Origin: a virus | Length of the DNA stretch: 64,000 bases | Strand: one strand, 5' to 3' | Virus record (IMG/VR): IMGVR_UViG_3300025887_000013 | Coordinates: 1 to 64,000 of that record | In this document: in pieces, positions 1 to 64,000 of the stretch | How positions within the stretch are numbered: the stretch's first letter is position 1 | Layout: each line of letters begins with the position of its first letter | Program-made: the position numbers and the translations under genes | Notes under the pieces: model-generated | The model's input: only the letters and a program-made list of their open reading frames with translations | Databases searched by the model: none | Told to the model about the DNA's origin: nothing

Positions 1-19
1 CAAATTGGATGGAGATTGA

Positions 20-349
20 GTGGTGAAGATTTTTACAGTGATTGCGAATCGTTGGGGTGATGCTGAAAAACATACCTATTTTGTTGGCGTGTATGATGAT
101 GTTGTTCGTGCGTATCGTGCGGCAATCGCTGAAGAGTACTGGCGTGGTGGTAAGTATGAATGTGTCGTACACGAAAGCGAACTCAATGCCAAGAACTTCA
201 GTGACATTCACGGCGAAAGTATAGAAGAATGGTGTGAGAAACGGTATTTCCCCGAAGGTCATTATGCGTTAGACATTATGACTCGTGTCAATCAACATTA
301 TGATTTATATAACATTACAGCGGGTGAGAATCCATTGGTGAAGAAATGA
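20..349 (+). CDS. Hypothetical protein, 109 aa
   Basis: Unrecognised soluble protein rich in aromatic and acidic residues. An in-frame TGA at 17-19 sits immediately before the GTG at 20, so the start must be GTG 20 or GTG 23; a GGAG at 11-14 supports this. It overlaps the next gene by four bases (ATGA), so it belongs to a translationally coupled operon entering from the left edge of the window. No catalytic motif is visible. Confidence 0.75.
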   Translation: MVKIFTVIANRWGDAEKHTYFVGVYDDVVRAYRAAIAEEYWRGGKYECVVHESELNAKNFSDIHGESIEEWCEKRYFPEGHYALDIMTRVNQHYDLYNITAGENPLVKK

Positions 350-564
350 GTATTCAAGTAAATAAAAGACGAGTAGTATCTAGTGAACTGAAACCGTATT
401 GCCATCACAGTGGTGTTAACGATTACATGGAAGTCACTCAGTGGACAAATGAAGAAGGGTTTGTCATTGTCATTGAGCGCGATCAAAGACCTGAAACGTT
501 CAGTCTTACATATGGTGAGTTTGAGTTGTTACAAGTGTTGATGAATTACAAGGCGAGTGAGTAA
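346..564 (+). CDS. Hypothetical protein, 72 aa
   Basis: Small soluble unknown protein. The start overlaps the preceding stop (ATGA) and its own stop overlaps the next ATG, which is typical of tightly packed phage early operons. No domain recognised. Confidence 0.7.
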   Translation: MSIQVNKRRVVSSELKPYCHHSGVNDYMEVTQWTNEEGFVIVIERDQRPETFSLTYGEFELLQVLMNYKASE

Positions 565-893
565 TGAATTTAACAGATAAAGAAATACTAGACTTTGTAA
601 GAGAGAATCTAACACTAGGTAAAGATGAGAACGGTCACTACATACTAAAAAAAGTCAGCTGCAATGTTGTAGGAGATGTTTTTGGCGATGTTTTTGGCGA
701 TGTCTACGGCGATGTCTACGGCAATGTTGTAGGCGATGTTGAAGGTGATGTTGAAGGTGATGTTGAAGGTGATGTTGTAGGCACTGTTGAAGGCACTGTT
801 AAAGGCACTGTTTTAGGCAATGTTAAAGGCACTGTTTTGGGCAATGTTAAAGGCAAGGTTAAAGGCAAGGTTTATGGTGGGGGACGTAAATAA
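564..893 (+). CDS. Gly-x-Val tetrapeptide repeat protein, 109 aa
   Basis: After a roughly 33-residue N-terminal region (MNLTDKEILDF...), the protein is an uninterrupted run of 17 tetrapeptides of form G-(D/N/T/K)-V-x and ends in a short basic GGGRK tail. Acidic units (GDVE) come first and basic units (GNVK, GKVK) last, giving a charge gradient. Such short-period Val/Gly repeats are what one would expect of a beta-solenoid, as in bactofilin-type or other parallel beta-helix proteins. That fold is inference and the function is unknown. The gene is coupled to both neighbours by overlapping stop/start codons. Confidence 0.75.
   Translation: MNLTDKEILDFVRENLTLGKDENGHYILKKVSCNVVGDVFGDVFGDVYGDVYGNVVGDVEGDVEGDVEGDVVGTVEGTVKGTVLGNVKGTVLGNVKGKVKGKVYGGGRK
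672..875 (+). repeat. 17 tandem 12-bp coding repeats
   Basis: Seventeen in-frame copies of a degenerate 12-bp unit of the type ggcgatgttnnn encode G-(D/N/T/K)-V-x. Some adjacent copies are identical (for example the ggtgatgttgaa run near 745-770), suggesting recent slippage or recombination expansion. Confidence 0.9.
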
Positions 894-1060
894 TGTTTAA
901 ATCTTTACATGTTGAATCATTTGGTGTACCGGAACATGATAAGTTCATTGATGAATTCAAAAAGGAACTACATCTTCGGATCAATGACGATATCGAACAA
1001 TCACTTCATGACGAGTTGGTCAAACTTGGCTGGACTCCTCCTAAGAAAGAGAATGAGTAG
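893..1060 (+). CDS. Small hypothetical protein, 55 aa
   Basis: Short ORF beginning MFKSLHVESFG and ending KKENE, with its ATG overlapping the stop of the repeat gene (TAATG) and its last base shared with the GTG start of the next gene. Charged and probably helical. Its support is its fit into the coupled gene string; no family is recognised. Confidence 0.6.
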   Translation: MFKSLHVESFGVPEHDKFIDEFKKELHLRINDDIEQSLHDELVKLGWTPPKKENE

Positions 1061-1284
1061 TGAGATATAGGATAGTTGAGAAAAAGAATTGTTATAACGA
1101 ATCCATCTTCTATGTTCAAGAGAAGGGTTTGTTGTGGGGGTGGAACTATGTTATGGATCTCCATGACATGATACTCACTTTTCGAACCAAAGAGTTTGCT
1201 TTGAAATCTATCAAAGAATGGTATGGTTACAAATACAATAAGATCGTCAACATCACAGAGGTGTCGAATGAAAGACCGGATTAA
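1060..1284 (+). CDS. Hypothetical protein, 74 aa
   Basis: Starts at GTG 1060, overlapping the upstream stop. Small, basic and aromatic-rich (YRIVEKKN...), unrecognised. The 3' end overlaps the next gene's ATG at 1268 by 17 bases. Confidence 0.6.
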   Translation: MRYRIVEKKNCYNESIFYVQEKGLLWGWNYVMDLHDMILTFRTKEFALKSIKEWYGYKYNKIVNITEVSNERPD

Positions 1285-1453
1285 AGAACTTGCTGTAGAG
1301 TCAAGAGATAGTTCGGGATATGAAAACTGGGAAAGGTTCGCCGAGTTGATTATTCAGGAATGTGTAGAGGTGGCATCAAGAGCAGATGATGCTAAATATG
1401 AGTATGCCGCATGGTATTTGATTGAAAAACATTTCGAAATTAGGAGTGAATAA
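1268..1453 (+). CDS. Small phage protein, first of a tandem pair, 61 aa
   Basis: Begins MKDRIKELAVES; a longer in-frame reading back to 1223 lacks a plausible ribosome site. Contains the block FAELIIQEC(V/A)EVAS followed by a WYLIEKHFE tail. It is a clear paralogue of the next gene, nearly identical over the first 11 codons at DNA level. Function unknown; small MKDRIKEL..FAELIIQEC proteins recur in tailed-phage genomes. Confidence 0.75.
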   Translation: MKDRIKELAVESRDSSGYENWERFAELIIQECVEVASRADDAKYEYAAWYLIEKHFEIRSE

Positions 1454-1455
1454 CT

Positions 1456-1647
1456 ATGAAAGACCGGATTAAAGAACTTGCTATAGAGTCAAGAGGTAGT
1501 TCGGGATACGGCAAACCTTTCCCATGGCGAAGCTTCGCTGAGTTGATTATTCAAGAATGTGCAGAGGTGGCATCAGGAGCAGATGATGTTAACGAGGATT
1601 ATTCCGGATGGTATTTGATTGAGAAACATTTCGAAGTGGAAGAGTAA
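1456..1647 (+). CDS. Small phage protein, second of a tandem pair, 63 aa
   Basis: Paralogue of the gene at 1268: same MKDRIKELA start, RSFAELIIQEC core and WYLIEKHFE end, with a three- to four-residue insertion (GKPFPWRS) near residue 20. A recent tandem gene duplication is the simplest explanation. Function unknown. Confidence 0.78.
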   Translation: MKDRIKELAIESRGSSGYGKPFPWRSFAELIIQECAEVASGADDVNEDYSGWYLIEKHFEVEE

Positions 1648-2022
1648 ATGATAACGTATAGCACAAACTGGATGGGCCCTGTATCTACTCGTTGGTACGA
1701 AGAACGAGATATACCTTTCGAGTTGAGAATGACTTCTGGCAAATTCATCCAGCCACCGCGTGAATACAAACACTATCTTGAATCTTATTCGTGCGGTCGT
1801 ATCGACATTCGTGGTTTAGACGAAGAAGAAAACTACAATGGGTGGGGCGAGTATAGTGTTGCTCCTATGCGTACCGAAGACTGGAATGCGTTCAGTGATT
1901 GGTTGGATGAGTTGGAAACTTACGAGCTGACTACATACGAAGAACTGATCGATCAATTCGAGCATTACAACGGGAAATCGATAAGATGGTCAACTGGATT
2001 ATTAAAAGGCGAAGATGAGTAA
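1648..2022 (+). CDS. Conserved phage hypothetical protein, 124 aa
   Basis: Acidic protein starting MITYSTNWMGPVS, rich in Tyr/Trp/Glu. It starts directly after the upstream stop and overlaps the next gene by eight bases. It resembles a protein seen in many T-even-like and other lytic phages, for which no function is known to me. Confidence 0.7.
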   Translation: MITYSTNWMGPVSTRWYEERDIPFELRMTSGKFIQPPREYKHYLESYSCGRIDIRGLDEEENYNGWGEYSVAPMRTEDWNAFSDWLDELETYELTTYEELIDQFEHYNGKSIRWSTGLLKGEDE

Positions 2023-3157
2023 GATACTATGTATAGACTTTGGTCTGTGTAACTTCCATAATGTAATATCTTTAGTTGAAGATGGTCATGAGGTTGTTAT
2101 TGTCTCGGGGTTCTTTGATCTACCTGTAGAATATTACAGGAGTTTGGGGGTGGAAGTTCTATCCATCAATAAAGATAGCGTTCTTGATAAATGGGTGGAG
2201 TCGAATAAACCTGATATTGTAATATCAACTAATCCGAGTCTTTCTTGCGAAAGATTCTCTGAGAATGCAGAATTTCTTGGTTTGACTAAAAGAGTCAATA
2301 AATTAGAAATTTATAAAATGAAGACTCGAAATAATGTCAGGGGTCTTGGTATAAAGGTACCTAAGATATTAACTGGAAAGGATATAATAGCACCTTGTGT
2401 CGTCAAACCTAACATTTGTGGAATTGTGAATGACACTGCCAGAATATGTCTTACTCAGAAACAACTGGATCGAATTGGATATGAAGATTGTTATGTCGAA
2501 GAATACATTGAAGGTGCTGTAGAGACCAATGTTGCATATATGATTGCAAAGGGTAAATGGTCTATCTTACATACCCAAGAGATACTCGGAGAAGATGTCG
2601 CCAAGGTAGCAGGAAACTTTACTCATTGGACACGAACTTCAAGTTTCAAACATCTCTCTCCAGAGAACAATGAGATAGTCTTAAAGTGGGCAAAAAGATA
2701 TCTCGACTGGGCTTCAAAGGAATGTACGGAATCTTCGTATGTGGGTCAACTTACCGGACTGTTAAAGGATGGTGTTTGGTACTTCTGTGAGAATAATGTG
2801 CGACCAGAACAAACTAATAGTCTACCGATTTTCATATCGGGAAATGACTTCCTCGAAGCGATGCGAGGCAAACCGGAAATATTAGGAGACGCCTTTCCTA
2901 ATGACGCACAGAAGATGATTGTTATGCCTGTAGAGGAGTATTCTCCATATCCATTCCATCTACATGAAAAACATAATGTATCAATTCCTTGTGGTCTTGA
3001 TCTGGTCGATGGTGTATATCGAATATCTGATACTTTCAAGCATAGGTCACGTGATAGAAGAATTGGTATAGTTATATGCGACCGTATTATACCTCAAGAG
3101 TTTGTGGATGATATTGTTTCGGATGGCAATTTCACAATCACTACTCGACTGGTCTAA
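2015..3157 (+). CDS. ATP-grasp ligase, PurD-like, copy 1
   Basis: 380 aa with the layout of phosphoribosylamine-glycine ligase-type ATP-grasp proteins. There is a Rossmann-like N-terminus (KILCIDFGLCNFHNVISLVEDGH), a central VVKP nucleotide-binding strand, YVEEYIEG (the acidic hinge strand that contacts adenine in ATP-grasp enzymes), and a metal-binding segment FCENNVRPEQTN near residue 265, comparable to the EFN.R.GDPE.Q motif of PurD. ATP-grasp enzymes join a carboxylate to an amine via an acyl-phosphate. The substrate here is unknown and the sequence is too divergent to call purine synthesis. It overlaps a paralogue immediately downstream. Confidence 0.72.
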   Translation: MSKILCIDFGLCNFHNVISLVEDGHEVVIVSGFFDLPVEYYRSLGVEVLSINKDSVLDKWVESNKPDIVISTNPSLSCERFSENAEFLGLTKRVNKLEIYKMKTRNNVRGLGIKVPKILTGKDIIAPCVVKPNICGIVNDTARICLTQKQLDRIGYEDCYVEEYIEGAVETNVAYMIAKGKWSILHTQEILGEDVAKVAGNFTHWTRTSSFKHLSPENNEIVLKWAKRYLDWASKECTESSYVGQLTGLLKDGVWYFCENNVRPEQTNSLPIFISGNDFLEAMRGKPEILGDAFPNDAQKMIVMPVEEYSPYPFHLHEKHNVSIPCGLDLVDGVYRISDTFKHRSRDRRIGIVICDRIIPQEFVDDIVSDGNFTITTRLV

Positions 3158-4296
3158 TGAAGATACTGTGTATCGACTATGGGTTGTGTAACTTTCACAA
3201 TCTCATTTCTCTTGTCGAAGATGGTCATAAAGTTTATGTCCTAACATCCGAAAAATACGAACTGTGCCCCACGACTTTATATAAAGAGTTGGGTATTCAT
3301 ATATTGGACATTGACCGGAAAAGTGTTTTAGATAATTTCATAGAATCCGAGTCTATAGATTTGATGATATCGACAGATCCTACTATCGACATGATCAATT
3401 CATATCAACACAAATTAAAGTATATCGGACTGACTCCACGATCCTCTAGGTTAGAAACCCATAAATGGATGACCAGATGTGAAGTTAAGAAGTTAGGAAT
3501 AAAAGTCCCTGAGATACTTCCTCGACCTATTGCTCCCTGTGTCATAAAACCAATAGTCACCAAAAAGGGATTTGACCGAGTCAACATATGTCTGACCGAA
3601 GAAGATTTTGGAATCTTCGATGATAATACATTCTATGTTGAAGAGTATCTTACTGATACTATAGAGACTAATGTCGATTATATAATGTCTCACGGCAAAT
3701 GGTCTATACTACATACCCAACAAAAGATCGGAGAAGACCTCGGAAAGATGTCGAATCGATTAATACACTGGACTTGTACTTCCAGTTTCGGGAAACTATC
3801 CAAAGATGATAATGATCTGGTATTGGATAACGCAAAGAAGTATCTGGACTGGGCATCCATACAATGTAATAGATCCTCGTACATTGGACAACTGACCGGT
3901 TTCATTAAAGATGGGGAGTGGTACTTCTGTGAGAATAATGTCAGACCTTCACAGACCAATAGTGTACCCTATTTCGTATCGGGAGATGAATGGTTGATGG
4001 CCATGTATGGTCACCCTGAGATAATAGGTGAATCCTTTCCGGTAGATGTTAATAAGATGATCGTGATGCCAATGGAACCAGACTCACCATACCCGTTCGA
4101 TCTACACCTAAAACATAATGTTGCGATACCCTGCGGACTCGATATAATCGATGATGAGTATCGTGTATCTTTGATGATGAGAGGAAAATCTACTGACAAT
4201 AGGATTGGGTTGTTGATATGTGATGATAATATCCCCCAAGGATTTGTCGATGATTTCCGCACCGATGGTAATTTTTCCATTACTACATTCATATAA
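3157..4296 (+). CDS. ATP-grasp ligase, PurD-like, copy 2
   Basis: 379 aa, closely related to the preceding gene along its whole length: same KILCIDYGLCNFHN start, CVIKP strand, FYVEEYL, GQLTGFIKDGEWYFCENNVRPSQTN metal site region and C-terminal RIGLLICDDNIPQGFVDD. Its start overlaps the stop of copy 1 (TAATG), so the two are made together. A heteromeric enzyme or two successive ligations are both possible. The strongest divergence is between residues 25 and 110, the presumed substrate domain. Confidence 0.72.
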   Translation: MKILCIDYGLCNFHNLISLVEDGHKVYVLTSEKYELCPTTLYKELGIHILDIDRKSVLDNFIESESIDLMISTDPTIDMINSYQHKLKYIGLTPRSSRLETHKWMTRCEVKKLGIKVPEILPRPIAPCVIKPIVTKKGFDRVNICLTEEDFGIFDDNTFYVEEYLTDTIETNVDYIMSHGKWSILHTQQKIGEDLGKMSNRLIHWTCTSSFGKLSKDDNDLVLDNAKKYLDWASIQCNRSSYIGQLTGFIKDGEWYFCENNVRPSQTNSVPYFVSGDEWLMAMYGHPEIIGESFPVDVNKMIVMPMEPDSPYPFDLHLKHNVAIPCGLDIIDDEYRVSLMMRGKSTDNRIGLLICDDNIPQGFVDDFRTDGNFSITTFI

Positions 4297-4334
4297 TGAA
4301 TGGTGACTATTCGTGAAATGGATGACGATAGTTG

Positions 4335-4363
4335 TTGACTTCTTGTTTTGGTTATGAGATAAT
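4335..4363 (+). promoter_or_regulatory. Sigma-70-type early promoter P1
   Basis: TTGACT (4335-4340), 17-base spacer, GATAAT (4358-4363). The spacer (TCTTGTTTTGGTTATGA) is almost identical to those of the promoters at 24766, 25221, 29164 and 44034, as is the purine-rich leader TTGAGTTGAGAG that follows. It drives the small gene at 4396 and onward. Confidence 0.85.
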
Positions 4364-4395
4364 GGCTGTACAAATTGAGTTGAGAGGGTTTTATT

Positions 4396-4518
4396 ATGCA
4401 GATTACATACAAAGGTTATTGCGCTCTGGGTGGCGCATCTAATCCAAGACTTTACTCACGAGCTGTGTATTTGGGTAAACACTATATGCACACCGCTTAT
4501 TATATGATGGGACGTTAA
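4396..4518 (+). CDS. Small hypothetical protein, 40 aa
   Basis: First ORF behind promoter P1, preceded by GAGAGGG as ribosome site. Tyr/Gly/Ala-rich (MQITYKGYCALGG... ending YYMMGR). No homologue recognised; it is supported by promoter, ribosome site and its position four bases before the next gene. Confidence 0.65.
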   Translation: MQITYKGYCALGGASNPRLYSRAVYLGKHYMHTAYYMMGR

Positions 4519-4521
4519 ACC

Positions 4522-5142
4522 ATGAGAATTGCTGACTCTACTCTTTATGAGATGTATCTTGAAAAACATAAGAGAGCACAGAACAAAGGTGCACGTGTTC
4601 CTTACCACACGTTCTCTTACAAAACTAGAGATTCTGAACGTCAAAAGACTTACAATGCAGAACACTTGTTTCAAAGACAAATCGAGAATCCCACGTTCGA
4701 GACTCTAGAAGAAGTTCAGGAATTCTCACGTAAAATCTACAAGTCTAAGACTTGGATCACGTTATGGAACAAGTCAGTTGAAGAAGACGTGGGTCGTATC
4801 TTCAATTCACAACCAGAAGTAGTACAGATGAACTCCCGTACTAAGAAATTATCGGGTTTCACTGATGGTTCTAGTGTAACCCTATGTCCTATCACGGGTT
4901 TCAACAAGTACGTTCTACTGCACGAACTTGCTCACACTCTGGGTCATATGCACCACGGCCGTTCGTTCCGTCAATGTCTCCTGAGTCTGGTCGGTACCTT
5001 TATGGGTGCTGATGAGAAGAAGATTCTGAAGAACGAATTTAAAAGAAAAGGTCTTGCATTTGGAGACGCTAAAAAACCAATGACTTTCGAGAATTGGGTA
5101 TCACGTAAACAACGTATGGAAAATATGAGGAAAAAACTATAA
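4522..5142 (+). CDS. Putative zinc metalloprotease, HExxHxxGxxH
   Basis: 206 aa soluble protein with H134-E-L-A-H138-xx-G141-xx-H144, the extended zinc signature of metzincin-like peptidases (two His on one helix plus a third after the Gly turn; Glu135 would be the catalytic base). The rest of the chain is basic and lacks a signal peptide, so it would act in the cytoplasm. Related HELAH-containing small proteins occur in marine phages. The target is unknown. It is the second gene behind early promoter P1, so it is probably expressed early. Confidence 0.65.
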   Translation: MRIADSTLYEMYLEKHKRAQNKGARVPYHTFSYKTRDSERQKTYNAEHLFQRQIENPTFETLEEVQEFSRKIYKSKTWITLWNKSVEEDVGRIFNSQPEVVQMNSRTKKLSGFTDGSSVTLCPITGFNKYVLLHELAHTLGHMHHGRSFRQCLLSLVGTFMGADEKKILKNEFKRKGLAFGDAKKPMTFENWVSRKQRMENMRKKL

Positions 5143-5330
5143 TGTCAATTGATTATATAAAAAACGGTATACCGTTTATTGTTGTAATATTAATAAGTTT
5201 CTTAATAGGTTCGATGTTTGGTTCTACTTCCGTACAGAGTTCTTGGCGACTCGATGCAGCTGCAACCGAATGTGCACAGTTTAATCCGTCCAATGGACAC
5301 TTTGAATGGTTGACAAATGAAGAAAAATAA
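5142..5330 (+). CDS. Small membrane protein, 62 aa
   Basis: A single hydrophobic segment at about residues 9-28 (GIPFIVVILISFLIGSMFG) is followed by a polar tail that also holds one Cys. It starts on the stop of the upstream gene (TAATG). Probably an inner-membrane protein with one helix; function unknown. Confidence 0.65.
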   Translation: MSIDYIKNGIPFIVVILISFLIGSMFGSTSVQSSWRLDAAATECAQFNPSNGHFEWLTNEEK

Positions 5331-5577
5331 TGTAAAATGGTATAACCAAAACAGTATAGACTGGTACGTAAAATGGTGTGCTACCATAATCATTCTAGTC
5401 TCTGTTGTTTTTCGTAATGCTGGCTTTGAATACCGCATGTTTGATTTGTCTTTCGGTGTAATGGGCACGATACTATGGTTATGGGTAAGTGTGTTATGGA
5501 AAGATAGAGCACTCATAATATTGAACGCGGTTATGTTTATGTTACTTGCATCCGCACTACTAAAGGAAATTAATTAA
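5317..5577 (+). CDS. Membrane protein, 86 aa, conserved in marine phages
   Basis: Begins MKKNNVKWYNQNSIDWYVKW and then has about three hydrophobic segments (IIILVSVVF; GVMGTILWLWVSVLW; IILNAVMFMLLASAL). The NQNSIDWYVKW...WKDRALIILN pattern matches a small membrane protein family common in marine T4-like phages (DUF6552-like, from memory). It overlaps the preceding gene by 14 bases. Function unknown. Confidence 0.68.
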   Translation: MKKNNVKWYNQNSIDWYVKWCATIIILVSVVFRNAGFEYRMFDLSFGVMGTILWLWVSVLWKDRALIILNAVMFMLLASALLKEIN

Positions 5578-6293
5578 TGTTTGAACATGTACCGGTCGAA
5601 TTGACTGAAATGAATGCCGTGACCACTGATACTGGTCGCAAATACAAAACCCCCGAAGGTGTCAACCTTCCCTCTATCACTACAGTCCTTTCGATTCTGT
5701 CACGTGACAGTATTGCCAAGTGGCGTAAACGTGTAGGTGAGGCAGAGGCGAATCGTGTCTCTTATCGTGCGTCTACTCGTGGTACCTCGGTTCACGAAAT
5801 CTGTGAGAAGTATGTCAACAATGACCCTGATTGGGACAAGTACATGGCAATCGACCCCGACAATGGGGAAACGAAGTTGACCAAGCGTACTCCTGACCTC
5901 ATCCAATCGTTTCTTGATTTGAAACCAATACTGGACGAACGTCTGACTAAGGTCTTCGCACAAGAAGCCCCACTCTACTCTAATCATTTGGGTGTTGCGG
6001 GTCGTGTGGATTGCGTGGGTATCTTTGATGGTAAACCGTCAATCATCGATTACAAAACTTCGATGAAACCCAAACGTCTTGATTGGATTAAGAACTACTT
6101 CATGCAAGAAGCTGCGTATGCAATCATGTGGGAAGAACGTACTGGCCAACCGATTACTCAGTTGGTTACTATAATCTCAGTAGACCAACATGAACCTCAA
6201 GTGTTTATTGAACATCGTGACAACTGGGTTCGTCCGTTAATCGACACTATTGCACAATATAATGAGGAAAATTCTACTTCCCTTTTTGTATAA
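5577..6293 (+). CDS. PD-(D/E)XK exonuclease
   Basis: 238 aa protein of the Cas4/RecB-like phage exonuclease type. It has ITTVLSIL and GTSVHEICE helices near the N-terminus and the nuclease core VAGRVDCVGIFDGKPSIIDYKTS around residues 140-163, where the Asp of RVDCVG and the D-Y-K of IIDYKTS form the D...(D/E)xK metal site. QEAAYAIMWEE resembles the trailing Q-(A)-Y motif of this superfamily. Expected role: processing of DNA ends in replication, recombination or host DNA breakdown. The late promoter TATAAATA overlaps its stop codon. Confidence 0.8.
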   Translation: MFEHVPVELTEMNAVTTDTGRKYKTPEGVNLPSITTVLSILSRDSIAKWRKRVGEAEANRVSYRASTRGTSVHEICEKYVNNDPDWDKYMAIDPDNGETKLTKRTPDLIQSFLDLKPILDERLTKVFAQEAPLYSNHLGVAGRVDCVGIFDGKPSIIDYKTSMKPKRLDWIKNYFMQEAAYAIMWEERTGQPITQLVTIISVDQHEPQVFIEHRDNWVRPLIDTIAQYNEENSTSLFV

Positions 6294-6296
6294 ATA
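6289..6296 (+). promoter_or_regulatory. T4-type late promoter TATAAATA
   Basis: Exact match to the T4 late -10 octamer, overlapping the stop of the exonuclease gene and about 40 bases before the next gene, which has AGGAA as ribosome site. Read by host polymerase with the gp55/gp33/gp45 machinery in T4; a gp33 homologue is encoded at 46831. Confidence 0.8.
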
Positions 6297-6336
6297 GTGT
6301 TATAATTTGTTTATATTCACTTTTTAGGAAATAGAT

Positions 6337-7635
6337 ATGATAGGGTTCGGAACCTTTTTATCTGAGGCATCATTAACTTTCGGAGAAATTACTCGTGAGG
6401 ATAGACCTGACCGAATAGATATTTTTCTGCGCAAGTACAAAGGTAATGAACCATTCGAATTGGTTGGTGGTGACCAAGTAGTCTTTAAGTACAATGCAGA
6501 GATTGAGAAAGCTGTTAAATCAGGAAACTCTAAACTCGCACAGTCAATTGGACTCGAAACCCTAGATGGAACTAAACTCGCATTCGGTAAGTTATCTAAG
6601 ACTGCCGAGTTCGGGGGTGGTCGTGGTTCGGGTGGTGGTGCAGCCAACACTCGTGCAACTGAATCTGCACAATGTGTTTATCTACAAGCAATCTGGGATA
6701 ACCGGACAACTAAGTTCAGTGCGGACGATATACGTAACGCATATCCCAAAACGCACACAGATGCGTCTCTAGATGAAGTACTTCTGGGTGATGAAGGATG
6801 GATCTCCTCTTCTATCGATATCGCAAGACTTCTTCACAAAGCTCTAGGTAAAAAACAATACAGTTTCCATCGAGGATCTGGTTGGGTTGAGATAGTAGAG
6901 AAGAAGTTCAAAGAACTGAATCGCGTCCAGAAAGCATTCGGTAATATCAACAAATGGTCTCCTGCGGACATCTACATGGTCGCAAAGGGTGCAGAGAACA
7001 AGTATGATATAGAGGGTGCAGAGTCACTAGAATACCTGAACAACGAATTGATGAAGGCATACACTGCACGTGATATCATCGGTGTGTCTTTGAAGAAATT
7101 GACTGGTAAAGGTAGACTTGCCCAAGTTAACTATAAGAAACCATTCAAAGGTGCGAAGTTCACCAAGTCATCTTATGGTAAGAGAGATTTCTTCAAGTCC
7201 AAAGATGGTTACTTGTTCGGTGACGGTGGTATTGAGATGCAGTTCCGAACCTTCCCTACCTTTCAGTGTGAGATTATCGGTAAGGCTGCTAAACACGGTA
7301 AGGTGTCTCATGGTGGTATTGATGCGGCTCTCTATGCCACAAATCGGGATAAGACCGATAATCGTAAAGAACTTGAATCATTTATAAAGAAAGATCGGGA
7401 TTCATTCCTAGATAAGTTCTATGGGTTCTATGATGGTGCAGTAAATAGTCCGGTAGACAAAGAAACCTTTAAAAAGAATCTGGAAGGTGTGACAACCGAA
7501 TGGTTAGTCTCCAAGTACTATGTAACTTCTATTTTCGTAATGATAAAAGGTAGAGAACAACAATTCATGGATTATTTATTCCGTATAGCAAAATCACAAA
7601 GTCCGCTATCTGCGGTACACCTAAAGGTACAATAA
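6337..7635 (+). CDS. Putative capsid-leader protein, 432 aa
   Basis: The N-terminus MIGFGTFLSE-A matches the T4 capsid-targeting pattern (short leader with aromatic residues ending L-x-E before a small residue, cleaved by the prohead protease). A Gly-rich loop follows at about residues 89-100 (EFGGGRGSGGG), then a mixed alpha/beta body. It has a dedicated late promoter. I do not recognise an enzyme family, though homologues appear to exist in other marine phages. Prediction: a late virion or internal head protein. Confidence 0.6.
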   Translation: MIGFGTFLSEASLTFGEITREDRPDRIDIFLRKYKGNEPFELVGGDQVVFKYNAEIEKAVKSGNSKLAQSIGLETLDGTKLAFGKLSKTAEFGGGRGSGGGAANTRATESAQCVYLQAIWDNRTTKFSADDIRNAYPKTHTDASLDEVLLGDEGWISSSIDIARLLHKALGKKQYSFHRGSGWVEIVEKKFKELNRVQKAFGNINKWSPADIYMVAKGAENKYDIEGAESLEYLNNELMKAYTARDIIGVSLKKLTGKGRLAQVNYKKPFKGAKFTKSSYGKRDFFKSKDGYLFGDGGIEMQFRTFPTFQCEIIGKAAKHGKVSHGGIDAALYATNRDKTDNRKELESFIKKDRDSFLDKFYGFYDGAVNSPVDKETFKKNLEGVTTEWLVSKYYVTSIFVMIKGREQQFMDYLFRIAKSQSPLSAVHLKVQ

Positions 7636-7636
7636 A

Positions 7637-8356
7637 ATGGCAATATCACGATATATGGAGGGAGACAACAGCATCAATATTGCTCGTGGTCTTGTTCTCG
7701 ATACAACATACGAACATAAATTTGGTGCGGTACTTTCAATGTCAGTCTCTGAGACCGGAACTGTTTGGGATGTCGATGATACCCTATACCCTTGGTCTGC
7801 ATGGGATACTGCCGGAGTTTTGACTATCCCCGCAGTGAATGCTTCGGACAATGGTGGAACGGTAACTGTGACTGGTTTAGATGCGAACTACGATGTGATA
7901 AGTGAAGATTTCGTAGTATCCAGTTCGGGAACAACCACCGGCACCAAAACATTCAAACGTGCGTATCGTGCATTCTTTACTGATGGTACATCTAACATTG
8001 GTAATATAACTATTCAACGTGGTGGTACGACTATCGCATTGATCAGAGCAGGTCAGGCACAAACACTCATGGCGGTATTTACTGTCCCTGAAGGACACAC
8101 TGCATATATGTCTAAAGTCAGTATGAGTATCGAGGCCGGTGGTGATGCGAGTGGTAACGTGTATTCTAGAATTCCTAGCCAAACATCATTTCGTATTAAA
8201 CATACCTTCGAGATCGGAGATGGTGGTCATTACCTATATGACTTCACGGTTCCATTGAAATTCGATGCAAGGACAGATATTGATTTTAGATGTAGTATGC
8301 GAACTAACAATTCACGTGCCTCTGCTGCATTTGATATGATTCTTATCAAGGAATAG
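7637..8356 (+). CDS. Putative virion structural protein, 239 aa
   Basis: Begins MAISRYMEGDNSINIARGL and is rich in Ser/Thr/Gly beta-strand sequence typical of receptor-binding or decoration proteins. The pattern SRYME..NSIN..RG..LDT, then a GLDANYD segment and a C-terminal beta-sandwich-like region ending FDMILIKE, resembles a structural protein found in several marine phages. Made in the late operon starting at 6289. Exact position in the particle unknown. Confidence 0.6.
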   Translation: MAISRYMEGDNSINIARGLVLDTTYEHKFGAVLSMSVSETGTVWDVDDTLYPWSAWDTAGVLTIPAVNASDNGGTVTVTGLDANYDVISEDFVVSSSGTTTGTKTFKRAYRAFFTDGTSNIGNITIQRGGTTIALIRAGQAQTLMAVFTVPEGHTAYMSKVSMSIEAGGDASGNVYSRIPSQTSFRIKHTFEIGDGGHYLYDFTVPLKFDARTDIDFRCSMRTNNSRASAAFDMILIKE

Positions 8357-8358
8357 TA

Positions 8359-9576
8359 ATGAAATTTGTAGATTTTATAACCGAATCCAAGAACACCCAT
8401 ATGACGCATATCGAAGATAAAGTCATCTATGGTGGTGTTAATGGTACACGTCAAGCAATATTTGCATTACGTGAATTGCGTGATATGCTTGCGGGTAAAG
8501 GTACTGCGGGACTGTCCACTAAGTGGGATGGTGCACCTGCTATCTTCTGCGGTCAAGATCCTACGGATGGTAAGTTCTTTGTGGCGAAGAAAGGTATCTT
8601 CAATAAGAACCCCAAGGTATACAAAACCGATGCAGATGTTGAAGCAGATACTTCTGGTGACCTCGCAGAGAAACTCAAAGATGCATTGAAGTATCTACCT
8701 GAACTTGGTATCAAAGGAGTCATCCAAGGGGACTTCCTATTTGGTCGAGGTGATCTGGGTAAGAAGAAAATTGATGGTGTGCAGTATACTACATTCCATC
8801 CCAATACTATCGTATATGCAATACCATTTGAACAGTCGAAGGAAGTACGCGATGCAAAAATCGGTATAGTGTGGCACACTACATATAAGGGTAAAACATT
8901 TGAATCGATGACAGCATCCTTCGGTGTAGATGTTTCTAAACTAAAAAAATCTAAAAACGTATGGTCACAAGATGCAATGTTGCGATCTGTAGATGCGACA
9001 ATGACCCAACAAGAAACGGAGCAAGTAAATGAATATCTTTCAAAAGCTGGTAAACTTTTTAACCAGATCAGTGGAACAACCCTCAGAACCCTTGAAGGAA
9101 ACCCCGTCCTCGCCGGAACAATCGAAACCTTCAACAACACCTACGTCCGAAAAGGTCAAACGCCCGGCGACTCGAAAAAGCACGCCCAAGCCCTCATCAA
9201 GTACATCCAAGACAAGTACCAAAAAGAAATCGACAAACGCAAAACCGAGAAAGGCAAGAGCGCCCAAGTCGAAAAGCGAGACGAAATCTTAAAGTTTTTC
9301 TCTCCGAAGAATCTAGAATCTCTAGAAAAGATGTTCGATTTGCAGAAAATGATTGTACTTGCGAAACTAAAACTTATAAATAAACTTAATAGTTTAAAGA
9401 AAATTGACACATTCGTTCAAACCAAAACGGGTTACAAAGTGACTGGTGAAGAAGGTTATGTAGCAATTGACAAACTTGGTGGTGACGCAGTGAAACTTGT
9501 TGATCGTATGGAATTTTCATACAACAACTTTTCACCCGATATATTAAAGGGCTGGGACAAACCTAGTCGTAATTAA
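8359..9576 (+). CDS. KxDG nucleotidyltransferase/ligase-like protein with capsid leader
   Basis: 405 aa conserved marine-phage protein (DUF6267-like, from memory). Residues near 50 read STKWDGAPAIF, where K-x-D-G is the nucleotidylation motif I of ATP-dependent DNA/RNA ligases and capping enzymes; VIQGDFLFG further on could supply motif III/IV-like acidic residues. The C-terminal third (YKVTGEEGYVAIDKLGGDAVKLVDR...FSYNNF) is also highly conserved-looking. The first ten residues, MKFVDFITE-S, fit a T4-like capsid-targeting leader with I-x-E cleavage. Codon choice changes abruptly between about 9060 and 9292, where a second ORF is nested in another frame. Confidence 0.7.
   Translation: MKFVDFITESKNTHMTHIEDKVIYGGVNGTRQAIFALRELRDMLAGKGTAGLSTKWDGAPAIFCGQDPTDGKFFVAKKGIFNKNPKVYKTDADVEADTSGDLAEKLKDALKYLPELGIKGVIQGDFLFGRGDLGKKKIDGVQYTTFHPNTIVYAIPFEQSKEVRDAKIGIVWHTTYKGKTFESMTASFGVDVSKLKKSKNVWSQDAMLRSVDATMTQQETEQVNEYLSKAGKLFNQISGTTLRTLEGNPVLAGTIETFNNTYVRKGQTPGDSKKHAQALIKYIQDKYQKEIDKRKTEKGKSAQVEKRDEILKFFSPKNLESLEKMFDLQKMIVLAKLKLINKLNSLKKIDTFVQTKTGYKVTGEEGYVAIDKLGGDAVKLVDRMEFSYNNFSPDILKGWDKPSRN
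9029..9292 (+). CDS. Candidate overprinted gene, basic Ser/Pro/Lys-rich protein, 87 aa
   Basis: An ORF in the +1 frame entirely inside the ligase-like gene, beginning MNIFQKLVNFLTRSV and continuing as a low-hydrophobicity tail of Ser, Thr, Pro, Lys and Arg (SSSTSKTSTKKKS; KPRKARAPKSK). A GGAG lies about eight bases before its ATG. Over exactly this stretch the host gene switches from T-ending codons to C-ending ones (acc, ctc, gcc, aac, tac), and the third base of the host gene is the second base of this ORF. That keeps the nested product polar and free of stops. Histone-tail-like composition suggests nucleic acid binding (inference). Confidence 0.6.
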   Translation: MNIFQKLVNFLTRSVEQPSEPLKETPSSPEQSKPSTTPTSEKVKRPATRKSTPKPSSSTSKTSTKKKSTNAKPRKARAPKSKSETKS

Positions 9577-9600
9577 TGGGATAAACCAGAGGAAAACAAA

Positions 9601-10068
9601 GTGGCAAAGAAACCGCTTAGATTCAAAGATTTTACATCTGTAGATTACACTCAGTCGGGTGATGATCAACTTGCGCACAATGCTAAGAAACGCAAGAAAG
9701 ATATACCTACCGGAAATACCGGAGAAGAAGTAGAGAACGAAGCACTAGACATGACCCAACGTCTTGCACGTGGTCGCATGTTTAAAAAGAACAAGGCCAA
9801 GATTGCAATGGGTCGCAAACGTGCTCAACGTAAGATTGCCTCTATGGACACTCTGAAGAAACGTGCACGAAAGGCTGCACGTAATATCCTACTCAAGAAA
9901 CTTACCAAAGATACACCCAAAGGTGAACTCTCATTGTCACGTAGACAGGACATAGAGAAGAGACTCGAAAAGAAGAAACCAGTTATCGATAAGTTATCTC
10001 GTAAACTACTACCCCAAGTACGTAAAAAAGAAATGGAACGTAAGAAAGGTGGTAAAAGTGCCGATTAA
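9601..10068 (+). CDS. Highly basic conserved phage protein, 155 aa
   Basis: GTG start at 9601 preceded by AGAGGA. The chain is Lys/Arg-rich with the block DMTQRLARGRMFKKNKAKIAMGRKRAQRKIAS and a following KKRARKAARN segment, a pattern recurring in marine T4-like phages. It sits in the late virion region and is probably a DNA-associated or structural head protein. No enzymatic motif. Confidence 0.65.
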   Translation: MAKKPLRFKDFTSVDYTQSGDDQLAHNAKKRKKDIPTGNTGEEVENEALDMTQRLARGRMFKKNKAKIAMGRKRAQRKIASMDTLKKRARKAARNILLKKLTKDTPKGELSLSRRQDIEKRLEKKKPVIDKLSRKLLPQVRKKEMERKKGGKSAD

Positions 10069-11815
10069 GAATTTCACCCAATACCTGATCGAAGAAGATC
10101 GTGAAGTTTATTTTACCTTTGGTAGAATGAATCCTCCTACTATTGGTCACGGTAAAGTGATGGATGTACTTGCCAAGAAGTCTGGTAAATCAGACTATAA
10201 AGTATATGTCTCACAATCACAGAATCCCAAGAAAGATCCCCTATCCTACACAGATAAAGTGAAACATGTACGTAAGATGTTTCCTAAACATGCACGTCAA
10301 GTAATGTTAGATAAGGATGTCAAGTCCGTATTTGATATTGCAGTAAAACTATACGATCAAGGTTATACTAAGATCAACATGGTTGTTGGTGCAGACCGTA
10401 TACGTGAGTTCGATGTATTGTTGAATAAGTACAACGGTACAAAGGCACGTCATGGTTTCTACAATTTCAAGAAAATCAACATTGTCTCTGCGGGTGAACG
10501 TGATCCTGATGCGACTGGTGTTGAAGGTATGTCTGCGTCTAAACAACGTGAGAATGCAGCAAAGAATGACTTCGTTACATTTGCACAAGGTGTACCGAAA
10601 GGAATGTCCGATAAAGATACACGGAAGTTGTTCAATGATGTTCGGAAGGGAATGGGTCTCAAGGAAGAGTTTGAATTCAAGAATCACATTGAACTGGAAA
10701 CTGTTTCTGAAACAAGAGAACAGTATGTTCAAGGTGAATTGTTTAAAGTAGGTGACACTGTTGTTATCAAAGAAAGCGATGAAATAGGAACTGTATCTGT
10801 ATTGGGTGCTAACTATGTTATCGTGGAAACAGATAACGGTAAGTTGCGCAAATGGTTAGATGCTGTAGAACTACTAGAGAAACAAGACTCAGATATCAAA
10901 GATCGTAAAGGTACACAACCTGCACGTTATCACTCGGGACTGAAGAAGTCCACCAAAGTTGCACGTGATGCACACTTCAAGAAACACGGTAAGAAAGCAG
11001 ACGATGATGACTCTGCATACAAACCCGCTCCAGGCGATGCAACAGCAAAGACCAAACCTTCTAAGTACACCAAACAGTTCAAAGACATGTATGAAGAAGT
11101 ATCTCAGAAAGAACTCAATGACCTTGAAAAGTTTGCTGACCGACTACTGAACAAGTTTGATGTGGATATCGAATTTACTCGTCACTTCAAAGACCGTATG
11201 AATGACAAACGAAACAAACCTGCTATTAGTGTTGACGAGTTAGAACGTCTGTTCAAGAAGATGGCTGATAACAAGGGTAAGAAGATTAAGAAACACGGTA
11301 ACAGTGAAGCGATCCTCAAGGATATGCAGTCTGACCTGAACCTACCTGTAGTTATCAACTGGAAGAACGGCGAGTTCGAAGTTGTTAACAAAACAATTAT
11401 GCGTAAGAAAGCATTCAAGTCACCTGATCCCGAACTGAAGTATGAGTCTGTCGAAGAAGACATGGCTCCTCGTTGGATGAAGGATATGATCGGGTCTAAA
11501 CTCAGTCCTAAAAAATACCAACATGCACTGGATGTTCTTAGTAAGATCATTGACCGTAAGAAGAAAGAAACCGGCGGTAACCTTAGACACGGTGTTGTTT
11601 ATTATGCTGGCCAGGTTGCAAAACAGTATGACGGTGTTGACGCTAGGAATCTCGCTAAAGCATATGAGAAGAGTGTTAAAGAAGCGACTGATCCTGTAGA
11701 TGCTGCCTCTCAGAAGATTGAACGTGAGAAAGAGACTGATAAGAAGAAACACGACCGTATTCTAGACCGTGCAAGACTCGCTCGCGCAAGACAAAAGAAT
11801 AGGCAAACTAAATGA
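10058..11815 (+). CDS. Nucleotidyltransferase-family protein with capsid leader, 585 aa
   Basis: The N-terminal domain has GRMNPPTIGHGKVMDVL, the HxGH-type motif (T-I-G-H) of NMN-adenylyltransferase/cytidylyltransferases, and near residue 155 GMSASKQRENAA, the counterpart of the SSTKxR motif. A small beta-barrel follows (FKVGDTVVIKES..GTVSVLGANYVIVETDNG, KOW/SH3-like), then a charged linker and a domain containing FTRHFKDRMND. The leader MPIKNFTQYLIE-E fits a cleavable capsid signal. GTG 10058 is preferred over GTG 10049 because AAAGG lies eight bases upstream. NAD-related or RNA/protein nucleotidylating roles are possible; the substrate is unknown. Confidence 0.7.
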   Translation: MPIKNFTQYLIEEDREVYFTFGRMNPPTIGHGKVMDVLAKKSGKSDYKVYVSQSQNPKKDPLSYTDKVKHVRKMFPKHARQVMLDKDVKSVFDIAVKLYDQGYTKINMVVGADRIREFDVLLNKYNGTKARHGFYNFKKINIVSAGERDPDATGVEGMSASKQRENAAKNDFVTFAQGVPKGMSDKDTRKLFNDVRKGMGLKEEFEFKNHIELETVSETREQYVQGELFKVGDTVVIKESDEIGTVSVLGANYVIVETDNGKLRKWLDAVELLEKQDSDIKDRKGTQPARYHSGLKKSTKVARDAHFKKHGKKADDDDSAYKPAPGDATAKTKPSKYTKQFKDMYEEVSQKELNDLEKFADRLLNKFDVDIEFTRHFKDRMNDKRNKPAISVDELERLFKKMADNKGKKIKKHGNSEAILKDMQSDLNLPVVINWKNGEFEVVNKTIMRKKAFKSPDPELKYESVEEDMAPRWMKDMIGSKLSPKKYQHALDVLSKIIDRKKKETGGNLRHGVVYYAGQVAKQYDGVDARNLAKAYEKSVKEATDPVDAASQKIEREKETDKKKHDRILDRARLARARQKNRQTK

Positions 11816-12084
11816 TTAATTTTAAAAAATACCTTGCCGAAGGGCGGTATTCAGTGTATGATACACTTGACGTTAAAGAAGGATCGGATGGCATTGCAGC
11901 TAAGTCAAAGAAGTCTGGTATCTCGGTAGATACACTGAAGAAAGTATATAACCGTGGTGTTGCTGCATGGAAGACGGGTCACCGTCCTGGCACTACCCCG
12001 CAACAATGGGGACACGCAAGAGTCAATGCGTTCATCGTCAAAAAGAAGAAAGGCAATTTAAACCACGATAAGGATCTTGCATAA
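11812..12084 (+). CDS. Conserved phage protein (DUF5824-like) with capsid leader, 90 aa
   Basis: MINFKKYLAE-G at the N-terminus fits the capsid-targeting pattern (L-A-E). The remainder contains GISVDTLKKVYNRGVAAWKTGHRPGTTPQQWGHARVNAFI, a helix-rich motif widely conserved in T4-like phages, often as a domain of larger head proteins. Its ATG overlaps the upstream stop by four bases. Function unknown. Confidence 0.68.
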   Translation: MINFKKYLAEGRYSVYDTLDVKEGSDGIAAKSKKSGISVDTLKKVYNRGVAAWKTGHRPGTTPQQWGHARVNAFIVKKKKGNLNHDKDLA

Positions 12085-12085
12085 T

Positions 12086-12403
12086 ATGAAAACATTTCAA
12101 CAAATCAGAGAGAAACGCGAAGTAGTCACTTTAGGTGGAACATCTAAAACAAGTGGTGAATACTATATGGGTGATGAGGGTATCAAGAAATTGGTTGACC
12201 TATCTAAAAAGAATCCCAATATCGAGTACACTGTTAAGTCAGATAACTACGGTGACTTCAAAGCACACTGGTTGAAGAACGGTAAGTTCGCAAAACAAAC
12301 TGTTGCCAATATTAACTTCGATATGGATAAACATAAAGTACGTGGTGTACCGAAAGGTAAGACTGTCAAGGACACTATATTTGTGGTGAGGTACACTAAG
12401 TGA
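12086..12403 (+). CDS. Small virion-cluster protein with possible capsid leader, 105 aa
   Basis: Starts at ATG 12086; a TTG at 12077 would be in frame but adds only three residues and has no advantage. The N-terminus MKTFQQIRE-K resembles the leader pattern (I-R-E) but has Lys after the putative cut. The rest is a compact alpha/beta protein ending FVVRYTK. Unrecognised. Confidence 0.6.
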   Translation: MKTFQQIREKREVVTLGGTSKTSGEYYMGDEGIKKLVDLSKKNPNIEYTVKSDNYGDFKAHWLKNGKFAKQTVANINFDMDKHKVRGVPKGKTVKDTIFVVRYTK

Positions 12404-13302
12404 AGTCGTTTAAAGAATTGAGAGAGAAGACTCTCACTGCCGCAGAGAAAAAGAAACGGGAAGAGATTGCAAAGGCAATTGAGAAAGATGAACCCGATAT
12501 GCCAATGGACAAGAAGATGGCAATCGCAACTGCGCAAGCAAAGAAAGTTGCGGAAGGTGCTGAGAAGTACACCGTCAAGAAAGGTAACATGACCCGTAAG
12601 GTCGATGGTGCGACTGCCGACAAGATGAAACGACAAGGTTGGAAGTTGATTGCGACCGAAGGACTTGAAGAAGGGAAGATGAAAGACTTCCACGATATGG
12701 TAAAGAAAGGTATGACTGCTGCACAGATTGCTAAGAAGATTGGCATGAAAGAGAAAGATGTTGCCGACTTCATGAAAGGTATGAAAGAGTCGGTTGAACT
12801 TGAAGAGAAGATGAAAGATAAACCATACGAAAAACAAATCGGTATGGGTGATTCTCGTAGCGAAAAAGAAATTCGTGATCAGATTAGTGGTTTGAGCGAT
12901 GGCACATTAAAGAAATGGGCAAGTAAACCAGCAGGACGTTTTGGTTCTAAGATTGCTAAATTACAAGATAAAGTGGTCGCTGCCGAGATGAAAAAGCGTG
13001 GTCTTAAAGAATCTGTCGAAGAAGCACGTAAAGACTCGTCTGCCGATTTATACTTCAACACATACTCTGCCGCAGTACAACACGCAAAAGCACAAGCAGA
13101 GAAGAAAGGTTTTGAGGTAGTAGAAGACGATTGGTTCAACCAAGTAACTACGGGTAAAGGTAAACCTGGCCGTGGTAAGACTACACGTCATACACTGAAG
13201 TTGACTAAGAATGACAAACCAGTACGTAAAAGTCTTTCCATTCAGGTATACAACCGTGACACTGATAAGAACCCATACGAACTTAACTTTTACGTGAGTT
13301 GA
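12400..13302 (+). CDS. Late head-cluster protein, 300 aa, modular
   Basis: GTG start at 12400 overlapping the upstream stop. N-terminus MKSFKELRE-K is leader-like. Internal modules are separated by charged linkers: an MDKKMAIATAQAKKVAEG helix, a helix-turn-helix-like AAQIAKKIGMKEKDVADFMKG (about residues 107-127), a LSDGTLKKWASKPAGRFG..KIAKLQDKV module and a C-terminal alpha/beta domain. Several linkers contain L-x-E or V-E-L-E-E that could be further prohead-protease sites. It probably accompanies DNA in the head; function unknown. Confidence 0.58.
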   Translation: MKSFKELREKTLTAAEKKKREEIAKAIEKDEPDMPMDKKMAIATAQAKKVAEGAEKYTVKKGNMTRKVDGATADKMKRQGWKLIATEGLEEGKMKDFHDMVKKGMTAAQIAKKIGMKEKDVADFMKGMKESVELEEKMKDKPYEKQIGMGDSRSEKEIRDQISGLSDGTLKKWASKPAGRFGSKIAKLQDKVVAAEMKKRGLKESVEEARKDSSADLYFNTYSAAVQHAKAQAEKKGFEVVEDDWFNQVTTGKGKPGRGKTTRHTLKLTKNDKPVRKSLSIQVYNRDTDKNPYELNFYVS

Positions 13303-13303
13303 T

Positions 13304-13654
13304 ATGAAGAAGTTTAATCATTACAACGAAATAGATGAACACTGCGAATGCACTGACCTGTTCGAAGACTTGGTAATAACCGAGTCCGAGTACCAAGGTA
13401 AGACGGTCAAACTTAATGACCCCATTCGTACATCCGAGAACCCTAACAAGAAGTTCAAAGTATATGTAAAGAACGAGTCTGGTAAGGTTGTTGTGGTGAG
13501 GTTCGGTGATCCCAATATGTCAATTAAAAGGGACGATCCAAAACGAAGAAAGAGTTTTAGAGCACGACACAATTGTGCAAACCCTGGCCCAAAATGGAAA
13601 GCAAGATATTGGTCTTGTTATCAGTGGCGCGGGGGATCTAAAGTTGACAATTAG
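13304..13654 (+). CDS. Conserved phage protein with RARHNC...WSC motif, 116 aa
   Basis: N-terminus MKKFNHYNEIDEHCECTD, then a conserved domain with FGDPNMSIKRDDPKRRKSFRARHNC and PGPKWKARYWSCYQW. This FGDP...RARHNC..PGPK.KARYWSC pattern is shared by many T4-like phages, usually near head genes or as part of larger proteins. The paired Cys could coordinate metal. Function unknown. A late promoter overlaps the base after its stop. Confidence 0.7.
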   Translation: MKKFNHYNEIDEHCECTDLFEDLVITESEYQGKTVKLNDPIRTSENPNKKFKVYVKNESGKVVVVRFGDPNMSIKRDDPKRRKSFRARHNCANPGPKWKARYWSCYQWRGGSKVDN

Positions 13655-13662
13655 TATAAATA
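13655..13662 (+). promoter_or_regulatory. T4-type late promoter TATAAATA
   Basis: Exact octamer starting immediately after the stop codon of the preceding gene and 15 bases before the ATG at 13677. Transcription would begin around 13669, giving a very short leader for the holin-like gene. Confidence 0.75.
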
Positions 13663-13676
13663 CACCAATAGATCAA

Positions 13677-13973
13677 ATGGAATCCATGATGCCCAATAAC
13701 GACACATCTAATCACCGATTAGATAGAATTGAACTTAAAATCGATAAACTTGCCGAAGCTATGATTAGTCTCGCACGTACCGAGGAAAAGATCCTTTCTA
13801 TGGAAAGAGAAAATCAAAATCACTTTGAACGTATGAATCGATTTTCTCAGAAATTGGATTCTATTGAAACTAAAGTAAACGAAAATGCTCACACCGTGAG
13901 TATCATCAACAGACTATCATTTGTCGGTGTCGCTGCAATAATTGGCGCCATCGTTAAAATGATGTGGTTCTAA
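13677..13973 (+). CDS. Coiled-coil, C-terminally anchored membrane protein; holin candidate
   Basis: 98 aa: a polar heptad-rich coiled coil (RLDRIELKIDKLAEAM...FSQKLDSIETKVNENAHTV) is followed by one C-terminal membrane helix (SFVGVAAIIGAIVKMMWF). This is the architecture of XhlA/BhlA-type holin-associated proteins. The frame is open further upstream to 13506 but that overlaps a conserved gene, so ATG 13677, or 13686 with a weak GGA, is chosen. It has its own late promoter, consistent with a lysis role. A structural role is the alternative. Confidence 0.55.
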   Translation: MESMMPNNDTSNHRLDRIELKIDKLAEAMISLARTEEKILSMERENQNHFERMNRFSQKLDSIETKVNENAHTVSIINRLSFVGVAAIIGAIVKMMWF

Positions 13974-13987
13974 AACGGAGACTAAAA

Positions 13988-14713
13988 ATGTCAAATGAAC
14001 TAAAGGGTACAATGGAGGCATATTTGTCAATGGTCTCCGAAGCAAAAAAGAAACTTGATCCAGTAAGCGATGCAGAGAACGATAAGAAGTTCAAAGATCG
14101 TAAGGACAAGGACATCGATAACGATGGAGATGTTGATTCTTCGGACGAGTTCCTGCACAAGAAACGTGCCGCAACTGATGACGCGATTGACGGTGGTAAG
14201 AAACCTGCCAAGGGCGTGAAGGAAGAGAAGGACGAAGAGGAAGAACCTAAGAAGAAAATGCCACCCAAGAAAGATGGTGATGCAGACGAAGGTGAGACCG
14301 AAGCAGAAAAAGAAGACGATGATGCCGAAGAAGTAGAATCGGACGGTGAAGGTGACGCAAAGACACCAATTAAGAAGAAGAAGGCGACTGATACCAACCC
14401 TAAGACTTCTGATGCTACCGCAGAGATCTCTAAGATCGAATCTGTCAACCGAGTAAACACCCGTGAAGCATTCATCGAAATGTGGTCTAAGGTTGAAGAA
14501 GCTGTCAATCAGAAGAAAGGTGCAACTCCACCCGAAGAGATTGATTCAAAAGAATCACCCAAGGGTAAAGAGTTCAAGGCAAAACACAAAGTGGATAAGA
14601 TTTCCCACGATGAGTTGGAAAAGATCGAAGAACCTAAAGAACGTACTGTGAAGAAAGAAATGAAAGAGTACGAAGTCATCCGTCAAATCCTTTCTGGTAA
14701 AGCACCGGAATAA
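13988..14713 (+). CDS. Acidic late protein with EF-hand-like loop, 241 aa
   Basis: ATG 13988 follows ACGGAGA. After MSNELKGTMEAYLSMVSEAKKK (a possible capsid leader ending V-S-E-A) comes DIDNDGDVDSSDEFLHKK, a 12-residue calcium-loop pattern DxDxDGxVxxxD. A very long Glu/Asp/Lys-rich disordered region follows, then a helical C-terminus. Resembles highly charged virion proteins of marine T4-like phages. Structural or scaffold-like role inferred. Confidence 0.62.
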   Translation: MSNELKGTMEAYLSMVSEAKKKLDPVSDAENDKKFKDRKDKDIDNDGDVDSSDEFLHKKRAATDDAIDGGKKPAKGVKEEKDEEEEPKKKMPPKKDGDADEGETEAEKEDDDAEEVESDGEGDAKTPIKKKKATDTNPKTSDATAEISKIESVNRVNTREAFIEMWSKVEEAVNQKKGATPPEEIDSKESPKGKEFKAKHKVDKISHDELEKIEEPKERTVKKEMKEYEVIRQILSGKAPE

Positions 14714-14725
14714 CGGAGAGTAATT

Positions 14726-15034
14726 ATGCAATGTCCTAAATGGTGTAAGAATGCAGTCCCAACCTTTCGTGGTTGGGCTGACCCCAAGACAGGTGAGTTG
14801 TTTGTATCAAAACGTTTCACCCAAGATCAGATTGACGAATACAATAGTGTTTCGTTGGTAACCGAAGAAGTTGTTGTTGAAGAACCACAATTACTTCAGG
14901 AAGCGCCCGCGAACAACAAGTCTCTCGAAGACATGACTAAGACTGAACTGCAAGCAATCGCAGAACAATCCGGTGTCGAAGTAAGTAAACGAGCTACTAA
15001 GAAGACCTTACTAGAACGATTGATGCTTAAATAA
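14726..15034 (+). CDS. Conserved late protein with SAP/Rho-N-like C-terminus, 102 aa
   Basis: N-terminal MQCPKWCKNAVPTFRGWADPKTGELFVSKRFT, then a Val/Glu linker and a C-terminal helix-extended-helix LEDMTKTELQAIAEQSGVEVSKRATKKTLLERL. That C-terminal pattern is typical of Rho N-terminal/SAP/LEM-like nucleic-acid-binding domains. Preceded by CGGAGAG. Likely a virion or DNA-associated protein. Confidence 0.62.
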   Translation: MQCPKWCKNAVPTFRGWADPKTGELFVSKRFTQDQIDEYNSVSLVTEEVVVEEPQLLQEAPANNKSLEDMTKTELQAIAEQSGVEVSKRATKKTLLERLMLK

Positions 15035-15049
15035 TATATAAGGTATATC

Positions 15050-15985
15050 ATGAAATTCTATTTGCTAACCTCTAATTCTTTAGAGAGTCTCATACGCAAT
15101 AGTGAAATTATACATTCTGAAGATCTGGTAGTTGTCATCAATACTCGCGATGACAACTACCGTGACTACGCAGAAGAATATTGTATAGAAAACGATCTCG
15201 AATATTATATAACCCCTTCTGATGGCACTCCTGCCACCGGCAAGAATTCTGTGATCAAGTTATTTCTGGAAAGTGACAATGATTATATGGTTCAGATAGA
15301 CGGTGATGATTTTATTACTCCTCTTGGATATAGATTGTATAAGTCAGTATCACAACACCCAACTCCTCCCGATATGATAGTTCACTATCGACAACCAAGA
15401 ATAACTACTGGATTAGATCCGGACTACATTCTAAAATTGTGTGAAGATTTAACTAAGTTAACCGAAGAAGATATTAAACTGACCGAGTTGACATATCCCT
15501 GTGACAAATCGAATCCTCAATATGCAACCCAAGTTTATGAAACTCTCCTATGGCATTTTATGACAAGGGGACATATGGATGCGCCGACATCACACAAATG
15601 GTCTGTTGATAGAGTTGAGTTCAACCATCTCATGAACAAATTTTCTGAGGTTAAAGAATATATGACTAGAATGGTTTTCTATTCTAGAAATATCGCTAAA
15701 GAAATTCATTTCGATAAAGAACTGATAATTGGAGAAGACACTCTACAGTTTTTGAAGGTGAAGAAAATGGCTCTTGACGGAAAATATAATGTGGTTCGTA
15801 GAAAAGAAAATCGTTACCCCACATATGTGACAACTGAAAATGACCAATCGGTAACAAAGATCAGAAAAAATAGTTGGGAATGGATGAGACCACTTATCGA
15901 TAAGATAAATATTCTCAAAGAAAGAAATGAATTACCCCAACCTCATATGTCTTTACCAGAGTTTATAGATGATACTTACGCATAA
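15050..15985 (+). CDS. GT2-like glycosyltransferase
   Basis: 311 aa. The N-terminal GT-A-like region begins MKFYLLTSNSLES and reaches VQIDGDDFITPLGY near residues 82-94, the DGDD metal/sugar-nucleotide motif of family-2 transferases. The C-terminal part is unlike standard enzymes and contains HMDAPTSHKWSV. Predicted to transfer a sugar from a nucleotide-sugar. It is followed by an overlapping conserved phage gene, so this is cargo inserted beside late genes. Preceded by AAGG. Confidence 0.65.
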   Translation: MKFYLLTSNSLESLIRNSEIIHSEDLVVVINTRDDNYRDYAEEYCIENDLEYYITPSDGTPATGKNSVIKLFLESDNDYMVQIDGDDFITPLGYRLYKSVSQHPTPPDMIVHYRQPRITTGLDPDYILKLCEDLTKLTEEDIKLTELTYPCDKSNPQYATQVYETLLWHFMTRGHMDAPTSHKWSVDRVEFNHLMNKFSEVKEYMTRMVFYSRNIAKEIHFDKELIIGEDTLQFLKVKKMALDGKYNVVRRKENRYPTYVTTENDQSVTKIRKNSWEWMRPLIDKINILKERNELPQPHMSLPEFIDDTYA

Positions 15986-16328
15986 AACATTTACAATATA
16001 CGCAGCGAAGAACTATTACAATCCCACTTGTATCGATAGTGAAGAGTTCTTTAATGACATTAAAAGATTCAAGTATATAAAACGACTGTTGAATAAGTAC
16101 ACACTTTCTGGTGAGTTGTCGGAGAGACTGGTACTGAATCATTTGATAGTTATATTTAACTGTTGGGGATTCGAATCTGGTATTGAGATGCTTGCACTCA
16201 AGATTGATCCTCCACACTGGAATGCACTTAAACCATTCCTAATATTCTTGAAAGCAATAGACATCAACCAAGACCTGACAGGTATCAGTCTTGATCCGGT
16301 GATTGTTGAAAAACTGAGAATGATATGA
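15969..16328 (+). CDS. Conserved T4-like phage protein, 119 aa
   Basis: MILTHKTFTIYAAKNYYNP..., then RFKYIKRLLNKY, GELSERLVLNHLIVIFNCWG and LKPFLIFLKAI: an all-helical protein whose pattern recurs in marine T4-like genomes. No function known to me. Overlaps both neighbours. Confidence 0.65.
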   Translation: MILTHKTFTIYAAKNYYNPTCIDSEEFFNDIKRFKYIKRLLNKYTLSGELSERLVLNHLIVIFNCWGFESGIEMLALKIDPPHWNALKPFLIFLKAIDINQDLTGISLDPVIVEKLRMI

Positions 16329-16771
16329 TATCCCCCACAGAATCTCGATGCGGAGATTGTACCGTTTGTTGTGAGATCATGGGATATACCGGTGAGTGGA
16401 GTTTTGCAGATAAGTACAAAGAAGCTAATAAGTATGGTGTAGTGTATGGTGAGTGGAGTTCATGCAATAAACTCTGTGAAACTGGATGTTCGATCCAAGA
16501 AGACAAACCACGTATTTGTGATGAGTTCTTCTGCCACTTCATAAAACATGATCTGGAGGATGAATATAGACCCGATAAATTCGGGTTTGTCGCACGTACC
16601 AAAAAAGGTGTCGTTGATATATTATCTACGGATAAAACATTACCACCAGAAATACAATACGATAACAACAAAAAAATGTTAGATAACCTAATAGATGACG
16701 TGTCTTTATTTGAAGGAACACTCTACGAGGTACATCTATTTACATCACAGGGGTCGATGAAACTAAGATGA
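16325..16771 (+). CDS. YkgJ-type cysteine-cluster protein
   Basis: 148 aa with CGDCTVCCEIMGY at the N-terminus, then CNKLCETGCSIQEDKPRICDEFFC. This is the CxxCxxCC...C...GC.IY..RP..C arrangement of the YkgJ/UPF0153 family, thought to bind zinc or an iron-sulfur cluster. Members are often found next to modification or biosynthetic enzymes. Here it is coupled by ATGA to the asparagine-synthetase-like gene downstream. Biochemical role unknown. Confidence 0.72.
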   Translation: MISPTESRCGDCTVCCEIMGYTGEWSFADKYKEANKYGVVYGEWSSCNKLCETGCSIQEDKPRICDEFFCHFIKHDLEDEYRPDKFGFVARTKKGVVDILSTDKTLPPEIQYDNNKKMLDNLIDDVSLFEGTLYEVHLFTSQGSMKLR

Positions 16772-18162
16772 AATTTTTTATATGTGAAGATAATAACAAA
16801 TTTTTTCAACCACCATTTTCCGTAAAGAGTTATGGCAAGTGGCATTTCTTCCATGACGATAAAGTGAAACTCTATGAGGGTAATGGTTATATTGTTCTCT
16901 ATTGTGGGTACTTGATAGAAGGTGATATCGAAGGAGCTTGTGAACGATGGAGTTTCGATGATGAGAATGGTAATTTCTTTGCAATCAAATTAACCGAGTC
17001 GGAATTTGATATATCTGTCGATTACTTCCAGAATCATAAAATATTCACTGCATCAAAGTATGGTCAAGAGATTAGTAACTATCTTCCTTATATGACAATC
17101 AAAGAAGGTGATGTCTGTAGAAGTGGTCTAGAATATGACCAACATGCTCGAGAGTTTTCCGAAAAACAGAATACGACATTCTACGATCATATCAATTCCT
17201 ACATTCCTCCTTATGATTATGTGGGTGACTGTAGACGTGCATTAGAAGAAGAACAATGGACTGACCCCGAAGCACTTGCTGAATATATCCATGAATGTAT
17301 GGAACAACACTCGAATCTAATTAAGTCTCGTTATGAAAACCGGTTCATCTCTTTAAGTGAGGGAATGGATTCTGCACTCCAATCCCAATATTTTCGTGAT
17401 GATCCACAGTACATGTATAGTATAGATTTGTGTTATGCGGGAGAGGATGGTAAAAAATATAAGGATATAACCGCTAAGAACTTTTCTGATGTCACTAATG
17501 AAGTGATGACAGTGGATGGTTTTGGTTGGGCGACCCGAAAATTTCTGAAAGACAGTTCTACCAGATGGGCCACCATTCTACCAACAATGAAACAGATTTT
17601 TGAATCTGGAGATCCTGATATTGTACTGTATGGTGTAAACGGTGACGAGATGTTTCTCCGTGATTTGATACCACATATGCACCTGTTGATGGTAAGTATG
17701 AAAGGAGAGGACAATCTTAAAGAATCCCTCCAAAAGAATCTGGATAAAAAGAAAGATCATTATGGTGCCAGTTATACTCTAGGAGATCATAAAACTCCCC
17801 AAACATACATCGATGCATGGATGGAAAAATGGATTACCGAAGATATAGATTGGGATGCGGCCGAATATAACATGTTGAAACTCTTAACTCCTAAGTTATA
17901 CACTCGTGCAATAAGTGCCAATAATGATGTGATTGCCGCATCACTATATAATGATAGAAGAATATACCACGAAGTTTTCAAGACATCGATGTCATTTCTT
18001 TTGGGGAATTCTATGGATTCACCTATCCAAAGAAAGATATTAGAGAAGTTCAACTACACATTTATCACACCCCATAAAGATGTCTTGTATTGTGATTATC
18101 AAGGTATTTTCAACAATATAAAAATGGCGACACGTAGAAGAGATTTTGAACAGTTGATCTAG
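16768..18162 (+). CDS. Asparagine-synthetase-like ATP-pyrophosphatase protein
   Basis: 464 aa. Around residues 195-203 is SLSEGMDSALQSQ, a PP-loop signature (usually SGGxDS), and around 287-293 YGVNGDEMF corresponds to the GxGGDE(L/I)F motif of AsnB. These are the adenylating and acceptor-binding parts of glutamine-dependent asparagine synthetases. The N-terminus has no Cys at position 2, so no functional glutaminase is expected; ammonia or another amine would be needed. It probably amidates or ligates a carboxylate on an unknown substrate. Coupled to the YkgJ-like gene. Confidence 0.62.
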   Translation: MKFFICEDNNKFFQPPFSVKSYGKWHFFHDDKVKLYEGNGYIVLYCGYLIEGDIEGACERWSFDDENGNFFAIKLTESEFDISVDYFQNHKIFTASKYGQEISNYLPYMTIKEGDVCRSGLEYDQHAREFSEKQNTTFYDHINSYIPPYDYVGDCRRALEEEQWTDPEALAEYIHECMEQHSNLIKSRYENRFISLSEGMDSALQSQYFRDDPQYMYSIDLCYAGEDGKKYKDITAKNFSDVTNEVMTVDGFGWATRKFLKDSSTRWATILPTMKQIFESGDPDIVLYGVNGDEMFLRDLIPHMHLLMVSMKGEDNLKESLQKNLDKKKDHYGASYTLGDHKTPQTYIDAWMEKWITEDIDWDAAEYNMLKLLTPKLYTRAISANNDVIAASLYNDRRIYHEVFKTSMSFLLGNSMDSPIQRKILEKFNYTFITPHKDVLYCDYQGIFNNIKMATRRRDFEQLI

Positions 18163-18177
18163 TTAAATAATTTTAGG

Positions 18178-18185
18178 TATAAATA
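18178..18185 (+). promoter_or_regulatory. T4-type late promoter TATAAATA, very close to start codon
   Basis: Exact octamer ending six bases before ATG 18191. With normal late-promoter geometry the transcript would begin at about the start codon, implying a leaderless message, or else this element serves only downstream genes. Confidence 0.7.
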
Positions 18186-18190
18186 GAAAC

Positions 18191-18784
18191 ATGGGAATAT
18201 TAAAATCAGCAGCAGACCTCGTATACACGATACGTTTCTTGAAACTGTTAGTCACACCGTTTGACAAAACAGATGCATTCAAGGCAGGTATCATAGACGA
18301 AGATGGTCAAAAGAACAAAGACTTCAACCTGAACTCTATGGATGATCGGGAAGCTTACCGTTCGTATTACACTCCGTTCCACAGACTTGTTTTCAATTTA
18401 AAACGTCTGATGGCAAAGGTGCCTGGCGGACAGTCGGTTGTTGCACGTTATGGTGCGGCACTCGCACTCATCAAAGAACATGGTGAACTCTCTGACAAGA
18501 ACTTAAACAAGATTCATACTGAGACTGGTATTGATGTTCTGGACTGTCTCGCCGAAGAAACTAAGTGGTTTATGTTAGAAGGCAATGAACTATCGCCTGG
18601 CATATACAAAATGAAGAATGAATCAATCACCACTAAGTGTGAAGAAATTGTGAAGAAAGGTGATCAAATTAGAATCTCAAAGACTCATCCAATCGATGAA
18701 GTACTCGGTCTACAGATTTACGAAGCGACACATTTGAAGTCCAACCAGAATCTATATATTACTACTGCTGAGATAACCAAATGA
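18191..18784 (+). CDS. Conserved marine T4-like phage protein, 197 aa
   Basis: MGILKSAADLVYTIRFLKLLVTPFDKTDAFKAGIIDEDG, then YYTPFHRLVFNLKRLMAKVPGGQSVVARYGAALALIKEH. This pattern is shared with cyanophage and other marine T4-like virion-region genes. The C-terminal part is more variable (ISKTHPIDEVLGLQIYEA). Probably virion-associated; function unknown. Confidence 0.66.
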   Translation: MGILKSAADLVYTIRFLKLLVTPFDKTDAFKAGIIDEDGQKNKDFNLNSMDDREAYRSYYTPFHRLVFNLKRLMAKVPGGQSVVARYGAALALIKEHGELSDKNLNKIHTETGIDVLDCLAEETKWFMLEGNELSPGIYKMKNESITTKCEEIVKKGDQIRISKTHPIDEVLGLQIYEATHLKSNQNLYITTAEITK

Positions 18785-19410
18785 CTTTACAAGATAAGTT
18801 CGATGAACACTTCCCCAACTTGAAGGTGAGGGAAGGTCATATGTTATTGACGGATATTACCGTAGAAGCGTTCACCTCTATCTTTGATACTATTGCACCC
18901 AAAAAAATACTAGAGATAGGATTTAATGCGGGACATTCCGCATTTTGTTTTCTGGAAGTACTCCCCGAAACAGTAGTACATTCTCTTGACTTGGGTAGAC
19001 ACAACTATACTCGACCATGCGCTCAGAAATTAAAATCCATATTCGGAGAAAGGTTTAAGTTTGGTATAAAAGATTCACACCATCTAATTCCGGATAATAT
19101 CATAGGTGAAAATTATGATATGGTATATATTGATGGGGATCATAGTATAGAAGGTATAATGAACGACTATGGCTTATGCAATAAGTCCGAGATTGAGTGG
19201 ATCTTAATAGATGATGTTAACCTCTTTCGACACATTGAAGCATTAGTAGATCATGTCCATACAAGTTCCCATCATCCGTATCGGATAGCGGCAACATTAC
19301 AATTTGATAATAACCAACTGATCAAGAATCCCCAAGCGAAAATAAATGATAGGATGACAACAGCTATGTTACTACAAAGAACAGGAACTACCGATGAAAA
19401 CGTTCAATAA
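18781..19410 (+). CDS. Class I SAM-dependent methyltransferase
   Basis: 209 aa with KKILEIGFNAGHSAFCFLE (motif I, SAM binding) and YDMVYIDGDHSIEGIMNDY (post-motif with acidic residues), typical of the small-molecule O-methyltransferase-like Methyltransf_24 group. Substrate unknown; sugar or peptide methylation would fit the neighbouring glycosyltransferase and ligase-like genes. It overlaps the next small gene by 17 bases. Confidence 0.72.
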   Translation: MTLQDKFDEHFPNLKVREGHMLLTDITVEAFTSIFDTIAPKKILEIGFNAGHSAFCFLEVLPETVVHSLDLGRHNYTRPCAQKLKSIFGERFKFGIKDSHHLIPDNIIGENYDMVYIDGDHSIEGIMNDYGLCNKSEIEWILIDDVNLFRHIEALVDHVHTSSHHPYRIAATLQFDNNQLIKNPQAKINDRMTTAMLLQRTGTTDENVQ

Positions 19411-19564
19411 ATTTAGCGAAGACACAACCACATCTTCTGTAGTTGGTACCGGAGACGATTCCGATACTGTCATCGTCCGTAAGAAGTACGACAAGAAACG
19501 TAAACGTAAAGATCAAATTGCTATCCTCAAGCGATTGATGGGAAAGATCAACAAAACTTCTTGA
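19394..19564 (+). CDS. Small basic protein with capsid-leader-like N-terminus, 56 aa
   Basis: MKTFNKFSEDTTTSS..., then DTVIVRKKYDKKRKRKDQIAILKRLMGKINK. The MKTF..F.E start resembles the T4 internal-protein leader (MKTYQEFIAE) but lacks the exact L/I-x-E. The highly basic C-terminus would bind DNA. Its TGA overlaps the -35 box of the nrd promoter. Confidence 0.6.
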   Translation: MKTFNKFSEDTTTSSVVGTGDDSDTVIVRKKYDKKRKRKDQIAILKRLMGKINKTS

Positions 19565-19589
19565 CACCCCACCCCCACTCTGTTATAAT
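19561..19589 (+). promoter_or_regulatory. Perfect consensus sigma-70 promoter for the nrd operon
   Basis: TTGACA (19561-19566), 17-base C-rich spacer, TATAAT (19584-19589): the exact E. coli consensus. It precedes the 19616 gene and nrdA, implying strong transcription by unmodified host polymerase. Its spacer is unlike the P1 promoter family. Confidence 0.9.
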
Positions 19590-19615
19590 TACCCCTATAC
19601 ATTAAGGAATATATC

Positions 19616-19981
19616 ATGAAAACGTTTGAACGTAAAGGGGTCAGTGTCTCTGTCTTTCAGGGAGACGAAGATCTGTCTGACCTACATATCCTACAAGACA
19701 ATTTGGGACTGGCTGGTCTCGAAAAAAATAAGATAATCTACGTATCTTTAGAAGGTACCGATGATAAATACCTTCACCCCGACAGATTTATAGTCAAAAA
19801 TTACACCGCGTCTTTAATAAACCACTTCATGTGGGAGGGTTTACTGACGCAGAAAGAACAGGATGAACGATTATATCAGATGATAGATACCTTTATAGAT
19901 ACAGGTAAACAATATATCATTGAGGATTACGAGTTTGTTGAAGATGAACCATTTTACGATTACAGCGGCGGCAGAGAATAA
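19616..19981 (+). CDS. Hypothetical protein preceding nrdA, 121 aa
   Basis: Acidic protein with AAGGAA ribosome site, first in the nrd operon, ending directly before the nrdA ATG. MKTFERKGVSVSVFQGDEDL looks like a beta-rich start rather than a capsid leader. No family recognised; a role linked to nucleotide metabolism is only suggested by position. Confidence 0.68.
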   Translation: MKTFERKGVSVSVFQGDEDLSDLHILQDNLGLAGLEKNKIIYVSLEGTDDKYLHPDRFIVKNYTASLINHFMWEGLLTQKEQDERLYQMIDTFIDTGKQYIIEDYEFVEDEPFYDYSGGRE

Positions 19982-21964
19982 ATGAGAATAGATAAGAAGA
20001 AAGACGCTTTATTAGAAGATTATGCGATTGGTATGTTGAAGGACTTTTACTTACAAGATGGTGAGAAGAGTCCACAAGAAGGTTTTTTACGTGCAGCGAA
20101 GGCTTGGTCAATCTACAAAGAAGAAATGGACGAAGACCTTGCAGAAAGACTTTATGGTTATGTTAGTAACAAGTGGTTTATGTATGCGTCTCCCGTTTTA
20201 TCTAACGCACCTGTTGTTGGTAAGAAATCAAAGGCAATGCCTATCTCTTGTTTCCTTACCTATGTACCTGATACCCTAGAAGGATTGATCGAACACACCG
20301 CAGAACTGCGTTGGTTGTCGGTCATGGGGGGTGGTGTAGGGGGTCATTGGTCGGATGTCCGTACCGTGTCTGACGTTGCGCCTGGCCCTATGCCATTCAT
20401 ACATACCGTAGATGCTGACATGATTGCGTACCGTCAAGGTAAAACACGCAAAGGATCTTATGCTGCATATATGGATGTTTCGCACCCTGATATCATCGAG
20501 TTCCTGAACATGCGTATCCCTACGGGTGATGTACAGCGTAAAGCATTGAACCTTCATAATGCAATTAATATCACCGATGAGTTCATGGAAGCAGTTAAGT
20601 CGAACAGTCAGTTCGATCTACGTGATCCAAAAGATAATGGGGTTAAAGAATCGATCAATGCACGTAAGTTATGGGAACGTATCTTAGAGACTCGATTCCG
20701 TACAGGTGAACCGTACTTGAACTTTATCGATACTGCAAACCGTGATCTACCGCAACCACTGAAAGACTTGGGTCTCAAGATCAATGGTTCGAACTTATGT
20801 AATGAGATCCACCTTCCTACAAACGCAGATCGTACTGCGGTATGTTGTTTGTCGTCTTTGAATCTTGAATACTTTGATGACTGGAAAGATACTAACATTG
20901 TGGGTGATATCGTGCGAATGCTCGATAACGTCCTAGAATACTTTGTAGAGAATGCACCAGACTCGATCAGTCGTGCGAGATACAGTGCACAACGTGAACG
21001 ATCTATTGGTTTGGGTGCGATGGGTTTCCATTCACTTCTCCAGAAACATGGAGTTGCATGGGAGTCTGATAAAGCACGTGAAATGAATGATGTTGTATTC
21101 TCACACATTAATATACAGGCAGTCGCAGAAACACAGAAACTGGCCCTAGAACGTGGCGAGTATCCTGATGGGTTTGGTTCGGGTAGACGTAACAGTCACT
21201 TGATTGCGATTGCACCTAATGCATCATCTGGTGTTATTTTGAGTACAAGTCCTTCTATCGAACCATTGAAGGCATGTGCATATACACACCGTACTCGTGC
21301 GGGTAGTTTCTTGGTTAAGAACAAATACCTTGATCGACTACTTACCGAGAAGGGTCAGAACAACGAATCGAACTGGACTTCTATTATCACTAATAAAGGT
21401 TCGGTACAACATCTTCCGTTTTTGACCGAAGGTGAGAAGTCTATATTTAAGACCGCACAAGAGTTAGATCAGAACTGGGTAGTACAACACGCAGCTGATA
21501 GACAGAAGTATATCTGTCAGGGTCAGTCGGTGAACGTATTCTTCCCTGCTGGTGCACCTAAATCATACGTGAATAAGGTACATCTCAAGGCGTGGAAGGA
21601 AGGTCTTAAAGGTCTATACTATCTACGCACCGAGGCAAAGTCTCGTGCAGAGAATGTATCGGAGAAGGTAGAACGTGTTGCATTACAAGAAGATAGTCGC
21701 AGTATAGTATACGGTATTCCCAACTGTCCGTTCTGTGAACTTGCAAAGGAAGAATTGACCTTACGCGGTATTAATTATGACTATATCGATTTGAAAGAAA
21801 TTGGTAAGTCTGCGGCTGAAGTGACTGGTCGTAGTGTTAAGACTGTTCCACAGATCTATATCCAAGGCAACTATGTCGGTGGTTACGAAGAACTGATGTT
21901 GTTCTTGGGTAATGCGGACTCACCAGCACAAGAAGATAATGAGTGTAGAGCTTGCGAAGGTTAG
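19982..21964 (+). CDS. nrdA: Ribonucleotide reductase large subunit with internal glutaredoxin
   Basis: 660 aa class I alpha subunit reducing ribonucleotides to deoxyribonucleotides for phage DNA synthesis. Diagnostic segments: ASPVLSNAP, MPISCFLTYVPDTL, MGGGVGGHWSDVR, the catalytic SNLCNEI, and PNASSGVILSTSPSIEP near the allosteric/active-site barrel. There is no N-terminal ATP cone. After the barrel, a glutaredoxin-like domain begins at about residue 570, with redox pair C582-P-F-C585 and TVPQIYIQG (cis-Pro strand). The shuttle cysteines follow at the very C-terminus (C655-RA-C658). The reductant domain is thus spliced between core and tail. Confidence 0.95.
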   Translation: MRIDKKKDALLEDYAIGMLKDFYLQDGEKSPQEGFLRAAKAWSIYKEEMDEDLAERLYGYVSNKWFMYASPVLSNAPVVGKKSKAMPISCFLTYVPDTLEGLIEHTAELRWLSVMGGGVGGHWSDVRTVSDVAPGPMPFIHTVDADMIAYRQGKTRKGSYAAYMDVSHPDIIEFLNMRIPTGDVQRKALNLHNAINITDEFMEAVKSNSQFDLRDPKDNGVKESINARKLWERILETRFRTGEPYLNFIDTANRDLPQPLKDLGLKINGSNLCNEIHLPTNADRTAVCCLSSLNLEYFDDWKDTNIVGDIVRMLDNVLEYFVENAPDSISRARYSAQRERSIGLGAMGFHSLLQKHGVAWESDKAREMNDVVFSHINIQAVAETQKLALERGEYPDGFGSGRRNSHLIAIAPNASSGVILSTSPSIEPLKACAYTHRTRAGSFLVKNKYLDRLLTEKGQNNESNWTSIITNKGSVQHLPFLTEGEKSIFKTAQELDQNWVVQHAADRQKYICQGQSVNVFFPAGAPKSYVNKVHLKAWKEGLKGLYYLRTEAKSRAENVSEKVERVALQEDSRSIVYGIPNCPFCELAKEELTLRGINYDYIDLKEIGKSAAEVTGRSVKTVPQIYIQGNYVGGYEELMLFLGNADSPAQEDNECRACEG

Positions 21965-22740
21965 TAGTATTTGGAGATAGTTTTGTAGAAGGTTACAATG
22001 CCATGCCTGAAGTGAAAGTGACACGTTTCAATATGTGTCACTTTTTAGAAAGGGAACTTGGTGTAGAAGTTGTCAACTGCGGAAGGAGAGGGGCTGGCAA
22101 CGCATCTATCGCAAACAAAATATTCAGATATATACAGTCCAACGATATGACCAACACATCGATCTTGGTGGTTTGGTCTGGGGTAGATAGGTCTATGGAA
22201 TTGAATCATGAGTATATAACTACTGATGACAAGTTCATGGACTTTGATTATCTCGACTATATAGTTGGTGGAACAAGACAGTTCGAGAAAGAAAGACTTG
22301 AACTTGAAGAGTATCGAAATATGTCTACACTACGATTGCAGTCAGAAATCTCATACCATTCGGTAAGAATGATTTGCCAAGACTATGATGTACCTGTTAT
22401 AATGACCAATAGTTTCGATAATACTCTGATCGAAAGGAAACGAATGTATCAGAAAAGAGTCCGAGACATTAATTTTATTCACGGTAAAATAAAAGACTGT
22501 TGGATAGAACCAGAACACTCCTCTAATACTTTACTTGATATAATTATAGGTGAGTGGTTAGAAGAAATAGATGACAAACCAATGTGGATACCCCAAAGGG
22601 TAGAAAGAGCAAAACATATAATTAGGTCAGACCCTAGTAAATATCCTAATATTACACTTTGTATTCACCCGTCTGATTCGGGTAATGAACTTATAGCAAA
22701 AACATTAACACCATATATACTACCAATATTACAGGAATAA
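21952..22740 (+). CDS. SGNH/GDSL-type hydrolase-like protein
   Basis: 262 aa. LVVFGDSFVEGYN is block I (catalytic Ser in GDS), NCGRRGAGNASIANKI resembles block II/III (oxyanion Gly and Asn), and IHPSDSGNELIAK near the C-terminus supplies a block V-like His. SGNH enzymes hydrolyse esters, such as acetyl groups on glycans. Start is TTG 21952, overlapping nrdA by 13 bases; no ATG fits the conserved LVVFGDS start. It interrupts the nrdA-nrdB pair. Confidence 0.68.
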   Translation: MRRLVVFGDSFVEGYNAMPEVKVTRFNMCHFLERELGVEVVNCGRRGAGNASIANKIFRYIQSNDMTNTSILVVWSGVDRSMELNHEYITTDDKFMDFDYLDYIVGGTRQFEKERLELEEYRNMSTLRLQSEISYHSVRMICQDYDVPVIMTNSFDNTLIERKRMYQKRVRDINFIHGKIKDCWIEPEHSSNTLLDIIIGEWLEEIDDKPMWIPQRVERAKHIIRSDPSKYPNITLCIHPSDSGNELIAKTLTPYILPILQE

Positions 22741-22742
22741 AA

Positions 22743-23738
22743 ATGGCACTACTAGATTTTTCGAAGACGTACAAACCCTTCCAATACCCATGGGCTGTAG
22801 AACTGACAAAGAAACACGAAGAGATTCACTGGGTTGAGGACGAGGCAGAACTGTCCGAAGATATTCAAGACTGGAGAACCAAACTCACCGAACAAGAGAA
22901 AGAGTTCATCACTCAGGTACTACGATTGTTCACTCAGTCGGATGTGCAGGTAGGCGAGAACTATCACGAACTGTTGATCCCTAAGTTTAAGAACAATGAG
23001 ATCCGTAACATGTTGTCATCCTTTGCAAACCGCGAAGGTGTACACCAACGTGCGTATGCATTGTTGAATGATACTCTGGGTCTGCCAGACGAAGAACACT
23101 CTGCCTTTATGGAATACAAAGAGATGGCAGACAAGATTGACTTCATGAAAGAGGGTAACATCAACTCTCACACAGGTCTTGCACTTGTACTTGCACAGTC
23201 TGTATTCAATGAAGGTATGAGTCTGTTTGCATCATTCGTAATGTTGTTGAACTTCCAACGTTTCGGTAAGATGAAAGGTATGGGTACAATCGTTGAGTGG
23301 TCTATTCGTGATGAGACTATGCACGTACAAGGTAATGCGAAGTTGTTCCGTGAGTTCTGTGAAGAACATCCACGTGTAGTAAACGATGAACTGAAGTCTA
23401 AAGTATACGAGATGGCAAAGAATGCTGTTAAGTTGGAAGATAGATTCATCAAACTTGCATATAAGTCCGGTACCATCGAAGGATTGACTGAAGCAGATGT
23501 TAAAGCATATATCCGTCATATCGCAGACAGACGTTTGTTGCAACTTGGTATGAAGCCTAACTTCAAGGTCAAGGATAATCCACTCCCTTGGTTAGACTGG
23601 GTACTGAACGGTGCATCACATGACAACTTCTTTGAGAAACGTGTTACCGAATACTCTGTAAATGGTATGGATGGTGATTGGGATTGGGAAGAAGAACCAC
23701 AGGTCTGTGGTCTAGACGGCGAGGGGTGCGCTGCATGA
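22743..23738 (+). CDS. nrdB: Ribonucleotide reductase small subunit
   Basis: 331 aa class I beta subunit holding the di-iron site and tyrosyl radical. Ligands are visible: D67 region (TQSDVQVGENY), E98-xx-H101 with the radical Tyr at 105 (REGVHQRAY), E157 (FNEGMS), and E191-xx-H194 (RDETMH). The C-terminal tail (EEPQVCGLDGEGCAA) would dock on NrdA. It follows the SGNH gene by two bases and overlaps the zinc-ribbon gene. Confidence 0.96.
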   Translation: MALLDFSKTYKPFQYPWAVELTKKHEEIHWVEDEAELSEDIQDWRTKLTEQEKEFITQVLRLFTQSDVQVGENYHELLIPKFKNNEIRNMLSSFANREGVHQRAYALLNDTLGLPDEEHSAFMEYKEMADKIDFMKEGNINSHTGLALVLAQSVFNEGMSLFASFVMLLNFQRFGKMKGMGTIVEWSIRDETMHVQGNAKLFREFCEEHPRVVNDELKSKVYEMAKNAVKLEDRFIKLAYKSGTIEGLTEADVKAYIRHIADRRLLQLGMKPNFKVKDNPLPWLDWVLNGASHDNFFEKRVTEYSVNGMDGDWDWEEEPQVCGLDGEGCAA

Positions 23739-23881
23739 AATTAAGATATGAAAACATCTGTCCTATATGTGACATAGAAAGTACTATCATAGTACACTAC
23801 GTTGACGATAGACCACAACACTGTCCTATGTGTGGTGAAGATGCGGAATTAGAACAGATTGAAGGAGTTGAAGAAGATTGA
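23735..23881 (+). CDS. Zinc-ribbon protein, 48 aa
   Basis: Start at ATG 23735 overlapping the nrdB stop. Two CPxC knuckles (CPICDIES and CPMCGEDA) 22 residues apart form a minimal zinc ribbon. Located between nrdB and panD with overlaps at both ends. Role unknown. Confidence 0.7.
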   Translation: MKLRYENICPICDIESTIIVHYVDDRPQHCPMCGEDAELEQIEGVEED

Positions 23882-24219
23882 TTTCTACCTTCCTAAAATC
23901 CAAATTGCATATGGGAACCGTCACTGACTGTGAGTTATGGTATGACGGTTCTGTTGCTATTGATGAAGATTTGGTTGTTGCCGCAGGGATGCGGGAGTAT
24001 GAACAAATTGATATCTATAACGCAACTAACGGAAAACGTTGGACTACTTACATAATACTTGCGCCCAAGGGTTCGGGCACTATTTCCGTGAATGGGCCCG
24101 GTGCGCGTAATGCAATGGTGGGTGATCGTGTAGTTCTTTGTACATATGTATCTGTTGATGCGCACATGTTTACCCCCAATCAGATATATCTGAATACAGA
24201 CAATACCATCATAAGTTAA
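23878..24219 (+). CDS. panD: Aspartate 1-decarboxylase (pyruvoyl enzyme)
   Basis: 113 aa enzyme converting L-aspartate to beta-alanine, the precursor of pantothenate and coenzyme A. It aligns without gaps to the E. coli active site numbering: K9 (KSKLH), the self-cleavage pair G24-S25 (YDGSVAID) that creates the pyruvoyl group, R54 and Y58 (TNGKRWTTY), then SVNGPGARNAMVGD. TTG 23878 is the start because it places these residues exactly and overlaps the upstream gene by four bases. The tail is short but complete. A maturation factor (PanZ) is not seen in the window. Confidence 0.9.
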   Translation: MISTFLKSKLHMGTVTDCELWYDGSVAIDEDLVVAAGMREYEQIDIYNATNGKRWTTYIILAPKGSGTISVNGPGARNAMVGDRVVLCTYVSVDAHMFTPNQIYLNTDNTIIS

Positions 24220-24220
24220 G

Positions 24221-24269
24221 TGTCTTATATATAAGTCATTAGACCCCTTAATGGCAGTTATATAAGACA
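24221..24269 (+). promoter_or_regulatory. Inverted repeat abutting a start codon
   Basis: Perfect 11-base arms TGTCTTATATA (24221-24231) and TATATAAGACA (24259-24269) separated by 27 bases. The right arm ends directly before ATG 24270, a gene without an obvious Shine-Dalgarno sequence. Could be an operator or an RNA stem controlling translation. No U-run follows, so it is not an intrinsic terminator. Confidence 0.6.
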
Positions 24270-24728
24270 ATGTGGTACATCAAGAATACAGAATACAATC
24301 CTACCGAAGACGAACTCAGCGAATACGTTGGGTTCGTTTATCTTATTACAGAACGTGATACCGGAAAGAAATATGTCGGTAAGAAGTTCTTCTGGTCTAC
24401 TCGCAGACTACCACCATTAAAAGGTCAGAAACGGAAACGCAAGGTTACCAAACAATCTGACTGGATGGACTACTATGGGTCATCCGAAGAACTCAAATTA
24501 CTGGTAGAAAAGAAAGGTGGTGAAGCATACTACCGAGAGATACTACACCTCTGCAAAACCAAAGGTGAGTGTTCCTACCTCGAAGCTAAAGAACAATTCG
24601 ACCGTGACGTTCTGTTACGGGACGACTACTACAATGCGTTTATTGGATGTAAGATTCACGCAAAGCACCTCCCCAAGACACTAGTCCAATCCGGACATCA
24701 AATAGAACCTTGGCACAATCGACCATAG
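24270..24728 (+). CDS. GIY-YIG-like nuclease
   Basis: 152 aa. GFVYLITERDTGKKYVGKKFFW at residues 21-42 matches the GIY...YIG two-strand start of GIY-YIG nucleases in degenerate form (VYLI...KYVGKK); SDWMDYYGSSEEL and LEAKEQFDRDVL provide the helical region with a possible catalytic Glu. Similar short proteins in T4-like phages are labelled Seg-like homing endonucleases. It lacks a DNA-binding extension, so a repair or host-DNA nicking role is also possible. Confidence 0.68.
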   Translation: MWYIKNTEYNPTEDELSEYVGFVYLITERDTGKKYVGKKFFWSTRRLPPLKGQKRKRKVTKQSDWMDYYGSSEELKLLVEKKGGEAYYREILHLCKTKGECSYLEAKEQFDRDVLLRDDYYNAFIGCKIHAKHLPKTLVQSGHQIEPWHNRP

Positions 24729-24765
24729 TTATACCCACTATTCATGAAATAAATGATAATAGTTG

Positions 24766-24794
24766 TTGACTTCTTGTTATGATTATGAGATAAT
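24766..24794 (+). promoter_or_regulatory. Sigma-70-type early promoter P2
   Basis: TTGACT (24766-24771), 17-base spacer, GATAAT (24789-24794); same family as P1, including upstream ATGATAATAGTTG and downstream GATTGAGTTGAGAGAG leader. Drives the two small genes at 24828 and 24974. Confidence 0.85.
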
Positions 24795-24827
24795 ACTTGT
24801 ACAGATTGAGTTGAGAGAGATTATATT

Positions 24828-24974
24828 ATGAATGACGAACTTGCCGAACTATCCATCCTTTGGAATGACCTCGCTATGTTGCTTGACGCCCAAGAGTGTT
24901 ACAACGAGAGGTACTATAATTCAGAGTACAAGAGAATCATTGGTCGCATAAATGAAATTGGAGGTGTGAAATAA
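24828..24974 (+). CDS. Small hypothetical protein, 48 aa
   Basis: First ORF behind P2 with GAGAGAG as ribosome site. Acidic helical protein MNDELAELSILWNDLAMLL...; the stop overlaps the next ATG by one base. Unrecognised. Confidence 0.62.
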   Translation: MNDELAELSILWNDLAMLLDAQECYNERYYNSEYKRIIGRINEIGGVK

Positions 24975-25189
24975 TGAATGTAGATACACTAGAGAAAGTT
25001 GTTTATATGTTGATTGCAGCTGCAATTGCGGTTCTCACGCTTGTTTATGTGGGTGACAATATTCTGGATCAACCAGACGTGCACTTCAGTAATTCTACTG
25101 GCGAATGCGTCAAGGTTATAAACTATGGAGATGATGAATACTCCTGTGATAATATACCAAAACGTTATAACCATGTATGGGTCTTATAA
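24974..25189 (+). CDS. Small membrane protein conserved in marine phages, 71 aa
   Basis: One N-terminal membrane helix (VVYMLIAAAIAVLTLVYVG, about residues 9-27), followed by a periplasmic or external domain VHFSNSTGECVKVINY...YSCDNIPKRYNHVWV with two Cys that could form a disulfide. The STGECV.V.NY...YSCDN.P.RY pattern recurs in marine phages. Function unknown. Confidence 0.7.
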   Translation: MNVDTLEKVVYMLIAAAIAVLTLVYVGDNILDQPDVHFSNSTGECVKVINYGDDEYSCDNIPKRYNHVWVL

Positions 25190-25220
25190 CAAATTGTTCT
25201 AAAAATAAATGAAATAGTTG

Positions 25221-25249
25221 TTGCATTATTGTTTTAGTTATGAGATAAT
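25221..25249 (+). promoter_or_regulatory. Sigma-70-type early promoter P3
   Basis: TTGCAT (25221-25226), 17-base spacer, GATAAT (25244-25249), with the family spacer TATTGTTTTAGTTATGA. The upstream AACAAATTGTTC...AAATGAAATAG is shared with the promoter at 44034. Confidence 0.82.
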
Positions 25250-25304
25250 GTCTTTGTTGGTTGGGGAGTGTCCCCGTTGTTTTTACTTTGAAAGAGACTA
25301 TATT

Positions 25305-25862
25305 ATGAAAAATGAAATGATTGCTTTGTTCGCGAAACACGACCTTGTTCTTACTATTGACGAAGAACGTTTAGTTGCCAAGTGCGACCGTCCTGCTCCC
25401 CGTGCCCGTCTTGGGTTCAAGAATGAGTACCACGTTCGTTACCGTACTATTGAACGTATGTACGAAGCGCAACAAGAGTTCATTGATAATCGTCTTGCCA
25501 CTATCGAATACCGTGCCAAAGCGAAAGAAGAACGCAAAGTCAAGGCAGTAGAACTTGCCGCCAACGTCAAGGTCGGTGACTTGTTCGTTGACTCTTGGGG
25601 TTACGAACAGACTCAAGTTGATTGTTACCAAGTCGTTGCGAAACCTACAGCGAAAACTGTCATTGTCCGTGAGGTTGCCACCGCAACTGTTGAAGGTAGT
25701 GAAGGAATGATGTGTCAAAATGTTCGTGCGGTTCCCAACTCTTTCGTTGGTGAAGAGATGAAGAAACGAATCGACAACTACGGTGGCTTCAAGACTTCTT
25801 CTCATTCTTTTGCTCGTCCTACTACTGCGGAAGCTACTCACTACAACAGCTGGTACTACTAA
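25305..25862 (+). CDS. Phage protein of unknown function, 185 aa
   Basis: ATG 25305 lies 56 bases after P3 with GAAAGAGA before it; the frame is open further upstream but that reads through the promoter. N-terminal half is helical and charged (IEYRAKAKEERKVKAVELAANV), then VGDLFVDSWGYEQTQVDCYQVVAKP, a small beta-domain pattern found in several phage and plasmid proteins. The C-terminus ends HYNSWYY. No enzymatic motif seen. Confidence 0.7.
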   Translation: MKNEMIALFAKHDLVLTIDEERLVAKCDRPAPRARLGFKNEYHVRYRTIERMYEAQQEFIDNRLATIEYRAKAKEERKVKAVELAANVKVGDLFVDSWGYEQTQVDCYQVVAKPTAKTVIVREVATATVEGSEGMMCQNVRAVPNSFVGEEMKKRIDNYGGFKTSSHSFARPTTAEATHYNSWYY

Positions 25863-25874
25863 GGAGATTTTAAA

Positions 25875-26015
25875 ATGAGTGATTACGTTTACTACTTAGA
25901 AGAGGATGGCGAGTTTCTTGCCGAAATGATCTTCGACAGTGAACAGGATGCAATCGATTATGCCGAAGAAAAAGCAATGAAGAACTACAAGATTATTGAG
26001 TGGGACTGTGATTAA
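25875..26015 (+). CDS. Small acidic protein, 46 aa
   Basis: Starts MSDYVYYLEEDGEF after AAGGAGA, the best ribosome site in this region. Strongly acidic. Last gene before the terminator at 26071. No homologue recognised. Confidence 0.68.
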   Translation: MSDYVYYLEEDGEFLAEMIFDSEQDAIDYAEEKAMKNYKIIEWDCD

Positions 26016-26070
26016 ACCAACGTTAAATTGGTAATGATTCCTGTGAGGGTTTAACCACGTTCGCTCTTTT

Positions 26071-26095
26071 CCCCCGAGAAATCGGGGGTTTTTTT
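26071..26095 (+). terminator. Rho-independent terminator
   Basis: Stem CCCCCGA / TCGGGGG with a GAAA tetraloop followed by seven T. Ends the P3 transcript. The flanking 26016-26157 gap contains no ORF I would call; CCAACGTTAAATTGG at about 26018 could form a weak extra stem. Confidence 0.92.
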
Positions 26096-26157
26096 ACATA
26101 TAGATACTAAGTGAAAACACAAAAAACCCTATATAGTTATAGTAAAGGTGAAATATA

Positions 26158-26592
26158 ATGGCCAACAATAGAACCCCCGACATTTTCGAAATCTTCGAAG
26201 AGTTTGGGAAACAAACAACTAAAACCAAAAGAAAGGATGTTCTGTTGAAATATCAGAATGTTGCTGCTTTAACAGATGTCCTCCGAGGCACTTTTGATGA
26301 TACTCTTCAGTTCATCTTGCCCGCGGGCACTCCTCCGTATACCCCAAATAGACCTGAGTCAACCCCTTCTAGTCTCCTACGACTACATAAAGAATTCGGT
26401 TATTATGTTAAAGGTGGGCCAGGCAAAGATATGCAGGCGTTTAGACGCGAACTCAAATTCATGCGACTCTTGGAATCAATACATCCAAAAGATGCAGAGA
26501 TAGTTTTGTCGATGGTGGCAAAAAAGTCACCAGTGAAATACTTAACCAAAAAACTAGTACAGGAGACCTTTCCAAAACTGATCCAGAAATAA
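26158..26592 (+). CDS. Conserved T4-like phage protein (DUF6433-like), 144 aa
   Basis: Contains VLRGTFDDTLQFILPAGTPPYTPNRPES and KGGPGKDMQAFRRELKFMRLLESIHPKDAEIVLSM, then KKLVQETFP. This string is highly conserved in marine T4-like phages (DUF6433, from memory). Preceded by AAAGGTG. Function unknown; it is usually near replication and early genes. Confidence 0.72.
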   Translation: MANNRTPDIFEIFEEFGKQTTKTKRKDVLLKYQNVAALTDVLRGTFDDTLQFILPAGTPPYTPNRPESTPSSLLRLHKEFGYYVKGGPGKDMQAFRRELKFMRLLESIHPKDAEIVLSMVAKKSPVKYLTKKLVQETFPKLIQK

Positions 26593-26622
26593 CCATCCCT
26601 TTAACTAACAAACGAGGTGTTG

Positions 26623-26784
26623 ATGTCAGAAAAACAATTGGAACGCTTGAAGCGAGACCGTCAGGAATTGGATTATTATATCCAACGAATGAAGAAGAAA
26701 GGAAGAGATAACTTGGTTTATAAACTAGCAAAGAAACAAGAGTATCTCAATCAAACTATTGTTGAACAACTAACGACTCAATAA
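26623..26784 (+). CDS. Small coiled-coil protein, 53 aa
   Basis: MSEKQLERLKRDRQELDYYIQRMKKKG..., a Leu/Lys heptad-like helix. Ribosome site GAGGTG at 26614-26619. No family recognised. Confidence 0.6.
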   Translation: MSEKQLERLKRDRQELDYYIQRMKKKGRDNLVYKLAKKQEYLNQTIVEQLTTQ

Positions 26785-26805
26785 GGAAGGTGATCCGTAT
26801 CTCTT

Positions 26806-26826
26806 CACCCCCCCACTCGGGGGGTG
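26806..26826 (+). repeat. GC-rich hairpin without U-run
   Basis: CACCCCC (26806-26812) pairs with GGGGGTG (26820-26826). No poly-T follows, so termination is doubtful; it may protect RNA ends or pause polymerase ahead of the gene at 26851. Confidence 0.5.
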
Positions 26827-26850
26827 TCGTATGGAAAACAATAATAAATT

Positions 26851-27087
26851 ATGCCAATATATGAATTTAAAGATAATGAGACCGGCGAAGTAATCGAAGT
26901 CATGATGAAAATATCAGAGTACGATGACTACCGAAAAGATAACCCCCATCTAAATAGATGTTTCACTAAAGCGCCCGGTTTAACATCGGGAGTCAAATCC
27001 GCATTGACAATGGCTGGTAGCGATTGGCAAGAACACCTAGGCAACATTAAGAAAGGTGCGGGTAAAGATAACAACATCAAAACATAG
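26851..27087 (+). CDS. FmdB-like small protein lacking zinc cysteines, 78 aa
   Basis: MPIYEFKDNETGEVIEVMMKISEYDDY...LNRCFTKAPGLTSGV follows the FmdB-type zinc-ribbon template (MPIYEY.C..CG..FE), but the CxxC pair is missing and only one Cys remains. Such derivatives occur upstream of phoH in marine T4-like phages. Role unknown. Confidence 0.65.
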   Translation: MPIYEFKDNETGEVIEVMMKISEYDDYRKDNPHLNRCFTKAPGLTSGVKSALTMAGSDWQEHLGNIKKGAGKDNNIKT

Positions 27088-27095
27088 AGAACTTA

Positions 27096-27779
27096 ATGCA
27101 AAAACCACAAACGTTAAAGATCGATCATCTTTTGACAGTCGATCCAATGACTACTGGCCAAGAACAAGTGTTCTCTGCCTACAAGTCTGGTTCGCACTTG
27201 GTACTGAATGGATCTGCGGGGACGGGTAAAACTTTTAGTGCACTGTATCTTGGACTAGAGACTGTACTTGATAAAGGTAACCAGTTTTCATCTGTAGTTA
27301 TCTGTAGGTCTATCGTACCTACCCGAGAGATTGGATTCTTGCCAGGAACTCTAGAAGAGAAGATGGATGCATATACCGCACCCTACAAATCAATATGCGC
27401 GGAACTATTCGATGATCCGGAAGCATACCGAAAACTTTCGGAGAACAAGACGGTTGATTTTATCTCAACGTCACATATTCGTGGAACTACAATCAACGAT
27501 GCAGTTATCATAGTGGATGAGATGCAGAACTTGACATTCCATGAATTAGATAGTATCATTACTAGAGTTGGTCAGAATTGTCGGATCATATTCTGTGGTG
27601 ATTATTATCAATCAGACTTCGTAAAAGAAGGTGATAGGAAAGGTATCGTGAAGTTTATCGAGATACTTGAGTTGATGAAGAACTTCACTGTAGTAGAATT
27701 TACATGGGCAGATATAGTACGTTCGGACTTCGTGCGAGACTATATAATGACTAAAGAACTAATAGAGGAAAAGAAATGA
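27096..27779 (+). CDS. phoH: PhoH-like P-loop ATPase
   Basis: 227 aa, a standalone PhoH domain with Walker A G39-SAGTGKT-46, Walker B VIIVDEMQN and the sensor IIFCGDYYQSD. PhoH proteins are ATPases linked to RNA metabolism and are a common marine-phage gene whose exact role is unsettled. ATG 27096; coupled by ATGA to the lysozyme gene downstream. Confidence 0.92.
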   Translation: MQKPQTLKIDHLLTVDPMTTGQEQVFSAYKSGSHLVLNGSAGTGKTFSALYLGLETVLDKGNQFSSVVICRSIVPTREIGFLPGTLEEKMDAYTAPYKSICAELFDDPEAYRKLSENKTVDFISTSHIRGTTINDAVIIVDEMQNLTFHELDSIITRVGQNCRIIFCGDYYQSDFVKEGDRKGIVKFIEILELMKNFTVVEFTWADIVRSDFVRDYIMTKELIEEKK

Positions 27780-28222
27780 ACAGACAAGAAGTATTCGAAA
27801 CATTAAAAGTGGACGAAGGAGTCGAGTATGAAATCTATAACGACCATCTTGGGTACGCAACATTTGGTGTCGGGCATCTCGTACTTGAAACTGACCCCGA
27901 ACACGGACAACCGGTCGGAACCCCAATCAGTGAAGACAGAGTTGCCGAGTGTTTTGACAACGACCTCAATACAGCAATCAGCGAGTGTCATGCTTTATAC
28001 GGACAGGGCGACTTTGATTCGTTACCAGACGGAGTACAAGGTGTACTTGTCAATATGATGTTCAACATGGGACGTACTCGTTTGAGTAAGTTCAAGAACT
28101 TCAATGGTGCAATTGCAGAAGGTGATTGGAAACGTGCAGGTGTAGAGGGACGTGATAGTCTCTGGCATCGACAGGTTACAAACCGTGCAGAAAGACTAAT
28201 GGTAACCTTAGAGAACGTATAA
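27776..28222 (+). CDS. Endolysin, GH24 lysozyme
   Basis: 148 aa muramidase that cleaves cell-wall peptidoglycan at lysis. E14, D23 and T29 (DEGVEYEIYNDHLGYATFGVGH) have the same spacing as the T4 lysozyme catalytic triad E11-D20-T26; the C-terminal lobe contains VLVNMMFNMG and an SLWHRQVTNRAERL helix. There is no signal peptide, so release needs a holin (candidate at 13677). It overlaps phoH by four bases, unlike the usual lysis cassette placement. Confidence 0.92.
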   Translation: MNRQEVFETLKVDEGVEYEIYNDHLGYATFGVGHLVLETDPEHGQPVGTPISEDRVAECFDNDLNTAISECHALYGQGDFDSLPDGVQGVLVNMMFNMGRTRLSKFKNFNGAIAEGDWKRAGVEGRDSLWHRQVTNRAERLMVTLENV

Positions 28223-28231
28223 GTAATTAGT

Positions 28232-28378
28232 ATGGCCAAGTACAGTCGTCACGATAGTAGAAACAAGAAACGTAATAAACATAAACAGATGACCTTGAAT
28301 GGGAACTCTGATACACGAAAAGTGAGAGATAATGAGAAACGCGATTTTTCAATACATGATCGTCAACGACAAGGTTGA
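28232..28378 (+). CDS. Small basic protein conserved in marine phages, 48 aa
   Basis: MAKYSRHDSRNKKRNKHKQ... A MAKY.R.D.RNKK start is common to a small family in marine T4-like phages. It overlaps the following glycosyltransferase gene by 47 bases, which is unusual here. Function unknown. Confidence 0.55.
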   Translation: MAKYSRHDSRNKKRNKHKQMTLNGNSDTRKVRDNEKRDFSIHDRQRQG

Positions 28379-29156
28379 TGAACGTGGTGATATCGAAGGT
28401 AGAAAGAGAAGTCAAGTGTATCGAGAGTGTGCGGATATATCTCGCAATTCATTCTTACAGTACGCAGATCACGTAGATGCGGATTATCACTATTCCGATG
28501 AAGCGGTGTATTGTAAGGACGATCATTCAACCGGAATATTGTTTGAATGTTTACGCGTAATCTATGACCCGATGTTCGACCAGTACGACAAGGTACTCTT
28601 TGCTGATACTGATATTGTAGTAAACACCGATGAAAACATCTTCGACATATGTGAAGACGGAGATGTTTTCGGTGTACTTGAGAGTGATATCGTCACCGCT
28701 GATGGTGGTGGATATAACTCTTGGGATTATAAACAAAGTACCTATCTCGACTTTGTAAACAAGTTCCAGATGCACGGCATTCCGGTCGTGCCTTCTATGC
28801 CACCTAGCAGACCATCCAAAATAACCATACTGAATACCGGTGTGGTTGTATGGACACGCGAGGCACGTCTACGTGCACGTGAGTTGTTTATGCCTTGGAA
28901 AGAATGGTTCTACGCTAAACCCGAATTCCATATGTCTGTAATGAATGATCAACCATACATCTCTGGTCAGTTGATGCAACATGAATTTGATCTGGTCACC
29001 ATAGACCAGACATGGAATGATTCCCCCCACTACGCCACAGAAGAAGAGTTCTTTGAGAAGGCGAAGTTCTGTCACTATACTGGCGGAGGATGGAAGATCC
29101 TCATGCTAGACCACTATCACTCAAACAAATTCCGACTATCACCAAAACAAATGTAA
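28332..29156 (+). CDS. GT8-like glycosyltransferase
   Basis: 274 aa GT-A fold transferase. YDKVLFADTDIVV places D92-T-D94 as the DxD metal site; GVLESDIVT and TILNTGVVVW are the acceptor and NTGV strands typical of family 8-like enzymes, and HY in KFCHYTGGG near the C-terminus could be the final metal-binding His. It probably adds a hexose from a nucleotide sugar. First of several glycosyltransferases up to 38.7 kb. Confidence 0.75.
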   Translation: MRNAIFQYMIVNDKVDERGDIEGRKRSQVYRECADISRNSFLQYADHVDADYHYSDEAVYCKDDHSTGILFECLRVIYDPMFDQYDKVLFADTDIVVNTDENIFDICEDGDVFGVLESDIVTADGGGYNSWDYKQSTYLDFVNKFQMHGIPVVPSMPPSRPSKITILNTGVVVWTREARLRARELFMPWKEWFYAKPEFHMSVMNDQPYISGQLMQHEFDLVTIDQTWNDSPHYATEEEFFEKAKFCHYTGGGWKILMLDHYHSNKFRLSPKQM

Positions 29157-29163
29157 ATAAGTG

Positions 29164-29192
29164 TTGACATCTTGTTTTAACTATGAGATAAT
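29164..29192 (+). promoter_or_regulatory. Sigma-70-type early promoter P4
   Basis: TTGACA (29164-29169), 17-base spacer, GATAAT (29187-29192), same family as P1-P3; followed by AATTGAGAGAGAGAGG. Drives the small gene at 29225 and the 5'-nucleotidase gene. Confidence 0.88.
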
Positions 29193-29224
29193 GGGTACCT
29201 AATTGAGAGAGAGAGGTGTTTATT

Positions 29225-29413
29225 ATGAATTATGTAGAAACTGGTGCCATTGTTACAAAGATGATCGAACTTATTCGTAAGGATAACGATAATCCAAATT
29301 ATGCAATCGGTTACCTAGAAGCTATGATGAGAACTCTATCTATGAAATATCCCAAAGTTCTCGAAGAATTTATCGAAACTATTGACTATTTAGAAAATAA
29401 GGAAGTAAAGTGA
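29225..29413 (+). CDS. Small helical protein, 62 aa
   Basis: ATG 29225, behind P4 with GAGAGAGAGG ribosome site; the in-frame GTG at 29216 overlaps that site and is rejected. MNYVETGAIVTKMIELIRKDNDNPNYAIGYLEAMM looks like a compact helical bundle. Overlaps the next GTG by four bases. Unrecognised. Confidence 0.65.
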   Translation: MNYVETGAIVTKMIELIRKDNDNPNYAIGYLEAMMRTLSMKYPKVLEEFIETIDYLENKEVK

Positions 29414-29991
29414 ATAAAGAAAATGTAATATTAACAGACATCGATGGTGTAGTTCTTAACTGGTTCTACGCATTCGATATCTGGATGAACGAACACGGTC
29501 ACAAGTTAGCTGACCCAACAAACCTAGTCTATGATGTCAGTGAAGCCTATGGTGTTGACAAGGAGACTGGTAAGATGTTAGTCCGTGTGTTTAACGAGAG
29601 TGCCCATGTCGGGTTCCTTCCACCACTACGTGACGCAATGCATTACATGAAGAAGTTGCACGAAGAACATGGTTATGTGTTCCATGCGATTACTAGTCTG
29701 AGTGACAATCCTAATGCGCAGAAGTTGCGTATCCTAAACCTTCAGAAGTTGTTCGGTGAGACTTTGTTTGAGAAGTTCATTATCCTTGGTTGTGGTGATG
29801 ACAAAGACGAAGCCTTAGAACCTTACCGTGACACCGAATGCCTGTGGGTAGAAGATAAGACTGAGAATGCCGAACTAGGTGTTGAACTTGGTCTGGAGAG
29901 TGTGTTGATGGAACATGGTTTCAACATGAACCACCCAACTATCCCTTGCATGAAGAACTGGAAAGAGATCTACGAAAAACTGGTTGGTTAA
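29410..29991 (+). CDS. HAD-family 5'(3')-nucleotidase-like phosphatase
   Basis: 193 aa. ILTDIDGVVLNW is HAD motif I (nucleophile Asp and acid Asp), FHAITSLSDNP is the motif II Thr/Ser region, and WVEDKTENAELG supplies motif IV acidic residues. The layout matches the NT5C-type deoxyribonucleotidases found in phages. It would dephosphorylate nucleotides or a sugar phosphate. GTG start overlapping the upstream gene. Confidence 0.72.
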   Translation: MNKENVILTDIDGVVLNWFYAFDIWMNEHGHKLADPTNLVYDVSEAYGVDKETGKMLVRVFNESAHVGFLPPLRDAMHYMKKLHEEHGYVFHAITSLSDNPNAQKLRILNLQKLFGETLFEKFIILGCGDDKDEALEPYRDTECLWVEDKTENAELGVELGLESVLMEHGFNMNHPTIPCMKNWKEIYEKLVG

Positions 29992-30006
29992 AATGTGACT
30001 AAATAT

Positions 30007-30025
30007 CCTCATACAATCTATGAGG
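30007..30025 (+). promoter_or_regulatory. Hairpin sequestering a ribosome site
   Basis: CCTCATA (30007-30013) pairs perfectly with TATGAGG (30019-30025) around a five-base loop. The GAGG of the right arm is the Shine-Dalgarno of the carbamoyltransferase (ATG 30033), so the stem would hide it. Translational control is likely. Confidence 0.6.
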
Positions 30026-30032
30026 TATATTT

Positions 30033-31529
30033 ATGCGTTACGTTGGTTTCAGTGAGTATTATCACGATGCAGCACTATCAATTATAAACAAGGACGGTAC
30101 TGTGGAGTTCGCTTCACAGGCCGAACGTTTTTCTAAGAAGAAGAACGACCCTATCATTCCCGAAAGTCTCTGGGAATATGTTAACGACAACGATCATGTA
30201 TCATTCTATGAAGACTATGCACTTCGAGAAAAATACCGAGATACTTATCGAGGTTTAAAAGGCAAAACACTCCAAAGAGATGTTTCTTCACACGAAGAAA
30301 TACCAATCGGTGAAAGTCTTGTCTATGACAACTTCCACGAACATCACATATCACATTGCGCAACCGCATTCTACACCCGCCCTTGGAAAGACAAAGAAGA
30401 TACTGTTATGGTGTCTATCGATGGTGCAGGCGAATATCAAACTGCGGTCATCTACGACCACAACTTCAACCTAATCAAAGAATGGCATTACCCCAAGTCT
30501 ATAGGACTAGTCTACACTAGTGCAACAAAAACGTTGGGTTTACGTCCACTTGAGGATGAGTATGTTGTTATGGGATTGTCATCATATGGTACCGCACCTC
30601 CAGAGATGGTACAATGGTTGATTGATTGGTGGGAAGATACTCCTGATGTTGCGACCGGAGTAGGTAAAGAGGTTTTACTAGATCATCCGGATAGTCCGGA
30701 GTATGTAGGATTTAAGAGGATGCGAAATAAACTAATCGACTTCGCTAAACAGTACGGAGATAAAGATTTCGCAGCCGGTATTCAGAGGTTTTCAGAGTAT
30801 GGTATTATGCAGATCATGCATATTGCAAAACAACACGGAAACAAGTTAGTGTACTCTGGTGGTTGTGCACAGAATGTTGTTACCAATTCAATGATACACG
30901 AACTATTTGATGGTCAAATGCATATTGCAGTTGCACCTACAGATGCAGGATCTAGTCTTGGTACTGCCGCAATGACATGGGCAAAGGAAACAGGAAAGGA
31001 TCAATTGATTTGGTCGCCCTATTCTGGTTACAACATAGATAGAGAGGTAAACGTACAGGAAGTAGTCGATCACCTCTTAGAACACCGTGTGTGCGGTCTG
31101 GCGAACGGTAAAGCGGAGTTTGGCCCACGTGCACTAGGTAACAGGTCTTTGATCGCAGATGTGAGGTATGACGTAAAGGATACGGTGAATGGTATCAAAC
31201 GTAGACAGAAGTACCGACCATTCGCACCCGCAATCCTAGAGGAACATGCACACGAGTACTTCGAAGGGCCTATGAATGAGTACATGCAATACACCTCTAT
31301 AGCAAAACATCCTTATACGTCAGTCACTCATGTAGATGGTACTGCTCGTGTTCAGATAGTAAAGAAAGATTGTCCGTCTATATTCCGTAAGATTATCGAA
31401 GAATATTACGCAAGGACGGGCGTTCCGATGTTACTAAATACCTCATTGAACATCCGCGGCCGTCCGATGGTCAACGATGAACATGACGCAGAATTGTGGG
31501 AACAAAAGTACGGAGTGAAGGTTTTTTAA
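30033..31529 (+). CDS. Carbamoyltransferase, NodU/CmcH/TobZ family
   Basis: 498 aa two-domain enzyme. The N-terminal YrdC-unlike kinase-type fold begins GFSEYYHDAALSII, with metal-binding H104-H-I-S-H108 (EHHISHCATAFY) and VSIDGAGEYQT; the C-terminal part has NGKAEFGPRALGNRSLIADVR, the hallmark of the family. These enzymes O-carbamoylate sugars or antibiotic intermediates via carbamoyl-adenylate. Here the acceptor is unknown; a glycan or modified nucleoside is likely. Next to an Fe(II) oxygenase and upstream of GT genes. Related genes occur in other marine T4-like phages. Confidence 0.85.
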   Translation: MRYVGFSEYYHDAALSIINKDGTVEFASQAERFSKKKNDPIIPESLWEYVNDNDHVSFYEDYALREKYRDTYRGLKGKTLQRDVSSHEEIPIGESLVYDNFHEHHISHCATAFYTRPWKDKEDTVMVSIDGAGEYQTAVIYDHNFNLIKEWHYPKSIGLVYTSATKTLGLRPLEDEYVVMGLSSYGTAPPEMVQWLIDWWEDTPDVATGVGKEVLLDHPDSPEYVGFKRMRNKLIDFAKQYGDKDFAAGIQRFSEYGIMQIMHIAKQHGNKLVYSGGCAQNVVTNSMIHELFDGQMHIAVAPTDAGSSLGTAAMTWAKETGKDQLIWSPYSGYNIDREVNVQEVVDHLLEHRVCGLANGKAEFGPRALGNRSLIADVRYDVKDTVNGIKRRQKYRPFAPAILEEHAHEYFEGPMNEYMQYTSIAKHPYTSVTHVDGTARVQIVKKDCPSIFRKIIEEYYARTGVPMLLNTSLNIRGRPMVNDEHDAELWEQKYGVKVF

Positions 31530-32029
31530 TGCAGTACATACGCAAATATAAAATTGATGATTGGGAAAGTGTTCAGGACAAGATATTACTTGCTATCGAA
31601 ATGATAAAAGATAACAACGTATGTGAATATGCTAACATGTCTCATTCTGATTACAAGGTTGATGCAAAACCTTTGTATTGGGAAGTATTCGAGAATGCTG
31701 TTCGGCCAAGTCTAGAGGAATATATGTCTAGTTGGAAGTGTACCGACATACGCATAGGTAATATGTGGTTTGCAGAATATAGTGAACATGGTGCAGACTT
31801 CAACTGGCACACCCATGAAGGTGCGAACATGTCCGGTGTCCTTCAAGTAGTATTAGAAGATCCGGAAAACGGAACACAATTATTAGGAACACCAATAGAT
31901 TTGGAAGAAGGGGATCTTGTAGTATTCCCTTCGATGTTACCCCACAGAAGTCCTATGATAACCGACAGTAAGAAACTTGTTATCGGTTTTAATTGGGACA
32001 TACATGGTAGTGAATTACACGAACATTAA
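31529..32029 (+). CDS. 2OG-Fe(II) oxygenase-like protein
   Basis: 166 aa from ATG 31529, which overlaps the upstream TAA (TAATG). WHTHEGANMSGVLQV gives H94-x-H96 and LEEGDLVVFPSMLPHRSPMI gives H139, a double-stranded beta-helix metal triad; K/R in SKKLVIGFNW could bind 2-oxoglutarate. Similar small oxygenases in marine phages hydroxylate unknown targets. Probably acts in the same pathway as the carbamoyltransferase. Confidence 0.7.
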   Translation: MQYIRKYKIDDWESVQDKILLAIEMIKDNNVCEYANMSHSDYKVDAKPLYWEVFENAVRPSLEEYMSSWKCTDIRIGNMWFAEYSEHGADFNWHTHEGANMSGVLQVVLEDPENGTQLLGTPIDLEEGDLVVFPSMLPHRSPMITDSKKLVIGFNWDIHGSELHEH

Positions 32030-32043
32030 ACTAGGAGAATAAA

Positions 32044-32397
32044 ATGTCAGAAGAAAAAAAGAAGGTACAACTTACCGCAGACAGTGATGGGTTTTTAGCG
32101 GGAGCTGATGCGGACGGTGATGGTCACATTACCGAACAAGAACTACAGATGCACTTAGAGTTCAAACGAAAGGAACTCGAAGACGCAGATGCTATGCGAG
32201 ATGCGCAAAGAAACATGGCCTGGTTTGCACTTGGCGGAATGTTACTTTATCCCTTCGCTGTAGTACTGGCATCTTTGATAGGATTAGACCAAGCAGCAAA
32301 TACGTTAGGTTCTATGGCACCGACATACTTTGTATCTGTTGCCGCAATTGTCGCAGCGTTCTATGCGAAGGAAGCTGTCGGTAACAAGAATAAATAA
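32044..32397 (+). CDS. EF-hand membrane protein, 117 aa
   Basis: A canonical calcium loop D22-A-D24-G-D26-G-H-I-T-E-Q-E33 precedes a helix and two membrane segments (WFALGGMLLYPFAVVLASLIG and FVSVAAIVAAFYA). The N-terminal loop would face the cytoplasm if the hairpin inserts with both termini inside. Two-helix topology with a charged N-terminus also resembles class II holins. Ribosome site TAGGAG. Confidence 0.68.
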   Translation: MSEEKKKVQLTADSDGFLAGADADGDGHITEQELQMHLEFKRKELEDADAMRDAQRNMAWFALGGMLLYPFAVVLASLIGLDQAANTLGSMAPTYFVSVAAIVAAFYAKEAVGNKNK

Positions 32398-33287
32398 TGG
32401 AACTTATTACTTGGCGAGGTACGCCAGGAGTTGGTGATTTCATGTGGGCACTTAATTGTGCCCATAACTTTTCTTACAAAGAAAACAAGAAAGTTACTTT
32501 AGAGTTTCATTGGGAACATGAAGAAGACCATCTACACCACTTCGAAGATCCAGAAACAATCATAGAGAGACTAGAGTACATCCATAACTTCTATCATAGA
32601 AAGGATGATGTGACGGTCATACACGTGTATAATGAACGGACACGTTACAGTGATTGGAGATATAACGATGATGTTACCAGAGAGGACGATGGTAGTCTCA
32701 GAGTCATGGCCATAAGCCGACCCAAAAAGAATAGGTTTTGGTTTGAGAGTGGAAAGTATTCGGATGAGGTAGGCGGAGATATTCCCAACAGTGATTGGAT
32801 ATTCCGGAAGGATGCATTCCGAAAAATTGACAATAATAAGATTGTTATATGGAGACCGCTGTTTAATGCAGAAACTCCAAAAACATGGAAAAGACAGTTG
32901 ACAAATGACAAATGGGATGTTATAATAAATCAGTTGGTTGCGGCGGGATTACATATAACAGAATTGACCTATAGAACTCCTGTTTCCGAAGCACTCTATC
33001 ATATCTCTACATGTCGTCAAGTCATATGTTATGATGGTATGTGGCATTACATTGCTCGTAACTTATATAGACCTACGATAGTTATAAGTAATGAGGGTAT
33101 AACGCGTTATCATACGCCTCATTGTGTACGAACTACACACGATGAAAATGAAGAAATGAATATATTTTGGTGGGTGAATAATATCCCTGAGATGTTAGGT
33201 AACACCAAGAGAAAAGCAATAGAACATGAAAATAAAGCGAGAGGATTTTACAGTGAAAGAGATCAACATAGACAGAGCGGTAATTGA
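32397..33287 (+). CDS. Unknown protein, possible glycosyltransferase-like, 296 aa
   Basis: Begins MELITWRGTPGVGDFMWALN, a Gly-rich loop like that at the start of GT-B (GT9-type) enzymes; ending region YHISTCRQVICYDGMWHYIARNLYRPTIVIS resembles the C-terminal nucleotide-sugar site of such transferases (A..D.G..H.A...G.P.I.L). Weak similarity only. It overlaps the radical SAM gene by 35 bases. Confidence 0.55.
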   Translation: MELITWRGTPGVGDFMWALNCAHNFSYKENKKVTLEFHWEHEEDHLHHFEDPETIIERLEYIHNFYHRKDDVTVIHVYNERTRYSDWRYNDDVTREDDGSLRVMAISRPKKNRFWFESGKYSDEVGGDIPNSDWIFRKDAFRKIDNNKIVIWRPLFNAETPKTWKRQLTNDKWDVIINQLVAAGLHITELTYRTPVSEALYHISTCRQVICYDGMWHYIARNLYRPTIVISNEGITRYHTPHCVRTTHDENEEMNIFWWVNNIPEMLGNTKRKAIEHENKARGFYSERDQHRQSGN

Positions 33288-34233
33288 AGTACAGGGCGGC
33301 TGTAATTTTGATTGCACAATGTGTCCTCAAGATAAACGTACCGGAGGTAGACACAAAGGTTTCTTAACCAAGATGTCACTGATCGAGTTCGAAGATAATG
33401 TTCAAGACTGTGCACGACATGGACTGAACGTTGTCAACCTAGATGGTTCGGGTGAAGCAACCATGAATCGTAACCTACCAGAATATATAAAAATCGTTAA
33501 GAGGTATGATGCAAAAGCAGTCATCTTCTCTAATGGTTTTCGTATGCATGGTCAATTCATGAAGGACTGTGTGGACGCAGGATTGGACTTCTTCCGATTC
33601 TCTTTCGTTGGTTCTACACCAGAGAAGTATCAAGAGTGGATGAATAACACTCGGGGTAGCACTTATGAGTTGATAAAGAAACATGTAAAAGAAATGATGG
33701 ACTATGTAAAAGAGTCTGGATCTGATTGTGTTGTGGAGACATACCACCTGATTACAGACAATGATAATATTGAACAAGAACTAGAACAGTACAAGGCCTT
33801 AGTAGAAGAACTTGGTTGTAAGACCGAGATCTGGAAAATGCACAACTGGTCTGGTGCATATGATATAGGTGAAACAAATGCTAGAACTGGTAATGTCAAA
33901 ACTTGTGGTCGTCCTTTTTCTCCTGACGTTGTTATCCGTGCTGGTGGGGTGGATGGTCATCGGGGTGCAGTTCATCCGTGCTGTCAAGTACTTGGTCGGG
34001 ATGAAGAAGCAGTTCTCGGACATACATCCGTCAATACGATAGAAGAAATTATTCGAGGTGAAGAGTACTCTGCATTACGCGAGTCTCATAGAACTGGAGA
34101 ATACACGGATTATTGTAGAGATTGTGATTTTCTACTTGACACTCCGGAGACATTGGTGTATACTAATAACTCAAGATCAGAAATGAAAATGATTGGAACT
34201 TCTTTCGATCTTAATGATTATAGGAACGTTTAG
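33253..34233 (+). CDS. Radical SAM enzyme with SPASM-like C-terminus
   Basis: 326 aa. GGCNFDCTMCPQ gives C17-x3-C21-x2-C24 for the 4Fe-4S cluster; VNLDGSGEATMN is the GGEP-like SAM segment. C-terminal Cys (KTCGRPFSPDV, HPCCQVLG, YTDYCRDCDF) suit an auxiliary SPASM/twitch cluster. GTG 33253 is chosen over ATG 33226 because GAGAGGA sits seven bases upstream of it. Such enzymes modify peptides, sugars or nucleosides by radical chemistry. It lies among glycosyltransferases. Confidence 0.85.
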   Translation: MKEINIDRAVIEVQGGCNFDCTMCPQDKRTGGRHKGFLTKMSLIEFEDNVQDCARHGLNVVNLDGSGEATMNRNLPEYIKIVKRYDAKAVIFSNGFRMHGQFMKDCVDAGLDFFRFSFVGSTPEKYQEWMNNTRGSTYELIKKHVKEMMDYVKESGSDCVVETYHLITDNDNIEQELEQYKALVEELGCKTEIWKMHNWSGAYDIGETNARTGNVKTCGRPFSPDVVIRAGGVDGHRGAVHPCCQVLGRDEEAVLGHTSVNTIEEIIRGEEYSALRESHRTGEYTDYCRDCDFLLDTPETLVYTNNSRSEMKMIGTSFDLNDYRNV

Positions 34234-34234
34234 T

Positions 34235-34831
34235 TTGAATGACTCTAAACCACCAGTGTGGATGATCGTGATGAGTGGGAATCCCATTTCCGATTACTAT
34301 AGAAAACTTGCATTACCTTCTTGGTTGAAAGCTGGGTTCGATGTTAATTTTTTCGAAGGTGTTACACCCGAGACTTACAAAGATCATTTTGATTTGCTCT
34401 TTGGGAACAAACATAGTAAAAGCACTCCGGATGGTGTAATGTTCACTGTCTCTGAAAAGTGTGTGTGGTACGGTCATTACTATCTTTGGAAAAAATGTAT
34501 TGATACTGACACTCCTATGATAGTGTGTGAACATGATATTGAATTGGTTATGGATATTCAACCTTCAATATACACTACACCTATGGCGTGTTTGGCTCAC
34601 GATCCTCCGGACATACGCAAAGAGAAACGTACATCTCTTGCGGGTGGTGCATATTATATAACACCAGATGTTGCAAAGGTGTTAATAAGAATAAACGAGG
34701 ATCGTATTAGAATCAACTCTGATGGTTGGGTCTGGGAAGTGTGTAAGGCGCATGGATACTTTCATTATGACAAGTGTTCACATATAAAAGATTATTCTGT
34801 CGGATTTACGACCAAACATAACAAGAGTTAA
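34235..34831 (+). CDS. GT25-like glycosyltransferase, copy A
   Basis: 198 aa from TTG 34235 (AGGAA upstream; the longer frame from 34193 overlaps the radical SAM gene). WMIVMSGNPISDYYRK, a central EHDIEL acidic motif (C-EHDIELVM) and AGGAYYITPDVAKVL match the Glyco_transf_25 (LPS biosynthesis) template, where the E-x-D acidic motif binds the metal-sugar nucleotide. It probably extends an oligosaccharide. Confidence 0.66.
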   Translation: MNDSKPPVWMIVMSGNPISDYYRKLALPSWLKAGFDVNFFEGVTPETYKDHFDLLFGNKHSKSTPDGVMFTVSEKCVWYGHYYLWKKCIDTDTPMIVCEHDIELVMDIQPSIYTTPMACLAHDPPDIRKEKRTSLAGGAYYITPDVAKVLIRINEDRIRINSDGWVWEVCKAHGYFHYDKCSHIKDYSVGFTTKHNKS

Positions 34832-34834
34832 ACA

Positions 34835-35023
34835 ATGTATAACATAACATTCAAACACTATCGTACTGGCGTTGAACTCACCTTGACTGGGTACCCAATG
34901 GATGACTATAATAAACGCAAAGATTCTGAGATGTTCATATTCTATGATACTCTCAATGAACGAATCGAAGCCATTATAAGGTCATCCATTGTGTCCATGT
35001 TGGCATATGAGGATGAGTTGTGA
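34835..35023 (+). CDS. Small hypothetical protein, 62 aa
   Basis: MYNITFKHYRTGVELTLTGYPM..., compact alpha/beta, three bases after the GT25-like gene and overlapping the next GTG by four. No family recognised. Confidence 0.6.
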   Translation: MYNITFKHYRTGVELTLTGYPMDDYNKRKDSEMFIFYDTLNERIEAIIRSSIVSMLAYEDEL

Positions 35024-35814
35024 AAAGACTGATATATCAGGTTTGTCTGGGAAAACAGATAGATTCTAAGTTGTATGCGAAATGTATCGAAAGTGTTTCT
35101 AATTATTGCCAAAAGCATGATATTGTACATTATACGCAACAAATTCCCAAGTTAAAAATTAAACCCGATCCGTTCACAAGTAACCGTAGTACCGAGAGTT
35201 GGCAGAAACACGGTGGGTTCTTACCTATCTATGAGAAAGAGAATGCGTTTGATCTGTTAGACGAATACGATCAGATTGCAATCATCGATGCGGACATTTA
35301 TATCCGTGAAGACGCTGAGAATATCTTTGACCATATGTTAGACGAATATGCGTTTGGTTGTGTGTTTGAACGTGAGATGCCTATCACCGCTAAGTATGCA
35401 GAGAAAATCAGAAACTACTCTCGTATGCAGTACGAACAATTACAGAACTATAATCGTACACAATTTAACCCTAATCATCTGGGTTATGAGTTTGCCAACA
35501 TGGGTATGATTGTGTTAAACTGTAAGAACTTCAAACCGTACTTGCAAGGTCAGACCGCAAAAGAGTTTCTGACTCGGATGGAGTTCAAAGACTTTGTTGA
35601 TGGTATAGGCCCTTGGAAGTGGTCAACAGACCAAACTTTGTTGAATTATTTTCTGAAGAAGTATGATGTACCAACTCAATCATTACACTGGAAGTGGAAT
35701 GGACTATATGGTGCAAACACTAAGATCGAAGAGTGTTCCTTCATACATTTCTTCTTGAAAGACTTGTTACCAAATCAAGGAGAGAACGTAGAGGAGTTAA
35801 TGAAGAAGATATGA
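35020..35814 (+). CDS. GT8-like glycosyltransferase, second
   Basis: 264 aa. QIAIIDADIYI supplies D90-A-D92; FANMGMIVLNCKNF and STDQTLLNYFLKKYDV (with the D-Q of family 8) and a late HFF segment follow the GT8 plan. Starts at GTG 35020. Only weakly like the GT8-like gene at 28332, so it is probably specific for a different linkage. Confidence 0.72.
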   Translation: MKRLIYQVCLGKQIDSKLYAKCIESVSNYCQKHDIVHYTQQIPKLKIKPDPFTSNRSTESWQKHGGFLPIYEKENAFDLLDEYDQIAIIDADIYIREDAENIFDHMLDEYAFGCVFEREMPITAKYAEKIRNYSRMQYEQLQNYNRTQFNPNHLGYEFANMGMIVLNCKNFKPYLQGQTAKEFLTRMEFKDFVDGIGPWKWSTDQTLLNYFLKKYDVPTQSLHWKWNGLYGANTKIEECSFIHFFLKDLLPNQGENVEELMKKI

Positions 35815-36380
35815 AGTTGTATGATTATGAAAATTACAAAGAGTATCGAGAACTACAGATAGAAGCGAACAAACAAAAGTTACATGCTGTCTGGTGTAGT
35901 GAAAGTACTGTTGAAAAGGTGTGCGAGATGTACCCCAACAGTAAGAATATATTGTGTCACGGTGCACGTAATGGTAGAGAAGTTGAATGGTTTATTAAGT
36001 ATTTCCCTGATGCGACTGTGACAGGAACCGACATATCTCCGACAGCGAATGAATTTTCTAATATGTTTGAGTGGGATTTTCATGACAGAAAGGAAGAGTG
36101 GGTTGGTAAGTTTGATCTATTGTACTCTAACTCATTCGATCATTCTTACTATCCAGAAAAGTGTTTGAAGACATGGACAGATCAACTGACCGAGGAAGGT
36201 ATTCTTTGTGTGGAGTTGATGGTTGGGGACAACAATGTTTCATCTCGCATGGATCCCCTACAGATAAGTAAAGGTGAGTTTCTGGGGATTATAGATGACT
36301 TAGGATTCGAAGAGGTTGTTGCCTTCAACGTGACAGCTAAACATGGTTACAGTAGAGTAGTGGTGTGTAAAAGAAAATGA
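35811..36380 (+). CDS. SAM-dependent methyltransferase-like protein
   Basis: 189 aa from ATG 35811 (overlaps the upstream TGA). KNILCHGARNGREVEWFIKYFPDATVTGTDISP is motif I plus the acidic end of strand 2, with H-G-A-R in place of the usual G-x-G-x-G; FDLLYSNSFDHSYYPEKCL matches motif II/III of class I methyltransferases. Substrate probably a sugar or small molecule. Confidence 0.68.
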   Translation: MKLYDYENYKEYRELQIEANKQKLHAVWCSESTVEKVCEMYPNSKNILCHGARNGREVEWFIKYFPDATVTGTDISPTANEFSNMFEWDFHDRKEEWVGKFDLLYSNSFDHSYYPEKCLKTWTDQLTEEGILCVELMVGDNNVSSRMDPLQISKGEFLGIIDDLGFEEVVAFNVTAKHGYSRVVVCKRK

Positions 36381-37090
36381 CTAAAGCATATGTGATAAGA
36401 ATTGATGGACAAGAGAAGTTAGTTGAGAGGTTGTCCGAGAGTATCGTCAAGACCGAAAGTGATATCGATCTGAACATCTTCGAGGGAACTGTACCGAAGA
36501 CCATACAGTCTCACCTAGAACGAGAGTTCACGTCTTTCGATACTTCTAACTATAGATGGAACTGGCCCAAAGATCCTTCGGAAAACCACATGGATTTGCG
36601 GACTGGTATAATGAAGACTGCGTATCTCGCATCGAATCAAGAGAAAAAAGAGGCATGTTCGATCAGTCATATGCGTCTATGGGATCTATGTCTGACTATC
36701 AACGAACCTATAATTATATTTGAATCGGATGCCCTCATGACTCGAAAGTTTGATGTCAGTGACGTGGAAGGATATAAACTGGTTGGGTTGAATGATCCTA
36801 GAGGTGCGACAAGACGAGCAGGATTGTTTCACCAGATCGTTGCTTCTACACCAGATGTCCAACCCGCACCACGTATTAATGATCTAGGTGAGATGTCTCC
36901 CCAAGGTATTGCAGGTAACAGTGCATACTATATAGAACCAGATGGCGCATCTATGTTACTTGAGAAGGTCAAGGAATATGGAATGTGGCCCAACGATGCG
37001 TATATGTGTCGTGAATTATTTCCTTGGATACGAGTGGTGTATCCATATTATACTAAGGTGCAGGGAACTGCATCTACAACAACAAGGTGA
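36377..37090 (+). CDS. GT25-like glycosyltransferase, copy B
   Basis: 237 aa. MTKAYVIRIDGQEKLVERLSES, CSISHMRLWDLCL (acceptor helix), FESDALM acidic motif and GNSAYYIEPDGASMLLE identify the LPS-type family 25. Paralogue of the copies at 34235 and 37366. Overlaps the methyltransferase by four bases. Confidence 0.72.
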   Translation: MTKAYVIRIDGQEKLVERLSESIVKTESDIDLNIFEGTVPKTIQSHLEREFTSFDTSNYRWNWPKDPSENHMDLRTGIMKTAYLASNQEKKEACSISHMRLWDLCLTINEPIIIFESDALMTRKFDVSDVEGYKLVGLNDPRGATRRAGLFHQIVASTPDVQPAPRINDLGEMSPQGIAGNSAYYIEPDGASMLLEKVKEYGMWPNDAYMCRELFPWIRVVYPYYTKVQGTASTTTR

Positions 37091-37095
37091 TTTGA

Positions 37096-37365
37096 ATGAA
37101 AGTTTTACACGATAATGTTTTATTGACAGAAGATGATGCAAAAGAAACAACTACTGCCGGTGGACTGATTCTTTCCGCAGATATTACGACAGGTAATAAA
37201 CCTGCTCGTGTTGTTGCGATGGGACTAGAAGTTGCAAATAAGAAAGAGATTGCAGCAGGTGATAAGGTATATTGTAATTGGTCAGAAGCAATGCCAGTAG
37301 AGATTGATGGTAAGAAGATGGCGATTATTAAGTACGAATTTATCCGGTTGAAAGTGGACGGATAA
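37096..37365 (+). CDS. GroES-like co-chaperonin (gp31 analogue)
   Basis: 89 aa with the GroES layout: MKVLHDNVLLTEDDAKETTTAGGLIL (strand 1 and mobile loop with AGGLIL, the GroEL-binding tripeptide), ARVVAMG and AGDKVYCNW...IKYEFIRL (GroES GDIVIF...E..ILA). Phage T4 uses gp31 in place of GroES to fold capsid protein gp23 with GroEL; the same role is expected. It is oddly embedded among glycosyltransferases. Confidence 0.8.
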   Translation: MKVLHDNVLLTEDDAKETTTAGGLILSADITTGNKPARVVAMGLEVANKKEIAAGDKVYCNWSEAMPVEIDGKKMAIIKYEFIRLKVDG

Positions 37366-38019
37366 ATGAAGTCTCTCGTTATTACGATTGGAGACAATCA
37401 CCTATCCCAACAAGCTGCGGATAGGTGTATTGCAAGTGCCAAACGATACGGTATCAAAGTTGAGAAGTGGTATGCAGTAACACCTAGACATCCAGACTTC
37501 GAGTCTATGGTCAAGGATGCGGGTCTTCAAGTTCATATGTTTCAGGGCGGTTATTCCAAGACCGAGAATGCACTTGCGTGTTTCCTTTCACATATGTCAC
37601 TATGGAAGTATTCAGTCGAGACCAAACAAGATGTGATGATATTAGAACACGATGCAATATTCACTGGTCGTGTTCCGGTATTGTTTGGATTCCATAAGTG
37701 TGTCACAATTGGACAACCTAGTTACGGTAAGTTTAAGACACCGATGACACTAGGTACGTCTCCGTTAGTACAGGCAGATTATTTTAAGGGTGCACACTCT
37801 TATATTGTCAGACCTTCTGGTGCAGAAGAGTTTCTAGAAAAGGTCTCTGACTATTCTCGACCCACAGACATCTATCTTAATATAATGAACTTCCCTTGGT
37901 TAGAAGAGTATTACCCATGGCCTGTAGTGGTCGATGATTCTTTCAGTACTATTCAGAATCAACAGGGTTGTTTAGCAAAACACAACTATGGAAAAGGGAT
38001 ACACTTGGTAGAAGCATGA
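37366..38019 (+). CDS. GT25-like glycosyltransferase, copy C
   Basis: 217 aa. ALACFLSHMSLWKYSVETKQDVMILEHDAIF gives the acceptor helix and the ExDA motif; AHSYIVRPSGAEEFLE is the C-terminal G/A.YI...GA. motif. Third member of the family in this region; starts directly after the GroES-like gene. Confidence 0.72.
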   Translation: MKSLVITIGDNHLSQQAADRCIASAKRYGIKVEKWYAVTPRHPDFESMVKDAGLQVHMFQGGYSKTENALACFLSHMSLWKYSVETKQDVMILEHDAIFTGRVPVLFGFHKCVTIGQPSYGKFKTPMTLGTSPLVQADYFKGAHSYIVRPSGAEEFLEKVSDYSRPTDIYLNIMNFPWLEEYYPWPVVVDDSFSTIQNQQGCLAKHNYGKGIHLVEA

Positions 38020-38738
38020 TTAACTTAATTACTGTATGTACAGATCAATATCCTATGGAGTATGCCCGCAAGTTGATCACTCGATTCAAAGAGTTGAGTG
38101 GTTACAAAGTGGAGGCATGGTGCATCACCGACCGACCAGATGAGATTTCGGATATCGCAAATACCATCGAACCAGCTTTTGGTGCAGGTAAAGGTTGGTG
38201 GAATAAGATGAAAGCATACGATTCATTCTATGATGGATATGCTGTCTATCTTGATATCGACACTGTTTTAATCAAGAACTTTGATGATGAGATACGAGAG
38301 GCAATCCTTGCACTAGAGAGTGAAGTTGTTAAGGTCGCATGTGTATCCGATGCCATTGGTTGGAAAAATAACAAGTTTAGTTCTTCGATGATGGTTCTGA
38401 AGAGTGGTAAGATGCAAGAAGTGTATGACATCTTCTCACTAGAAAGTTTGAGATCGTTTGAATATGAATATGATGGGGGTGACCAAGTATGGACGGGTCG
38501 TCTACTCGAAGAGTGGAAACCAGGCGGTTACTCTGAGATCTACTATATGGACGAAGAGTTCAATCAAAACCTCAAACTCAATCTGAAATTCCATCTAGGA
38601 AGTAAGGTATTGGGTAATTGGATATTCCCTAAATATATCCCAAGTGGGTGCAAGATTGTAGATTGTGGTGGTAAACCAAAACCACACGAACTAGAATACT
38701 TACCGTATATAAAAGAGGCGTGGCACGATGTTCAGTAA
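38016..38738 (+). CDS. GT-A glycosyltransferase-like protein
   Basis: 240 aa from ATG 38016 (overlapping the upstream stop). INLITVCTDQYPMEYARKLITRF at the N-terminus, YAVYLDIDTVLIKN with D80-I-D82, SSMMVLKSGKMQEVY and a C-terminal HLGSK suggest a family 8-like fold. It overlaps the spanin gene by 11 bases, ending the glycan cluster. Confidence 0.68.
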   Translation: MINLITVCTDQYPMEYARKLITRFKELSGYKVEAWCITDRPDEISDIANTIEPAFGAGKGWWNKMKAYDSFYDGYAVYLDIDTVLIKNFDDEIREAILALESEVVKVACVSDAIGWKNNKFSSSMMVLKSGKMQEVYDIFSLESLRSFEYEYDGGDQVWTGRLLEEWKPGGYSEIYYMDEEFNQNLKLNLKFHLGSKVLGNWIFPKYIPSGCKIVDCGGKPKPHELEYLPYIKEAWHDVQ

Positions 38739-39123
38739 AATATTATTAGGAGTGGTACTTTGTATGGGTATCACGTTTGCAGGATTCTATCAGTTCATAC
38801 ACAAACCTTTGTTGGGTCAAGTTGTACAACAACAGGTACTTCTTGCGGCACAAGAGTTACGTGAACAAGAACAAGTAAAGACGATAGAAGCGTTACAGAA
38901 TAACCTACAGAAGACTTCCGAAGCATTGAATGCGATGTCCTCTCGTAATGCAGAGATTGAGGCAGAGTCTAAACGATACCTTGCAATCTTTGCACGACAT
39001 AACCTATCACGACTTGCAGCTGCAAAACCGACTCTGATAGAAACAAGAATCAACCGAGGAACTAAAGATGTATTCGACAGTATCGAAAACGACACTGCTG
39101 TTATTGATAACACTGATAAGTAG
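38728..39123 (+). CDS. Inner-membrane spanin (Rz-like)
   Basis: 131 aa with an N-terminal membrane anchor (about residues 5-24, ILLGVVLCMGITFAGFYQFI) and a long periplasmic coiled coil of Gln/Glu/Leu heptads (QQQVLLAAQELREQEQVKTIEALQNNLQK). Together with the overlapping lipoprotein gene this is the i-spanin/o-spanin arrangement that fuses inner and outer membranes at lysis of Gram-negative hosts. Confidence 0.78.
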   Translation: MFSKILLGVVLCMGITFAGFYQFIHKPLLGQVVQQQVLLAAQELREQEQVKTIEALQNNLQKTSEALNAMSSRNAEIEAESKRYLAIFARHNLSRLAAAKPTLIETRINRGTKDVFDSIENDTAVIDNTDK

Positions 39124-39484
39124 TGGTTGTACAACACTAGGTAACTGGGGTAAAGTACCAGAACCTATACCAGTAGAGATTAAGACGGTAGAGATAAAGG
39201 TTCCTATTATACATCCCCCAATGCCTAGACAGATTGACCTCAAAGATCCTCGGTGGTATGTGGTCAGTGACAAGAACATTGACACTTTTCTAGAAGATAT
39301 TACGAAACGACACGAAGGTCAGTTGGTCTTTATTGCAATGTCGGTAGGTGATTATGAGTTGATGTCGTATAACATGCAGGAACTAAAACGATATATAAAT
39401 CAACTAAAAGAAGTTGTGATATACTATCGCACTATGAATACAGATGAACCAGAGGTTGTAGAGAATGAGAAAACAGATAATTGA
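39068..39484 (+). CDS. Outer-membrane lipoprotein spanin (Rz1-like)
   Basis: 138 aa starting inside the 3' end of the i-spanin gene in another frame (56-base overlap). Lipoprotein signal TTLLLLITLISSG-C21, then a Pro-rich stretch (VPEPIPVEI...IIHPPMPR), typical of o-spanins, and a C-terminal coiled coil. Longer than most Rz1 proteins. Confidence 0.76.
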   Translation: MYSTVSKTTLLLLITLISSGCTTLGNWGKVPEPIPVEIKTVEIKVPIIHPPMPRQIDLKDPRWYVVSDKNIDTFLEDITKRHEGQLVFIAMSVGDYELMSYNMQELKRYINQLKEVVIYYRTMNTDEPEVVENEKTDN

Positions 39485-39662
39485 GTCGTTGACATCCCAT
39501 GCGGTGGGTAAGATTAACAAACATAAAATGAACGTGGAAGTTTACTTGGCCAATCCTACCGGTATTGGTGAACATCCTGATGTGATGGGAGCGATAGAAC
39601 ACGAGTTGAAGATCATTGCGGACTACCATGAACAGTTAGAGATTTTGGAGAGGTACTTTTAA
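39465..39662 (+). CDS. Conserved small phage protein, 65 aa
   Basis: MRKQIIESLTSHAVGKINKHKMNVEVYLANPTGIGEHPDVMGAIEHELKIIADYHEQLE: a helix, the NPxGIGEH.D turn and a second helix. This NPTGIGEH pattern is widespread in T4-like phages. Function unknown. Overlaps both neighbours. Confidence 0.7.
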   Translation: MRKQIIESLTSHAVGKINKHKMNVEVYLANPTGIGEHPDVMGAIEHELKIIADYHEQLEILERYF

Positions 39663-40090
39663 TGTATGAATATTCTTGCAAAATTGTTAGAGTTGTTGAT
39701 GGGGATACTGTGGATATTGATATCGATCTCGGTTTCGGTATTATTTATGCTAATCAGCGTATTCGTCTGTACGGTATTGATACTCCCGAATCTCGTACTC
39801 GTGATGCTGTCGAGAAGAAGTTTGGTAAACTCGCCGCCAGATTCCTTGCGGAATCACTGGGAGAAACATGTGTCCTCCGTACAAGACTCGACAGTAAAGG
39901 AAAGTACGGCCGAATCCTCGGAGAGTTCCTCGTCTATGACGCAAAAACCGACCGACAAATGACTGTTAATGAGATTATGATTCGAGACCATCTTGCGGTT
40001 GCGTACCACGGACAATCCAAGGATGATATCGAAGATGAACATTTGCGTAATCGTAAAATATTAATTGAACAATATGGATTCGAAGCATGA
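39662..40090 (+). CDS. Thermonuclease-type (SNase) nuclease
   Basis: 142 aa staphylococcal-nuclease fold: VVDGDTVDIDIDLGFG, then R35-LYG-I-D40-T41-P-E43 (metal/phosphate and general base, coincidentally in S. aureus numbering) and KGKYGRILGE with the second catalytic Arg at 84. No signal peptide, so it would act in the cytoplasm on DNA or RNA. It sits just after the spanins. Confidence 0.9.
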   Translation: MYEYSCKIVRVVDGDTVDIDIDLGFGIIYANQRIRLYGIDTPESRTRDAVEKKFGKLAARFLAESLGETCVLRTRLDSKGKYGRILGEFLVYDAKTDRQMTVNEIMIRDHLAVAYHGQSKDDIEDEHLRNRKILIEQYGFEA

Positions 40091-40716
40091 GATGGAATGT
40101 CTTAGGTAATGGCGATAATGCCTTTCAGTATGAGAGAGGTACGCCGGGTAAACTTCTTATTTGTAATATGCCCCCATTCGAGATTCCTAACAATGAAGTC
40201 TTTGCTACATGTATGGTTGACTATAAGATGATGGTTGCACTTGCTAATAAACATATCAAGTTGGATATGTACGATTGGATACTGGGTACCCGTCCACGTC
40301 ACTGGATGGAAATGCAACCACAATTCTATCTGAAGTATGCGCAGAAGATCAAGGCAATGCACACACATATCCCGTCTTATGCGAAACTACAAGGACAGAA
40401 CGAAGCACAGGCTGCGACAAATTACTCGTGTGGTCATATGGCAGTAGACTACGCATGTCGTGTACAGAAGGCGACTGAAGTCCACATCTACGGATTCGAC
40501 TCGATGTTCGATACAAGTCTCCGTAGTTATACCGACTTGTTATTAGAATCAGATCGAAGTTCTCAGAACACACATCGTCTCGCAAATAACTGGAGACCTA
40601 TTTGGACAAAGATGTTCGAAGAGTTTGACAATACACAGTTTTTCCTGTATCATAGTCATAGTAAACTGAAATTCCCTGTAGGGGATAATGTCAAAATAGT
40701 TGTGGAGAAAAAATAA
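40087..40716 (+). CDS. Unknown marine-phage protein, 209 aa
   Basis: MRWNVLGNGDNAFQYERGTPGKLLICNMPPFEIPNNEVFATCMVDYKM resembles the GNGPS...N start of DUF115/CST-I-like (GT42) sugar transferases, and EVHIYGFDSMF is a possible second motif of that fold. Assignment as a sialyltransferase-like protein is speculative. Overlaps the nuclease gene by four bases. Confidence 0.5.
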   Translation: MRWNVLGNGDNAFQYERGTPGKLLICNMPPFEIPNNEVFATCMVDYKMMVALANKHIKLDMYDWILGTRPRHWMEMQPQFYLKYAQKIKAMHTHIPSYAKLQGQNEAQAATNYSCGHMAVDYACRVQKATEVHIYGFDSMFDTSLRSYTDLLLESDRSSQNTHRLANNWRPIWTKMFEEFDNTQFFLYHSHSKLKFPVGDNVKIVVEKK

Positions 40717-40865
40717 TGCCTAGTATAGATGATGTGATAGAAATCAGTAAAAAGTTCGGTGAGTTTATAAAGTACACTTGTGTTGATTTTAAAGCTGTTT
40801 GGGAGTTCCGACCCAACGTACTTATTTGGTGTGGTATTGCATTCTTGATTGCCTGTTTTGTATAA
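40716..40865 (+). CDS. Small tail-anchored membrane protein, 49 aa
   Basis: MPSIDDVIEISKKFGEFIKYTC... with a C-terminal hydrophobic end (NVLIWCGIAFLIACFV). The ATG overlaps the upstream TAA, and its own stop lies inside the late promoter at 40861. Function unknown. Confidence 0.62.
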   Translation: MPSIDDVIEISKKFGEFIKYTCVDFKAVWEFRPNVLIWCGIAFLIACFV

Positions 40866-40868
40866 ATA
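40861..40868 (+). promoter_or_regulatory. T4-type late promoter TATAAATA
   Basis: Exact octamer overlapping the stop codon of the small membrane gene, 34 bases before the kinase-like gene at 40903. Marks that gene as late. Confidence 0.8.
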
Positions 40869-40902
40869 CACTTATAAAATAACATTCGGGAACATAATTT
40901 AA

Positions 40903-41775
40903 ATGCAATCTTTTAACACATTCTTAAAAGAAGAGACCTTCCTCTCAGAAGAATCGGAAGCGTTACTTGAAAAACTCATTACCTTTGGTGGTAAAGCATA
41001 CCCTAAGTTTGGTAACATTGTTATCATGGCCGGTGGTGCGGGTTCTGGTAAAGGATTCATTCTGAGTAATCTGGTAGGTATCGAAGGAAAGACTTTCGAT
41101 GTGGATGAGTTGAAGAAACTTGCAGCTAAGACACCTGCGATCCAGAAACGAGTCAAGGACGAACTCGGTGTGGACATTTTTAAATTGTCACAGAACCTAA
41201 AAGACCCCAAGAACGTAGAGAAACTTCATGAAATCATTGGTATCTATCTAAAGACTGATAAGTCCAAAGAGAGGTTATTCTATCGTTCTGTATTGACCGC
41301 ACCTGTTGATCGTAAACCAAACATTATCTTCGACATGACCTTCAAGGAATTGTCTAAGTTGGAGAAGGTTGCGAATGATGCGTCTAAGTTAGGTTACGAT
41401 AAAAAGAACATCCATATCGTATGGGTTGTGAATGATATCGAAGTTGCGAAGGCACAGAATGCGAAACGTGCACGTGTTGTACCTACCGAGATTCTTGTCA
41501 ATACTCACCGTGGTGCAGCTAACACTATGGGTGATATCATCAACATGGGTAACAAACTCAAGAAGTATATGGATGGGGATATCGTATTCGCATTCAACAA
41601 AGTTGGTGTAGATGCGAATCTGGAGAAGTCTGGTAAGGGTGGTTCATACGTCAAAGACGCAAACTACTTCTATGTCAAGAGAGCAGGTAAACCACCTACT
41701 CCCGTTGACCAATTAGATAAAGATATTCGTTCTAAGATTGCAGGTTATGTACCTAAGAACGTAGACTGGAACTAA
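40903..41775 (+). CDS. P-loop kinase-like protein with capsid leader, 290 aa
   Basis: N-terminus MQSFNTFLKE-E fits the capsid-targeting pattern. VIMAGGAGSGKGFILSNL (about residues 40-57) is a Walker A; NIIFDMTFKELSKLE a Walker B/lid region; NIHIVWVVNDIEVAKAQNAKRARVVPTEILVNTHRGA resembles the lid-Arg helix of zeta-toxin/polynucleotide-kinase-type enzymes. It may phosphorylate a sugar nucleotide or nucleic acid end. Late promoter upstream. If the leader is real the kinase would be packaged and ejected into the host. Confidence 0.65.
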   Translation: MQSFNTFLKEETFLSEESEALLEKLITFGGKAYPKFGNIVIMAGGAGSGKGFILSNLVGIEGKTFDVDELKKLAAKTPAIQKRVKDELGVDIFKLSQNLKDPKNVEKLHEIIGIYLKTDKSKERLFYRSVLTAPVDRKPNIIFDMTFKELSKLEKVANDASKLGYDKKNIHIVWVVNDIEVAKAQNAKRARVVPTEILVNTHRGAANTMGDIINMGNKLKKYMDGDIVFAFNKVGVDANLEKSGKGGSYVKDANYFYVKRAGKPPTPVDQLDKDIRSKIAGYVPKNVDWN

Positions 41776-42647
41776 CCTTTGTGACACCGGATCATGTCAT
41801 TGAGTATCGAATATTCAATGGCACGATCCTCTTCTGACATTTCTCTGAACTTACTGTCCCAAATAGAACGGTTCACAAACACCTGATTCAACCATTCACT
41901 ATTCTCTTCTATCGCGCCTTCGATATACTTTGCTTTGTCTGGGTCTTGATAATTGATATCTATTATATCAAAAGATTCATCACAGTACGGTGCGAATACT
42001 GATTTCACATGATGATAAGTGAAAGCAGTATCTTCGGTCTCTTTGGGAACACCTGCAAGTATAACACAATCATATGATGTATCTGGTGGTGGTGATAGTC
42101 CAATAGTTTCTTGGCCACCTTTGTATTGTTTATCTGCCGGTATCAAATCGATTTCATATCTTTTATATAAAGAGTGCATCAATTTTCTATGTCTGAGTTC
42201 GGTTGGTACTACAGTATGCATTTCTATGTTATATTTGTATTCCATCTTAACAATGGGAATAAACTGTGTCCACACGTTGGGATCTACCATAGTATCTTCG
42301 AGAGACTTCACTGAAGGAGTCTTATGTATCTGGCGATCACTACCACGTTGGAATGTCCAACTAGTCTGTGCCGAATTGTAATGACCGACAAACAGTATCT
42401 TACGGTAACCCTTTAGTGCGATATAGTTTAATATCATAGGGACATAGTTAAACACGTCATTGACAGTATTTGCATCCGCGTCATGCCATCTCAGGTTCAA
42501 ATCGTTTTTTCTAACTTCGCCCCCTATCAGAAAGTTGAGTCTACCCCACACATCCTTTTTCATGTCACGGTGAATATATCTACTCATAGATGTACTGTTC
42601 ACTCTAGGTGAATTGATAACGAGCTCGTTTGCTGTCCTATAATACAT
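41772..42647 (-). CDS. Unknown protein, 291 aa
   Basis: Minus-strand gene convergent with the kinase-like gene (stop codons overlap). MYYRTANELVINSPRVNSTS..., KILFVGHYNSAQTSWTF and CVILAGVPKETEDTAF give two Rossmann-like strand-loop elements spaced about 130 residues apart. No family recognised; a class I SAM-like or GT-B-like fold is conceivable. Co-transcribed after the 42914 gene. Confidence 0.62.
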   Translation of the reverse strand: MYYRTANELVINSPRVNSTSMSRYIHRDMKKDVWGRLNFLIGGEVRKNDLNLRWHDADANTVNDVFNYVPMILNYIALKGYRKILFVGHYNSAQTSWTFQRGSDRQIHKTPSVKSLEDTMVDPNVWTQFIPIVKMEYKYNIEMHTVVPTELRHRKLMHSLYKRYEIDLIPADKQYKGGQETIGLSPPPDTSYDCVILAGVPKETEDTAFTYHHVKSVFAPYCDESFDIIDINYQDPDKAKYIEGAIEENSEWLNQVFVNRSIWDSKFREMSEEDRAIEYSILNDMIRCHKG

Positions 42648-42650
42648 GGG

Positions 42651-42914
42651 TTACCCTTTATAAATGTTTTGTATATGGTCTTCGAATTGTTCTATTTTCT
42701 CAAGACGATTAGGCCACAGAATATAATCTTTCTGGGGATTCTGTTTCAAGTTGTTTAGTAGAGGTTGTACCGCATTGAACAGATTGTCTAAACGTTTTTC
42801 GAGTTCGCTAACAGTTGTAGAATTCTCATTGGCGGCTGTCTGCGCCTCTTGAACCGCATCCAGTTCATCCTCGTCAACTATAGTGAAACCGAAATCAAAA
42901 ATGTCGTCACTCAT
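42651..42914 (-). CDS. Conserved T4-like phage protein, 87 aa
   Basis: MSDDIFDFGFTIVDEDELDAVQEAQ..., a coiled coil (VSELEKRLDNLFNAVQPLLNNL), then PQKDYILWPNRLEKIEQFEDHIQNIY. The FGFT.VDEDEL...PLLNNL..NP.KDYI.WP.R..KIE.F pattern is widely conserved in marine T4-like phages. Start at 42914 with AAAGG seven bases before it; the frame extends to 42935, too close to the late promoter for the transcript to include. Confidence 0.75.
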   Translation of the reverse strand: MSDDIFDFGFTIVDEDELDAVQEAQTAANENSTTVSELEKRLDNLFNAVQPLLNNLKQNPQKDYILWPNRLEKIEQFEDHIQNIYKG

Positions 42915-42942
42915 ATTTATACCTTTATTTTTCATTTTCTTT

Positions 42943-42950
42943 TATTTATA
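42943..42950 (-). promoter_or_regulatory. T4-type late promoter TATAAATA (minus)
   Basis: TATTTATA on the plus strand reads TATAAATA on the minus strand, with a start near 42936, just ahead of the ribosome site of the gene at 42914. It lies back to back with the early plus-strand promoter at 42953. Confidence 0.72.
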
Positions 42951-42952
42951 TG

Positions 42953-42981
42953 TTGCCTTACCTACAGAAATACTATATAAT
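42953..42981 (+). promoter_or_regulatory. Sigma-70-type promoter P5
   Basis: TTGCCT (42953-42958), 17-base spacer, TATAAT (42976-42981). Precedes the gene at 43008, which has GAGGAAAG as ribosome site. Spacer not of the P1 family. Confidence 0.78.
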
Positions 42982-43007
42982 TATCTAAGATAACTGAGGA
43001 AAGTATT

Positions 43008-43196
43008 ATGTCTGCAATGGGTACATTAGTATTAGAAATTCAAGAGTTTGTAGATCCACTCGTCTATATGGGTGCAACAAACGAAACTATCATGGAACAG
43101 TTCGAAGCTCTCTTTAAGAACCATCCACACTACAACTACATGAAAGAAACAATTCAGAGTCAGATCGGTGTTAGACAATTCTTGAGAGAGGGTTAG
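43008..43196 (+). CDS. Small phage protein, 62 aa
   Basis: MSAMGTLVLEIQEFVDPLVYMGATNETIMEQFEALFKNHPHYNYMKETIQ: helical, conserved-looking early protein behind P5. Function unknown. Confidence 0.66.
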   Translation: MSAMGTLVLEIQEFVDPLVYMGATNETIMEQFEALFKNHPHYNYMKETIQSQIGVRQFLREG

Positions 43197-43201
43197 GAGG
43201 T

Positions 43202-43381
43202 ATGAGTAAGTGGTGGAGAATATGGGCGAAGAGTCTAGGTGAAAAGGTCGGAGAAACTGATACCCAAGCTAATACTGTTGCTGGCATTAGGACTGTGTGG
43301 TGGTGTACTCATATGGCGACTTGTATCGTTATCATCCTCAATGCTATAGCGAATCACGGGTGGGGTCTCATTGGACTTTGA
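43202..43381 (+). CDS. Small membrane protein, 59 aa
   Basis: MSKWWRIWAKSLGEKVGETDTQANTVAGIRTVWWCTHMATCIVIILNAIANHG: an amphipathic start, then one membrane helix. The KWW.IWAK.LGEKV...AGIRT.W pattern occurs in cyanophage and other marine T4-like genomes. Ribosome site TTAGGAGG is excellent. Confidence 0.72.
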   Translation: MSKWWRIWAKSLGEKVGETDTQANTVAGIRTVWWCTHMATCIVIILNAIANHGWGLIGL

Positions 43382-43450
43382 CGTTGAAACTATTATCGTT
43401 CCATATTCGAAAAGGTTATAAGCATATAACAAAATGTTCTGAAAAAGGGG

Positions 43451-43479
43451 TTGTGCGATACATAGAATGGTGGTATAAT
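43451..43479 (+). promoter_or_regulatory. Sigma-70-type promoter P6
   Basis: TTGTGC (43451-43456), 17-base spacer, TATAAT (43474-43479). The downstream leader AGTACCCTATTGAGATGAGAGAGAAA is identical to that of the promoter at 44034, while its spacer differs. Confidence 0.82.
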
Positions 43480-43505
43480 AGTACCCTATTGAGATGAGAG
43501 AGAAA

Positions 43506-43694
43506 ATGATTATGATTAAAGTTGGTGAGAAAGTCTACTGTAACTGGGGTGCGATGCATCCGACCGAAGAACGTACTGTCTTAAAGATCGAAGGTGATCG
43601 TATGTGGTGTGACGAAGGTTTCACTATGTTACTTGCCGACTTACGTGACATGAACGAGAACTACAGAAGTCCTATCGGGGTTTATCAGTTATGA
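43506..43694 (+). CDS. Small phage protein, 62 aa
   Basis: ATG 43506 directly after GAGAGAGAAA; the in-frame ATG at 43494 is part of that ribosome site. MIMIKVGEKVYCNWGAMHPTEERTVLKIEGDRMWCDEGFTM is a small beta-barrel-like protein with two Cys. Unrecognised. Confidence 0.65.
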   Translation: MIMIKVGEKVYCNWGAMHPTEERTVLKIEGDRMWCDEGFTMLLADLRDMNENYRSPIGVYQL

Positions 43695-43768
43695 GAGAAG
43701 TGAGTAGATTTTTATTTCAGTTGACAATCATAGTGATAGTGAGTGTCCTCGCCCTTCAATATCTATAG
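43691..43768 (+). CDS. Very small membrane protein, 25 aa
   Basis: MREVSRFLFQLTIIVIVSVLALQYL, one membrane helix. The ATG overlaps the upstream TGA (ATGA), and it stops 10 bases before the next gene. Support is limited to coupling and its clean hydrophobic pattern. Confidence 0.45.
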   Translation: MREVSRFLFQLTIIVIVSVLALQYL

Positions 43769-43778
43769 AGGATATGTT

Positions 43779-43988
43779 ATGAGTAAAACAATTAAAAAGT
43801 TTATAGCAAGAGCTGATCATGGCGGTTGTTACTTTGAAGTTGAAGCAGAGACATTTGATGAAGCAAGAGAACTACTCAAACATGATGGATTCAGCGGTTA
43901 CTTGTACGAAGAAACATATCAACTGATTAGCACAACACCGCATATAGTTGGAGAAGTAGAAAAATCGTTCGCACAATATAATTATTAG
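43779..43988 (+). CDS. Small phage protein, 69 aa
   Basis: ATG 43779 with AGAGGAT upstream. MSKTIKKFIARADHGGCYFEVEAETFDEARELL: a beta-alpha-beta unit like small protein-binding or DUF-type phage proteins. Function unknown. Confidence 0.65.
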   Translation: MSKTIKKFIARADHGGCYFEVEAETFDEARELLKHDGFSGYLYEETYQLISTTPHIVGEVEKSFAQYNY

Positions 43989-44033
43989 GTATATGCATAT
44001 AACAAATCGGTATAAAAATAAGTGAAATAGTTG

Positions 44034-44062
44034 TTGCATTATTGTTTTGGTTATGAGATAAT
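44034..44062 (+). promoter_or_regulatory. Sigma-70-type early promoter P7
   Basis: TTGCAT (44034-44039), 17-base spacer of the P1 family, GATAAT (44057-44062), followed by TATTGAGATGAGAGAGAAAG. Upstream bases from CATATAACAAAT to GTGAAATAG match P3, so conservation extends about 40 bases upstream of the -35 box. Confidence 0.85.
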
Positions 44063-44091
44063 AGTACCCTATTGAGATGAGAGAGAAAGTT

Positions 44092-44235
44092 ATGATTAAA
44101 TATGTATTGAGAAACGTTGTTAATGACCAGTTAATAAACTGTAAGATGTTCGACACTATGGTCGATGCCCTTAACTACAGACATACTTATCTTGAACGTG
44201 ATGTTGCTTGGGTCGATCAGGTGGAGGTGAAGTAA
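44092..44235 (+). CDS. Small phage protein, 47 aa
   Basis: MIKYVLRNVVNDQLINCKMFDTMVDALNYRHTYLERDVAWVDQVEVK, first gene behind P7 with GAGAGAGAAAG. Overlaps the next ATG by one base. No family recognised. Confidence 0.62.
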   Translation: MIKYVLRNVVNDQLINCKMFDTMVDALNYRHTYLERDVAWVDQVEVK

Positions 44236-44402
44236 TGGTGCTCTTAAAAGTTTTCTTAACTATTGTACTGATTATTATCTTTTGTGTTATCGCTATAGGT
44301 GGTTCTCTGGCTGCGATGTATGAAAGAGACGAAATTCGAAAAGGTATGCGTGAAGGTAAAAACGACTACTATGGTAATAAAATTGAAGAGGAAGATGAAT
44401 AA
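44235..44402 (+). CDS. Small membrane protein, 55 aa
   Basis: ATG 44235 with GGTGGAGG upstream. One membrane helix (LLKVFLTIVLIIIFCVIAIGGSLA) and a charged cytoplasmic tail ending EEEDE. Function unknown. Confidence 0.66.
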   Translation: MVLLKVFLTIVLIIIFCVIAIGGSLAAMYERDEIRKGMREGKNDYYGNKIEEEDE

Positions 44403-44761
44403 TGTTTAATAATTATACTTGTAATGTTGTGTACGGTTCTACTGGTGAACGTTCTATGTTCATGGGAATGGACTTAACTTGTGACTTCAAAGTCTCTCAT
44501 GCACTTGGTGAACGCCCTGTCGTTGACAAAGAGATCCAACTCGGTCGTGAAAAATATAAAGTTGGTGAACTTTTGAATTCCGCAATTGGTTTGAAGTATG
44601 ACTTGATCCTCCGCATGATGATGCGTGACGGAACTATCGATTACGACACGGTTGTTCGTGTTGGTTATGTTGGTCGTCTCCGTGAAGTCTACGTTGTGAA
44701 AGACGAAGAAGCATACCGCATCTTTGGTAAGACTTACTATGGGTTGTATAACAATGATTAG
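44402..44761 (+). CDS. Hypothetical protein, 119 aa
   Basis: MFNNYTCNVVYGSTGERSMFMGMDLTCDFKVSHALGERPVVDKEIQLG..., soluble beta-rich protein, start overlapping the upstream TAA. No family recognised. Confidence 0.68.
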   Translation: MFNNYTCNVVYGSTGERSMFMGMDLTCDFKVSHALGERPVVDKEIQLGREKYKVGELLNSAIGLKYDLILRMMMRDGTIDYDTVVRVGYVGRLREVYVVKDEEAYRIFGKTYYGLYNND

Positions 44762-44858
44762 TGGTGAGTTTCTTTTTTCTGATATTATTTCTCTTGCCAT
44801 ATTCTGTTTACTTATGGTAGTATGGTGGGAGATAAAGGGGATGGGGGATGACGAATAA
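44754..44858 (+). CDS. Very small membrane protein, 34 aa
   Basis: MISGEFLFSDIISLAIFCLLMVVWWEIKGMGDDE: one membrane helix. ATG overlaps the preceding gene by eight bases and the following gene starts inside it. Kept because the overlaps form a continuous coupled string. Confidence 0.5.
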   Translation: MISGEFLFSDIISLAIFCLLMVVWWEIKGMGDDE

Positions 44859-45021
44859 AAAGAAACATGGATTGGGTAAGACCTCCAATCCTGTCGCTAA
44901 GTTCGCTAAACGTTTCAACAAGTCTGCGGTTATGGTTGACCGAAAGAAAGAAGAGAGACGTACTGGCGGACGTTGGAACCTTGATGATGGTTTTTATGAT
45001 TCCGATGGAGGAAAAGAATAG
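44848..45021 (+). CDS. Small basic protein, 57 aa
   Basis: MTNKKKHGLGKTSNPVAKFAKRFNKSAVMVDRKKEERRTGGRWNL..., preceded by GGGG. Ends directly before the ATG of the next gene. The PVAK.A..FNK....DRKK.. pattern suggests a small nucleic-acid-binding phage protein. Function unknown. Confidence 0.62.
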   Translation: MTNKKKHGLGKTSNPVAKFAKRFNKSAVMVDRKKEERRTGGRWNLDDGFYDSDGGKE

Positions 45022-45567
45022 ATGAATGTATTTCGATTAGATGATGATCCCGTGAAAGCTGCGCAGTTGATGTGTGACAAACATGTAGTCAAGATGGTTA
45101 TCGAGTATGGTCAACTACTGTCTACCGCACACCGAGTCATAGACGGTACCATGTACCTCGGTAAGACTAAGAATGGTCGTAACATCAAACGATGGAGACT
45201 CGATGGTACAGCGCAAGAGGAGGTCTTATACAAGGCATCTCACGTGAATCATCCATCAAACATCTGGTGTCGTGAGAATGACAAGAACTATCGTTGGTTA
45301 TACAAACACTTTGTGGCCTGCGCAAAAGAATATCAACATCGTTATGGACGTGTACACGCGACCTTCGATAAACTCAATGGGTTTGTGTGGTTCGCACCTC
45401 GCAAAATCAAACAGACCGCTCACGAGTCCGTGATGCCACAGTGTATGCCTGACGAATGTAAGCGGGATAGTGTGGTTGAAGGATACCGTACCTACTACGT
45501 ACAGGAGAAAAAGTACTTTGCCAAATGGACAAAACGCGAGACACCAACTTGGTTTGTATCTCCTTAG
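45022..45567 (+). CDS. Pyrimidine-dimer-glycosylase-like conserved phage protein
   Basis: 181 aa. MNVFRLDDDPVKAAQLMCDKHVVKMVIEYGQLLSTAHRVIDG, HPSNIWCRENDKNYRWLYKHFVACAKEY and YRTYYVQEKKYFAKWTKRETPTWF follow a conserved phage family related by annotation to Pyr_excise-type proteins (T4 DenV-like fold). A DNA-repair or DNA-processing role is plausible but catalysis is not proven from sequence. Ribosome site GGAGGAAA. Confidence 0.68.
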   Translation: MNVFRLDDDPVKAAQLMCDKHVVKMVIEYGQLLSTAHRVIDGTMYLGKTKNGRNIKRWRLDGTAQEEVLYKASHVNHPSNIWCRENDKNYRWLYKHFVACAKEYQHRYGRVHATFDKLNGFVWFAPRKIKQTAHESVMPQCMPDECKRDSVVEGYRTYYVQEKKYFAKWTKRETPTWFVSP

Positions 45568-45571
45568 AGTG

Positions 45572-45682
45572 ATGTTAATATTTTGGTTGGCGTTTAGTGT
45601 AGACAATGAGGATGACCTATATGGAGTGATGTCGAGTATTCGTAGATTGAATGAATGTAAAAAAGTGGTAAATTTAACTTGA
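45572..45682 (+). CDS. Possible very small membrane-anchored protein, 36 aa
   Basis: MLIFWLAFSVDNEDDLYGVMSSIRRLNECKKVVNLT, five bases after the preceding stop. N-terminal hydrophobic patch then a polar helix. There is AGAG upstream but no strong ribosome site. Low support. Confidence 0.35.
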   Translation: MLIFWLAFSVDNEDDLYGVMSSIRRLNECKKVVNLT

Positions 45683-45707
45683 CAGTGATAAGGAAATGAT
45701 ATATAAT
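45679..45707 (+). promoter_or_regulatory. Perfect consensus sigma-70 promoter P8
   Basis: TTGACA (45679-45684), 17-base spacer, TATAAT (45702-45707). Exact consensus, like the nrd promoter. Transcription from about 45714 would enter the 45834-47103 operon that includes gene 33. Confidence 0.88.
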
Positions 45708-45876
45708 GTCTAAACAAATGAGATATCTTAAACTCAGATCTGCGCAACAAAGATTAGAGAGTCAAAGAAGATCACGAAGAATGCTAATTATGCATGAACA
45801 AGAAATTAATAAAATTGAAGGAGAAGACCCGTTATGTCCTACACAGAAAAGCAGTTCAAAGAAGACGTTGAAGTAA
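45706..45876 (+). CDS. Doubtful small basic ORF, 56 aa
   Basis: MSKQMRYLKLRSAQQRLESQRRSRRMLIMHEQEINKIEG... has a plausible basic coiled-coil composition, but its ATG overlaps the -10 of P8, so transcripts from P8 lack it; an internal ATG at 45718 has no ribosome site. It would need read-through from upstream. It overlaps the next gene by 43 bases. Confidence 0.35.
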   Translation: MSKQMRYLKLRSAQQRLESQRRSRRMLIMHEQEINKIEGEDPLCPTQKSSSKKTLK

Positions 45877-46154
45877 CTAAACGTATTCTGAAAGACACTT
45901 ATGTCAATAACATCATTTACGTCCAAGAACGTATTAAAGATGGTGCTGATGAAAGTGAGTTAAAAAACATCGAAGATCTTATCATTGCAAACGAACGATT
46001 AATCGTTTACTTTGATGAAGGTGATGATTGGGTAAAACAACTACATGAAGAGGCCTCAGGGTCAGGAGATGATAATGGAACAAGCAGTGAACGAACTAAC
46101 ACCGGAGATGATGAAGAAGCAGTCGCTCGAATTGAAGAAGCAAGGAATAGTTGA
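45834..46154 (+). CDS. Early acidic protein, 106 aa
   Basis: ATG with AAGGAGAAG upstream, the clear first gene of the P8 transcript. MSYTEKQFKEDVEVTKRILKDTYVNNIIYVQERIKDGADESELKNIEDLIIANERLIVYFDEGDDWVKQLHEEAS is helical; the last 35 residues (SGSGDDNGTSSERTNTGDDEE...) are disordered and coincide with an 80-base overlap with the next gene. Function unknown. Confidence 0.68.
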   Translation: MSYTEKQFKEDVEVTKRILKDTYVNNIIYVQERIKDGADESELKNIEDLIIANERLIVYFDEGDDWVKQLHEEASGSGDDNGTSSERTNTGDDEEAVARIEEARNS

Positions 46155-46383
46155 TGCTTTGAAACAGGGTCTTGTCCACCTACAATTCAAGAAGGTGAAC
46201 GGTGATCTTCGTAATATGATTGGTACTTTAAGTCCCGAACATATTCCAGAAGACAAAGTACCCGAAGAAGGTAAAGAGCGTAAGAGTAACGAAGAACTTG
46301 TTGTTCTGTTCGATGCCGAAGTCAATGACTGGAGATCTTTCCGTACCGAAAACCTTGTAGAATATCGGTGTGACGCATGGTAG
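46075..46383 (+). CDS. SH3/Sm-like (WYL_2/DUF2693-like) phage protein, 102 aa
   Basis: ATG 46075 with AGGAGATG upstream. After MEQAVNELTPEMMKKQSLELKKQGIVDALKQG comes a beta-barrel segment VHLQFKKVNGDLRNMIGTL...EELVVLFDAEVNDWRSFRTENLVEY, the pattern of the small DUF2693/WYL_2 family in T4-like phages. Possibly nucleic-acid or protein binding. Confidence 0.66.
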   Translation: MEQAVNELTPEMMKKQSLELKKQGIVDALKQGLVHLQFKKVNGDLRNMIGTLSPEHIPEDKVPEEGKERKSNEELVVLFDAEVNDWRSFRTENLVEYRCDAW

Positions 46384-46940
46384 TAAAACGCAAACGTAAA
46401 CCAATGTCCGAAGAGCAACGTGCAGCTGCGAGTGAAAGACTCGCAAAAGCACGGGAAGCTCGAGGTCACGATGGTTCCAAATCTGTCCATCCTTTATTGT
46501 TGGATATGGATGAGGATAGTCCGATACATTGGAGAAAGGTTCGCGAGTGGGTCAAAGAGATAGGTGTGGAACTTCGATCCAAGAAGGCACAACGACTGTC
46601 GAAGGATTCTAAGGAAAGACATGAGTATCAGACACTAGAGGTATATCTCGGAAACCTGAAAAGGTATCTTGACTCTAGTATCTGGTTAGATGCACGTTAT
46701 GGAAGACATCGAGAAGGTAAGATGGGTACTGTCGTTCATGCTATTGCATACTTTCCTAGTGGTCGTCCCAAGAGAGTTGTGGGATGGTTTTATAAAGATA
46801 TCGGTGAATACACCGAGGAGATGAAAGAGAATGACGATAGAATTTACGGTACCGAATCTGAGTACCGAAGAGACGAACACAAGCGAAAACTTCATGAACA
46901 AGAAGAGGTTCTCGAAGATGGTGGAGAGGACGGTACGTAG
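46377..46940 (+). CDS. Conserved T4-like phage protein upstream of gene 33, 187 aa
   Basis: KRKRKPMSEEQRAAASERLAKAREARGHDGSKSVHPLLLDM, then HWRKVREWVKEIGVELRSKKAQRLSKDSKERHEYQTLEVYLGNLKRYLDSSIWLDARYG. This is a strongly conserved marine T4-like gene in the same place before genes 33 and 32. Basic N-terminus suggests nucleic-acid contact. Function unknown. Confidence 0.72.
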   Translation: MVVKRKRKPMSEEQRAAASERLAKAREARGHDGSKSVHPLLLDMDEDSPIHWRKVREWVKEIGVELRSKKAQRLSKDSKERHEYQTLEVYLGNLKRYLDSSIWLDARYGRHREGKMGTVVHAIAYFPSGRPKRVVGWFYKDIGEYTEEMKENDDRIYGTESEYRRDEHKRKLHEQEEVLEDGGEDGT

Positions 46941-47103
46941 TTCCGGACTTAACTATATGGACTCGATTGTTCATATGTGCGAGAAGAATAACATGGAAGT
47001 TGAAGATGTTAAGAAGTACTTGACGCCTTCAATTATAGATTGTCTTGAAACCGAGGCGATGAATTTGAACTTCCTAGAGAAAACTAATTCTCTGGATGTT
47101 TAA
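46831..47103 (+). CDS. 33: Late-transcription RNA polymerase-binding protein gp33
   Basis: 90 aa. The body RFSKMVERTVRSSGLNYMDSIVHMCEKNNMEVEDVKKYLTPSIIDCLETEAMNLNFLEKTNSLDV follows T4 gp33 (helix, YxEA/MDS helix, PSGI..KIQ.EA...NLL, C-terminal TNTLDFLL). gp33 links host RNA polymerase flap to the gp45 clamp for transcription from TATAAATA late promoters, many of which are present here. It overlaps the upstream gene by 110 bases; an alternative start is ATG 46894. Confidence 0.82.
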   Translation: MTIEFTVPNLSTEETNTSENFMNKKRFSKMVERTVRSSGLNYMDSIVHMCEKNNMEVEDVKKYLTPSIIDCLETEAMNLNFLEKTNSLDV

Positions 47104-47110
47104 ATAACAC

Positions 47111-47139
47111 TTGACTTATGTGTATAAATAGGTTAGAAT
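47111..47139 (+). promoter_or_regulatory. Sigma-70-type promoter of gene 32
   Basis: TTGACT (47111-47116), 17-base spacer, TAGAAT (47134-47139). The late octamer at 47123 lies inside its spacer, so early and late polymerases would compete for the same DNA. Confidence 0.7.
47123..47130 (+). promoter_or_regulatory. T4-type late promoter TATAAATA of gene 32
   Basis: Exact octamer about 100 bases before the gene 32 ATG. The 90-base leader (AAACAATTGAAAATACGCTG..., AAATAAACTGAAAACGCTGAA) is A-rich and largely unstructured, as would suit autogenous repression by cooperative gp32 binding known for T4. Confidence 0.75.
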
Positions 47140-47228
47140 ACTATGGTACAATCAAGAAACAATTGAAAATACGCTGTGTAAAAAAACTGTAAATAAACTG
47201 AAAACGCTGAACATACTGGAGAAAACAT

Positions 47229-48149
47229 ATGTCTTTTGCAAACCTAAAAAGTCGTTCTACCGACATTTCTAAATTAGTATCTGCCGCTCAAGAAGCATCT
47301 GGTACTAACACCAAAACCAATAAGTACGATGACGAACGTAAGTGGAAACCAACCGTTGATGATAACGGCAATGGTTACGCAGTAGTCCGTTTCCTTCCTG
47401 CAATGGAAGGTCAAGATATGCCTTGGGTACGATATTGGGATCACGGATTCAAAGGCCCTCAAGGTCAATGGTACATCGAGAAATCGTTGACTACCATCGG
47501 TCAGAAGGATCCTGTATCCGAACTGAATTCACGTCTGTGGAACTCGGGTATCGAAGATGACAAAGAAACTGCACGTAAACAGAAGCGCCGTCTTCACTAC
47601 GTGTCCAATATCCTTGTGGTAAACGATCCTGCAAACCCATCGAACAATGGTAAAGTATTTTACTATGAGTTTGGTAAGAAGATCTTTGACAAAATCATGG
47701 ATCTGATGCAACCACAATTCCCTGGCGAAACTCCTATCAACCCATTTGATTTTTGGAATGGTGCTGACTTCGAACTGAAGATTCGTAATGTTGCGGGTTA
47801 CCGTAACTATGATAAGTCGGAGTTCAAGTCCACTTCTGCATTGTATGAGTCGGACGAGACTAAACTCGAAGCCACTTATAATCAACAGTATGACTTGGGT
47901 GAGTTCGTAGATCCTGCTAACTTTAAAACCTATCAGGAATTAGAGTCACGTCTGGAATTGGTATTGGGTACTGCGGTAGGTGCTAACACCACTATCCGTA
48001 ATGAAGCATTAACTCAGACTGCGGAATCGAACGTTGGACGTTCTGCACCACAACCTGAGATCGTTTCTGCTCCTGCACCAAAGGTAGGTGCTGTCGCGGA
48101 GGAAGATGACACACTATCTTACTTTGCGCAGATGGCACAGGAAGACTAA
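47229..48149 (+). CDS. 32: Single-stranded DNA-binding protein gp32
   Basis: 306 aa. MSFANLKSRSTDISKLVSAAQ is the N-terminal cooperativity (LAST-like) segment; the OB core spans roughly residues 40-240 (YAVVRFLPAMEGQDMPWVRYWDHGF..WYIEKSLTTIGQKDPVSELNSRLW...RKQKRRLHYVSNILVVNDPANP) and the C-terminus is acidic (EEDDTLSYFAQMAQED) for replisome contacts. The zinc-binding Cys/His cluster of T4 gp32 is absent, as in cyanophage relatives. Coats ssDNA in replication, recombination and repair. Ends at a strong terminator. Confidence 0.95.
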   Translation: MSFANLKSRSTDISKLVSAAQEASGTNTKTNKYDDERKWKPTVDDNGNGYAVVRFLPAMEGQDMPWVRYWDHGFKGPQGQWYIEKSLTTIGQKDPVSELNSRLWNSGIEDDKETARKQKRRLHYVSNILVVNDPANPSNNGKVFYYEFGKKIFDKIMDLMQPQFPGETPINPFDFWNGADFELKIRNVAGYRNYDKSEFKSTSALYESDETKLEATYNQQYDLGEFVDPANFKTYQELESRLELVLGTAVGANTTIRNEALTQTAESNVGRSAPQPEIVSAPAPKVGAVAEEDDTLSYFAQMAQED

Positions 48150-48155
48150 AGATTA

Positions 48156-48179
48156 GGGGGACGAAAGTCCCCCTTTTTT
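48156..48179 (+). terminator. Rho-independent terminator after gene 32
   Basis: Stem GGGGGAC / GTCCCCC with GAAA tetraloop and six T. The U-run overlaps the stop codon of the convergent tape-measure gene, so it also separates the two transcription units. Confidence 0.93.
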
Positions 48180-50274
48180 ATGATAAAGCATAAGTCCTAT
48201 CGTTCTGATCAACTGTCGGTTGATTCTGTGACATAATCGCAGCAGTACTTGAGTTGTTATTATTAGTAACTGAATTAGAACTCGGTGCATTTACTAATAC
48301 TGCATTAGCACCTTGTTCTGATTTTAACTTAGTGTTCTCACTTTGTGCCTGGGTAAGACCATTGTCTCTAGGTGATCTCATTGATCTCGAAGAAGATCTT
48401 TCGACATTAATTTCTGGTGATAACTTGGTGACCTCAACCTTTGGTTCTGGTTTAGATACACTTTCAAGTTTATCAATTTGTGCTTGAGTCTTGTCTATAT
48501 TCAATGCAGCAGATGCGGTACCTGTTTTCTCAAAACGTGCTTCTGCTCTTTCGAGTTTCCTTTCTAAATAAGCAAGACGTTCCGCATCTCTGGATTGCAC
48601 CACAACTTCTACTTCTTCTTTGACTTGTGGTTTATCGACAACTTGCAAGACTTCTTCTTCCTTATCGGCAACGGTAGGTGTATCAGGTAGAACAGGCACT
48701 TCTGAATATGGTTGAGTACTTGGAGTAGTTTGTTGTTTGGTTGTTCCACCATCGTCACCATCAAATCCGAAGAAATTTCCTACGGATTCTAATGCACCAG
48801 ATGCCATATTCTTGATATCATCCATACTAGGAATCAACCCCATGACAAACTCCTTGATATCAGTAATCATTTGATTGATAGGTTCCATCAAGTAACCAAT
48901 CGGATCTTCGCTCTCCATGAAACCATTCCAGAACTCTTTGATACCTTCGATCATGGAAGTGACTTTGTCTGGTATAGCACGTATCATCGACTCCATATTC
49001 ATCATAACTTCACTGAACATCTCTGAGAACGAGAAACTGTCCAAGAAAGTAGAGAAGTTTTCGAAACCCAACATACCTGATATCCAAGAGATACCGTCTT
49101 TTAGGAGATCTACTAAACTCAATACTGCACCATTGATCGCACCGGTCATGAATGCGTATACGCCACCGATGATATCACCTGACTTGAATTTACTCAGAGA
49201 TGCTTTAATACCTTCGTACAAACCAATAGCGATTGTGAGTGGCCAACCAAAGAATCTACCTAGTGCACCAAACACTTTGAAGATATTAGGCGCAATTCCT
49301 CGCATGTACGCGACGACATCCTTCATTGGTTTTACTATCTTACTAAAGGAATCTTTGATACCTCCTGCGAATTTACCCACACTAGCAAATGATTGACCTG
49401 CTGATCTGAATGCTCCAATAACTGTCTGGAATCCAGTTGTGATAGATGTACCGACACTCTTGACGAACTTTACAGAATCGGTAAAGATTTTACCCATACC
49501 TCTGAATGTCTTTTCGAACATATTCAGAGAACGGAAAGTACCGGTTACAGATTGTGATAGTCCCTTGACACCATTCATACCTGCTTTGAATGCATTAGAT
49601 ATATTACTGAAGGCGTTAGTGATAGGTTTTACAAAATTCTTAAAACCATCAACATATAACTTCACCCCTATCTTAATATCAGTGACAAGTGATTTGATGC
49701 CAGTACCCAAGTCTTTAAAGACCTTGACCACACTAGAAGCAAAGTCGGTAACCGGTTTGAAAACATCCTTCAATTTCTTCACGATATTACCACTTGCAAG
49801 TTTAACAAGATCGGAAATTTTTTTTCCTAATGGAGCGAAGAAGTTTGTAATAGGACGTAATAGAAACTTGACACCCGACAGAATAGTCTTGAAGGTTCCT
49901 GATATAACATTCTTTATAAGTTTTGCGGTGTCTGTAATAGCCTTCATCCATCCTATCGCAAGACCTTTAGCAAAACCAAGAACCATGGTAGGAATACCGA
50001 TGAGTAAATCTAAGATACCGCCAGTCTTCTTATCGAGATCTGGACGTTCGGGCCCGGTTCCTCCACCTGTAGGAGATGTTCTACCAGAATCTCGACGGGC
50101 CTCTTCTCTGTCACCAGCCTGACCTCTGAACTCGCCCAGAAGATCCTTCATAGTTTTCTTTAGGTCATCAACACCTTCACTTGTTGTTGCAGTGTTCTTG
50201 ATGACCTGATCAGATTGTTTCGCATTCTCTTCTCTTAGAAGTTGAATCGAGGTTTGTAGTAAAGCATCTGCCAT
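48178..50274 (-). CDS. Tape measure protein
   Basis: 698 aa, mostly amphipathic and hydrophobic helices with repeated short motifs (KLIKNVISGTFKTILSG, FFAPLGKKI, GFKNFVKPITNAFSNISNAFKAGM). A hydrophobic central region (FFGWPLTIAIGLYEGIKA; AVLSLVDLLKDGISWISGMLGF) could insert into the host membrane, and the C-terminal tail is Ser/Asn/Gln-rich. This is the usual composition of tail-length determinators. It lies directly after the gp26/frameshift pair and is transcribed with gp54. Confidence 0.85.
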   Translation of the reverse strand: MADALLQTSIQLLREENAKQSDQVIKNTATTSEGVDDLKKTMKDLLGEFRGQAGDREEARRDSGRTSPTGGGTGPERPDLDKKTGGILDLLIGIPTMVLGFAKGLAIGWMKAITDTAKLIKNVISGTFKTILSGVKFLLRPITNFFAPLGKKISDLVKLASGNIVKKLKDVFKPVTDFASSVVKVFKDLGTGIKSLVTDIKIGVKLYVDGFKNFVKPITNAFSNISNAFKAGMNGVKGLSQSVTGTFRSLNMFEKTFRGMGKIFTDSVKFVKSVGTSITTGFQTVIGAFRSAGQSFASVGKFAGGIKDSFSKIVKPMKDVVAYMRGIAPNIFKVFGALGRFFGWPLTIAIGLYEGIKASLSKFKSGDIIGGVYAFMTGAINGAVLSLVDLLKDGISWISGMLGFENFSTFLDSFSFSEMFSEVMMNMESMIRAIPDKVTSMIEGIKEFWNGFMESEDPIGYLMEPINQMITDIKEFVMGLIPSMDDIKNMASGALESVGNFFGFDGDDGGTTKQQTTPSTQPYSEVPVLPDTPTVADKEEEVLQVVDKPQVKEEVEVVVQSRDAERLAYLERKLERAEARFEKTGTASAALNIDKTQAQIDKLESVSKPEPKVEVTKLSPEINVERSSSRSMRSPRDNGLTQAQSENTKLKSEQGANAVLVNAPSSNSVTNNNNSSTAAIMSQNQPTVDQNDRTYALS

Positions 50275-50275
50275 T

Positions 50276-50515
50276 TTAGTTTCTCATCTGTTCTTGTTTA
50301 ATACGATCGTTTTCTTCTTTAACATATTCAACTAACATAGCAACGTAGATCTCCCTCTCCCACGGCAACATCATTTCAATTTCAGTCAAACTATAACTAT
50401 GATGTTGTATCAGTGAAAAATTAGTTTTATAATAATTCACTAGACTATCATGAGAAAGGTTTAGGATAAAAAATCCTGCATACCTTTCAAAGTCACACTG
50501 TTCTGTTCCCCACAA
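50276..50515 (-). CDS. Frameshift extension of the gp26-family chaperone
   Basis: The open frame runs 50515 to 50276, but its first part overlaps gp26 and it has no credible start or ribosome site. From 50467 onward it reads ILNLSHDSLVNYYKTNFSLIQHH...TEIEMMLPWEREIYVAMLVEYVKEE, a conserved-looking helical module with the PWEREIY motif. It is best explained as the C-terminal 63 residues of a gp26 fusion of about 296 aa made by -1 slippage at 50467-50473. This parallels lambda gpG-GT and equivalents, placed directly before the tape measure gene. Confidence 0.75.
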   Translation of the reverse strand: MWGTEQCDFERYAGFFILNLSHDSLVNYYKTNFSLIQHHSYSLTEIEMMLPWEREIYVAMLVEYVKEENDRIKQEQMRN

Positions 50516-51165
50516 CCTTCACACGCAAATGTCTCGGTGTGTATCATTGCGGGCATTGCTTCAAGAAATTCACCTAACTTCCTGAATTGTCCTTGGGTCA
50601 TAGACTCGATGAAATCCATTAGTTCTTCCTTCGATGTGTCACTGGAAGAGACTCTTTCTTCTTCGGTCAAGATTGCATTGATACATGTGGCAACCAAGTT
50701 AAAACCTACTGTAAGTTCATCTCCGGTCAAATCACTTGACTGGATATCAACATACGATGGATATTTCATTTCAACACTAACACTGTCTGTCAATTCTATG
50801 ACGTTACTGAGTTCACTAGTAGACACATCAATTGAACCAATATCGATAGATCTTTCGTTCTTATGATCACAACTAGAACATTTCAACAACACTGTCGCGG
50901 ATTCGCCCACAGACTTCGATCGTATCTGAGTAAACAGATATTCAATATCGAATGTTGTCAATGCATTAACATCGATTTCATTTTGAATACAAGCGTCTAA
51001 TGTGTTGACAATTGCATTCAGTGCTTCTTTTTGATCGCCAGTTTCAAATGCGATCATCAATACCTTTTCTTCTTTGACCAAGTAAGGTCTATAAGAAACA
51101 ACTTCTTTAGTAGAAGGAATCTTACATGAATACTGCGGTGATGTATTTAACTTAGGTAATGCCAT
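50461..51165 (-). CDS. 26: gp26-family baseplate/tail assembly protein
   Basis: 234 aa of the T4 baseplate hub gp26 (T4_baseplate) family: MALPKLNTSPQYSCKIPSTKEVVSYRPYLVKEEKVLMIAFET, then KCSSCDHKNERSIDI and FACEGCGEQNSVTL, two CxxC knuckles. Helical middle LATCINAILTEEERVS. The last codons before the stop contain a heptanucleotide slippery site in the correct register. Position before the tape measure suggests a tail-assembly chaperone role as well as or instead of a hub component. Confidence 0.85.
   Translation of the reverse strand: MALPKLNTSPQYSCKIPSTKEVVSYRPYLVKEEKVLMIAFETGDQKEALNAIVNTLDACIQNEIDVNALTTFDIEYLFTQIRSKSVGESATVLLKCSSCDHKNERSIDIGSIDVSTSELSNVIELTDSVSVEMKYPSYVDIQSSDLTGDELTVGFNLVATCINAILTEEERVSSSDTSKEELMDFIESMTQGQFRKLGEFLEAMPAMIHTETFACEGCGEQNSVTLKGMQDFLS
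50467..50473 (-). promoter_or_regulatory. Programmed -1 frameshift slippery site U UUU UUA
   Basis: On the minus strand the gp26 codons GAT TTT TTA TCC TAA contain T-TTT-TTA in the zero frame (X-XXY-YYZ), two codons before the stop. Slipping back one base continues as ATC CTA AAC CTT TCT..., the conserved downstream frame ending at 50276. No obvious stimulatory hairpin was checked beyond the stop. Confidence 0.75.
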
Positions 51166-51194
51166 TATATTCTCCAGTGTTTTTAATAATTTAT

Positions 51195-51923
51195 TTAACC
51201 AAATAATTTTGAGAAGATTCCACCGATCGCTCCACGAGCGATGTTCTCTCCGTCTTTTGTGTAGTCTCCGACTTCACTTTCCCAATCAGTAAATGATAGT
51301 TGTACACTCAATTCCAATACACCTTCTTCACCATTACCTAATTGTTGATCAGTCAACGATGTTGGATAACACTCCAACAAAGTACATTGATATGTTTTCT
51401 TCATTTGAAAAGAAGCACCTGCATCAAGTTCTCCTTGTGCGAGATCTATAGGCCCTACTTTCGGTAATCTGTTTTTCAGGAAGGATGGGATCTTATCCGT
51501 AAACCCTAACTGTTTCTTGATTATAGAAAGTCTCAGACCTCTTTCCATAGTAGTTATTGTTACAGGATATGTATAATCATCGAAGTACCCTACTGTACGA
51601 TTCAATTGATTATGCGCTTCGTTCTGCCAGTTCTCGAAGTACTGACGAACCAGATGATTGTTTGCAACCAAAAACGTCATTGTCATATCTGTGGTAGCAT
51701 ATCCATTTGCGAACTTTCGGTTGGTCGTACCAATCGCATGATCTATAGACATTATCTGTCTACCCGGCAACGTTGCAACAGTACAAAATAGATTCAACTC
51801 TCGTGCGTCCATTTTGAAACTTTCTATTTGGGGTAGGGTGACCATGAACTGATTACCCTTGGCAAGTCCACCTGAACCACCTATTTGACCCTTTAGGTCT
51901 TCGATTGAAAATCCTGAACTCAT
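51195..51923 (-). CDS. 54: Baseplate tail-tube initiator gp54
   Basis: 242 aa tail-tube-fold protein. LPGRQIMSIDHAIGTTNRKFANGYATTDMTMTFLVANNHLVRQYFENWQNEAHN is the tube-type loop and strand arrangement, and YQCTLLECYPTSLTDQQLGNGEEGVLELSVQLSFTDWE the closing beta sheet. In T4 gp54 caps the baseplate and starts tube polymerisation; gp48 is encoded divergently at 53688. Overlaps the next upstream gene by four bases. Confidence 0.78.
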   Translation of the reverse strand: MSSGFSIEDLKGQIGGSGGLAKGNQFMVTLPQIESFKMDARELNLFCTVATLPGRQIMSIDHAIGTTNRKFANGYATTDMTMTFLVANNHLVRQYFENWQNEAHNQLNRTVGYFDDYTYPVTITTMERGLRLSIIKKQLGFTDKIPSFLKNRLPKVGPIDLAQGELDAGASFQMKKTYQCTLLECYPTSLTDQQLGNGEEGVLELSVQLSFTDWESEVGDYTKDGENIARGAIGGIFSKLFG

Positions 51924-52504
51924 CGTATCATCTGCCTACTATCGTAATGAACCTTATAACTGTTTCGTTTGCGGAACTGTGCGGTTGGCAGAAAGATTGC
52001 AATCTCCCATTCTGGTGCAGGTACTTCCGCAAAACGACTGGTAACCTGAGAATTCAAATAATGTTTAACACATGGTTTGAAGTATCTCAGATTCGAAGAT
52101 TTCTTTAACATTCTATATGTCAAAGAAAACTTATCATCTTCACTCAACTTACTACCTTGGATATCCATGATGTTCGCAAAGAACTGCATCCTCAACTTGG
52201 GTGGCAGATAGTGTAGATTCAATCCTAAGAATCCACCCTTCGCAGGCCCAAGAACAATCACCAATGGAAATGCATCATAGTATGGTAGTTTGTCTTTATG
52301 TTTAGGATCATAGGTAAACATGAACATACCACCAATGATCTGTTTAGATCTTGCCTTGATGGGTTCTTCCTTCATCAAAGACTCTCGATTGATACCCCGC
52401 ATATTCTGTGCTTTCTTCAGAAACCACGCACGACTTTCCTTCGTCCGAGGTGTAATACCCGCACGGAATGCCTGTCGTTCTAATCTATTGAATATGTCAG
52501 ACAT
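51920..52504 (-). CDS. Conserved T4-like virion-region protein, 194 aa
   Basis: MSDIFNRLERQAFRAGITPRTKESRAWFLKKAQNMRG..., then MFMFTYDPKHKDKLPYYDAFPLVIVLG..GGFLGLNLHYLPPKLRMQFF. The FxYDPK..D.LPYYD.FP..LPL/I...GFLGLNFHYL pattern is shared by many marine T4-like phages next to gp4/gp54. Probably structural or packaging related. A late promoter precedes it. Confidence 0.7.
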   Translation of the reverse strand: MSDIFNRLERQAFRAGITPRTKESRAWFLKKAQNMRGINRESLMKEEPIKARSKQIIGGMFMFTYDPKHKDKLPYYDAFPLVIVLGPAKGGFLGLNLHYLPPKLRMQFFANIMDIQGSKLSEDDKFSLTYRMLKKSSNLRYFKPCVKHYLNSQVTSRFAEVPAPEWEIAIFLPTAQFRKRNSYKVHYDSRQMIR

Positions 52505-52530
52505 GTGTCTTCCTGTTAAAATCCATGTCT

Positions 52531-53133
52531 TTATTTATATAGTTTGCCATGACGCCCCCAATCTTTTTCTTTGAGTATAAAGTCTGGTTTGACGAAATTG
52601 ATCAACTTCGATATGTGGTCGGTACTGAGGTTCCATTCAAGGAAATTTGCATACTTCTTGTTTGTAAAAAAAGAACGAACATTATCTTCATGTTCTTCTC
52701 GATCATTGCGAAACCACTCCAACATCTCATCTGGCTCTAGGTCATGATATTCACAACAACGTCTCATATAATCACCGTCCTTGTGTCTACGTTTACTGTC
52801 CAACCAGTCTTCCATATCACGAGTCTGTAATATAAAATAAGCATTTGGATTATTATTGTAGAGTTTGTCGAACCACTTGACGCCATCTACCCACGCATAA
52901 TCACGATGGAAAAACAAATCACTATAGACCTGTGCATGATCAATACTTTTCATCACATATTTATTTTCATCAACATTCTGTCCCATCTGTTGTGCGAGTA
53001 CCAACGGTTCCATAGTAACTTCGTCCATGCAGGAATAATGCCATGACCGGTATCCTGATGCTTTAAATAACTCGTGGAATGACGTGGTTGCAATCTTGTT
53101 CATTCCTATAAAATATACTTTCTTGTCAATCAC
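52531..53133 (-). CDS. Sulfotransferase-like protein
   Basis: 200 aa. VYFIGMNKIATTSFHELF is the 5'-phosphosulfate-binding loop of the family (G-x-x-K-x-x-T-T-S); YFILQTRDMEDWLDSKRRH is the 3'-phosphate-binding segment (RD..W..S). It would transfer sulfate from PAPS to a sugar or protein Tyr. Inserted between gp4 and a virion gene on the minus strand with a four-base overlap to gp4, so it is late-expressed with the tail genes. Confidence 0.78.
   Translation of the reverse strand: MIDKKVYFIGMNKIATTSFHELFKASGYRSWHYSCMDEVTMEPLVLAQQMGQNVDENKYVMKSIDHAQVYSDLFFHRDYAWVDGVKWFDKLYNNNPNAYFILQTRDMEDWLDSKRRHKDGDYMRRCCEYHDLEPDEMLEWFRNDREEHEDNVRSFFTNKKYANFLEWNLSTDHISKLINFVKPDFILKEKDWGRHGKLYK
52532..52539 (-). 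promoter_or_regulatory. T4-type late promoter TATAAATA (minus)
   Basis: TATTTATA on the plus strand, located within the last codons and stop of the sulfotransferase gene, about 25 bases before the 52504 start, with AGGA as its ribosome site. Confidence 0.75.
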
Positions 53134-53636
53134 TTCTTTCTCTTATACGGTTTCATTTTCTTCAATGGTTTAATTGGTTTCTTTCCTAATGGTTTGGGTA
53201 GTATCCCCATAGCCCTTAGTTTGTGTTCATCCCATATTTCAAAGTGCCATCCTCTATCAGCAACATACTTCTCGGTCGCTGTCCACTTACTTATGTTTTT
53301 AATATATGTCAATGTTTCACTAAGTACTTGTCTTCGAGGTCTTCCTTGTCCGGTCTTGGGTTTGATTGTCTCTTTATGCGGTTTGACTTCGATCAGTACA
53401 GTGCGTCCATCCTTGTACTTGACCATAAAGTCCATGAAATAACGATGGGGACGCTTGTCAGTCTCGCAAATATATGGTATAATAACTTCTTCACTTACCC
53501 AACCAACCACATTGGGATTGTCGTCACACCATATCATGACAGCCTTTTCCCATCCCGAACGATACACCACATTCTTGGGATCACCAAGATACTTGGATTC
53601 ATTCCGGATTTTGTATTTTCCTTTGTAAGTTTTCAT
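53130..53636 (-). CDS. 4: Head-completion protein gp4 (TnsA-like nuclease fold)
   Basis: 168 aa. KYKIRNESKYLGDPKNVVYRSGWEKAVMIWCDDNPNVVGWVSEEVIIPYICETDKRPHRYFMDFMVKYKDGRTVLIEVKPHKE carries E of the SEE segment, D of YFMDF and ExK of IEVKP, the PD-(D/E)XK core of T4 gp4 (50/65), which completes filled heads before tail joining. Basic C-terminus (LGKKPIKPLKKMKPYKRKK). Confidence 0.88.
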   Translation of the reverse strand: MKTYKGKYKIRNESKYLGDPKNVVYRSGWEKAVMIWCDDNPNVVGWVSEEVIIPYICETDKRPHRYFMDFMVKYKDGRTVLIEVKPHKETIKPKTGQGRPRRQVLSETLTYIKNISKWTATEKYVADRGWHFEIWDEHKLRAMGILPKPLGKKPIKPLKKMKPYKRKK

Positions 53637-53643
53637 ATAAATA
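53636..53643 (+). promoter_or_regulatory. T4-type late promoter TATAAATA (baseplate operon)
   Basis: Exact octamer 45 bases before gp48. On the opposite strand CATAAATA at 53669-53676 is a near match that could serve gp4, giving a divergent late promoter pair in a 51-base intergenic space. Confidence 0.75.
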
Positions 53644-53687
53644 GTTTTAAAGTTTTAAAGATTTTAACCTATTTATGGATCGGATAA

Positions 53688-54803
53688 ATGCCTGATAATA
53701 TATATGACGTAAAGGTCGGAGATAAACTCACTCCGGAACAGATTCAACTAGCAGTTGCACGAGGTGGAAAACAAAAACCACGGGCAGTACCTGTCGGAGT
53801 ACCTGTGGGCGGTGAGAGTTCTATTAGACAACTCAAGTACCCACTAGAAGATACTGATTACAAGGCACGGGTAATTTTCAGTTTAAATGAAGATAAACCC
53901 ACCGGCGCAAATAGTAACAACGTCTTCGCCTCGCAGACCAAAAAGTTGAAAGGTGATTTGGAAGTTCTGAAGAAAAGAGCTAACGAGATTGCAGCCGAAG
54001 GTGATGAAGAAGAACTTGAGAAAATTATCGATGAATCAAAAAAACTCACCGAACAAATAAGATCATATGAAGGACTTGAGAAACAGTCAAATTCTACCAG
54101 ACAAAGTATTCCCATAACTACTAGTTCAATTAGTTTATACCTCCCTTTGGGTCTTGCCTTCCGTGATAATGTGACATATGAGAACTTTGATCTGGGTGCC
54201 GCAGGTGCATCTATGGAAGCTGGATTAGGTTTCGCAGAATCTATGGTCAAAGGATTGGGTTCATTTGTAAGTCAACTTACTAGTGGAGATAATGGAGATC
54301 TTGCAAAACTCGCAGGTGTTCAACTTGCATCTCAGTTTGGGTCGTATGGTGCAGAGGCACAAGCAGCTTCGAAACTTGCCGGTGGTGTTACACTGAACCC
54401 CAATTCACGCATATTGTTCAAACAACCGAACATTCGTGAGTTTACATTCGCATTTAAGATGATTGCAAAGTCTAAAAAAGAAGCAAGAGAGATTAATGAA
54501 ATCATCAAACTGTTGCGAACCGAATTGTATCCGGATGAGATTACTGCGAATGTTGGTGATGCTTCAATATCATTAGGTTATAAGTTCCCTAACAAATTTA
54601 ACATAGCATTCGAATATGACGGTGATAAGATTCCTGGCCTTGCCAAGATCAAACCGTGTTATCTTCGTGATGTATCTACAACATTTAACGCATCTCAAAT
54701 GGCAATGCACGAGGATGGTAACTTCATGGAAGTTGACATGACCTTGAGTTTCCAAGAGACGAAAGCACTAGTACGCAAAGACGTATCTGAAGGAGGTTTC
54801 TAA
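53688..54803 (+). CDS. 48: Baseplate tail-tube cap gp48
   Basis: 371 aa. SSISLYLPLGLAFRDNVTYENFDLGAAG, then GGVTLNPNSRILFKQPNIREFTFAFKMIAKSKKEAREINEIIKLLRTELYPDE and a C-terminal tube fold (YDGDKIPGLAKIKPCYLRDVSTTFN...MEVDMTLSFQET). This is the T4 gp48 pattern, with a marine-type N-terminal charged insertion (coiled coil KKLKGDLEVLKKRANEIAAEGDEEEL). It sits between hub and tube. Confidence 0.87.
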   Translation: MPDNIYDVKVGDKLTPEQIQLAVARGGKQKPRAVPVGVPVGGESSIRQLKYPLEDTDYKARVIFSLNEDKPTGANSNNVFASQTKKLKGDLEVLKKRANEIAAEGDEEELEKIIDESKKLTEQIRSYEGLEKQSNSTRQSIPITTSSISLYLPLGLAFRDNVTYENFDLGAAGASMEAGLGFAESMVKGLGSFVSQLTSGDNGDLAKLAGVQLASQFGSYGAEAQAASKLAGGVTLNPNSRILFKQPNIREFTFAFKMIAKSKKEAREINEIIKLLRTELYPDEITANVGDASISLGYKFPNKFNIAFEYDGDKIPGLAKIKPCYLRDVSTTFNASQMAMHEDGNFMEVDMTLSFQETKALVRKDVSEGGF

Positions 54804-55867
54804 TGTCATATTTCTATAACTTCAGACCAACACTTTATCGGTTTGGTGACGAGACTTCTCTTTCTGTCGCGACCAATCTAACACAATATGTCGATGCTAT
54901 TGACCAGATAAAGTCACGTGATTTACTTGTTACCGACTATACTATACCTGCCAACGAAAGACCTGACCAAACATCATTTCGTTTTTACGGAACTACGGAT
55001 TATTATTGGACATTCTTTCTCATGAACGATCATATCCGAGAGGGTGGTTGGCCACTGACCTTGTTAGAGGTTCATAGTGCTGCACAGAAAAGATACCCAC
55101 ACCGAATGGTAACGGTACAGTTGCAACAAGAAGATGTTATTGATTACTATGATGATGACAACCAACCAATCTATCGTACTAAAATTATAGGTACCGCACC
55201 TGATCAATTTGAAGTTGGTGCTATCGTAACGGGTAACGTATCCGGTACCAGAGGACGGATCATCAAAAGAGATCTATCACTCGGAACGTTTATTATCGAT
55301 ACTATCAATGTTGTATTGACTTCGGAAGTAAGTGAAGAGGTTGTGACTCCGGACTCTAATGGTATTATAAACCTAGAGAGGACAGATGCATTAGGGGCAG
55401 AAACCTTTACTCAACCCCTTACATGGGTGTTATTGAAAGATGGTTTACAAGTATCTTCGTATGAAACAACATTAGATCCTTTCGAGAGAAAAGCAACCAT
55501 CACCAATGTCGCATTCGATCCTACTTCAGAATATAAGTTGACGTATTATATTAATACCAAGAACTTGACTGACGGATCTTTTCAAACCGGAGAAGAGTTG
55601 TCATATACCAATCCTGCGGGCACTGTGACATCAATGTTGGTATATGGTGAACAACCTCAGTATTTGGGGACGCATCACTACGAAGATGTTGATGGTAACT
55701 GGATAGATATTAATCCACTGACCCAAGTCAAACCGGTGGGTGCTGTCGAAGTGACCATGAAAGACTATCTGTCGAATGTGAACGAGAGTCTCCGTCAAAT
55801 CAAACTCATTAAACCCAATTCTATAAAGGGTATTGTGAATGAGTTCTCTGCACTGATGGGTCAATAA
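54803..55867 (+). CDS. 53: Baseplate wedge gp53
   Basis: 354 aa. MSYFYNFRPTLYRFGD..., DQTSFRFYGTTDYYWTFFLMNDHIREGGWPLTLLEV, the conserved gp53 wedge segment (YG..YYWTILL.N). A mid-region beta insertion (residues 120-270) is larger than in T4 gp53 (196 aa) and adds beta-sandwich-like sequence. The C-terminus returns to a helix ending NEFSALMGQ. Connects wedges in the baseplate. Confidence 0.85.
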   Translation: MSYFYNFRPTLYRFGDETSLSVATNLTQYVDAIDQIKSRDLLVTDYTIPANERPDQTSFRFYGTTDYYWTFFLMNDHIREGGWPLTLLEVHSAAQKRYPHRMVTVQLQQEDVIDYYDDDNQPIYRTKIIGTAPDQFEVGAIVTGNVSGTRGRIIKRDLSLGTFIIDTINVVLTSEVSEEVVTPDSNGIINLERTDALGAETFTQPLTWVLLKDGLQVSSYETTLDPFERKATITNVAFDPTSEYKLTYYINTKNLTDGSFQTGEELSYTNPAGTVTSMLVYGEQPQYLGTHHYEDVDGNWIDINPLTQVKPVGAVEVTMKDYLSNVNESLRQIKLIKPNSIKGIVNEFSALMGQ

Positions 55868-57225
55868 TGGAAAGACAATCACAGTTTAAATATAAAGTCG
55901 CCGAGATAACTTCGGACAGGTTACCGGATTTCATTGTCGATGTTCGTTCTCTGATCGTAGAATTGGTGTTCTTTGAGAATCTAGACAAACCATATATCAG
56001 TGGTCAAGTCATAATATCTGATGACCAAGGAATATTTGACAGTTTAGGATTCAGTGGAACCGACAGACTGCATATTAAAATGTTAAGTGAAATGAGTAAG
56101 ACCGAATCCGAAGAAGTTGTTATGGATCGTTCTTTCTTATTGACCGGTATCGACAACATCGTCAAGTCCTCTAACTCAGGCAATTCTTCTCTATACGTAT
56201 TTAGTTTTATGGACGAACACGCATTCGTGAGTAAGACCAAAAACATTTCACGTGCAATACGAGATGACTTGAGCACTGAAATAATAAAACTGTGTCAGAA
56301 CGAATGTGGTAAGAATGTGGATATTTCTTATGCAGGAGAATCTGTTCAGAGTAACTTCAAAGGTATCATTCCATATATGCACCCCCTTGAGGCTGCAACT
56401 TGGTTGACTAACAAGGCAACCACATCTTTGGGTATGCCATTCTTTCTATATGCGTCTATCCATGATCAAGATCTAAGACTCGCAAGTCTGGATCGTATGT
56501 TGTCAGAACCCGCATGGAATAAACAGATTCCTTTCATCTTCTCTCCTGCTAACACACAGGCACAAGAAGAGATCGGAAGTATAAGTCATCAATATTTTCA
56601 AGTCCAGTCGATGAAGACTAGTAAGTTACAAAACACACTCAATCAACTTATGTCTGGTGGTATAGGTTCATTATATACTGTGACCGATATTAGTAATGGT
56701 CGTACAACCGCACAACACTTTAGTCTAGAATCACTATTATTGAAGTCTAGTGAACAAGGGTTTATAAACTATGCAAAACAAAATGTTTATGATGCATCGT
56801 ATAAAACACCGGATTTCGTTAATGTGAACATCGAAGGGGATCACCTACATAATACCAATGCAAAGATATTCCATAGTGTAGTATCTCGGGGTGTTTACCA
56901 TGACAAGAAAAGTATTCATGACGAAGTGAGTCCTTCTATGTTCCTCAAGAAGATTGAGAACCTTGCATTCCGAAACGCCATATTCAAAAACATGATGGAT
57001 GTTACGGTGCCGGGGCCAGGTTTCATTGCTTCGGGTGGTTCGGTAGGTGACAAGATCCGCATTAATGTTTTGAACGATGATAATAATCCCGAGAGTCCGG
57101 ATCAACTCGATGCATTAAAGAGTGGTGACTTTCTTATTTACAATACAAGACATACCTTTAGAGATACTCGACATGATGTTGCAATGACAGTATTCAAACT
57201 AGAGAAGGGGCCAAACATTGATTAA
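55867..57225 (+). CDS. Baseplate hub protein, gp27-like
   Basis: 452 aa. QSQFKYKVAEITSDRLPDFIVDVRSLIVELVFFENLDKPYISGQVIISDDQGIFDSLGFSGTDRLHIKM is the start of the tube-like hub domains in marine T4-like gp27 equivalents. The middle SNFKGIIPYMHPLEAATWLTNKAT is a conserved hub helix, and the end PGFIASGGSVGDKIRINVL..LKSGDFLIYNTRHTF is a closing beta domain. The hub trimer adapts six-fold tube to three-fold spike. Overlaps the next gene by eight bases. Confidence 0.8.
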   Translation: MERQSQFKYKVAEITSDRLPDFIVDVRSLIVELVFFENLDKPYISGQVIISDDQGIFDSLGFSGTDRLHIKMLSEMSKTESEEVVMDRSFLLTGIDNIVKSSNSGNSSLYVFSFMDEHAFVSKTKNISRAIRDDLSTEIIKLCQNECGKNVDISYAGESVQSNFKGIIPYMHPLEAATWLTNKATTSLGMPFFLYASIHDQDLRLASLDRMLSEPAWNKQIPFIFSPANTQAQEEIGSISHQYFQVQSMKTSKLQNTLNQLMSGGIGSLYTVTDISNGRTTAQHFSLESLLLKSSEQGFINYAKQNVYDASYKTPDFVNVNIEGDHLHNTNAKIFHSVVSRGVYHDKKSIHDEVSPSMFLKKIENLAFRNAIFKNMMDVTVPGPGFIASGGSVGDKIRINVLNDDNNPESPDQLDALKSGDFLIYNTRHTFRDTRHDVAMTVFKLEKGPNID

Positions 57226-58087
57226 TTATTACGGTGATAAGGTTCGTTGGTTTGTTGCTGACGTAATCGACACATCCCCTCCTTATGGTTTGGAGGGTCG
57301 TGTACGTCTGCGTATCCATGGTATCCATAACCCATCTACTCGTGAAGTGAGACAGAATGATCTCCCGTGGGCGCAGGTAGTATTACCTACCACCGAGGGT
57401 GGTGTGTCTGGATTGGGTTCTACTCCAAGACTTGAGGCAGGTTCTTTTGTTTTTGGTATGTTTATGGATGGTACTGAGTCTCAGGTTCCTATCGTGATAG
57501 GATCATTACCCCGTACAGAATATCCAACTTCGATTCAAAAACAAGTTGCATTCGATAGTTTACTTGAGAGAATAAGTCCAGACCAAGAGTTCTATAACCA
57601 ATCAACAGGTTCTATCGATGAGTCCTCGAAAGCATTGAAGAATGAAGTCAGAAACTTCCCTATCGACGAGTTCACTTCGAAGTTGCGCAGAGATGTTGCT
57701 GTTAAGTTCTTCCTTTCTACCGGATACAGTATCAAACAAGCTTGTGCGATAGTAGGTGCAATCTCACGTACTAACAGTAGTTTTGATACCACATACACAA
57801 ATGTGGGTGGTACCGGTCTGATGGGTTGGAGTGACGTTAGGTTTACTCGTCTGAAGGCCTTCAGTAATGAATGGTGGCATTTCAGTACACAATTAGCATT
57901 CATATCATATGAACTAAATACTACTCACGTAGATGCAAACATTCGCATTTTGAATTCAGATATTATTGACAAGTCAAAACCAAGATCTCTGGGTAAAATT
58001 ATAGGTCGTCATTATGCTCCTATTCAAGATGATTACAACAGTGAAGTAAAAAGAGTATATGAAATATATGCGAATAAGAAGGTATAG
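57218..58087 (+). CDS. Spike OB-domain protein with lysozyme-like C-terminus (part of gp5)
   Basis: 289 aa. N-terminal gp5-type OB fold: VRWFVADVIDTSPPYGLEGRVRLRIHGIHN...LPWAQVVLPTTEGGVSGLGSTPRLEAGSFVFGMFMDGTESQVPIVIGSLP. From residue 150 the KFFLSTGYSIKQACAIVGAISRTNSSFDTTYTNVGGTGLMGWSDVR segment follows the phage tail lysozyme (Phage_lysozyme2) template. TTG start at 57218 with AAGGGG upstream. It replaces the single T4 gp5 by a separate OB-lysozyme chain. Confidence 0.8.
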   Translation: MINYYGDKVRWFVADVIDTSPPYGLEGRVRLRIHGIHNPSTREVRQNDLPWAQVVLPTTEGGVSGLGSTPRLEAGSFVFGMFMDGTESQVPIVIGSLPRTEYPTSIQKQVAFDSLLERISPDQEFYNQSTGSIDESSKALKNEVRNFPIDEFTSKLRRDVAVKFFLSTGYSIKQACAIVGAISRTNSSFDTTYTNVGGTGLMGWSDVRFTRLKAFSNEWWHFSTQLAFISYELNTTHVDANIRILNSDIIDKSKPRSLGKIIGRHYAPIQDDYNSEVKRVYEIYANKKV

Positions 58088-58089
58088 AA

Positions 58090-60051
58090 ATGTCTAATCT
58101 CCAAAAACTTAATGATGGTCTCAAGGCAAAGGTCGTATCAACTGCAAACTTGGATGTCCTCAATGCGCAAGTCGTAAAGTCTCAGGACGCTAACATACTA
58201 AATTCTTCTACTGTACTCGGTAAGAATGTGGAAGTTGATGTGAACGGATTCAAGAGTTTAGACAACAACTCTAAGGGTGATACAACAAGTTCACTGTCGC
58301 AAATACTTCCTACTGCGGGAGTATACCCCAAAACAGATCCATCCAAGATGATAACTGATGTTGGTGTTCCTAGTGTCGCAGTGACAAATGTAGCAACACA
58401 AATAACAGAATTTGTTTTAGACGGATCGGGATTACCCACCGAAGACTCCTCGGGTAACCCTATTACCCAACTAGTCGATGGCGCATTAGTACCTACTGTA
58501 GTACAGACCGGAGAAAATTTACCGAGTACAATTCCTGAGATTACAAAATCTTTGACAGGTATTGTACCACCCGTCGAAAGTATTACTATTGTTTCATTAG
58601 GAGGTTCCGCACTCGATGAACTTGCCGGTGCAATCGAAGATGCATCCGAAAGAAAAGGTACGTTATTAAGTTCTATCAAGGCAACCGCATCCGCATCTAA
58701 AGCCGGTGGTGATGCACTAGGTGATTCTATAACCGAAGGTATAGGAAATGTACAGAGTAAATTAGATGAAGTTGCCGATAAGGCAAAGAGTGGTAGTTTA
58801 CTGACTGAAGTTGCAAGTGCAGTATCCGCAGTCGAGGGTGTGGGTAATTCTATTGCCTCTGCGGCCGCATCTGTTACCGGAACACTTACTTCTGCATTAA
58901 CGACTGGACTCGATGAAGCAAAGAGTATAATCTCGGATGGATTCGGTTCTATTACGAGTAGTATAGGAAGTGCGGTAACGGATCTTGTTAGCGGAGTTTC
59001 TTCGGATATAAATTTAGGATTTGGTACTGCACAAGACCTGTTCGAAGATTTGACCGGTTCGGTTGGTAGTGCTCTTACTGGATTGTTCGGTGCGGGAGAA
59101 TCTCTCGATAAAGATTTTCTCTCGGGTATAATGAACGATGTTATGTCTGGGGGAGACATCAATTTAAGTAAAGCAATGAAAGCACTTACCTTGAAGGATA
59201 AGTCTTTGTCGCCAGAGATGCGGAAGGTCATTCAGGAAACTGAAGCTGGTAGTGTCGAAGAATTCAATCAAACGATAAACAGTAAAGCAAGAGCTGCGGG
59301 AATATCCGAGTCTGAATTACAAAACTTTAACAATCAGACCACTAAGATTGAGAATGCACTTAGTCTAGTGGACACCACAATAGCAGGAAGTGTTGTATCT
59401 GAAGCAGGTGAATTCTACACAGAAGATCTGGATCTACTAGAACTTTCTAAACGATACTCTGCCGGATACATTAGAGAATTTAGTTATGTAGATTCTAAAG
59501 AAGAACTTGGTCTAGAATTTGTTAGAATGACCAGAGAGGTATCTGAAGTTATTATTCACGCAAGTGAAACTTATACTAATGCGAACATTGGTGCAGAAGA
59601 AATTCAACTAAGACATAATGATGCGGGTCATCTTGGTATCCAGTATCACTTTGTAATTAGACGTGATGGTACTATGCAACGCGGGTTACCTGTAGATAAT
59701 GTTGCACAAGCAAGCGACATTAACAGACACAAGTTCAACTGTATTGACGTATGTCTGGTCGGTGGTGTGAACGTTCCCTCTGAAGCTGACAACCCACTAC
59801 TGAATCTATCTGCGAGTTCGTTCACTATATCTCAGATGAAGACATTAGAAACACTCCTTGAACTGTTTTACCAAACCGTTCCGGGCGGTCAAGTACTGGG
59901 TCACAATGATATTGATATCTCATCTCAAGATCCATACTTCGATGTTATATCTTTTGTTGAGAATAAGTTTGGTAAGAAGACAGTATACTCAGATCCGTTG
60001 ACAGAAACATCATTAGACCGAAATGGTCTGAAACTGAAGAAGGCCGTATGA
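58090..60051 (+). CDS. Baseplate spike-associated protein with amidase_2 domain, 653 aa
   Basis: The first 470 residues are low-complexity Ser/Thr/Gly/Ala helical and beta sequence with repeated short motifs. The C-terminal 180 residues are a T7-lysozyme-like N-acetylmuramoyl-L-alanine amidase: H490 (VIIHASE), Y519 (GIQYHF), H605 (VLGHNDI) and D614 (SSQDPYFD) fit the zinc/catalytic residues, with Asp in place of the Cys ligand. It would cut peptidoglycan peptides during tail penetration. Lies between OB-lysozyme and needle genes. Confidence 0.8.
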   Translation: MSNLQKLNDGLKAKVVSTANLDVLNAQVVKSQDANILNSSTVLGKNVEVDVNGFKSLDNNSKGDTTSSLSQILPTAGVYPKTDPSKMITDVGVPSVAVTNVATQITEFVLDGSGLPTEDSSGNPITQLVDGALVPTVVQTGENLPSTIPEITKSLTGIVPPVESITIVSLGGSALDELAGAIEDASERKGTLLSSIKATASASKAGGDALGDSITEGIGNVQSKLDEVADKAKSGSLLTEVASAVSAVEGVGNSIASAAASVTGTLTSALTTGLDEAKSIISDGFGSITSSIGSAVTDLVSGVSSDINLGFGTAQDLFEDLTGSVGSALTGLFGAGESLDKDFLSGIMNDVMSGGDINLSKAMKALTLKDKSLSPEMRKVIQETEAGSVEEFNQTINSKARAAGISESELQNFNNQTTKIENALSLVDTTIAGSVVSEAGEFYTEDLDLLELSKRYSAGYIREFSYVDSKEELGLEFVRMTREVSEVIIHASETYTNANIGAEEIQLRHNDAGHLGIQYHFVIRRDGTMQRGLPVDNVAQASDINRHKFNCIDVCLVGGVNVPSEADNPLLNLSASSFTISQMKTLETLLELFYQTVPGGQVLGHNDIDISSQDPYFDVISFVENKFGKKTVYSDPLTETSLDRNGLKLKKAV

Positions 60052-61484
60052 CAACTATAACGAATAAAAAAACGATAGGTGATAATCCTGCAATTGAAAA
60101 TACCGAAGGTGTTCCAATTGATGGTTTCCAAGATCCTACAGGAGAATTCCCCAAGAGGGAATATCATTACGGGTCGTCATTAAACAGATCTGCACGTGGT
60201 CTCAAGGTAGAGAATCTTTATCTTGGGGGTGGTACCGAAGGAACTGACTTGGATCTCGAAGACCAAGAACCTTCTCGATTCCCCTTCAACCAAGTAAAGG
60301 AAACTGCATCGGGACATATCATCTCCTATGATGACACGCCTGGCGGAGAACGTATTCTTATCAAACATCGTAAGGGTGCAGGTGTAGAAGTACGTGCAGA
60401 CGGGTCTGTAGTCATCTCTGCGGTCAATAACAAGGTTGAGGTTACTGGTGGTGACCATACTGTTATTGTTGAAGGTAACGGTAAGTTGGTGTATAATGGT
60501 AACCTAAACTTAGAAGTGACGGGTGACTATAATGTCAGTGTTGGTGGCGATTACAATGTCAACGTTGATGGTAATACTAATACCGAAATACGTAAGAACA
60601 ATACCACAACGGTAGGACTGAACACCGACTACACAACCAAAGGTACTGCGGTAAACAAAACAATCGAACACAAATCTGATATTGTTTTGGGTAACTGTTA
60701 TGGTACAATCAAAGGTCACTGGAAGAACAACGTAGGTGCCGAGATTGAAATGTTCACCGGTAATCGTTTCCATGTGTCTGCCGAAGAAGAATTTGTAATG
60801 ACAGCATTACAGGGTAATATTTCTGCAACTGAAATCTCGGTACTTGGTATGAAAGGTGCGATTGGGGGTGAACAAGTCGAGTTTACTGGCCCAGTTTATA
60901 TGGGGCCTCAAGGTGCGGTACCATTTACTTCGGGAGCATCATTCTATGGTTCTTTCCATGGCCAGGCGCTCGAAGCGATAAAGTCTAAGTTTGCACATAA
61001 AGCAGAGAACGCTAAGACTGCGCAACTAGCATCCAAGGAAAAGGGTGGACAACCAAGTGGTGGTGCGCCTGATGTTCCTACTAATATGGAATCATTATCT
61101 CCACTGAAACCAATACCTAAGACAGATGCCGTTGCAGGTCTTTTGTCCGATGGACACTTGTCTATACGTGCAATATCAATTGATAGTAAGGATGCTATAC
61201 GAAATCATGTATTGTTACGTGATGACTATGCGGGTCTATTTGAAAAGGAACCCACTATAAATGAAATCCGATCTACAATGCGAGACGAAGCCAACCGAAC
61301 CATCCTCAACGAGAAGGGTATATCATTCCCTGACGCACTGATAAAGAATGGTATGATTGCCTCTGACTGGACAAATCCTTTGCCTCCGAAGGTGGGACGT
61401 ATTGCCAAAAAACAGACATCTCCAAGATTTGGTTATACTCCACTTGGTAACTCAGTGAAAAATAGAGGTAAGAGATTCAAATGA
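60048..61484 (+). CDS. Spike/needle beta-helix protein (gp5 C-terminal-like)
   Basis: 478 aa. N-terminal region includes DDTPGGERILIKHRKGAGVEVRADGSVVISA, the entrance to the VgrG/gp5 triple-stranded beta-helix; then repeats of the type NLEVTGDYNVSVGGDYNVNVDGNTNTEIRKNNTTTVG with the 8-residue period VxGxxxx. The C-terminus is a globular domain (ALLSDGHLSIRAISIDSKDAI...). Forms the membrane-piercing needle. Confidence 0.85.
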   Translation: MTTITNKKTIGDNPAIENTEGVPIDGFQDPTGEFPKREYHYGSSLNRSARGLKVENLYLGGGTEGTDLDLEDQEPSRFPFNQVKETASGHIISYDDTPGGERILIKHRKGAGVEVRADGSVVISAVNNKVEVTGGDHTVIVEGNGKLVYNGNLNLEVTGDYNVSVGGDYNVNVDGNTNTEIRKNNTTTVGLNTDYTTKGTAVNKTIEHKSDIVLGNCYGTIKGHWKNNVGAEIEMFTGNRFHVSAEEEFVMTALQGNISATEISVLGMKGAIGGEQVEFTGPVYMGPQGAVPFTSGASFYGSFHGQALEAIKSKFAHKAENAKTAQLASKEKGGQPSGGAPDVPTNMESLSPLKPIPKTDAVAGLLSDGHLSIRAISIDSKDAIRNHVLLRDDYAGLFEKEPTINEIRSTMRDEANRTILNEKGISFPDALIKNGMIASDWTNPLPPKVGRIAKKQTSPRFGYTPLGNSVKNRGKRFK

Positions 61485-62098
61485 TAACAATTGTACCGGA
61501 TCAAAAATACAATCCAGCTTTGGTTGACGCGAAGGACATTACCTCTTTTACTAAACTCTCGCCTGGAGTATCACTCTCGAAGTTTCTTGGTAGTAAAGGA
61601 AACCCGTGTAGTTTATCGACCATAGACAAATACCAAAATAGTCCGTATGAAAGACAACAACTCGCGTTCAATCTTTATTTACACGCAGAGTTGTTCCGTA
61701 GAATCAATGGTAACATTGACATGTTCAAAGATGTACGTCTTATTGTCTCGGAGGGGGTTTACCGTGGTGGCCCTCTTGAAACAGTTGCAGGAGAAAATCT
61801 TCTAAAACAAGACGGACAAATGGTAAGTTACAAAGTTGTGGATGAACAGGGTCAGATAGATTACGAAAGAACATTTGATCTTGCTGAGTATATCAAGGAC
61901 TATGTTGGTTACGAGAAACTTATTCTAGAGTATGATAAGTGGGATCCAACAGGAAAACTCAATGCGCAAGTGACCGTTGTAATGCCGAAAGTCGATGGTA
62001 TTACTTGGAGAGTGTATTATAAAAAACAATTAGAAACAAGATACAACGGGACACTTTTTGCAAAGAATGAGTTAGTAGAAGTTCTCGAAGACGTATAA
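61481..62098 (+). CDS. Conserved baseplate-region protein, 205 aa
   Basis: MITIVPDQKYNPALVDAKDITSFTKLSPGVSLSKFLGSKGNPCSLSTIDKYQNSPYERQQLAFNLYLHAELFRRIN, then FKDVRLIVSEGVYRGGPLETVAGENLL. Lies between needle and gp25 in coupled overlap. Many marine T4-like phages carry a homologue here; it may be a spike-tip or peptidase-like protein, but no catalytic motif is certain. Confidence 0.66.
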   Translation: MITIVPDQKYNPALVDAKDITSFTKLSPGVSLSKFLGSKGNPCSLSTIDKYQNSPYERQQLAFNLYLHAELFRRINGNIDMFKDVRLIVSEGVYRGGPLETVAGENLLKQDGQMVSYKVVDEQGQIDYERTFDLAEYIKDYVGYEKLILEYDKWDPTGKLNAQVTVVMPKVDGITWRVYYKKQLETRYNGTLFAKNELVEVLEDV

Positions 62099-62101
62099 AT
62101 A
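62094..62101 (+). promoter_or_regulatory. T4-type late promoter TATAAATA (gp25)
   Basis: Exact octamer overlapping the stop codon of the preceding gene; 26 bases before ATG of gp25, whose ribosome site is TTAGGAAAG. Confidence 0.8.
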
Positions 62102-62127
62102 GAATTATAATATTTTAGGAAAGACAA

Positions 62128-62577
62128 ATGGCTAGAGCATTTTCTATAGAAGACGGTGGATTACAACAATTCTCCACTATCAAAGCGACATCGAACAGTG
62201 AGTATATCGATATTGACCTTTCGTTTGCAGCGAAGGGTGCCGGTGACGTGTATAAGAAAACTGCGGTATCATCTGTCATGCAATCTTTAAAAAACTTATT
62301 GATGACAAACCGAACCGAGAAACCCTTTGCTCCATACTTTGGTGCAAACCTCCAGAGTTACCTCTTTGAGTTGATGGATCAAGGTACAATGAATCAGATG
62401 GAAAATGCGATTATACAGAACATTCGTGCTTTCGAACCAAGAATAAATTCCGAAACTCTACAAGTAATTCCCGAAGTAGATGAGAACGGAAACAGTGTTA
62501 CACTTACGATAATTTTTAACATCGTAAATTCTAATCAATCCGTAGAATTTACAACCAGACTGAATAGGTTACGATAA
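62128..62577 (+). CDS. 25: Baseplate wedge gp25
   Basis: 149 aa sheath-nucleating wedge protein with the GPW/gp25 fold: DIDLSFAAKGAGDVYKKTAVSSVMQSLKNLLMTNRTEKPFAPYFGANLQSYLFELMDQGT (the LL.T..GE..F.P.FG..L..LLFE motif, here RTEKPFAPYFG). Its stop overlaps the gp6 ATG. Confidence 0.93.
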   Translation: MARAFSIEDGGLQQFSTIKATSNSEYIDIDLSFAAKGAGDVYKKTAVSSVMQSLKNLLMTNRTEKPFAPYFGANLQSYLFELMDQGTMNQMENAIIQNIRAFEPRINSETLQVIPEVDENGNSVTLTIIFNIVNSNQSVEFTTRLNRLR

Positions 62578-64000
62578 TGGCAACGACTATTAATTCCTCA
62601 TCTTTAGATTTTGATGCGATCAAAAACAATCTAAAGACATATCTAAAACAACAGTCGGAGTTTTCGGACTATGACTTCGAAGCGTCTGGTATATCTAATC
62701 TATTGGATGTATTGGCTTACAATACGCACATCAATGGTTTAACTGCAAACATGGCGTTGAACGAGTCTTTCTTGAATACTGCACAGTTGAGATCTTCGGT
62801 CGTATCACACGCAGAGACATTGGGTTATGTACCTCAGTCAAAAACTGCATCACAAGCTACTATCAATATGTCCTTCAACATCGGTATCGACCAAGCAGAT
62901 GTACCTGAGACTTTACAGATTGCATCTGGATATAAGTTTAATGCATCTATTGATGATGCATCCTACACATTCCAGACTAAGGAATTGATTCAGGCTACTA
63001 ATGACGGTAACAACTTCTTCCAGTTCACAACACTGTCGGGTTCTACCAGTATCCCTATTTACGAAGGTATTGCAAAGACTAAAACTTTCTTTGCAGGGGA
63101 AGATGCAGAAGAAACTATGTACATCATTCCCGATCTTAACCTTGACCGTGCAACTGCGATAGTTAGAATATATGAGAGTTCAACTTCTGATGACTTTACT
63201 ACTTATGTTAATCTAGAAACTGCAACTAATATAACTGCAACCACTCCTGCATACATTCTAAAGGAAGCACCAAATGGTTACTATGAGTTAACCTTTGGTA
63301 ATGGTTCCACACTTGGTGCGGTACCTAAAGCTGGTGCAAAGATCACAGTTGAGTATCTCTCGGTAGATGGTGCGAATGCAAATGGTGGACGATTATTCGA
63401 ACCCCTTAATACGGTAGAAGTGACCGAACCGACTAGTGGTAGTGGTCTACAAAGATTACCTGTAGTATCGACAGTCAATAGATCGGTCGGTGGTACTAAT
63501 AAAGAAACATTGGATTCTATTAGACGAAATGCGCCATTCCGATATGCAACACAGAACAGAATGGTAACACACGTTGATTATGCTAACTTGGTGTTACGTT
63601 CATATGGTTCATTGATTGACGACATCATTGCTTGGGGTGGAGAAGATAATCTTCAACCCGAGTATGGTCAGACTTTCTTATCAATAAAATTCAAAGGGGA
63701 CGTTACACAATCCTTAGAAGATATCACTAAAGACGATATCAGAGTGTTGGTCGATCAACTCTCTATTGCTTCGTTTGGATTACAATTTACTGATCCGGTA
63801 GAGACTTTTGTCGAAACCAATGTCTTCTTCCAATACAATCCGGACTATACTAACTTGTCGATCAATGCACTTCAAGAACAAGTTAAAGGTGTAATGCTAG
63901 ATTACTTCTCGACCAATACCGGTAAGTTTGGACAGGCATTCCGTAGGTCTAACTTATTGACTTTGATAGATGACGTGAGTCCTGCTATTCTATCATCTCG
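62577..64000 (+). CDS. 6: Baseplate wedge gp6 (3' truncated by window)
   Basis: At least 474 aa, open to the right edge. MATTINSSSLDFDAIKNNLKTYLKQQSEFSDYDFEASGISNLLDVLAYNTHINGLTANMALNESFLNTAQLRSSVVSHAETLGYVPQS is the gp6/BaseplateJ-like N-terminus, followed by VGGTNKETLDSIRRNAPFRYATQNRMVTHVDYANLV, the conserved gpJ motif. gp6 dimers form the iris-like inner baseplate ring. Continues beyond 64000. Confidence 0.93.
   Translation, partial: MATTINSSSLDFDAIKNNLKTYLKQQSEFSDYDFEASGISNLLDVLAYNTHINGLTANMALNESFLNTAQLRSSVVSHAETLGYVPQSKTASQATINMSFNIGIDQADVPETLQIASGYKFNASIDDASYTFQTKELIQATNDGNNFFQFTTLSGSTSIPIYEGIAKTKTFFAGEDAEETMYIIPDLNLDRATAIVRIYESSTSDDFTTYVNLETATNITATTPAYILKEAPNGYYELTFGNGSTLGAVPKAGAKITVEYLSVDGANANGGRLFEPLNTVEVTEPTSGSGLQRLPVVSTVNRSVGGTNKETLDSIRRNAPFRYATQNRMVTHVDYANLVLRSYGSLIDDIIAWGGEDNLQPEYGQTFLSIKFKGDVTQSLEDITKDDIRVLVDQLSIASFGLQFTDPVETFVETNVFFQYNPDYTNLSINALQEQVKGVMLDYFSTNTGKFGQAFRRSNLLTLIDDVSPAILSS

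Follow-up and report, generated by a model that had tools for sequence, protein, structure and literature searches.

A resident and an accessory ATP-grasp ligase gene side by side in a marine T4-like phage

Two adjacent genes, A and B, in a 64,000-nucleotide stretch of phage DNA (the window, which belongs to an IMG/VR virus record of 84.8 kb) code for members of a family which forms a branch of its own within the ATP-grasp superfamily, is PurD-like in shape and is, as far as found, confined to uncultured phages. The account that we prefer, and hold to be reasonably likely, is that A and B are two ATP-grasp carboxylate ligases of this phage-only family which act separately and on different substrates, A having been added beside B. 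A is an accessory copy, a lineage-specific extra which is present or absent as a whole unit. The family is new: Pfam, NCBIfam and PHROG have no entry for it, and neither cultured phages nor GTDB genomes yielded a member. T4-like phages keep it in a conserved locus, and it therefore marks a step in the chemistry of infection which, to judge from what was found, nobody has assayed.

The source phage

The window comes from a marine, T4-like phage, with T4-like genes for ribonucleotide reductase, the tail tube cap and the baseplate hub; in a comparison of one core gene, its nearest annotated relative is Phage C48C1, which is classed in Kyanoviridae. A scan for promoters returned 21 candidates where 21.5 were expected, which is chance level, while terminator-like sites numbered 10 against 3.9 in shuffled sequences and lay mostly on the minus strand. 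A 109-aa ORF at 564–893 consists almost entirely of GDV/GTV-type repeats and bears a weak likeness to the repeat region of a baseplate hub lysozyme. Immediately upstream of gene A, two small adjoining ORFs (1223–1453 and 1456–1647; 84% DNA identity over 180 nt) represent a second tandem duplication. Further downstream, positions 30033–38738 hold a cluster of genes for a carbamoyltransferase, a 2OG-Fe(II) oxygenase, a radical SAM-SPASM protein, three GT25-type and one GT8-type glycosyltransferases and a methyltransferase, of which the carbamoyltransferase and GT25 are found again in related phages.

Two intact paralogues

The sequence-only reading of this DNA had reported two adjacent full-length ORFs at 2015–4296 with a shared scaffold, and both frames are indeed intact there (Table 1). 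Aligned over 378 positions, the two proteins are 54% identical (E 3e-151), and they share the metal motif WYFCENNVRP at residues 255–264 (previously spelled FYCENNVRP) and the hinge YVEEY at residues 160–164. The ATG of A overlaps the preceding ORF by 8 nt. As for the translational coupling that had been proposed between A and B, the one-base overlap is observed and the coupled translation itself is likely; no significant RNA fold was predicted at the junction (z -0.64). The divergence noted for residues 25–110 is real (34% identity between A and B, compared with 54% overall), but it equals the mean for pairs of family members (35 +/- 12%), which identifies this segment as the generally variable N-domain of the family and not as a special feature of the pair. 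The possibility that A and B are pseudogenes was rejected, since the frames are fully open and B is under purifying selection (dN/dS about 0.13 against the B gene of contig L002 and 0.33 against that of L022). Each of them departs from the other members at 2–3 of the 63 columns that are otherwise fully conserved, never in the core, and some nearly conserved positions are replaced in B alone (G200N, H315D).

Table 1 Features of the A/B locus in the window
Feature	Position	Strand	Remarks
124-aa ORF, phrog_18736	1648..2022	+	Overlaps the start of A; its L022 counterpart overlaps B directly
Gene A, accessory ATP-grasp ligase	2015..3157	+	380 aa
A 5' end, 75-nt similarity	2021..2095	+	80% identical to 3160–3234; together they bracket the unit of presence/absence of A
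A Lys131, putative ATP-binding lysine (PCVVKP)	2405..2407	+	Invariant; aligns with PurD K145
A E259-N-N261-V-R263, predicted metal ligands and carboxylate/acyl-phosphate arginine	2789..2803	+	Aligns with PurD E286/N288/R290
TAATG, stop of A and start of B	3155..3159	+	One shared base; likely translational coupling
Gene B, resident (syntenic) ATP-grasp ligase	3157..4296	+	379 aa; AlphaFold model pLDDT 84.8
B 5' end, second copy of the 75-nt similarity	3160..3234	+	Collinearity with L022 restarts here
B Lys131	3547..3549	+	
B E259-N-N261-V-R263, predicted metal/carboxylate motif	3931..3945	+	
SprT/WLM-like metallopeptidase gene	4522..5142	+	Near-constant downstream neighbour; weak WLM and YgjP-like matches
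Exonuclease, phrog_298	5577..6293	+	Member of the conserved locus

Fold and family identity

Both the fold and the invariant core described below agree with the earlier assignment of A and B as two genuine paralogues among the ATP-grasp ligases. According to its model (pTM 0.86, built with 21 aligned members), B has a full-length ATP-grasp fold; an initial model of A was of low quality (pLDDT 59), yet matched ATP-grasp chains at E 1e-10. Structure searches with the two models returned hundreds of ATP-grasp chains, with E-values down to 2.5e-14 and Z-scores up to 21.3. In a second-look alignment, the five best chains for the B model were all GAR synthetase/PurD (Z 20.2–21.3, 343–349 residues aligned, spanning model residues 1–379), followed by chains of the biotin carboxylase type, an L-amino acid ligase, PurK and PurT (Z 17.7–19.2), so that PurD leads the other chains by 1–2 Z units.

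The sequence searches draw a different picture. Searches of Pfam, NCBIfam and PHROG gave no significant match for A or B; the best PHROG match over 15 members of the family has an E-value of 0.024, and the sole signal across eight members is a weak one to ATP-grasp_3 (best E 0.0017). The GARS_A model (PF01071) was silent in five related phage records while detecting 14 of 14 controls. The family profile matches Aquifex aeolicus PurD at E 0.0025–0.005. In like-for-like profile–profile comparisons, the C-terminal half of carbamoyl-phosphate synthase (CarB) scored best among the families compared (1.7e-8 over 312 columns), followed by PurD (3.2e-5) and biotin carboxylase (AccC, 1e-4), and PurK and PurT gave no meaningful match. 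The PurD value depends on the set of sequences used and ranges from 3.2e-5 to 6.9e-8; the match between PurD and CarB themselves (7.9e-11) is stronger than that of the phage family to either. The label "PurD-like" given to A and B is thus apt for their shape, but a specific kinship in sequence is not supported, as CarB matches at least as well.

Members of the family were found on about 30 IMG/VR contigs (27 loci in one scan and six more contigs in another). None was found among cultured phages, nor among GTDB genome contigs in two scans; the scans of the collections look for short patterns and can overlook more distant relatives. No description of the family was found in the literature on phage ATP-grasp or PurD-like enzymes.

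Active site

The residues of the ATP-grasp core are known to bind ATP, metal and carboxylate throughout the superfamily. K131, E162/E163, E170 and E259/N261/R263 do not vary among A, B and their relatives (21 aligned members). In a joint alignment with seven PurD homologues, whose C-terminal part is less certain, the family keeps LExxK, K131 (K145 in PurD), E162/E163, E170 (E194) and E259/N261/R263 (E286/N288/R290). Judging from these residues, A and B look catalytically intact. Outside this core, the PurD signatures GGREH, GLAAGKG, DHKR, NTGGMG, FGD of RFGDPE, NGGRV and RxDIG are lost, and on this ground the family was judged not to be PurD; YGLCNFHN stands in place of GGREH, with only the His retained. 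The family has instead invariants of its own, namely NFHN, HxQxxxGExxxK, GQxTG, NSxP and YPxxLHxxxxVxxPxGL. As the glycine-rich loop of PurD (GLAAGKG) is unrecognisable, the handling of ATP may also differ. The first metal ligand of biotin carboxylase and carbamoyl-phosphate synthase, an E or Q 12 residues before the E of ExNxR, corresponds here by simple count to Thr247, which weighs against our preferred account.

It had been suggested from the sequence that the substrate is not that of PurD, and this is probably so, given that the PurD motifs outside the ATP/metal core are gone. A placement of A and B within bona fide PurD, with all substrate residues kept, was not observed: no PurD/GARS model matches them and the motifs are lost. 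The argument that PurD is normally single copy consequently has no bearing on the pair, since neither protein is PurD.

The locus and the history of gene A

The order of genes around the family is conserved: in most clades a DUF932 protein lies upstream, and the ATP-grasp gene is followed by the SprT/WLM-like metallopeptidase (missing from this position in L015), the exonuclease, phrog_1462 and phrog_455. The gene that runs up to or into the start of the ATP-grasp gene varies by clade, and may be a 92–99-aa protein, a GT25-like glycosyltransferase (L034, L043), a 2OG-Fe(II) oxygenase (L015), a peroxiredoxin-like ORF (L023) or, in the window, the 124-aa ORF. No constant neighbour pointing to a substrate was found among the clades compared. 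A functional tie to the SprT-like neighbour was rejected, because C48C1 and Melnitz phages have homologues of it without the ATP-grasp gene, and so was a link to the carbamoyltransferase, which C48C1 also has in the absence of the ATP-grasp gene. In L023, glutaredoxin-like and peroxiredoxin-like ORFs (7250–7999, both named from their sequence only) lie immediately upstream of the ATP-grasp gene. L006 (2717–6066) and L008 code for a FecR-domain protein followed by a CHASE2 and adenylate/guanylate cyclase protein, a sensor cyclase that is unusual for a phage; ORFs of similar size are present in L009 and L014.

Using the family profile on thirteen records, one copy was detected in 11 and two copies in the two closest kin of the window; a 149-kb contig likewise has a single copy. 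B occupies the syntenic slot that is common to all relatives. The contig L022 is collinear with the window and 97.6% identical from the start of B (3160) past 12 kb, and 78–95% identical upstream of the position of A, but A is absent from the collinear site; L022 is a fragment, and A could sit in its missing part. Between the window and L002–L004, A is 99–100% identical, compared with 79–81% for the stretch just upstream, 90–95% for B and 79–93% for the flanks; for one and the same pair of phages, A has a dS of 0.012 and B one of 0.30. Taken together, the contrast in identity between A and its flanks, the contrast in dS and the absence from L022 indicate that A has its own history and seems to move as a unit by recombination, perhaps helped by the 75-nt similarity of the 5' ends of A and B. 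In the tree, A and B are weakly supported sisters (75/82, or 85/87 with fewer rows). A simple duplication of long standing, followed by loss in L022, therefore fits too, and with sisterhood this weak, tandem duplication and acquisition of the orthologue of another phage are indistinguishable.

Possible functions and alternatives

By analogy with the chemistry of the superfamily, each enzyme would use ATP to phosphorylate a carboxylate, and the resulting acyl phosphate would then be passed to an amine or a similar nucleophile. A and B would act apart, each on its own substrate, A having arisen beside B through tandem duplication or arrived there through recombination with an orthologue from another phage. 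Probable substrates are small molecules or building blocks of glycans or nucleotides, and the acceptor is probably not phosphoribosylamine.

The adjacency of A and B with their one-base overlap, and active sites which appear intact in both, would also suit an obligate heteromer or two successive obligatory ligations in one pathway, as had been suggested before. We consider this decidedly unlikely: members outside the closest kin of the window are single copy, the dS values of A and B reveal different histories of recombination, and L022 has B without A in its collinear region, a natural phage with B alone speaking against an obligate heteromer. That A and B are divergent GAR synthetases which raise purine synthesis during infection is scarcely credible. 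PurD does provide the best structural matches and a profile match of up to 6.9e-8, and the phage carries genes of nucleotide metabolism such as ribonucleotide reductase; all seven PurD motifs listed above are nevertheless missing, GARS_A gives no match and the family profile is no nearer to PurD than to CarB. The CarB match in turn raises the question of a carbamate kinase activity, like that of carbamoyl-phosphate synthase, supplying the carbamoyltransferase found in the same phages. This is very improbable, considering that the carbamoyltransferase occurs in C48C1 in the absence of the ATP-grasp gene, that structure ranks PurD, biotin carboxylase and PurK at the top, and that each chain contains a single ATP-grasp module.

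A role in a pathway decorating glycans or proteins, together with the glycosyltransferases, carbamoyltransferase and 2OG-Fe(II) oxygenases of the phage, is possible but unlikely. It would account for the GT25-like and 2OG-Fe(II) oxygenase genes at the start of the ATP-grasp gene in L034, L043 and L015, and for the carbamoyltransferase/2OG/radical SAM/GT25/GT8/methyltransferase cluster at 30–39 kb, parts of which recur in other members. However, the upstream partner changes between clades (the 92–99-aa protein, the peroxiredoxin-like ORF and the 124-aa ORF among them), C48C1 keeps its carbamoyltransferase without the ATP-grasp gene, and in the window the cluster lies 25 kb from A and B. A bolder reading, which we regard as quite unlikely, is that these phage-specific enzymes attach an amino-acid-like group to nucleotides, glycans or proteins inside the infected cell, and that A, as a second and mobile copy, spreads from phage to phage because of the second chemical variant which it provides. 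If true, this variant could serve, for example, against host defence or a change of receptor. The A/B pair and the natural phage with B alone constitute a ready experiment on the diversification of ligases by phages.

Comparison with known systems

GAR synthetase/PurD (phosphoribosylamine–glycine ligase; PDB 2xcl, 2yw2) resembles the phage family over the whole length of the fold, C-terminal domain included (Z 21), and also in LExxK, the ATP lysine, the hinge glutamates and the ExNxR core. The identity in structural alignments is however only 12–16%, and NFHN, GExxxK and YPFxLHxKxxVxIPCGLD are conserved in the phage family instead of the PurD motifs. The C-terminal half of the large subunit of carbamoyl-phosphate synthase is the best profile–profile match and has a similar motif after the metal site (EVNPRAARTVPF compared with ENNVRPEQTNSLPYF), but this enzyme consists of two fused halves (1073 aa), while A and B are separate chains, each with a single module (380 aa). 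Biotin carboxylase, PurK, PurT and the L-amino acid ligases (3ouz, 3v4s, 1kjq, 3vot) have the same fold, the first three being weaker than CarB by profile.

The nearest analogy for such neighbours is on a Pantoea plasmid (NZ_CP143422), where an ATP-grasp gene adjoins a PurD-like one without being part of a purine operon; a TauD oxygenase, a GNAT protein and an MFS transporter are encoded alongside. Its PurD-like protein is, unlike A and B, a true relative of PurD (35% identity to E. coli PurD) and the operon is unrelated. This operon (L059, NZ_CP143422.1, 1–8944), with genes for ThiF, TauD, GNAT, CapA, ATP-grasp, PurD-like, MFS and amidase proteins, has the look of a small-molecule pathway that has recruited a PurD. 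The R2K/CDC123 ligases of jumbo phages have been named as an ATP-grasp family of their own; they are, like A and B, ATP-grasp enzymes of phages, and have been proposed to ligate aminoacyl groups and to modify host proteins (PMC7824862).

What the first reader, a model, noticed from the sequence alone, without database searches (positions are those of the whole stretch)
9029..9292. Overprinted gene inside the KxDG ligase-like gene, revealed by a phase-specific codon shift
Seen: an 87-codon ORF in the +1 frame with GGAG about eight bases upstream of ATG. Over about 9060-9292, the host gene abandons its T-ending codons for C-ending ones, then reverts at the nested stop. The host third base is the second base of the nested codons, so this shift produces Ser/Thr/Pro/Ala and Lys in the nested product and avoids hydrophobic residues. 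The product has an amphipathic head (MNIFQKLVNFLTRSV) and a Ser/Thr/Pro/Lys/Arg-rich tail. The host gene remains conserved-looking, so both frames appear constrained.
Basis: seen in the sequence. Interest (0 to 1): 0.85.

Follow-up and report, generated by a model that had tools for sequence, protein, structure and literature searches.

The report
Hidden second gene inside phage gene
In a family of marine tailed phages, one stretch of DNA encodes two different proteins at once, and comparison of hundreds of relatives shows that selection has reshaped the codons of the old gene to build a new small protein (a sticky helix plus a floppy, positively charged tail), which makes it an unusually clear case of a gene born inside another gene.

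Summary
Inside a DUF6267 gene (8359-9576) of a marine T4-like phage lies a +1-frame ORF (9029-9292, 87 aa) with its own GGAG and ATG. Over its tail the host gene uses 40 C-ending versus 4 T-ending codons (expected about 13 and 25; maximum C in 200,000 synonymous recodings, 27). Among 314 distinct host genes from relatives, 79 carry the codon patch; 78 of these have the open nested frame and none has a frame shorter than 30 codons. Where the nested stop sits earlier or later (55, 80-87, 96-99 codons) the patch ends with it. In the head of the nested ORF the bias is reversed (T kept, giving an amphipathic helix), so neither codon preference nor base composition explains it. Host synonymous divergence is roughly halved in carriers only. 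Outgroups (C48C1, Melnitz, HTVC008M, cyanophages) lack the ORF: it arose de novo and has been gained, lost or exchanged several times. The product has no known homologue. Best reading: an internally initiated small basic protein with an amphipathic helix and a disordered tail, probably attached to the inner membrane. Translation and function are untested. A second, weaker overprint candidate lies at 39666-39962.

The parts
8359..9576 (+). Host (ancestral) gene, DUF6267 / phrog_455 / cyanophage 'T4-LIKE GC 71'; nucleotidyltransferase-like motifs KWDG (residues 55-58), EGYVAI (365-370), K379
   Evidence: Pfam PF19782 E 1.4e-104; phrog_455 E 1.2e-101; invariant columns in A2; AF2 model
9018..9021 (+). 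GGAG Shine-Dalgarno core of the nested gene, 7 nt from the ATG
   Evidence: Sequence; SD core in 75/79 patch carriers versus 3/27 relatives without the ORF
9026..9028 (+). TAA in the nested frame abutting the ATG; excludes readthrough or frameshift from upstream
   Evidence: Sequence; a stop abuts the start in 55/78 carriers
9029..9292 (+). Nested (overprinted) gene, 87 aa + TAA
   Evidence: kept with codon patch in 78 of 314 distinct relatives
9029..9070 (+). Nested head MNIFQKLVNFLTRS: amphipathic helix; host third bases kept as T
   Evidence: AF2 helix 3-15; C/T 0/43 in carriers versus 21/48 in non-carriers at host codons 224-229
9098..9289 (+). Nested tail, Ser/Thr/Pro/Lys/Arg-rich and disordered; host third bases C or A (the patch)
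   Evidence: C/T 0.89-0.92 in carriers versus 0.32-0.38 in non-carriers; hydrophobic fraction 0.016 versus 0.335 +/- 0.049 expected
9025..9291 (+). Host residues 223-311, within an all-helical region (217-344) between the invariant motifs; the most variable part of the host protein, in which the overprint lies
   Evidence: AF2 model; majority-residue frequency 0.73 versus 0.83/0.86 in the flanks

Best explanation
9029-9292 is a real, translated, overprinted gene that arose de novo in the +1 frame of a DUF6267 phage gene. Ribosomes bind GGAG (9018-9021) inside the host-gene mRNA and start at 9029. The product is a small basic protein: an N-terminal amphipathic helix followed by a disordered Ser/Thr/Pro/Lys/Arg tail of about 60 residues. 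Shown by comparison: selection keeps the start site, keeps hydrophobic residues in the head, removes stops and hydrophobic residues from the tail, and stops acting at the nested stop. Inferred: the helix lies on the inner face of the cytoplasmic membrane (or a host protein surface) while the tail binds an anionic partner, so that the protein acts as an accessory host-takeover or counter-defence factor made together with a gene of the phage nucleic-acid module. I put membrane attachment at about 0.45 and a soluble nucleic-acid-binding role at about 0.25; the confidence given here is for the gene being real and selected for its product, not for the job.
For: (1) Patch and ORF go together: 79 of 314 distinct host genes have the patch; 78 of them have an ORF of 75 codons or more and none has one under 30; none of the 176 genes scored in the Melnitz, cyanophage, C48C1, HTVC008M and DLP_6 groups has the patch or an ORF of 75 codons. 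(2) The patch end follows the nested stop: in 23 representatives C/(C+T) is 0.91 in the five codons before the stop and 0.37 then 0.26 after it; just past the window's stop position, long ORFs show 57 C/8 T and short ORFs 22/43. (3) Opposite biases in head (0/43 versus 21/48) and tail (408/48 versus 269/431) at the same host codons in carriers and non-carriers. (4) Synonymous divergence, overlap over 5' part: carriers 0.56 (0.46-0.67), non-carriers 1.03 (0.89-1.24). (5) SD core 75/79 and ATG 76/79 in carriers; 3/27 and 6/27 in relatives without ORF. (6) Only the +1 frame is open: 76/78 carriers, versus 1, 12, 0 and 6 in the other frames. (7) Tail hydrophobic fraction 0.016 versus 0.335 expected. 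(8) AF2: helix 3-15, rest coil.
Against: No expression data. An 87-codon open frame alone is not rare here (P 0.016). dNN/dNS in the nested frame is 1.00 (1.23 in the control region), so amino-acid-level purifying selection beyond composition is weak; the sharper dSN/dSS (0.20) rests on 13 double-synonymous sites. The positive charge is largely imposed by the host protein (15 observed, 17.9 +/- 2.0 expected), so it is not itself evidence of function. Counts share phylogeny; strict independent-pair testing had only 4 pairs (about 2 concordant, 0 discordant). Nothing tests the membrane or takeover role directly.
Confidence: 0.93

Rival explanations
1. The codon patch is not coding: local codon optimisation, mutation bias or a recombined segment of different base composition, with the nested ORF open by accident.
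For: The overlap is the most variable part of the host protein and seems to be exchanged or to change fast: L045 and L070 are 97-98% identical on both sides but 84.5% in the overlap.
Against: The patch raises C but not G, ends at the nested stop at several different positions, is reversed in the nested head, and is absent from all relatives with a nested frame under 30 codons.
Confidence: 0.03
2. The nested frame is translated by accident from an internal SD and the tail was made hydrophilic only to make an unavoidable by-product harmless; the product itself has no job.
For: Selection seems to act mainly on composition (no stops, no hydrophobic residues); dNN/dNS is about 1.
Against: The SD and ATG are easy to lose and are absent from most relatives without the ORF. 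Selecting a stop early in the frame would be the simplest cure. The head is selected to stay hydrophobic and lineages lengthen the ORF to 96-99 codons.
Confidence: 0.04
3. The nested frame is reached by ribosomal frameshifting, giving a host-N-terminus fusion with an alternative tail.
For: In 23 of 78 carriers the nested frame is open 8 or 13 codons upstream of the ATG.
Against: In 55 of 78 carriers, including the window, a nested-frame stop abuts the ATG; the SD and ATG are kept.
Confidence: 0.02
4. Same gene, different job: the product is a soluble nucleic-acid-binding protein (tail like the C-terminal tails of histone H1), the helix being a protein-protein contact.
For: Net charge +7 to +22 (mean +16), tail 80% Ser/Thr/Pro/Ala/Lys/Arg. 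The host gene sits with exonuclease, cytidylyltransferase-like and, in relatives, UvsX and primase-helicase genes.
Against: The charge is largely imposed by the host frame. What selection adds is the hydrophobic face of the head, which fits a membrane or protein surface better.
Confidence: 0.25
5. Same gene, different job: a lysis or membrane-permeabilising peptide.
For: Overprinted phage genes are often lysis genes (many sgl genes of ssRNA phages lie in the +1 frame of rep: PMC7693330). The head resembles cationic amphipathic peptides.
Against: No transmembrane segment and no Cys lipobox; the phage has a recognisable Rz-like spanin pair elsewhere (38728-39484); the host gene lies in a replication/nucleotide neighbourhood.
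Confidence: 0.1

Closest known systems
Single-gene lysis genes (sgl) embedded in rep of ssRNA phages (PMC7693330)
   Same: Sense +1-frame genes that arise de novo in less conserved parts of an enzyme gene, differ between close relatives, and leave remnants after loss.
   Different: dsDNA T4-like phage; no transmembrane segment; probably not lysis; one conserved position in one host gene; strong phase-specific codon reshaping of the host gene.
Rz1 inside Rz (lambda-type spanins; own knowledge)
   Same: Small gene in the +1 frame of another phage gene with its own start.
   Different: Rz1 is a Cys-lipidated outer-membrane protein; this product has no signal sequence or Cys, and the host is not an inner-membrane spanin.
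De novo overprinted genes of viruses in general (PMC8227390)
   Same: Restricted distribution of the new frame, disordered composition, accessory role expected.
   Different: The cases tabulated there that I read are mostly from viruses of eukaryotes; here many stages (no ORF, short, long, decayed) sit in one tailed-phage clade.
Two-polypeptide endolysins with internal starts (PMC4777826, PMC9430671)
   Same: Internal ribosome entry within a phage gene.
   Different: Those are in-frame products sharing the stop; here the frame differs.

Membership tests
Sense (+1) overprinted overlapping gene | ORF wholly inside another gene in a different frame | tested here: met
   9029-9292 within 8359-9576, +1 frame
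Sense (+1) overprinted overlapping gene | New frame has the more restricted distribution (ancestral versus de novo) | tested here: met
   DUF6267 in 467 phage records; nested protein in none of 50,697; outgroups have frequent stops
Sense (+1) overprinted overlapping gene | Nested frame kept by selection (reduced host synonymous change, tied to the ORF) | tested here: met
   ratio 0.56 in carriers versus 1.03 in non-carriers; stop-tracking patch
Sense (+1) overprinted overlapping gene | Own translation start | tested here: met
   SD core and ATG kept in carriers; sequence evidence only
Sense (+1) overprinted overlapping gene | Protein product observed | not testable with these tools
   No Ribo-seq or mass spectrometry data available
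Rz1-type nested o-spanin | Signal sequence with lipobox Cys | tested here: not met
   No Cys in the 87 aa product
Single-gene lysis proteins | Causes lysis when expressed; usually a transmembrane or hydrophobic segment | tested here: inconclusive
   No transmembrane segment (sequence); lysis itself not testable here
DUF6267 (host gene) | Match over the curated cut-off across the domain | tested here: met
   350.9 bits versus cut-off 27, profile 1-373/376
Covalent nucleotidyltransferase / DNA-RNA ligase superfamily (host gene) | KxDG motif and downstream motifs conserved | tested here: met
   K55 W56 D57 G58, E365 G366, A377, K379 invariant across 30 diverse members
Covalent nucleotidyltransferase / DNA-RNA ligase superfamily (host gene) | Significant fold match to a solved member | tested here: inconclusive
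   Best ligase hit E 0.43 (1x9n); model confidence moderate (pLDDT 74, pTM 0.57)

The most novel reading that the evidence does not exclude
One host-gene hotspot in a large marine T4-like phage clade acts as a nursery in which a membrane-attached basic effector is repeatedly born, lengthened, exchanged by recombination and lost, with selection writing opposite codon biases for the helix and the disordered tail. The same phage overprints a second, hydrophobic protein in its SNase gene (39666-39962), so overprinting by T-to-C codon reshaping may be a general and so far unannotated source of small membrane effectors in phages that favour T-ending codons.
Probability: 0.35. Interest if true: 0.85.

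Novelty: new member of a known kind. Interest (0 to 1): 0.68.

Why it matters
Long sense overprints in tailed phages are rarely supported by more than an open frame (own judgement). Here many naturally varying relatives act as an experiment: the codon bias of the old gene starts, reverses and stops where the new protein's head, tail and stop lie, and moves when the stop moves. That makes the birth and loss of a gene by overprinting directly testable, gives a simple scan (phase-specific third-base shifts) for finding others, and points to a protein family that current annotation misses altogether.

Tried and rejected
Other frames: +2 is open in 1/78 carriers and the antisense frames in 12, 0 and 6 of 78, and their first stops scatter relative to the patch end; in one antisense frame a stop coincides with the nested TAA in 36 of 78, which may follow from the bases there. 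Free-standing homologues: none; all 455 loci then held, including every nested-protein hit, lie in a DUF6267 gene. tblastn of the nested product in 50,697 phage records: no match. Pfam and PHROGs with the nested product: no family above cut-off. GTDB genomes: 12 MAG loci with the host gene, no strong carrier among the 11 read. Solved structures for the host by profile: nothing credible. Structure of the nested product: only a 13-residue helix, so no fold search was made. Weak group (ORF of 50 codons or more, no strong patch): synonymous ratio 0.83 (0.47-1.26), inconclusive whether these are young or decaying. Papers: no work found on DUF6267 or this overlap.

Full report
What is there. The window is part of an 84,826-base IMG/VR virus record with T4-like baseplate genes, both ribonucleotide reductase subunits and an exonuclease. 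The gene at 8359-9576 encodes a DUF6267 protein (Pfam E 1.4e-104; phrog_455), which cyanophage annotators call T4-LIKE GC 71; in relatives it lies near UvsX, primase-helicase, MazG and cytidylyltransferase-like genes. In its +1 frame lies an 87-codon ORF, 9029-9292, with GGAG at 9018-9021 and a nested-frame TAA directly before the ATG.

Is it more than chance? The open frame alone would occur in 1.6% of synonymous recodings, so it is not remarkable by itself. The third-base composition is: 40 C and 4 T, where recoding with the phage's own codon usage gives 12.6 +/- 3.0 and 24.7 +/- 3.5, and the most extreme of 200,000 recodings has 27 C. In a screen of 65 genes of the window this is by far the largest departure (z 9.2 against at most 4.6 elsewhere).

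Relatives as an experiment. Six IMG/VR scans for this gene pair, plus phage records, gave 455 loci with a host gene, 314 distinct. Of 79 with the patch (C/(C+T) in the overlap more than 0.3 above the rest of the same gene), 78 have an open nested frame of at least 75 codons; no gene with a nested frame under 30 codons has the patch; no gene of the Melnitz-like, cyanophage-like, C48C1-like, HTVC008M or DLP_6 groups has it.

The patch ends where the nested gene ends. Nested stops fall at different places: 55 codons (L028, L070), 80-87, and 96-99. With 23 representatives aligned on their own nested stop, C/(C+T) is 0.91 in the five codons before it and 0.37 and 0.26 in the next two blocks. In the twelve host codons beyond the window's stop, long-ORF carriers have 57 C and 8 T and short-ORF carriers 22 and 43. 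Sequences share ancestry, so the p-values are not probabilities; but the boundary moves in several separate lineages.

The bias is reversed in the head. At host codons 224-229, carriers have 0 C and 43 T where relatives without the ORF have 21 and 48; at codons 246-278 they have 408 and 48 against 269 and 431. The host third base is the nested second base, so T in the head keeps Ile/Phe/Leu/Val and C in the tail gives Ser/Thr/Pro/Ala. Opposite selection in two adjoining parts of one ORF, matching a helix and a disordered tail, cannot come from codon preference or base composition. The tail has 1.6% hydrophobic residues where recoding gives 33.5 +/- 4.9%.

Start site and frame. An SD core precedes the start in 75 of 79 carriers and in 3 of 27 relatives without the ORF; ATG at the aligned place 76 of 79 against 6 of 27. 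A second SD solution, CAGGAG, occurs in the L002/L006 group, and L032 starts upstream at an ATG-ATG. A stop abuts the start in 55 of 78 carriers, which excludes frameshifting from upstream there; the other four alternative frames are mostly closed.

Selection. Host synonymous differences in the overlap relative to the 5' part: 0.56 (0.46-0.67) in 35 disjoint carrier pairs, 1.03 (0.89-1.24) in 22 pairs without the ORF, 0.83 (0.47-1.26) in 10 weak-group pairs; C/T changes alone 0.44 against 1.34. A four-class count gives dSN/dSS 0.20 for the +1 frame in the overlap and about 1 outside it and in non-carriers, on few double-synonymous sites; dNN/dNS is 1.00 against 1.23. Selection is thus clear on composition and architecture, weaker on individual residues.

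Place in the host protein. An AlphaFold model (pLDDT 74) shows a beta-rich nucleotidyltransferase-like part with an all-helical region at 217-344; the overlap (223-311) lies in it, away from the invariant KWDG, EG and K379. This is the most variable part of the protein in carriers, non-carriers and outgroups alike. The ligase reading rests on motifs; Foldseek finds DNA ligase I and an RNA ligase only at E about 0.4-0.5.

History. Outgroups have many stops in the frame, so the ORF is the young frame. On host trees without the overlap columns, ORF state or patch changes many times (at least 9 for the patch; 16 for the ORF on the quick rooted tree), so gain, loss and recombination are mixed. L045 and L070 are 97-98% identical on both sides of the overlap but 84.5% within it; L045 has an early stop in an otherwise still open frame that ends at the same place, and looks like a recent loss.

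Mechanism. Shown: a conserved start site, an ORF under selection, and two-part design. Inferred: translation by internal initiation; an amphipathic helix of about 13-24 residues (AF2 helix 3-15; mean hydrophobic moment 0.67) that seeks a membrane surface or a protein partner; a flexible basic tail (net charge +7 to +22). The charge comes largely from the host reading frame, so I do not use it as evidence of nucleic-acid binding. The gene is absent from many close relatives, so it is accessory: host takeover or counter-defence is the most likely setting, lysis less likely because a spanin pair is present elsewhere and there is no transmembrane segment.

Known or new. The kind (de novo overprinted viral gene) is known (PMC8227390). 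The nearest parallel in phages is the sgl genes in the +1 frame of rep in ssRNA phages, which also sit in less conserved regions and leave remnants (PMC7693330). I found no report of this overlap. It is a new member of a known kind, with unusually clear comparative evidence.

Noticed in passing
39662-40090 (host) and 39666-39962 (nested): Second overprint candidate: a 98-aa +1 ORF inside an SNase-like endonuclease gene (PF00565), with about 45 mostly hydrophobic residues followed by a Ser/Thr/Glu tail. Host codons are T-rich over the hydrophobic part (C/T 5/28) and C-rich over the tail (20/13), reverting after the nested TGA (6/17). Kept with the same stop in relatives of 74-100% host identity (L467-L483), mostly lost below 65%. 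Synonymous-divergence test mixed.
   Followed up: partly
38728-39123 and 39068-39484: Rz-like spanin pair (phrog_739 and phrog_812), the second with a lipobox-like SSGC, overlapping by 56 bases, about 180 bases upstream of the SNase gene and its nested hydrophobic ORF: a possible lysis neighbourhood.
   Followed up: partly
L045:4001-5200 against L070:1332-2531: Host genes 97-98% identical on both sides of the overlap but 84.5% within it; L045 has a broken nested ORF. Suggests local recombination or very fast change confined to the overlap.
   Followed up: partly
L127: Nested ORF reads on to 133 aa and into sequence that is host-frame in relatives (GGDAVKLVD): an indel joins the two frames, either a real fusion or an assembly error.
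   Followed up: no
8429-8689: An 86-aa +1 ORF in the 5' part of the host gene; several relatives are open there as well, without a comparable codon shift in the window, so it looks like a by-product of host codons.
   Followed up: no
L137:2995-4774 (Synechococcus phage S-PM2): The DUF6267 gene and the cytidylyltransferase gene appear to be joined or frame-disrupted in the annotated record; BFVD also has a 591-aa S-PM2 cytidyltransferase-like entry matching the whole DUF6267 model (A0A0M6VVW4).
   Followed up: no
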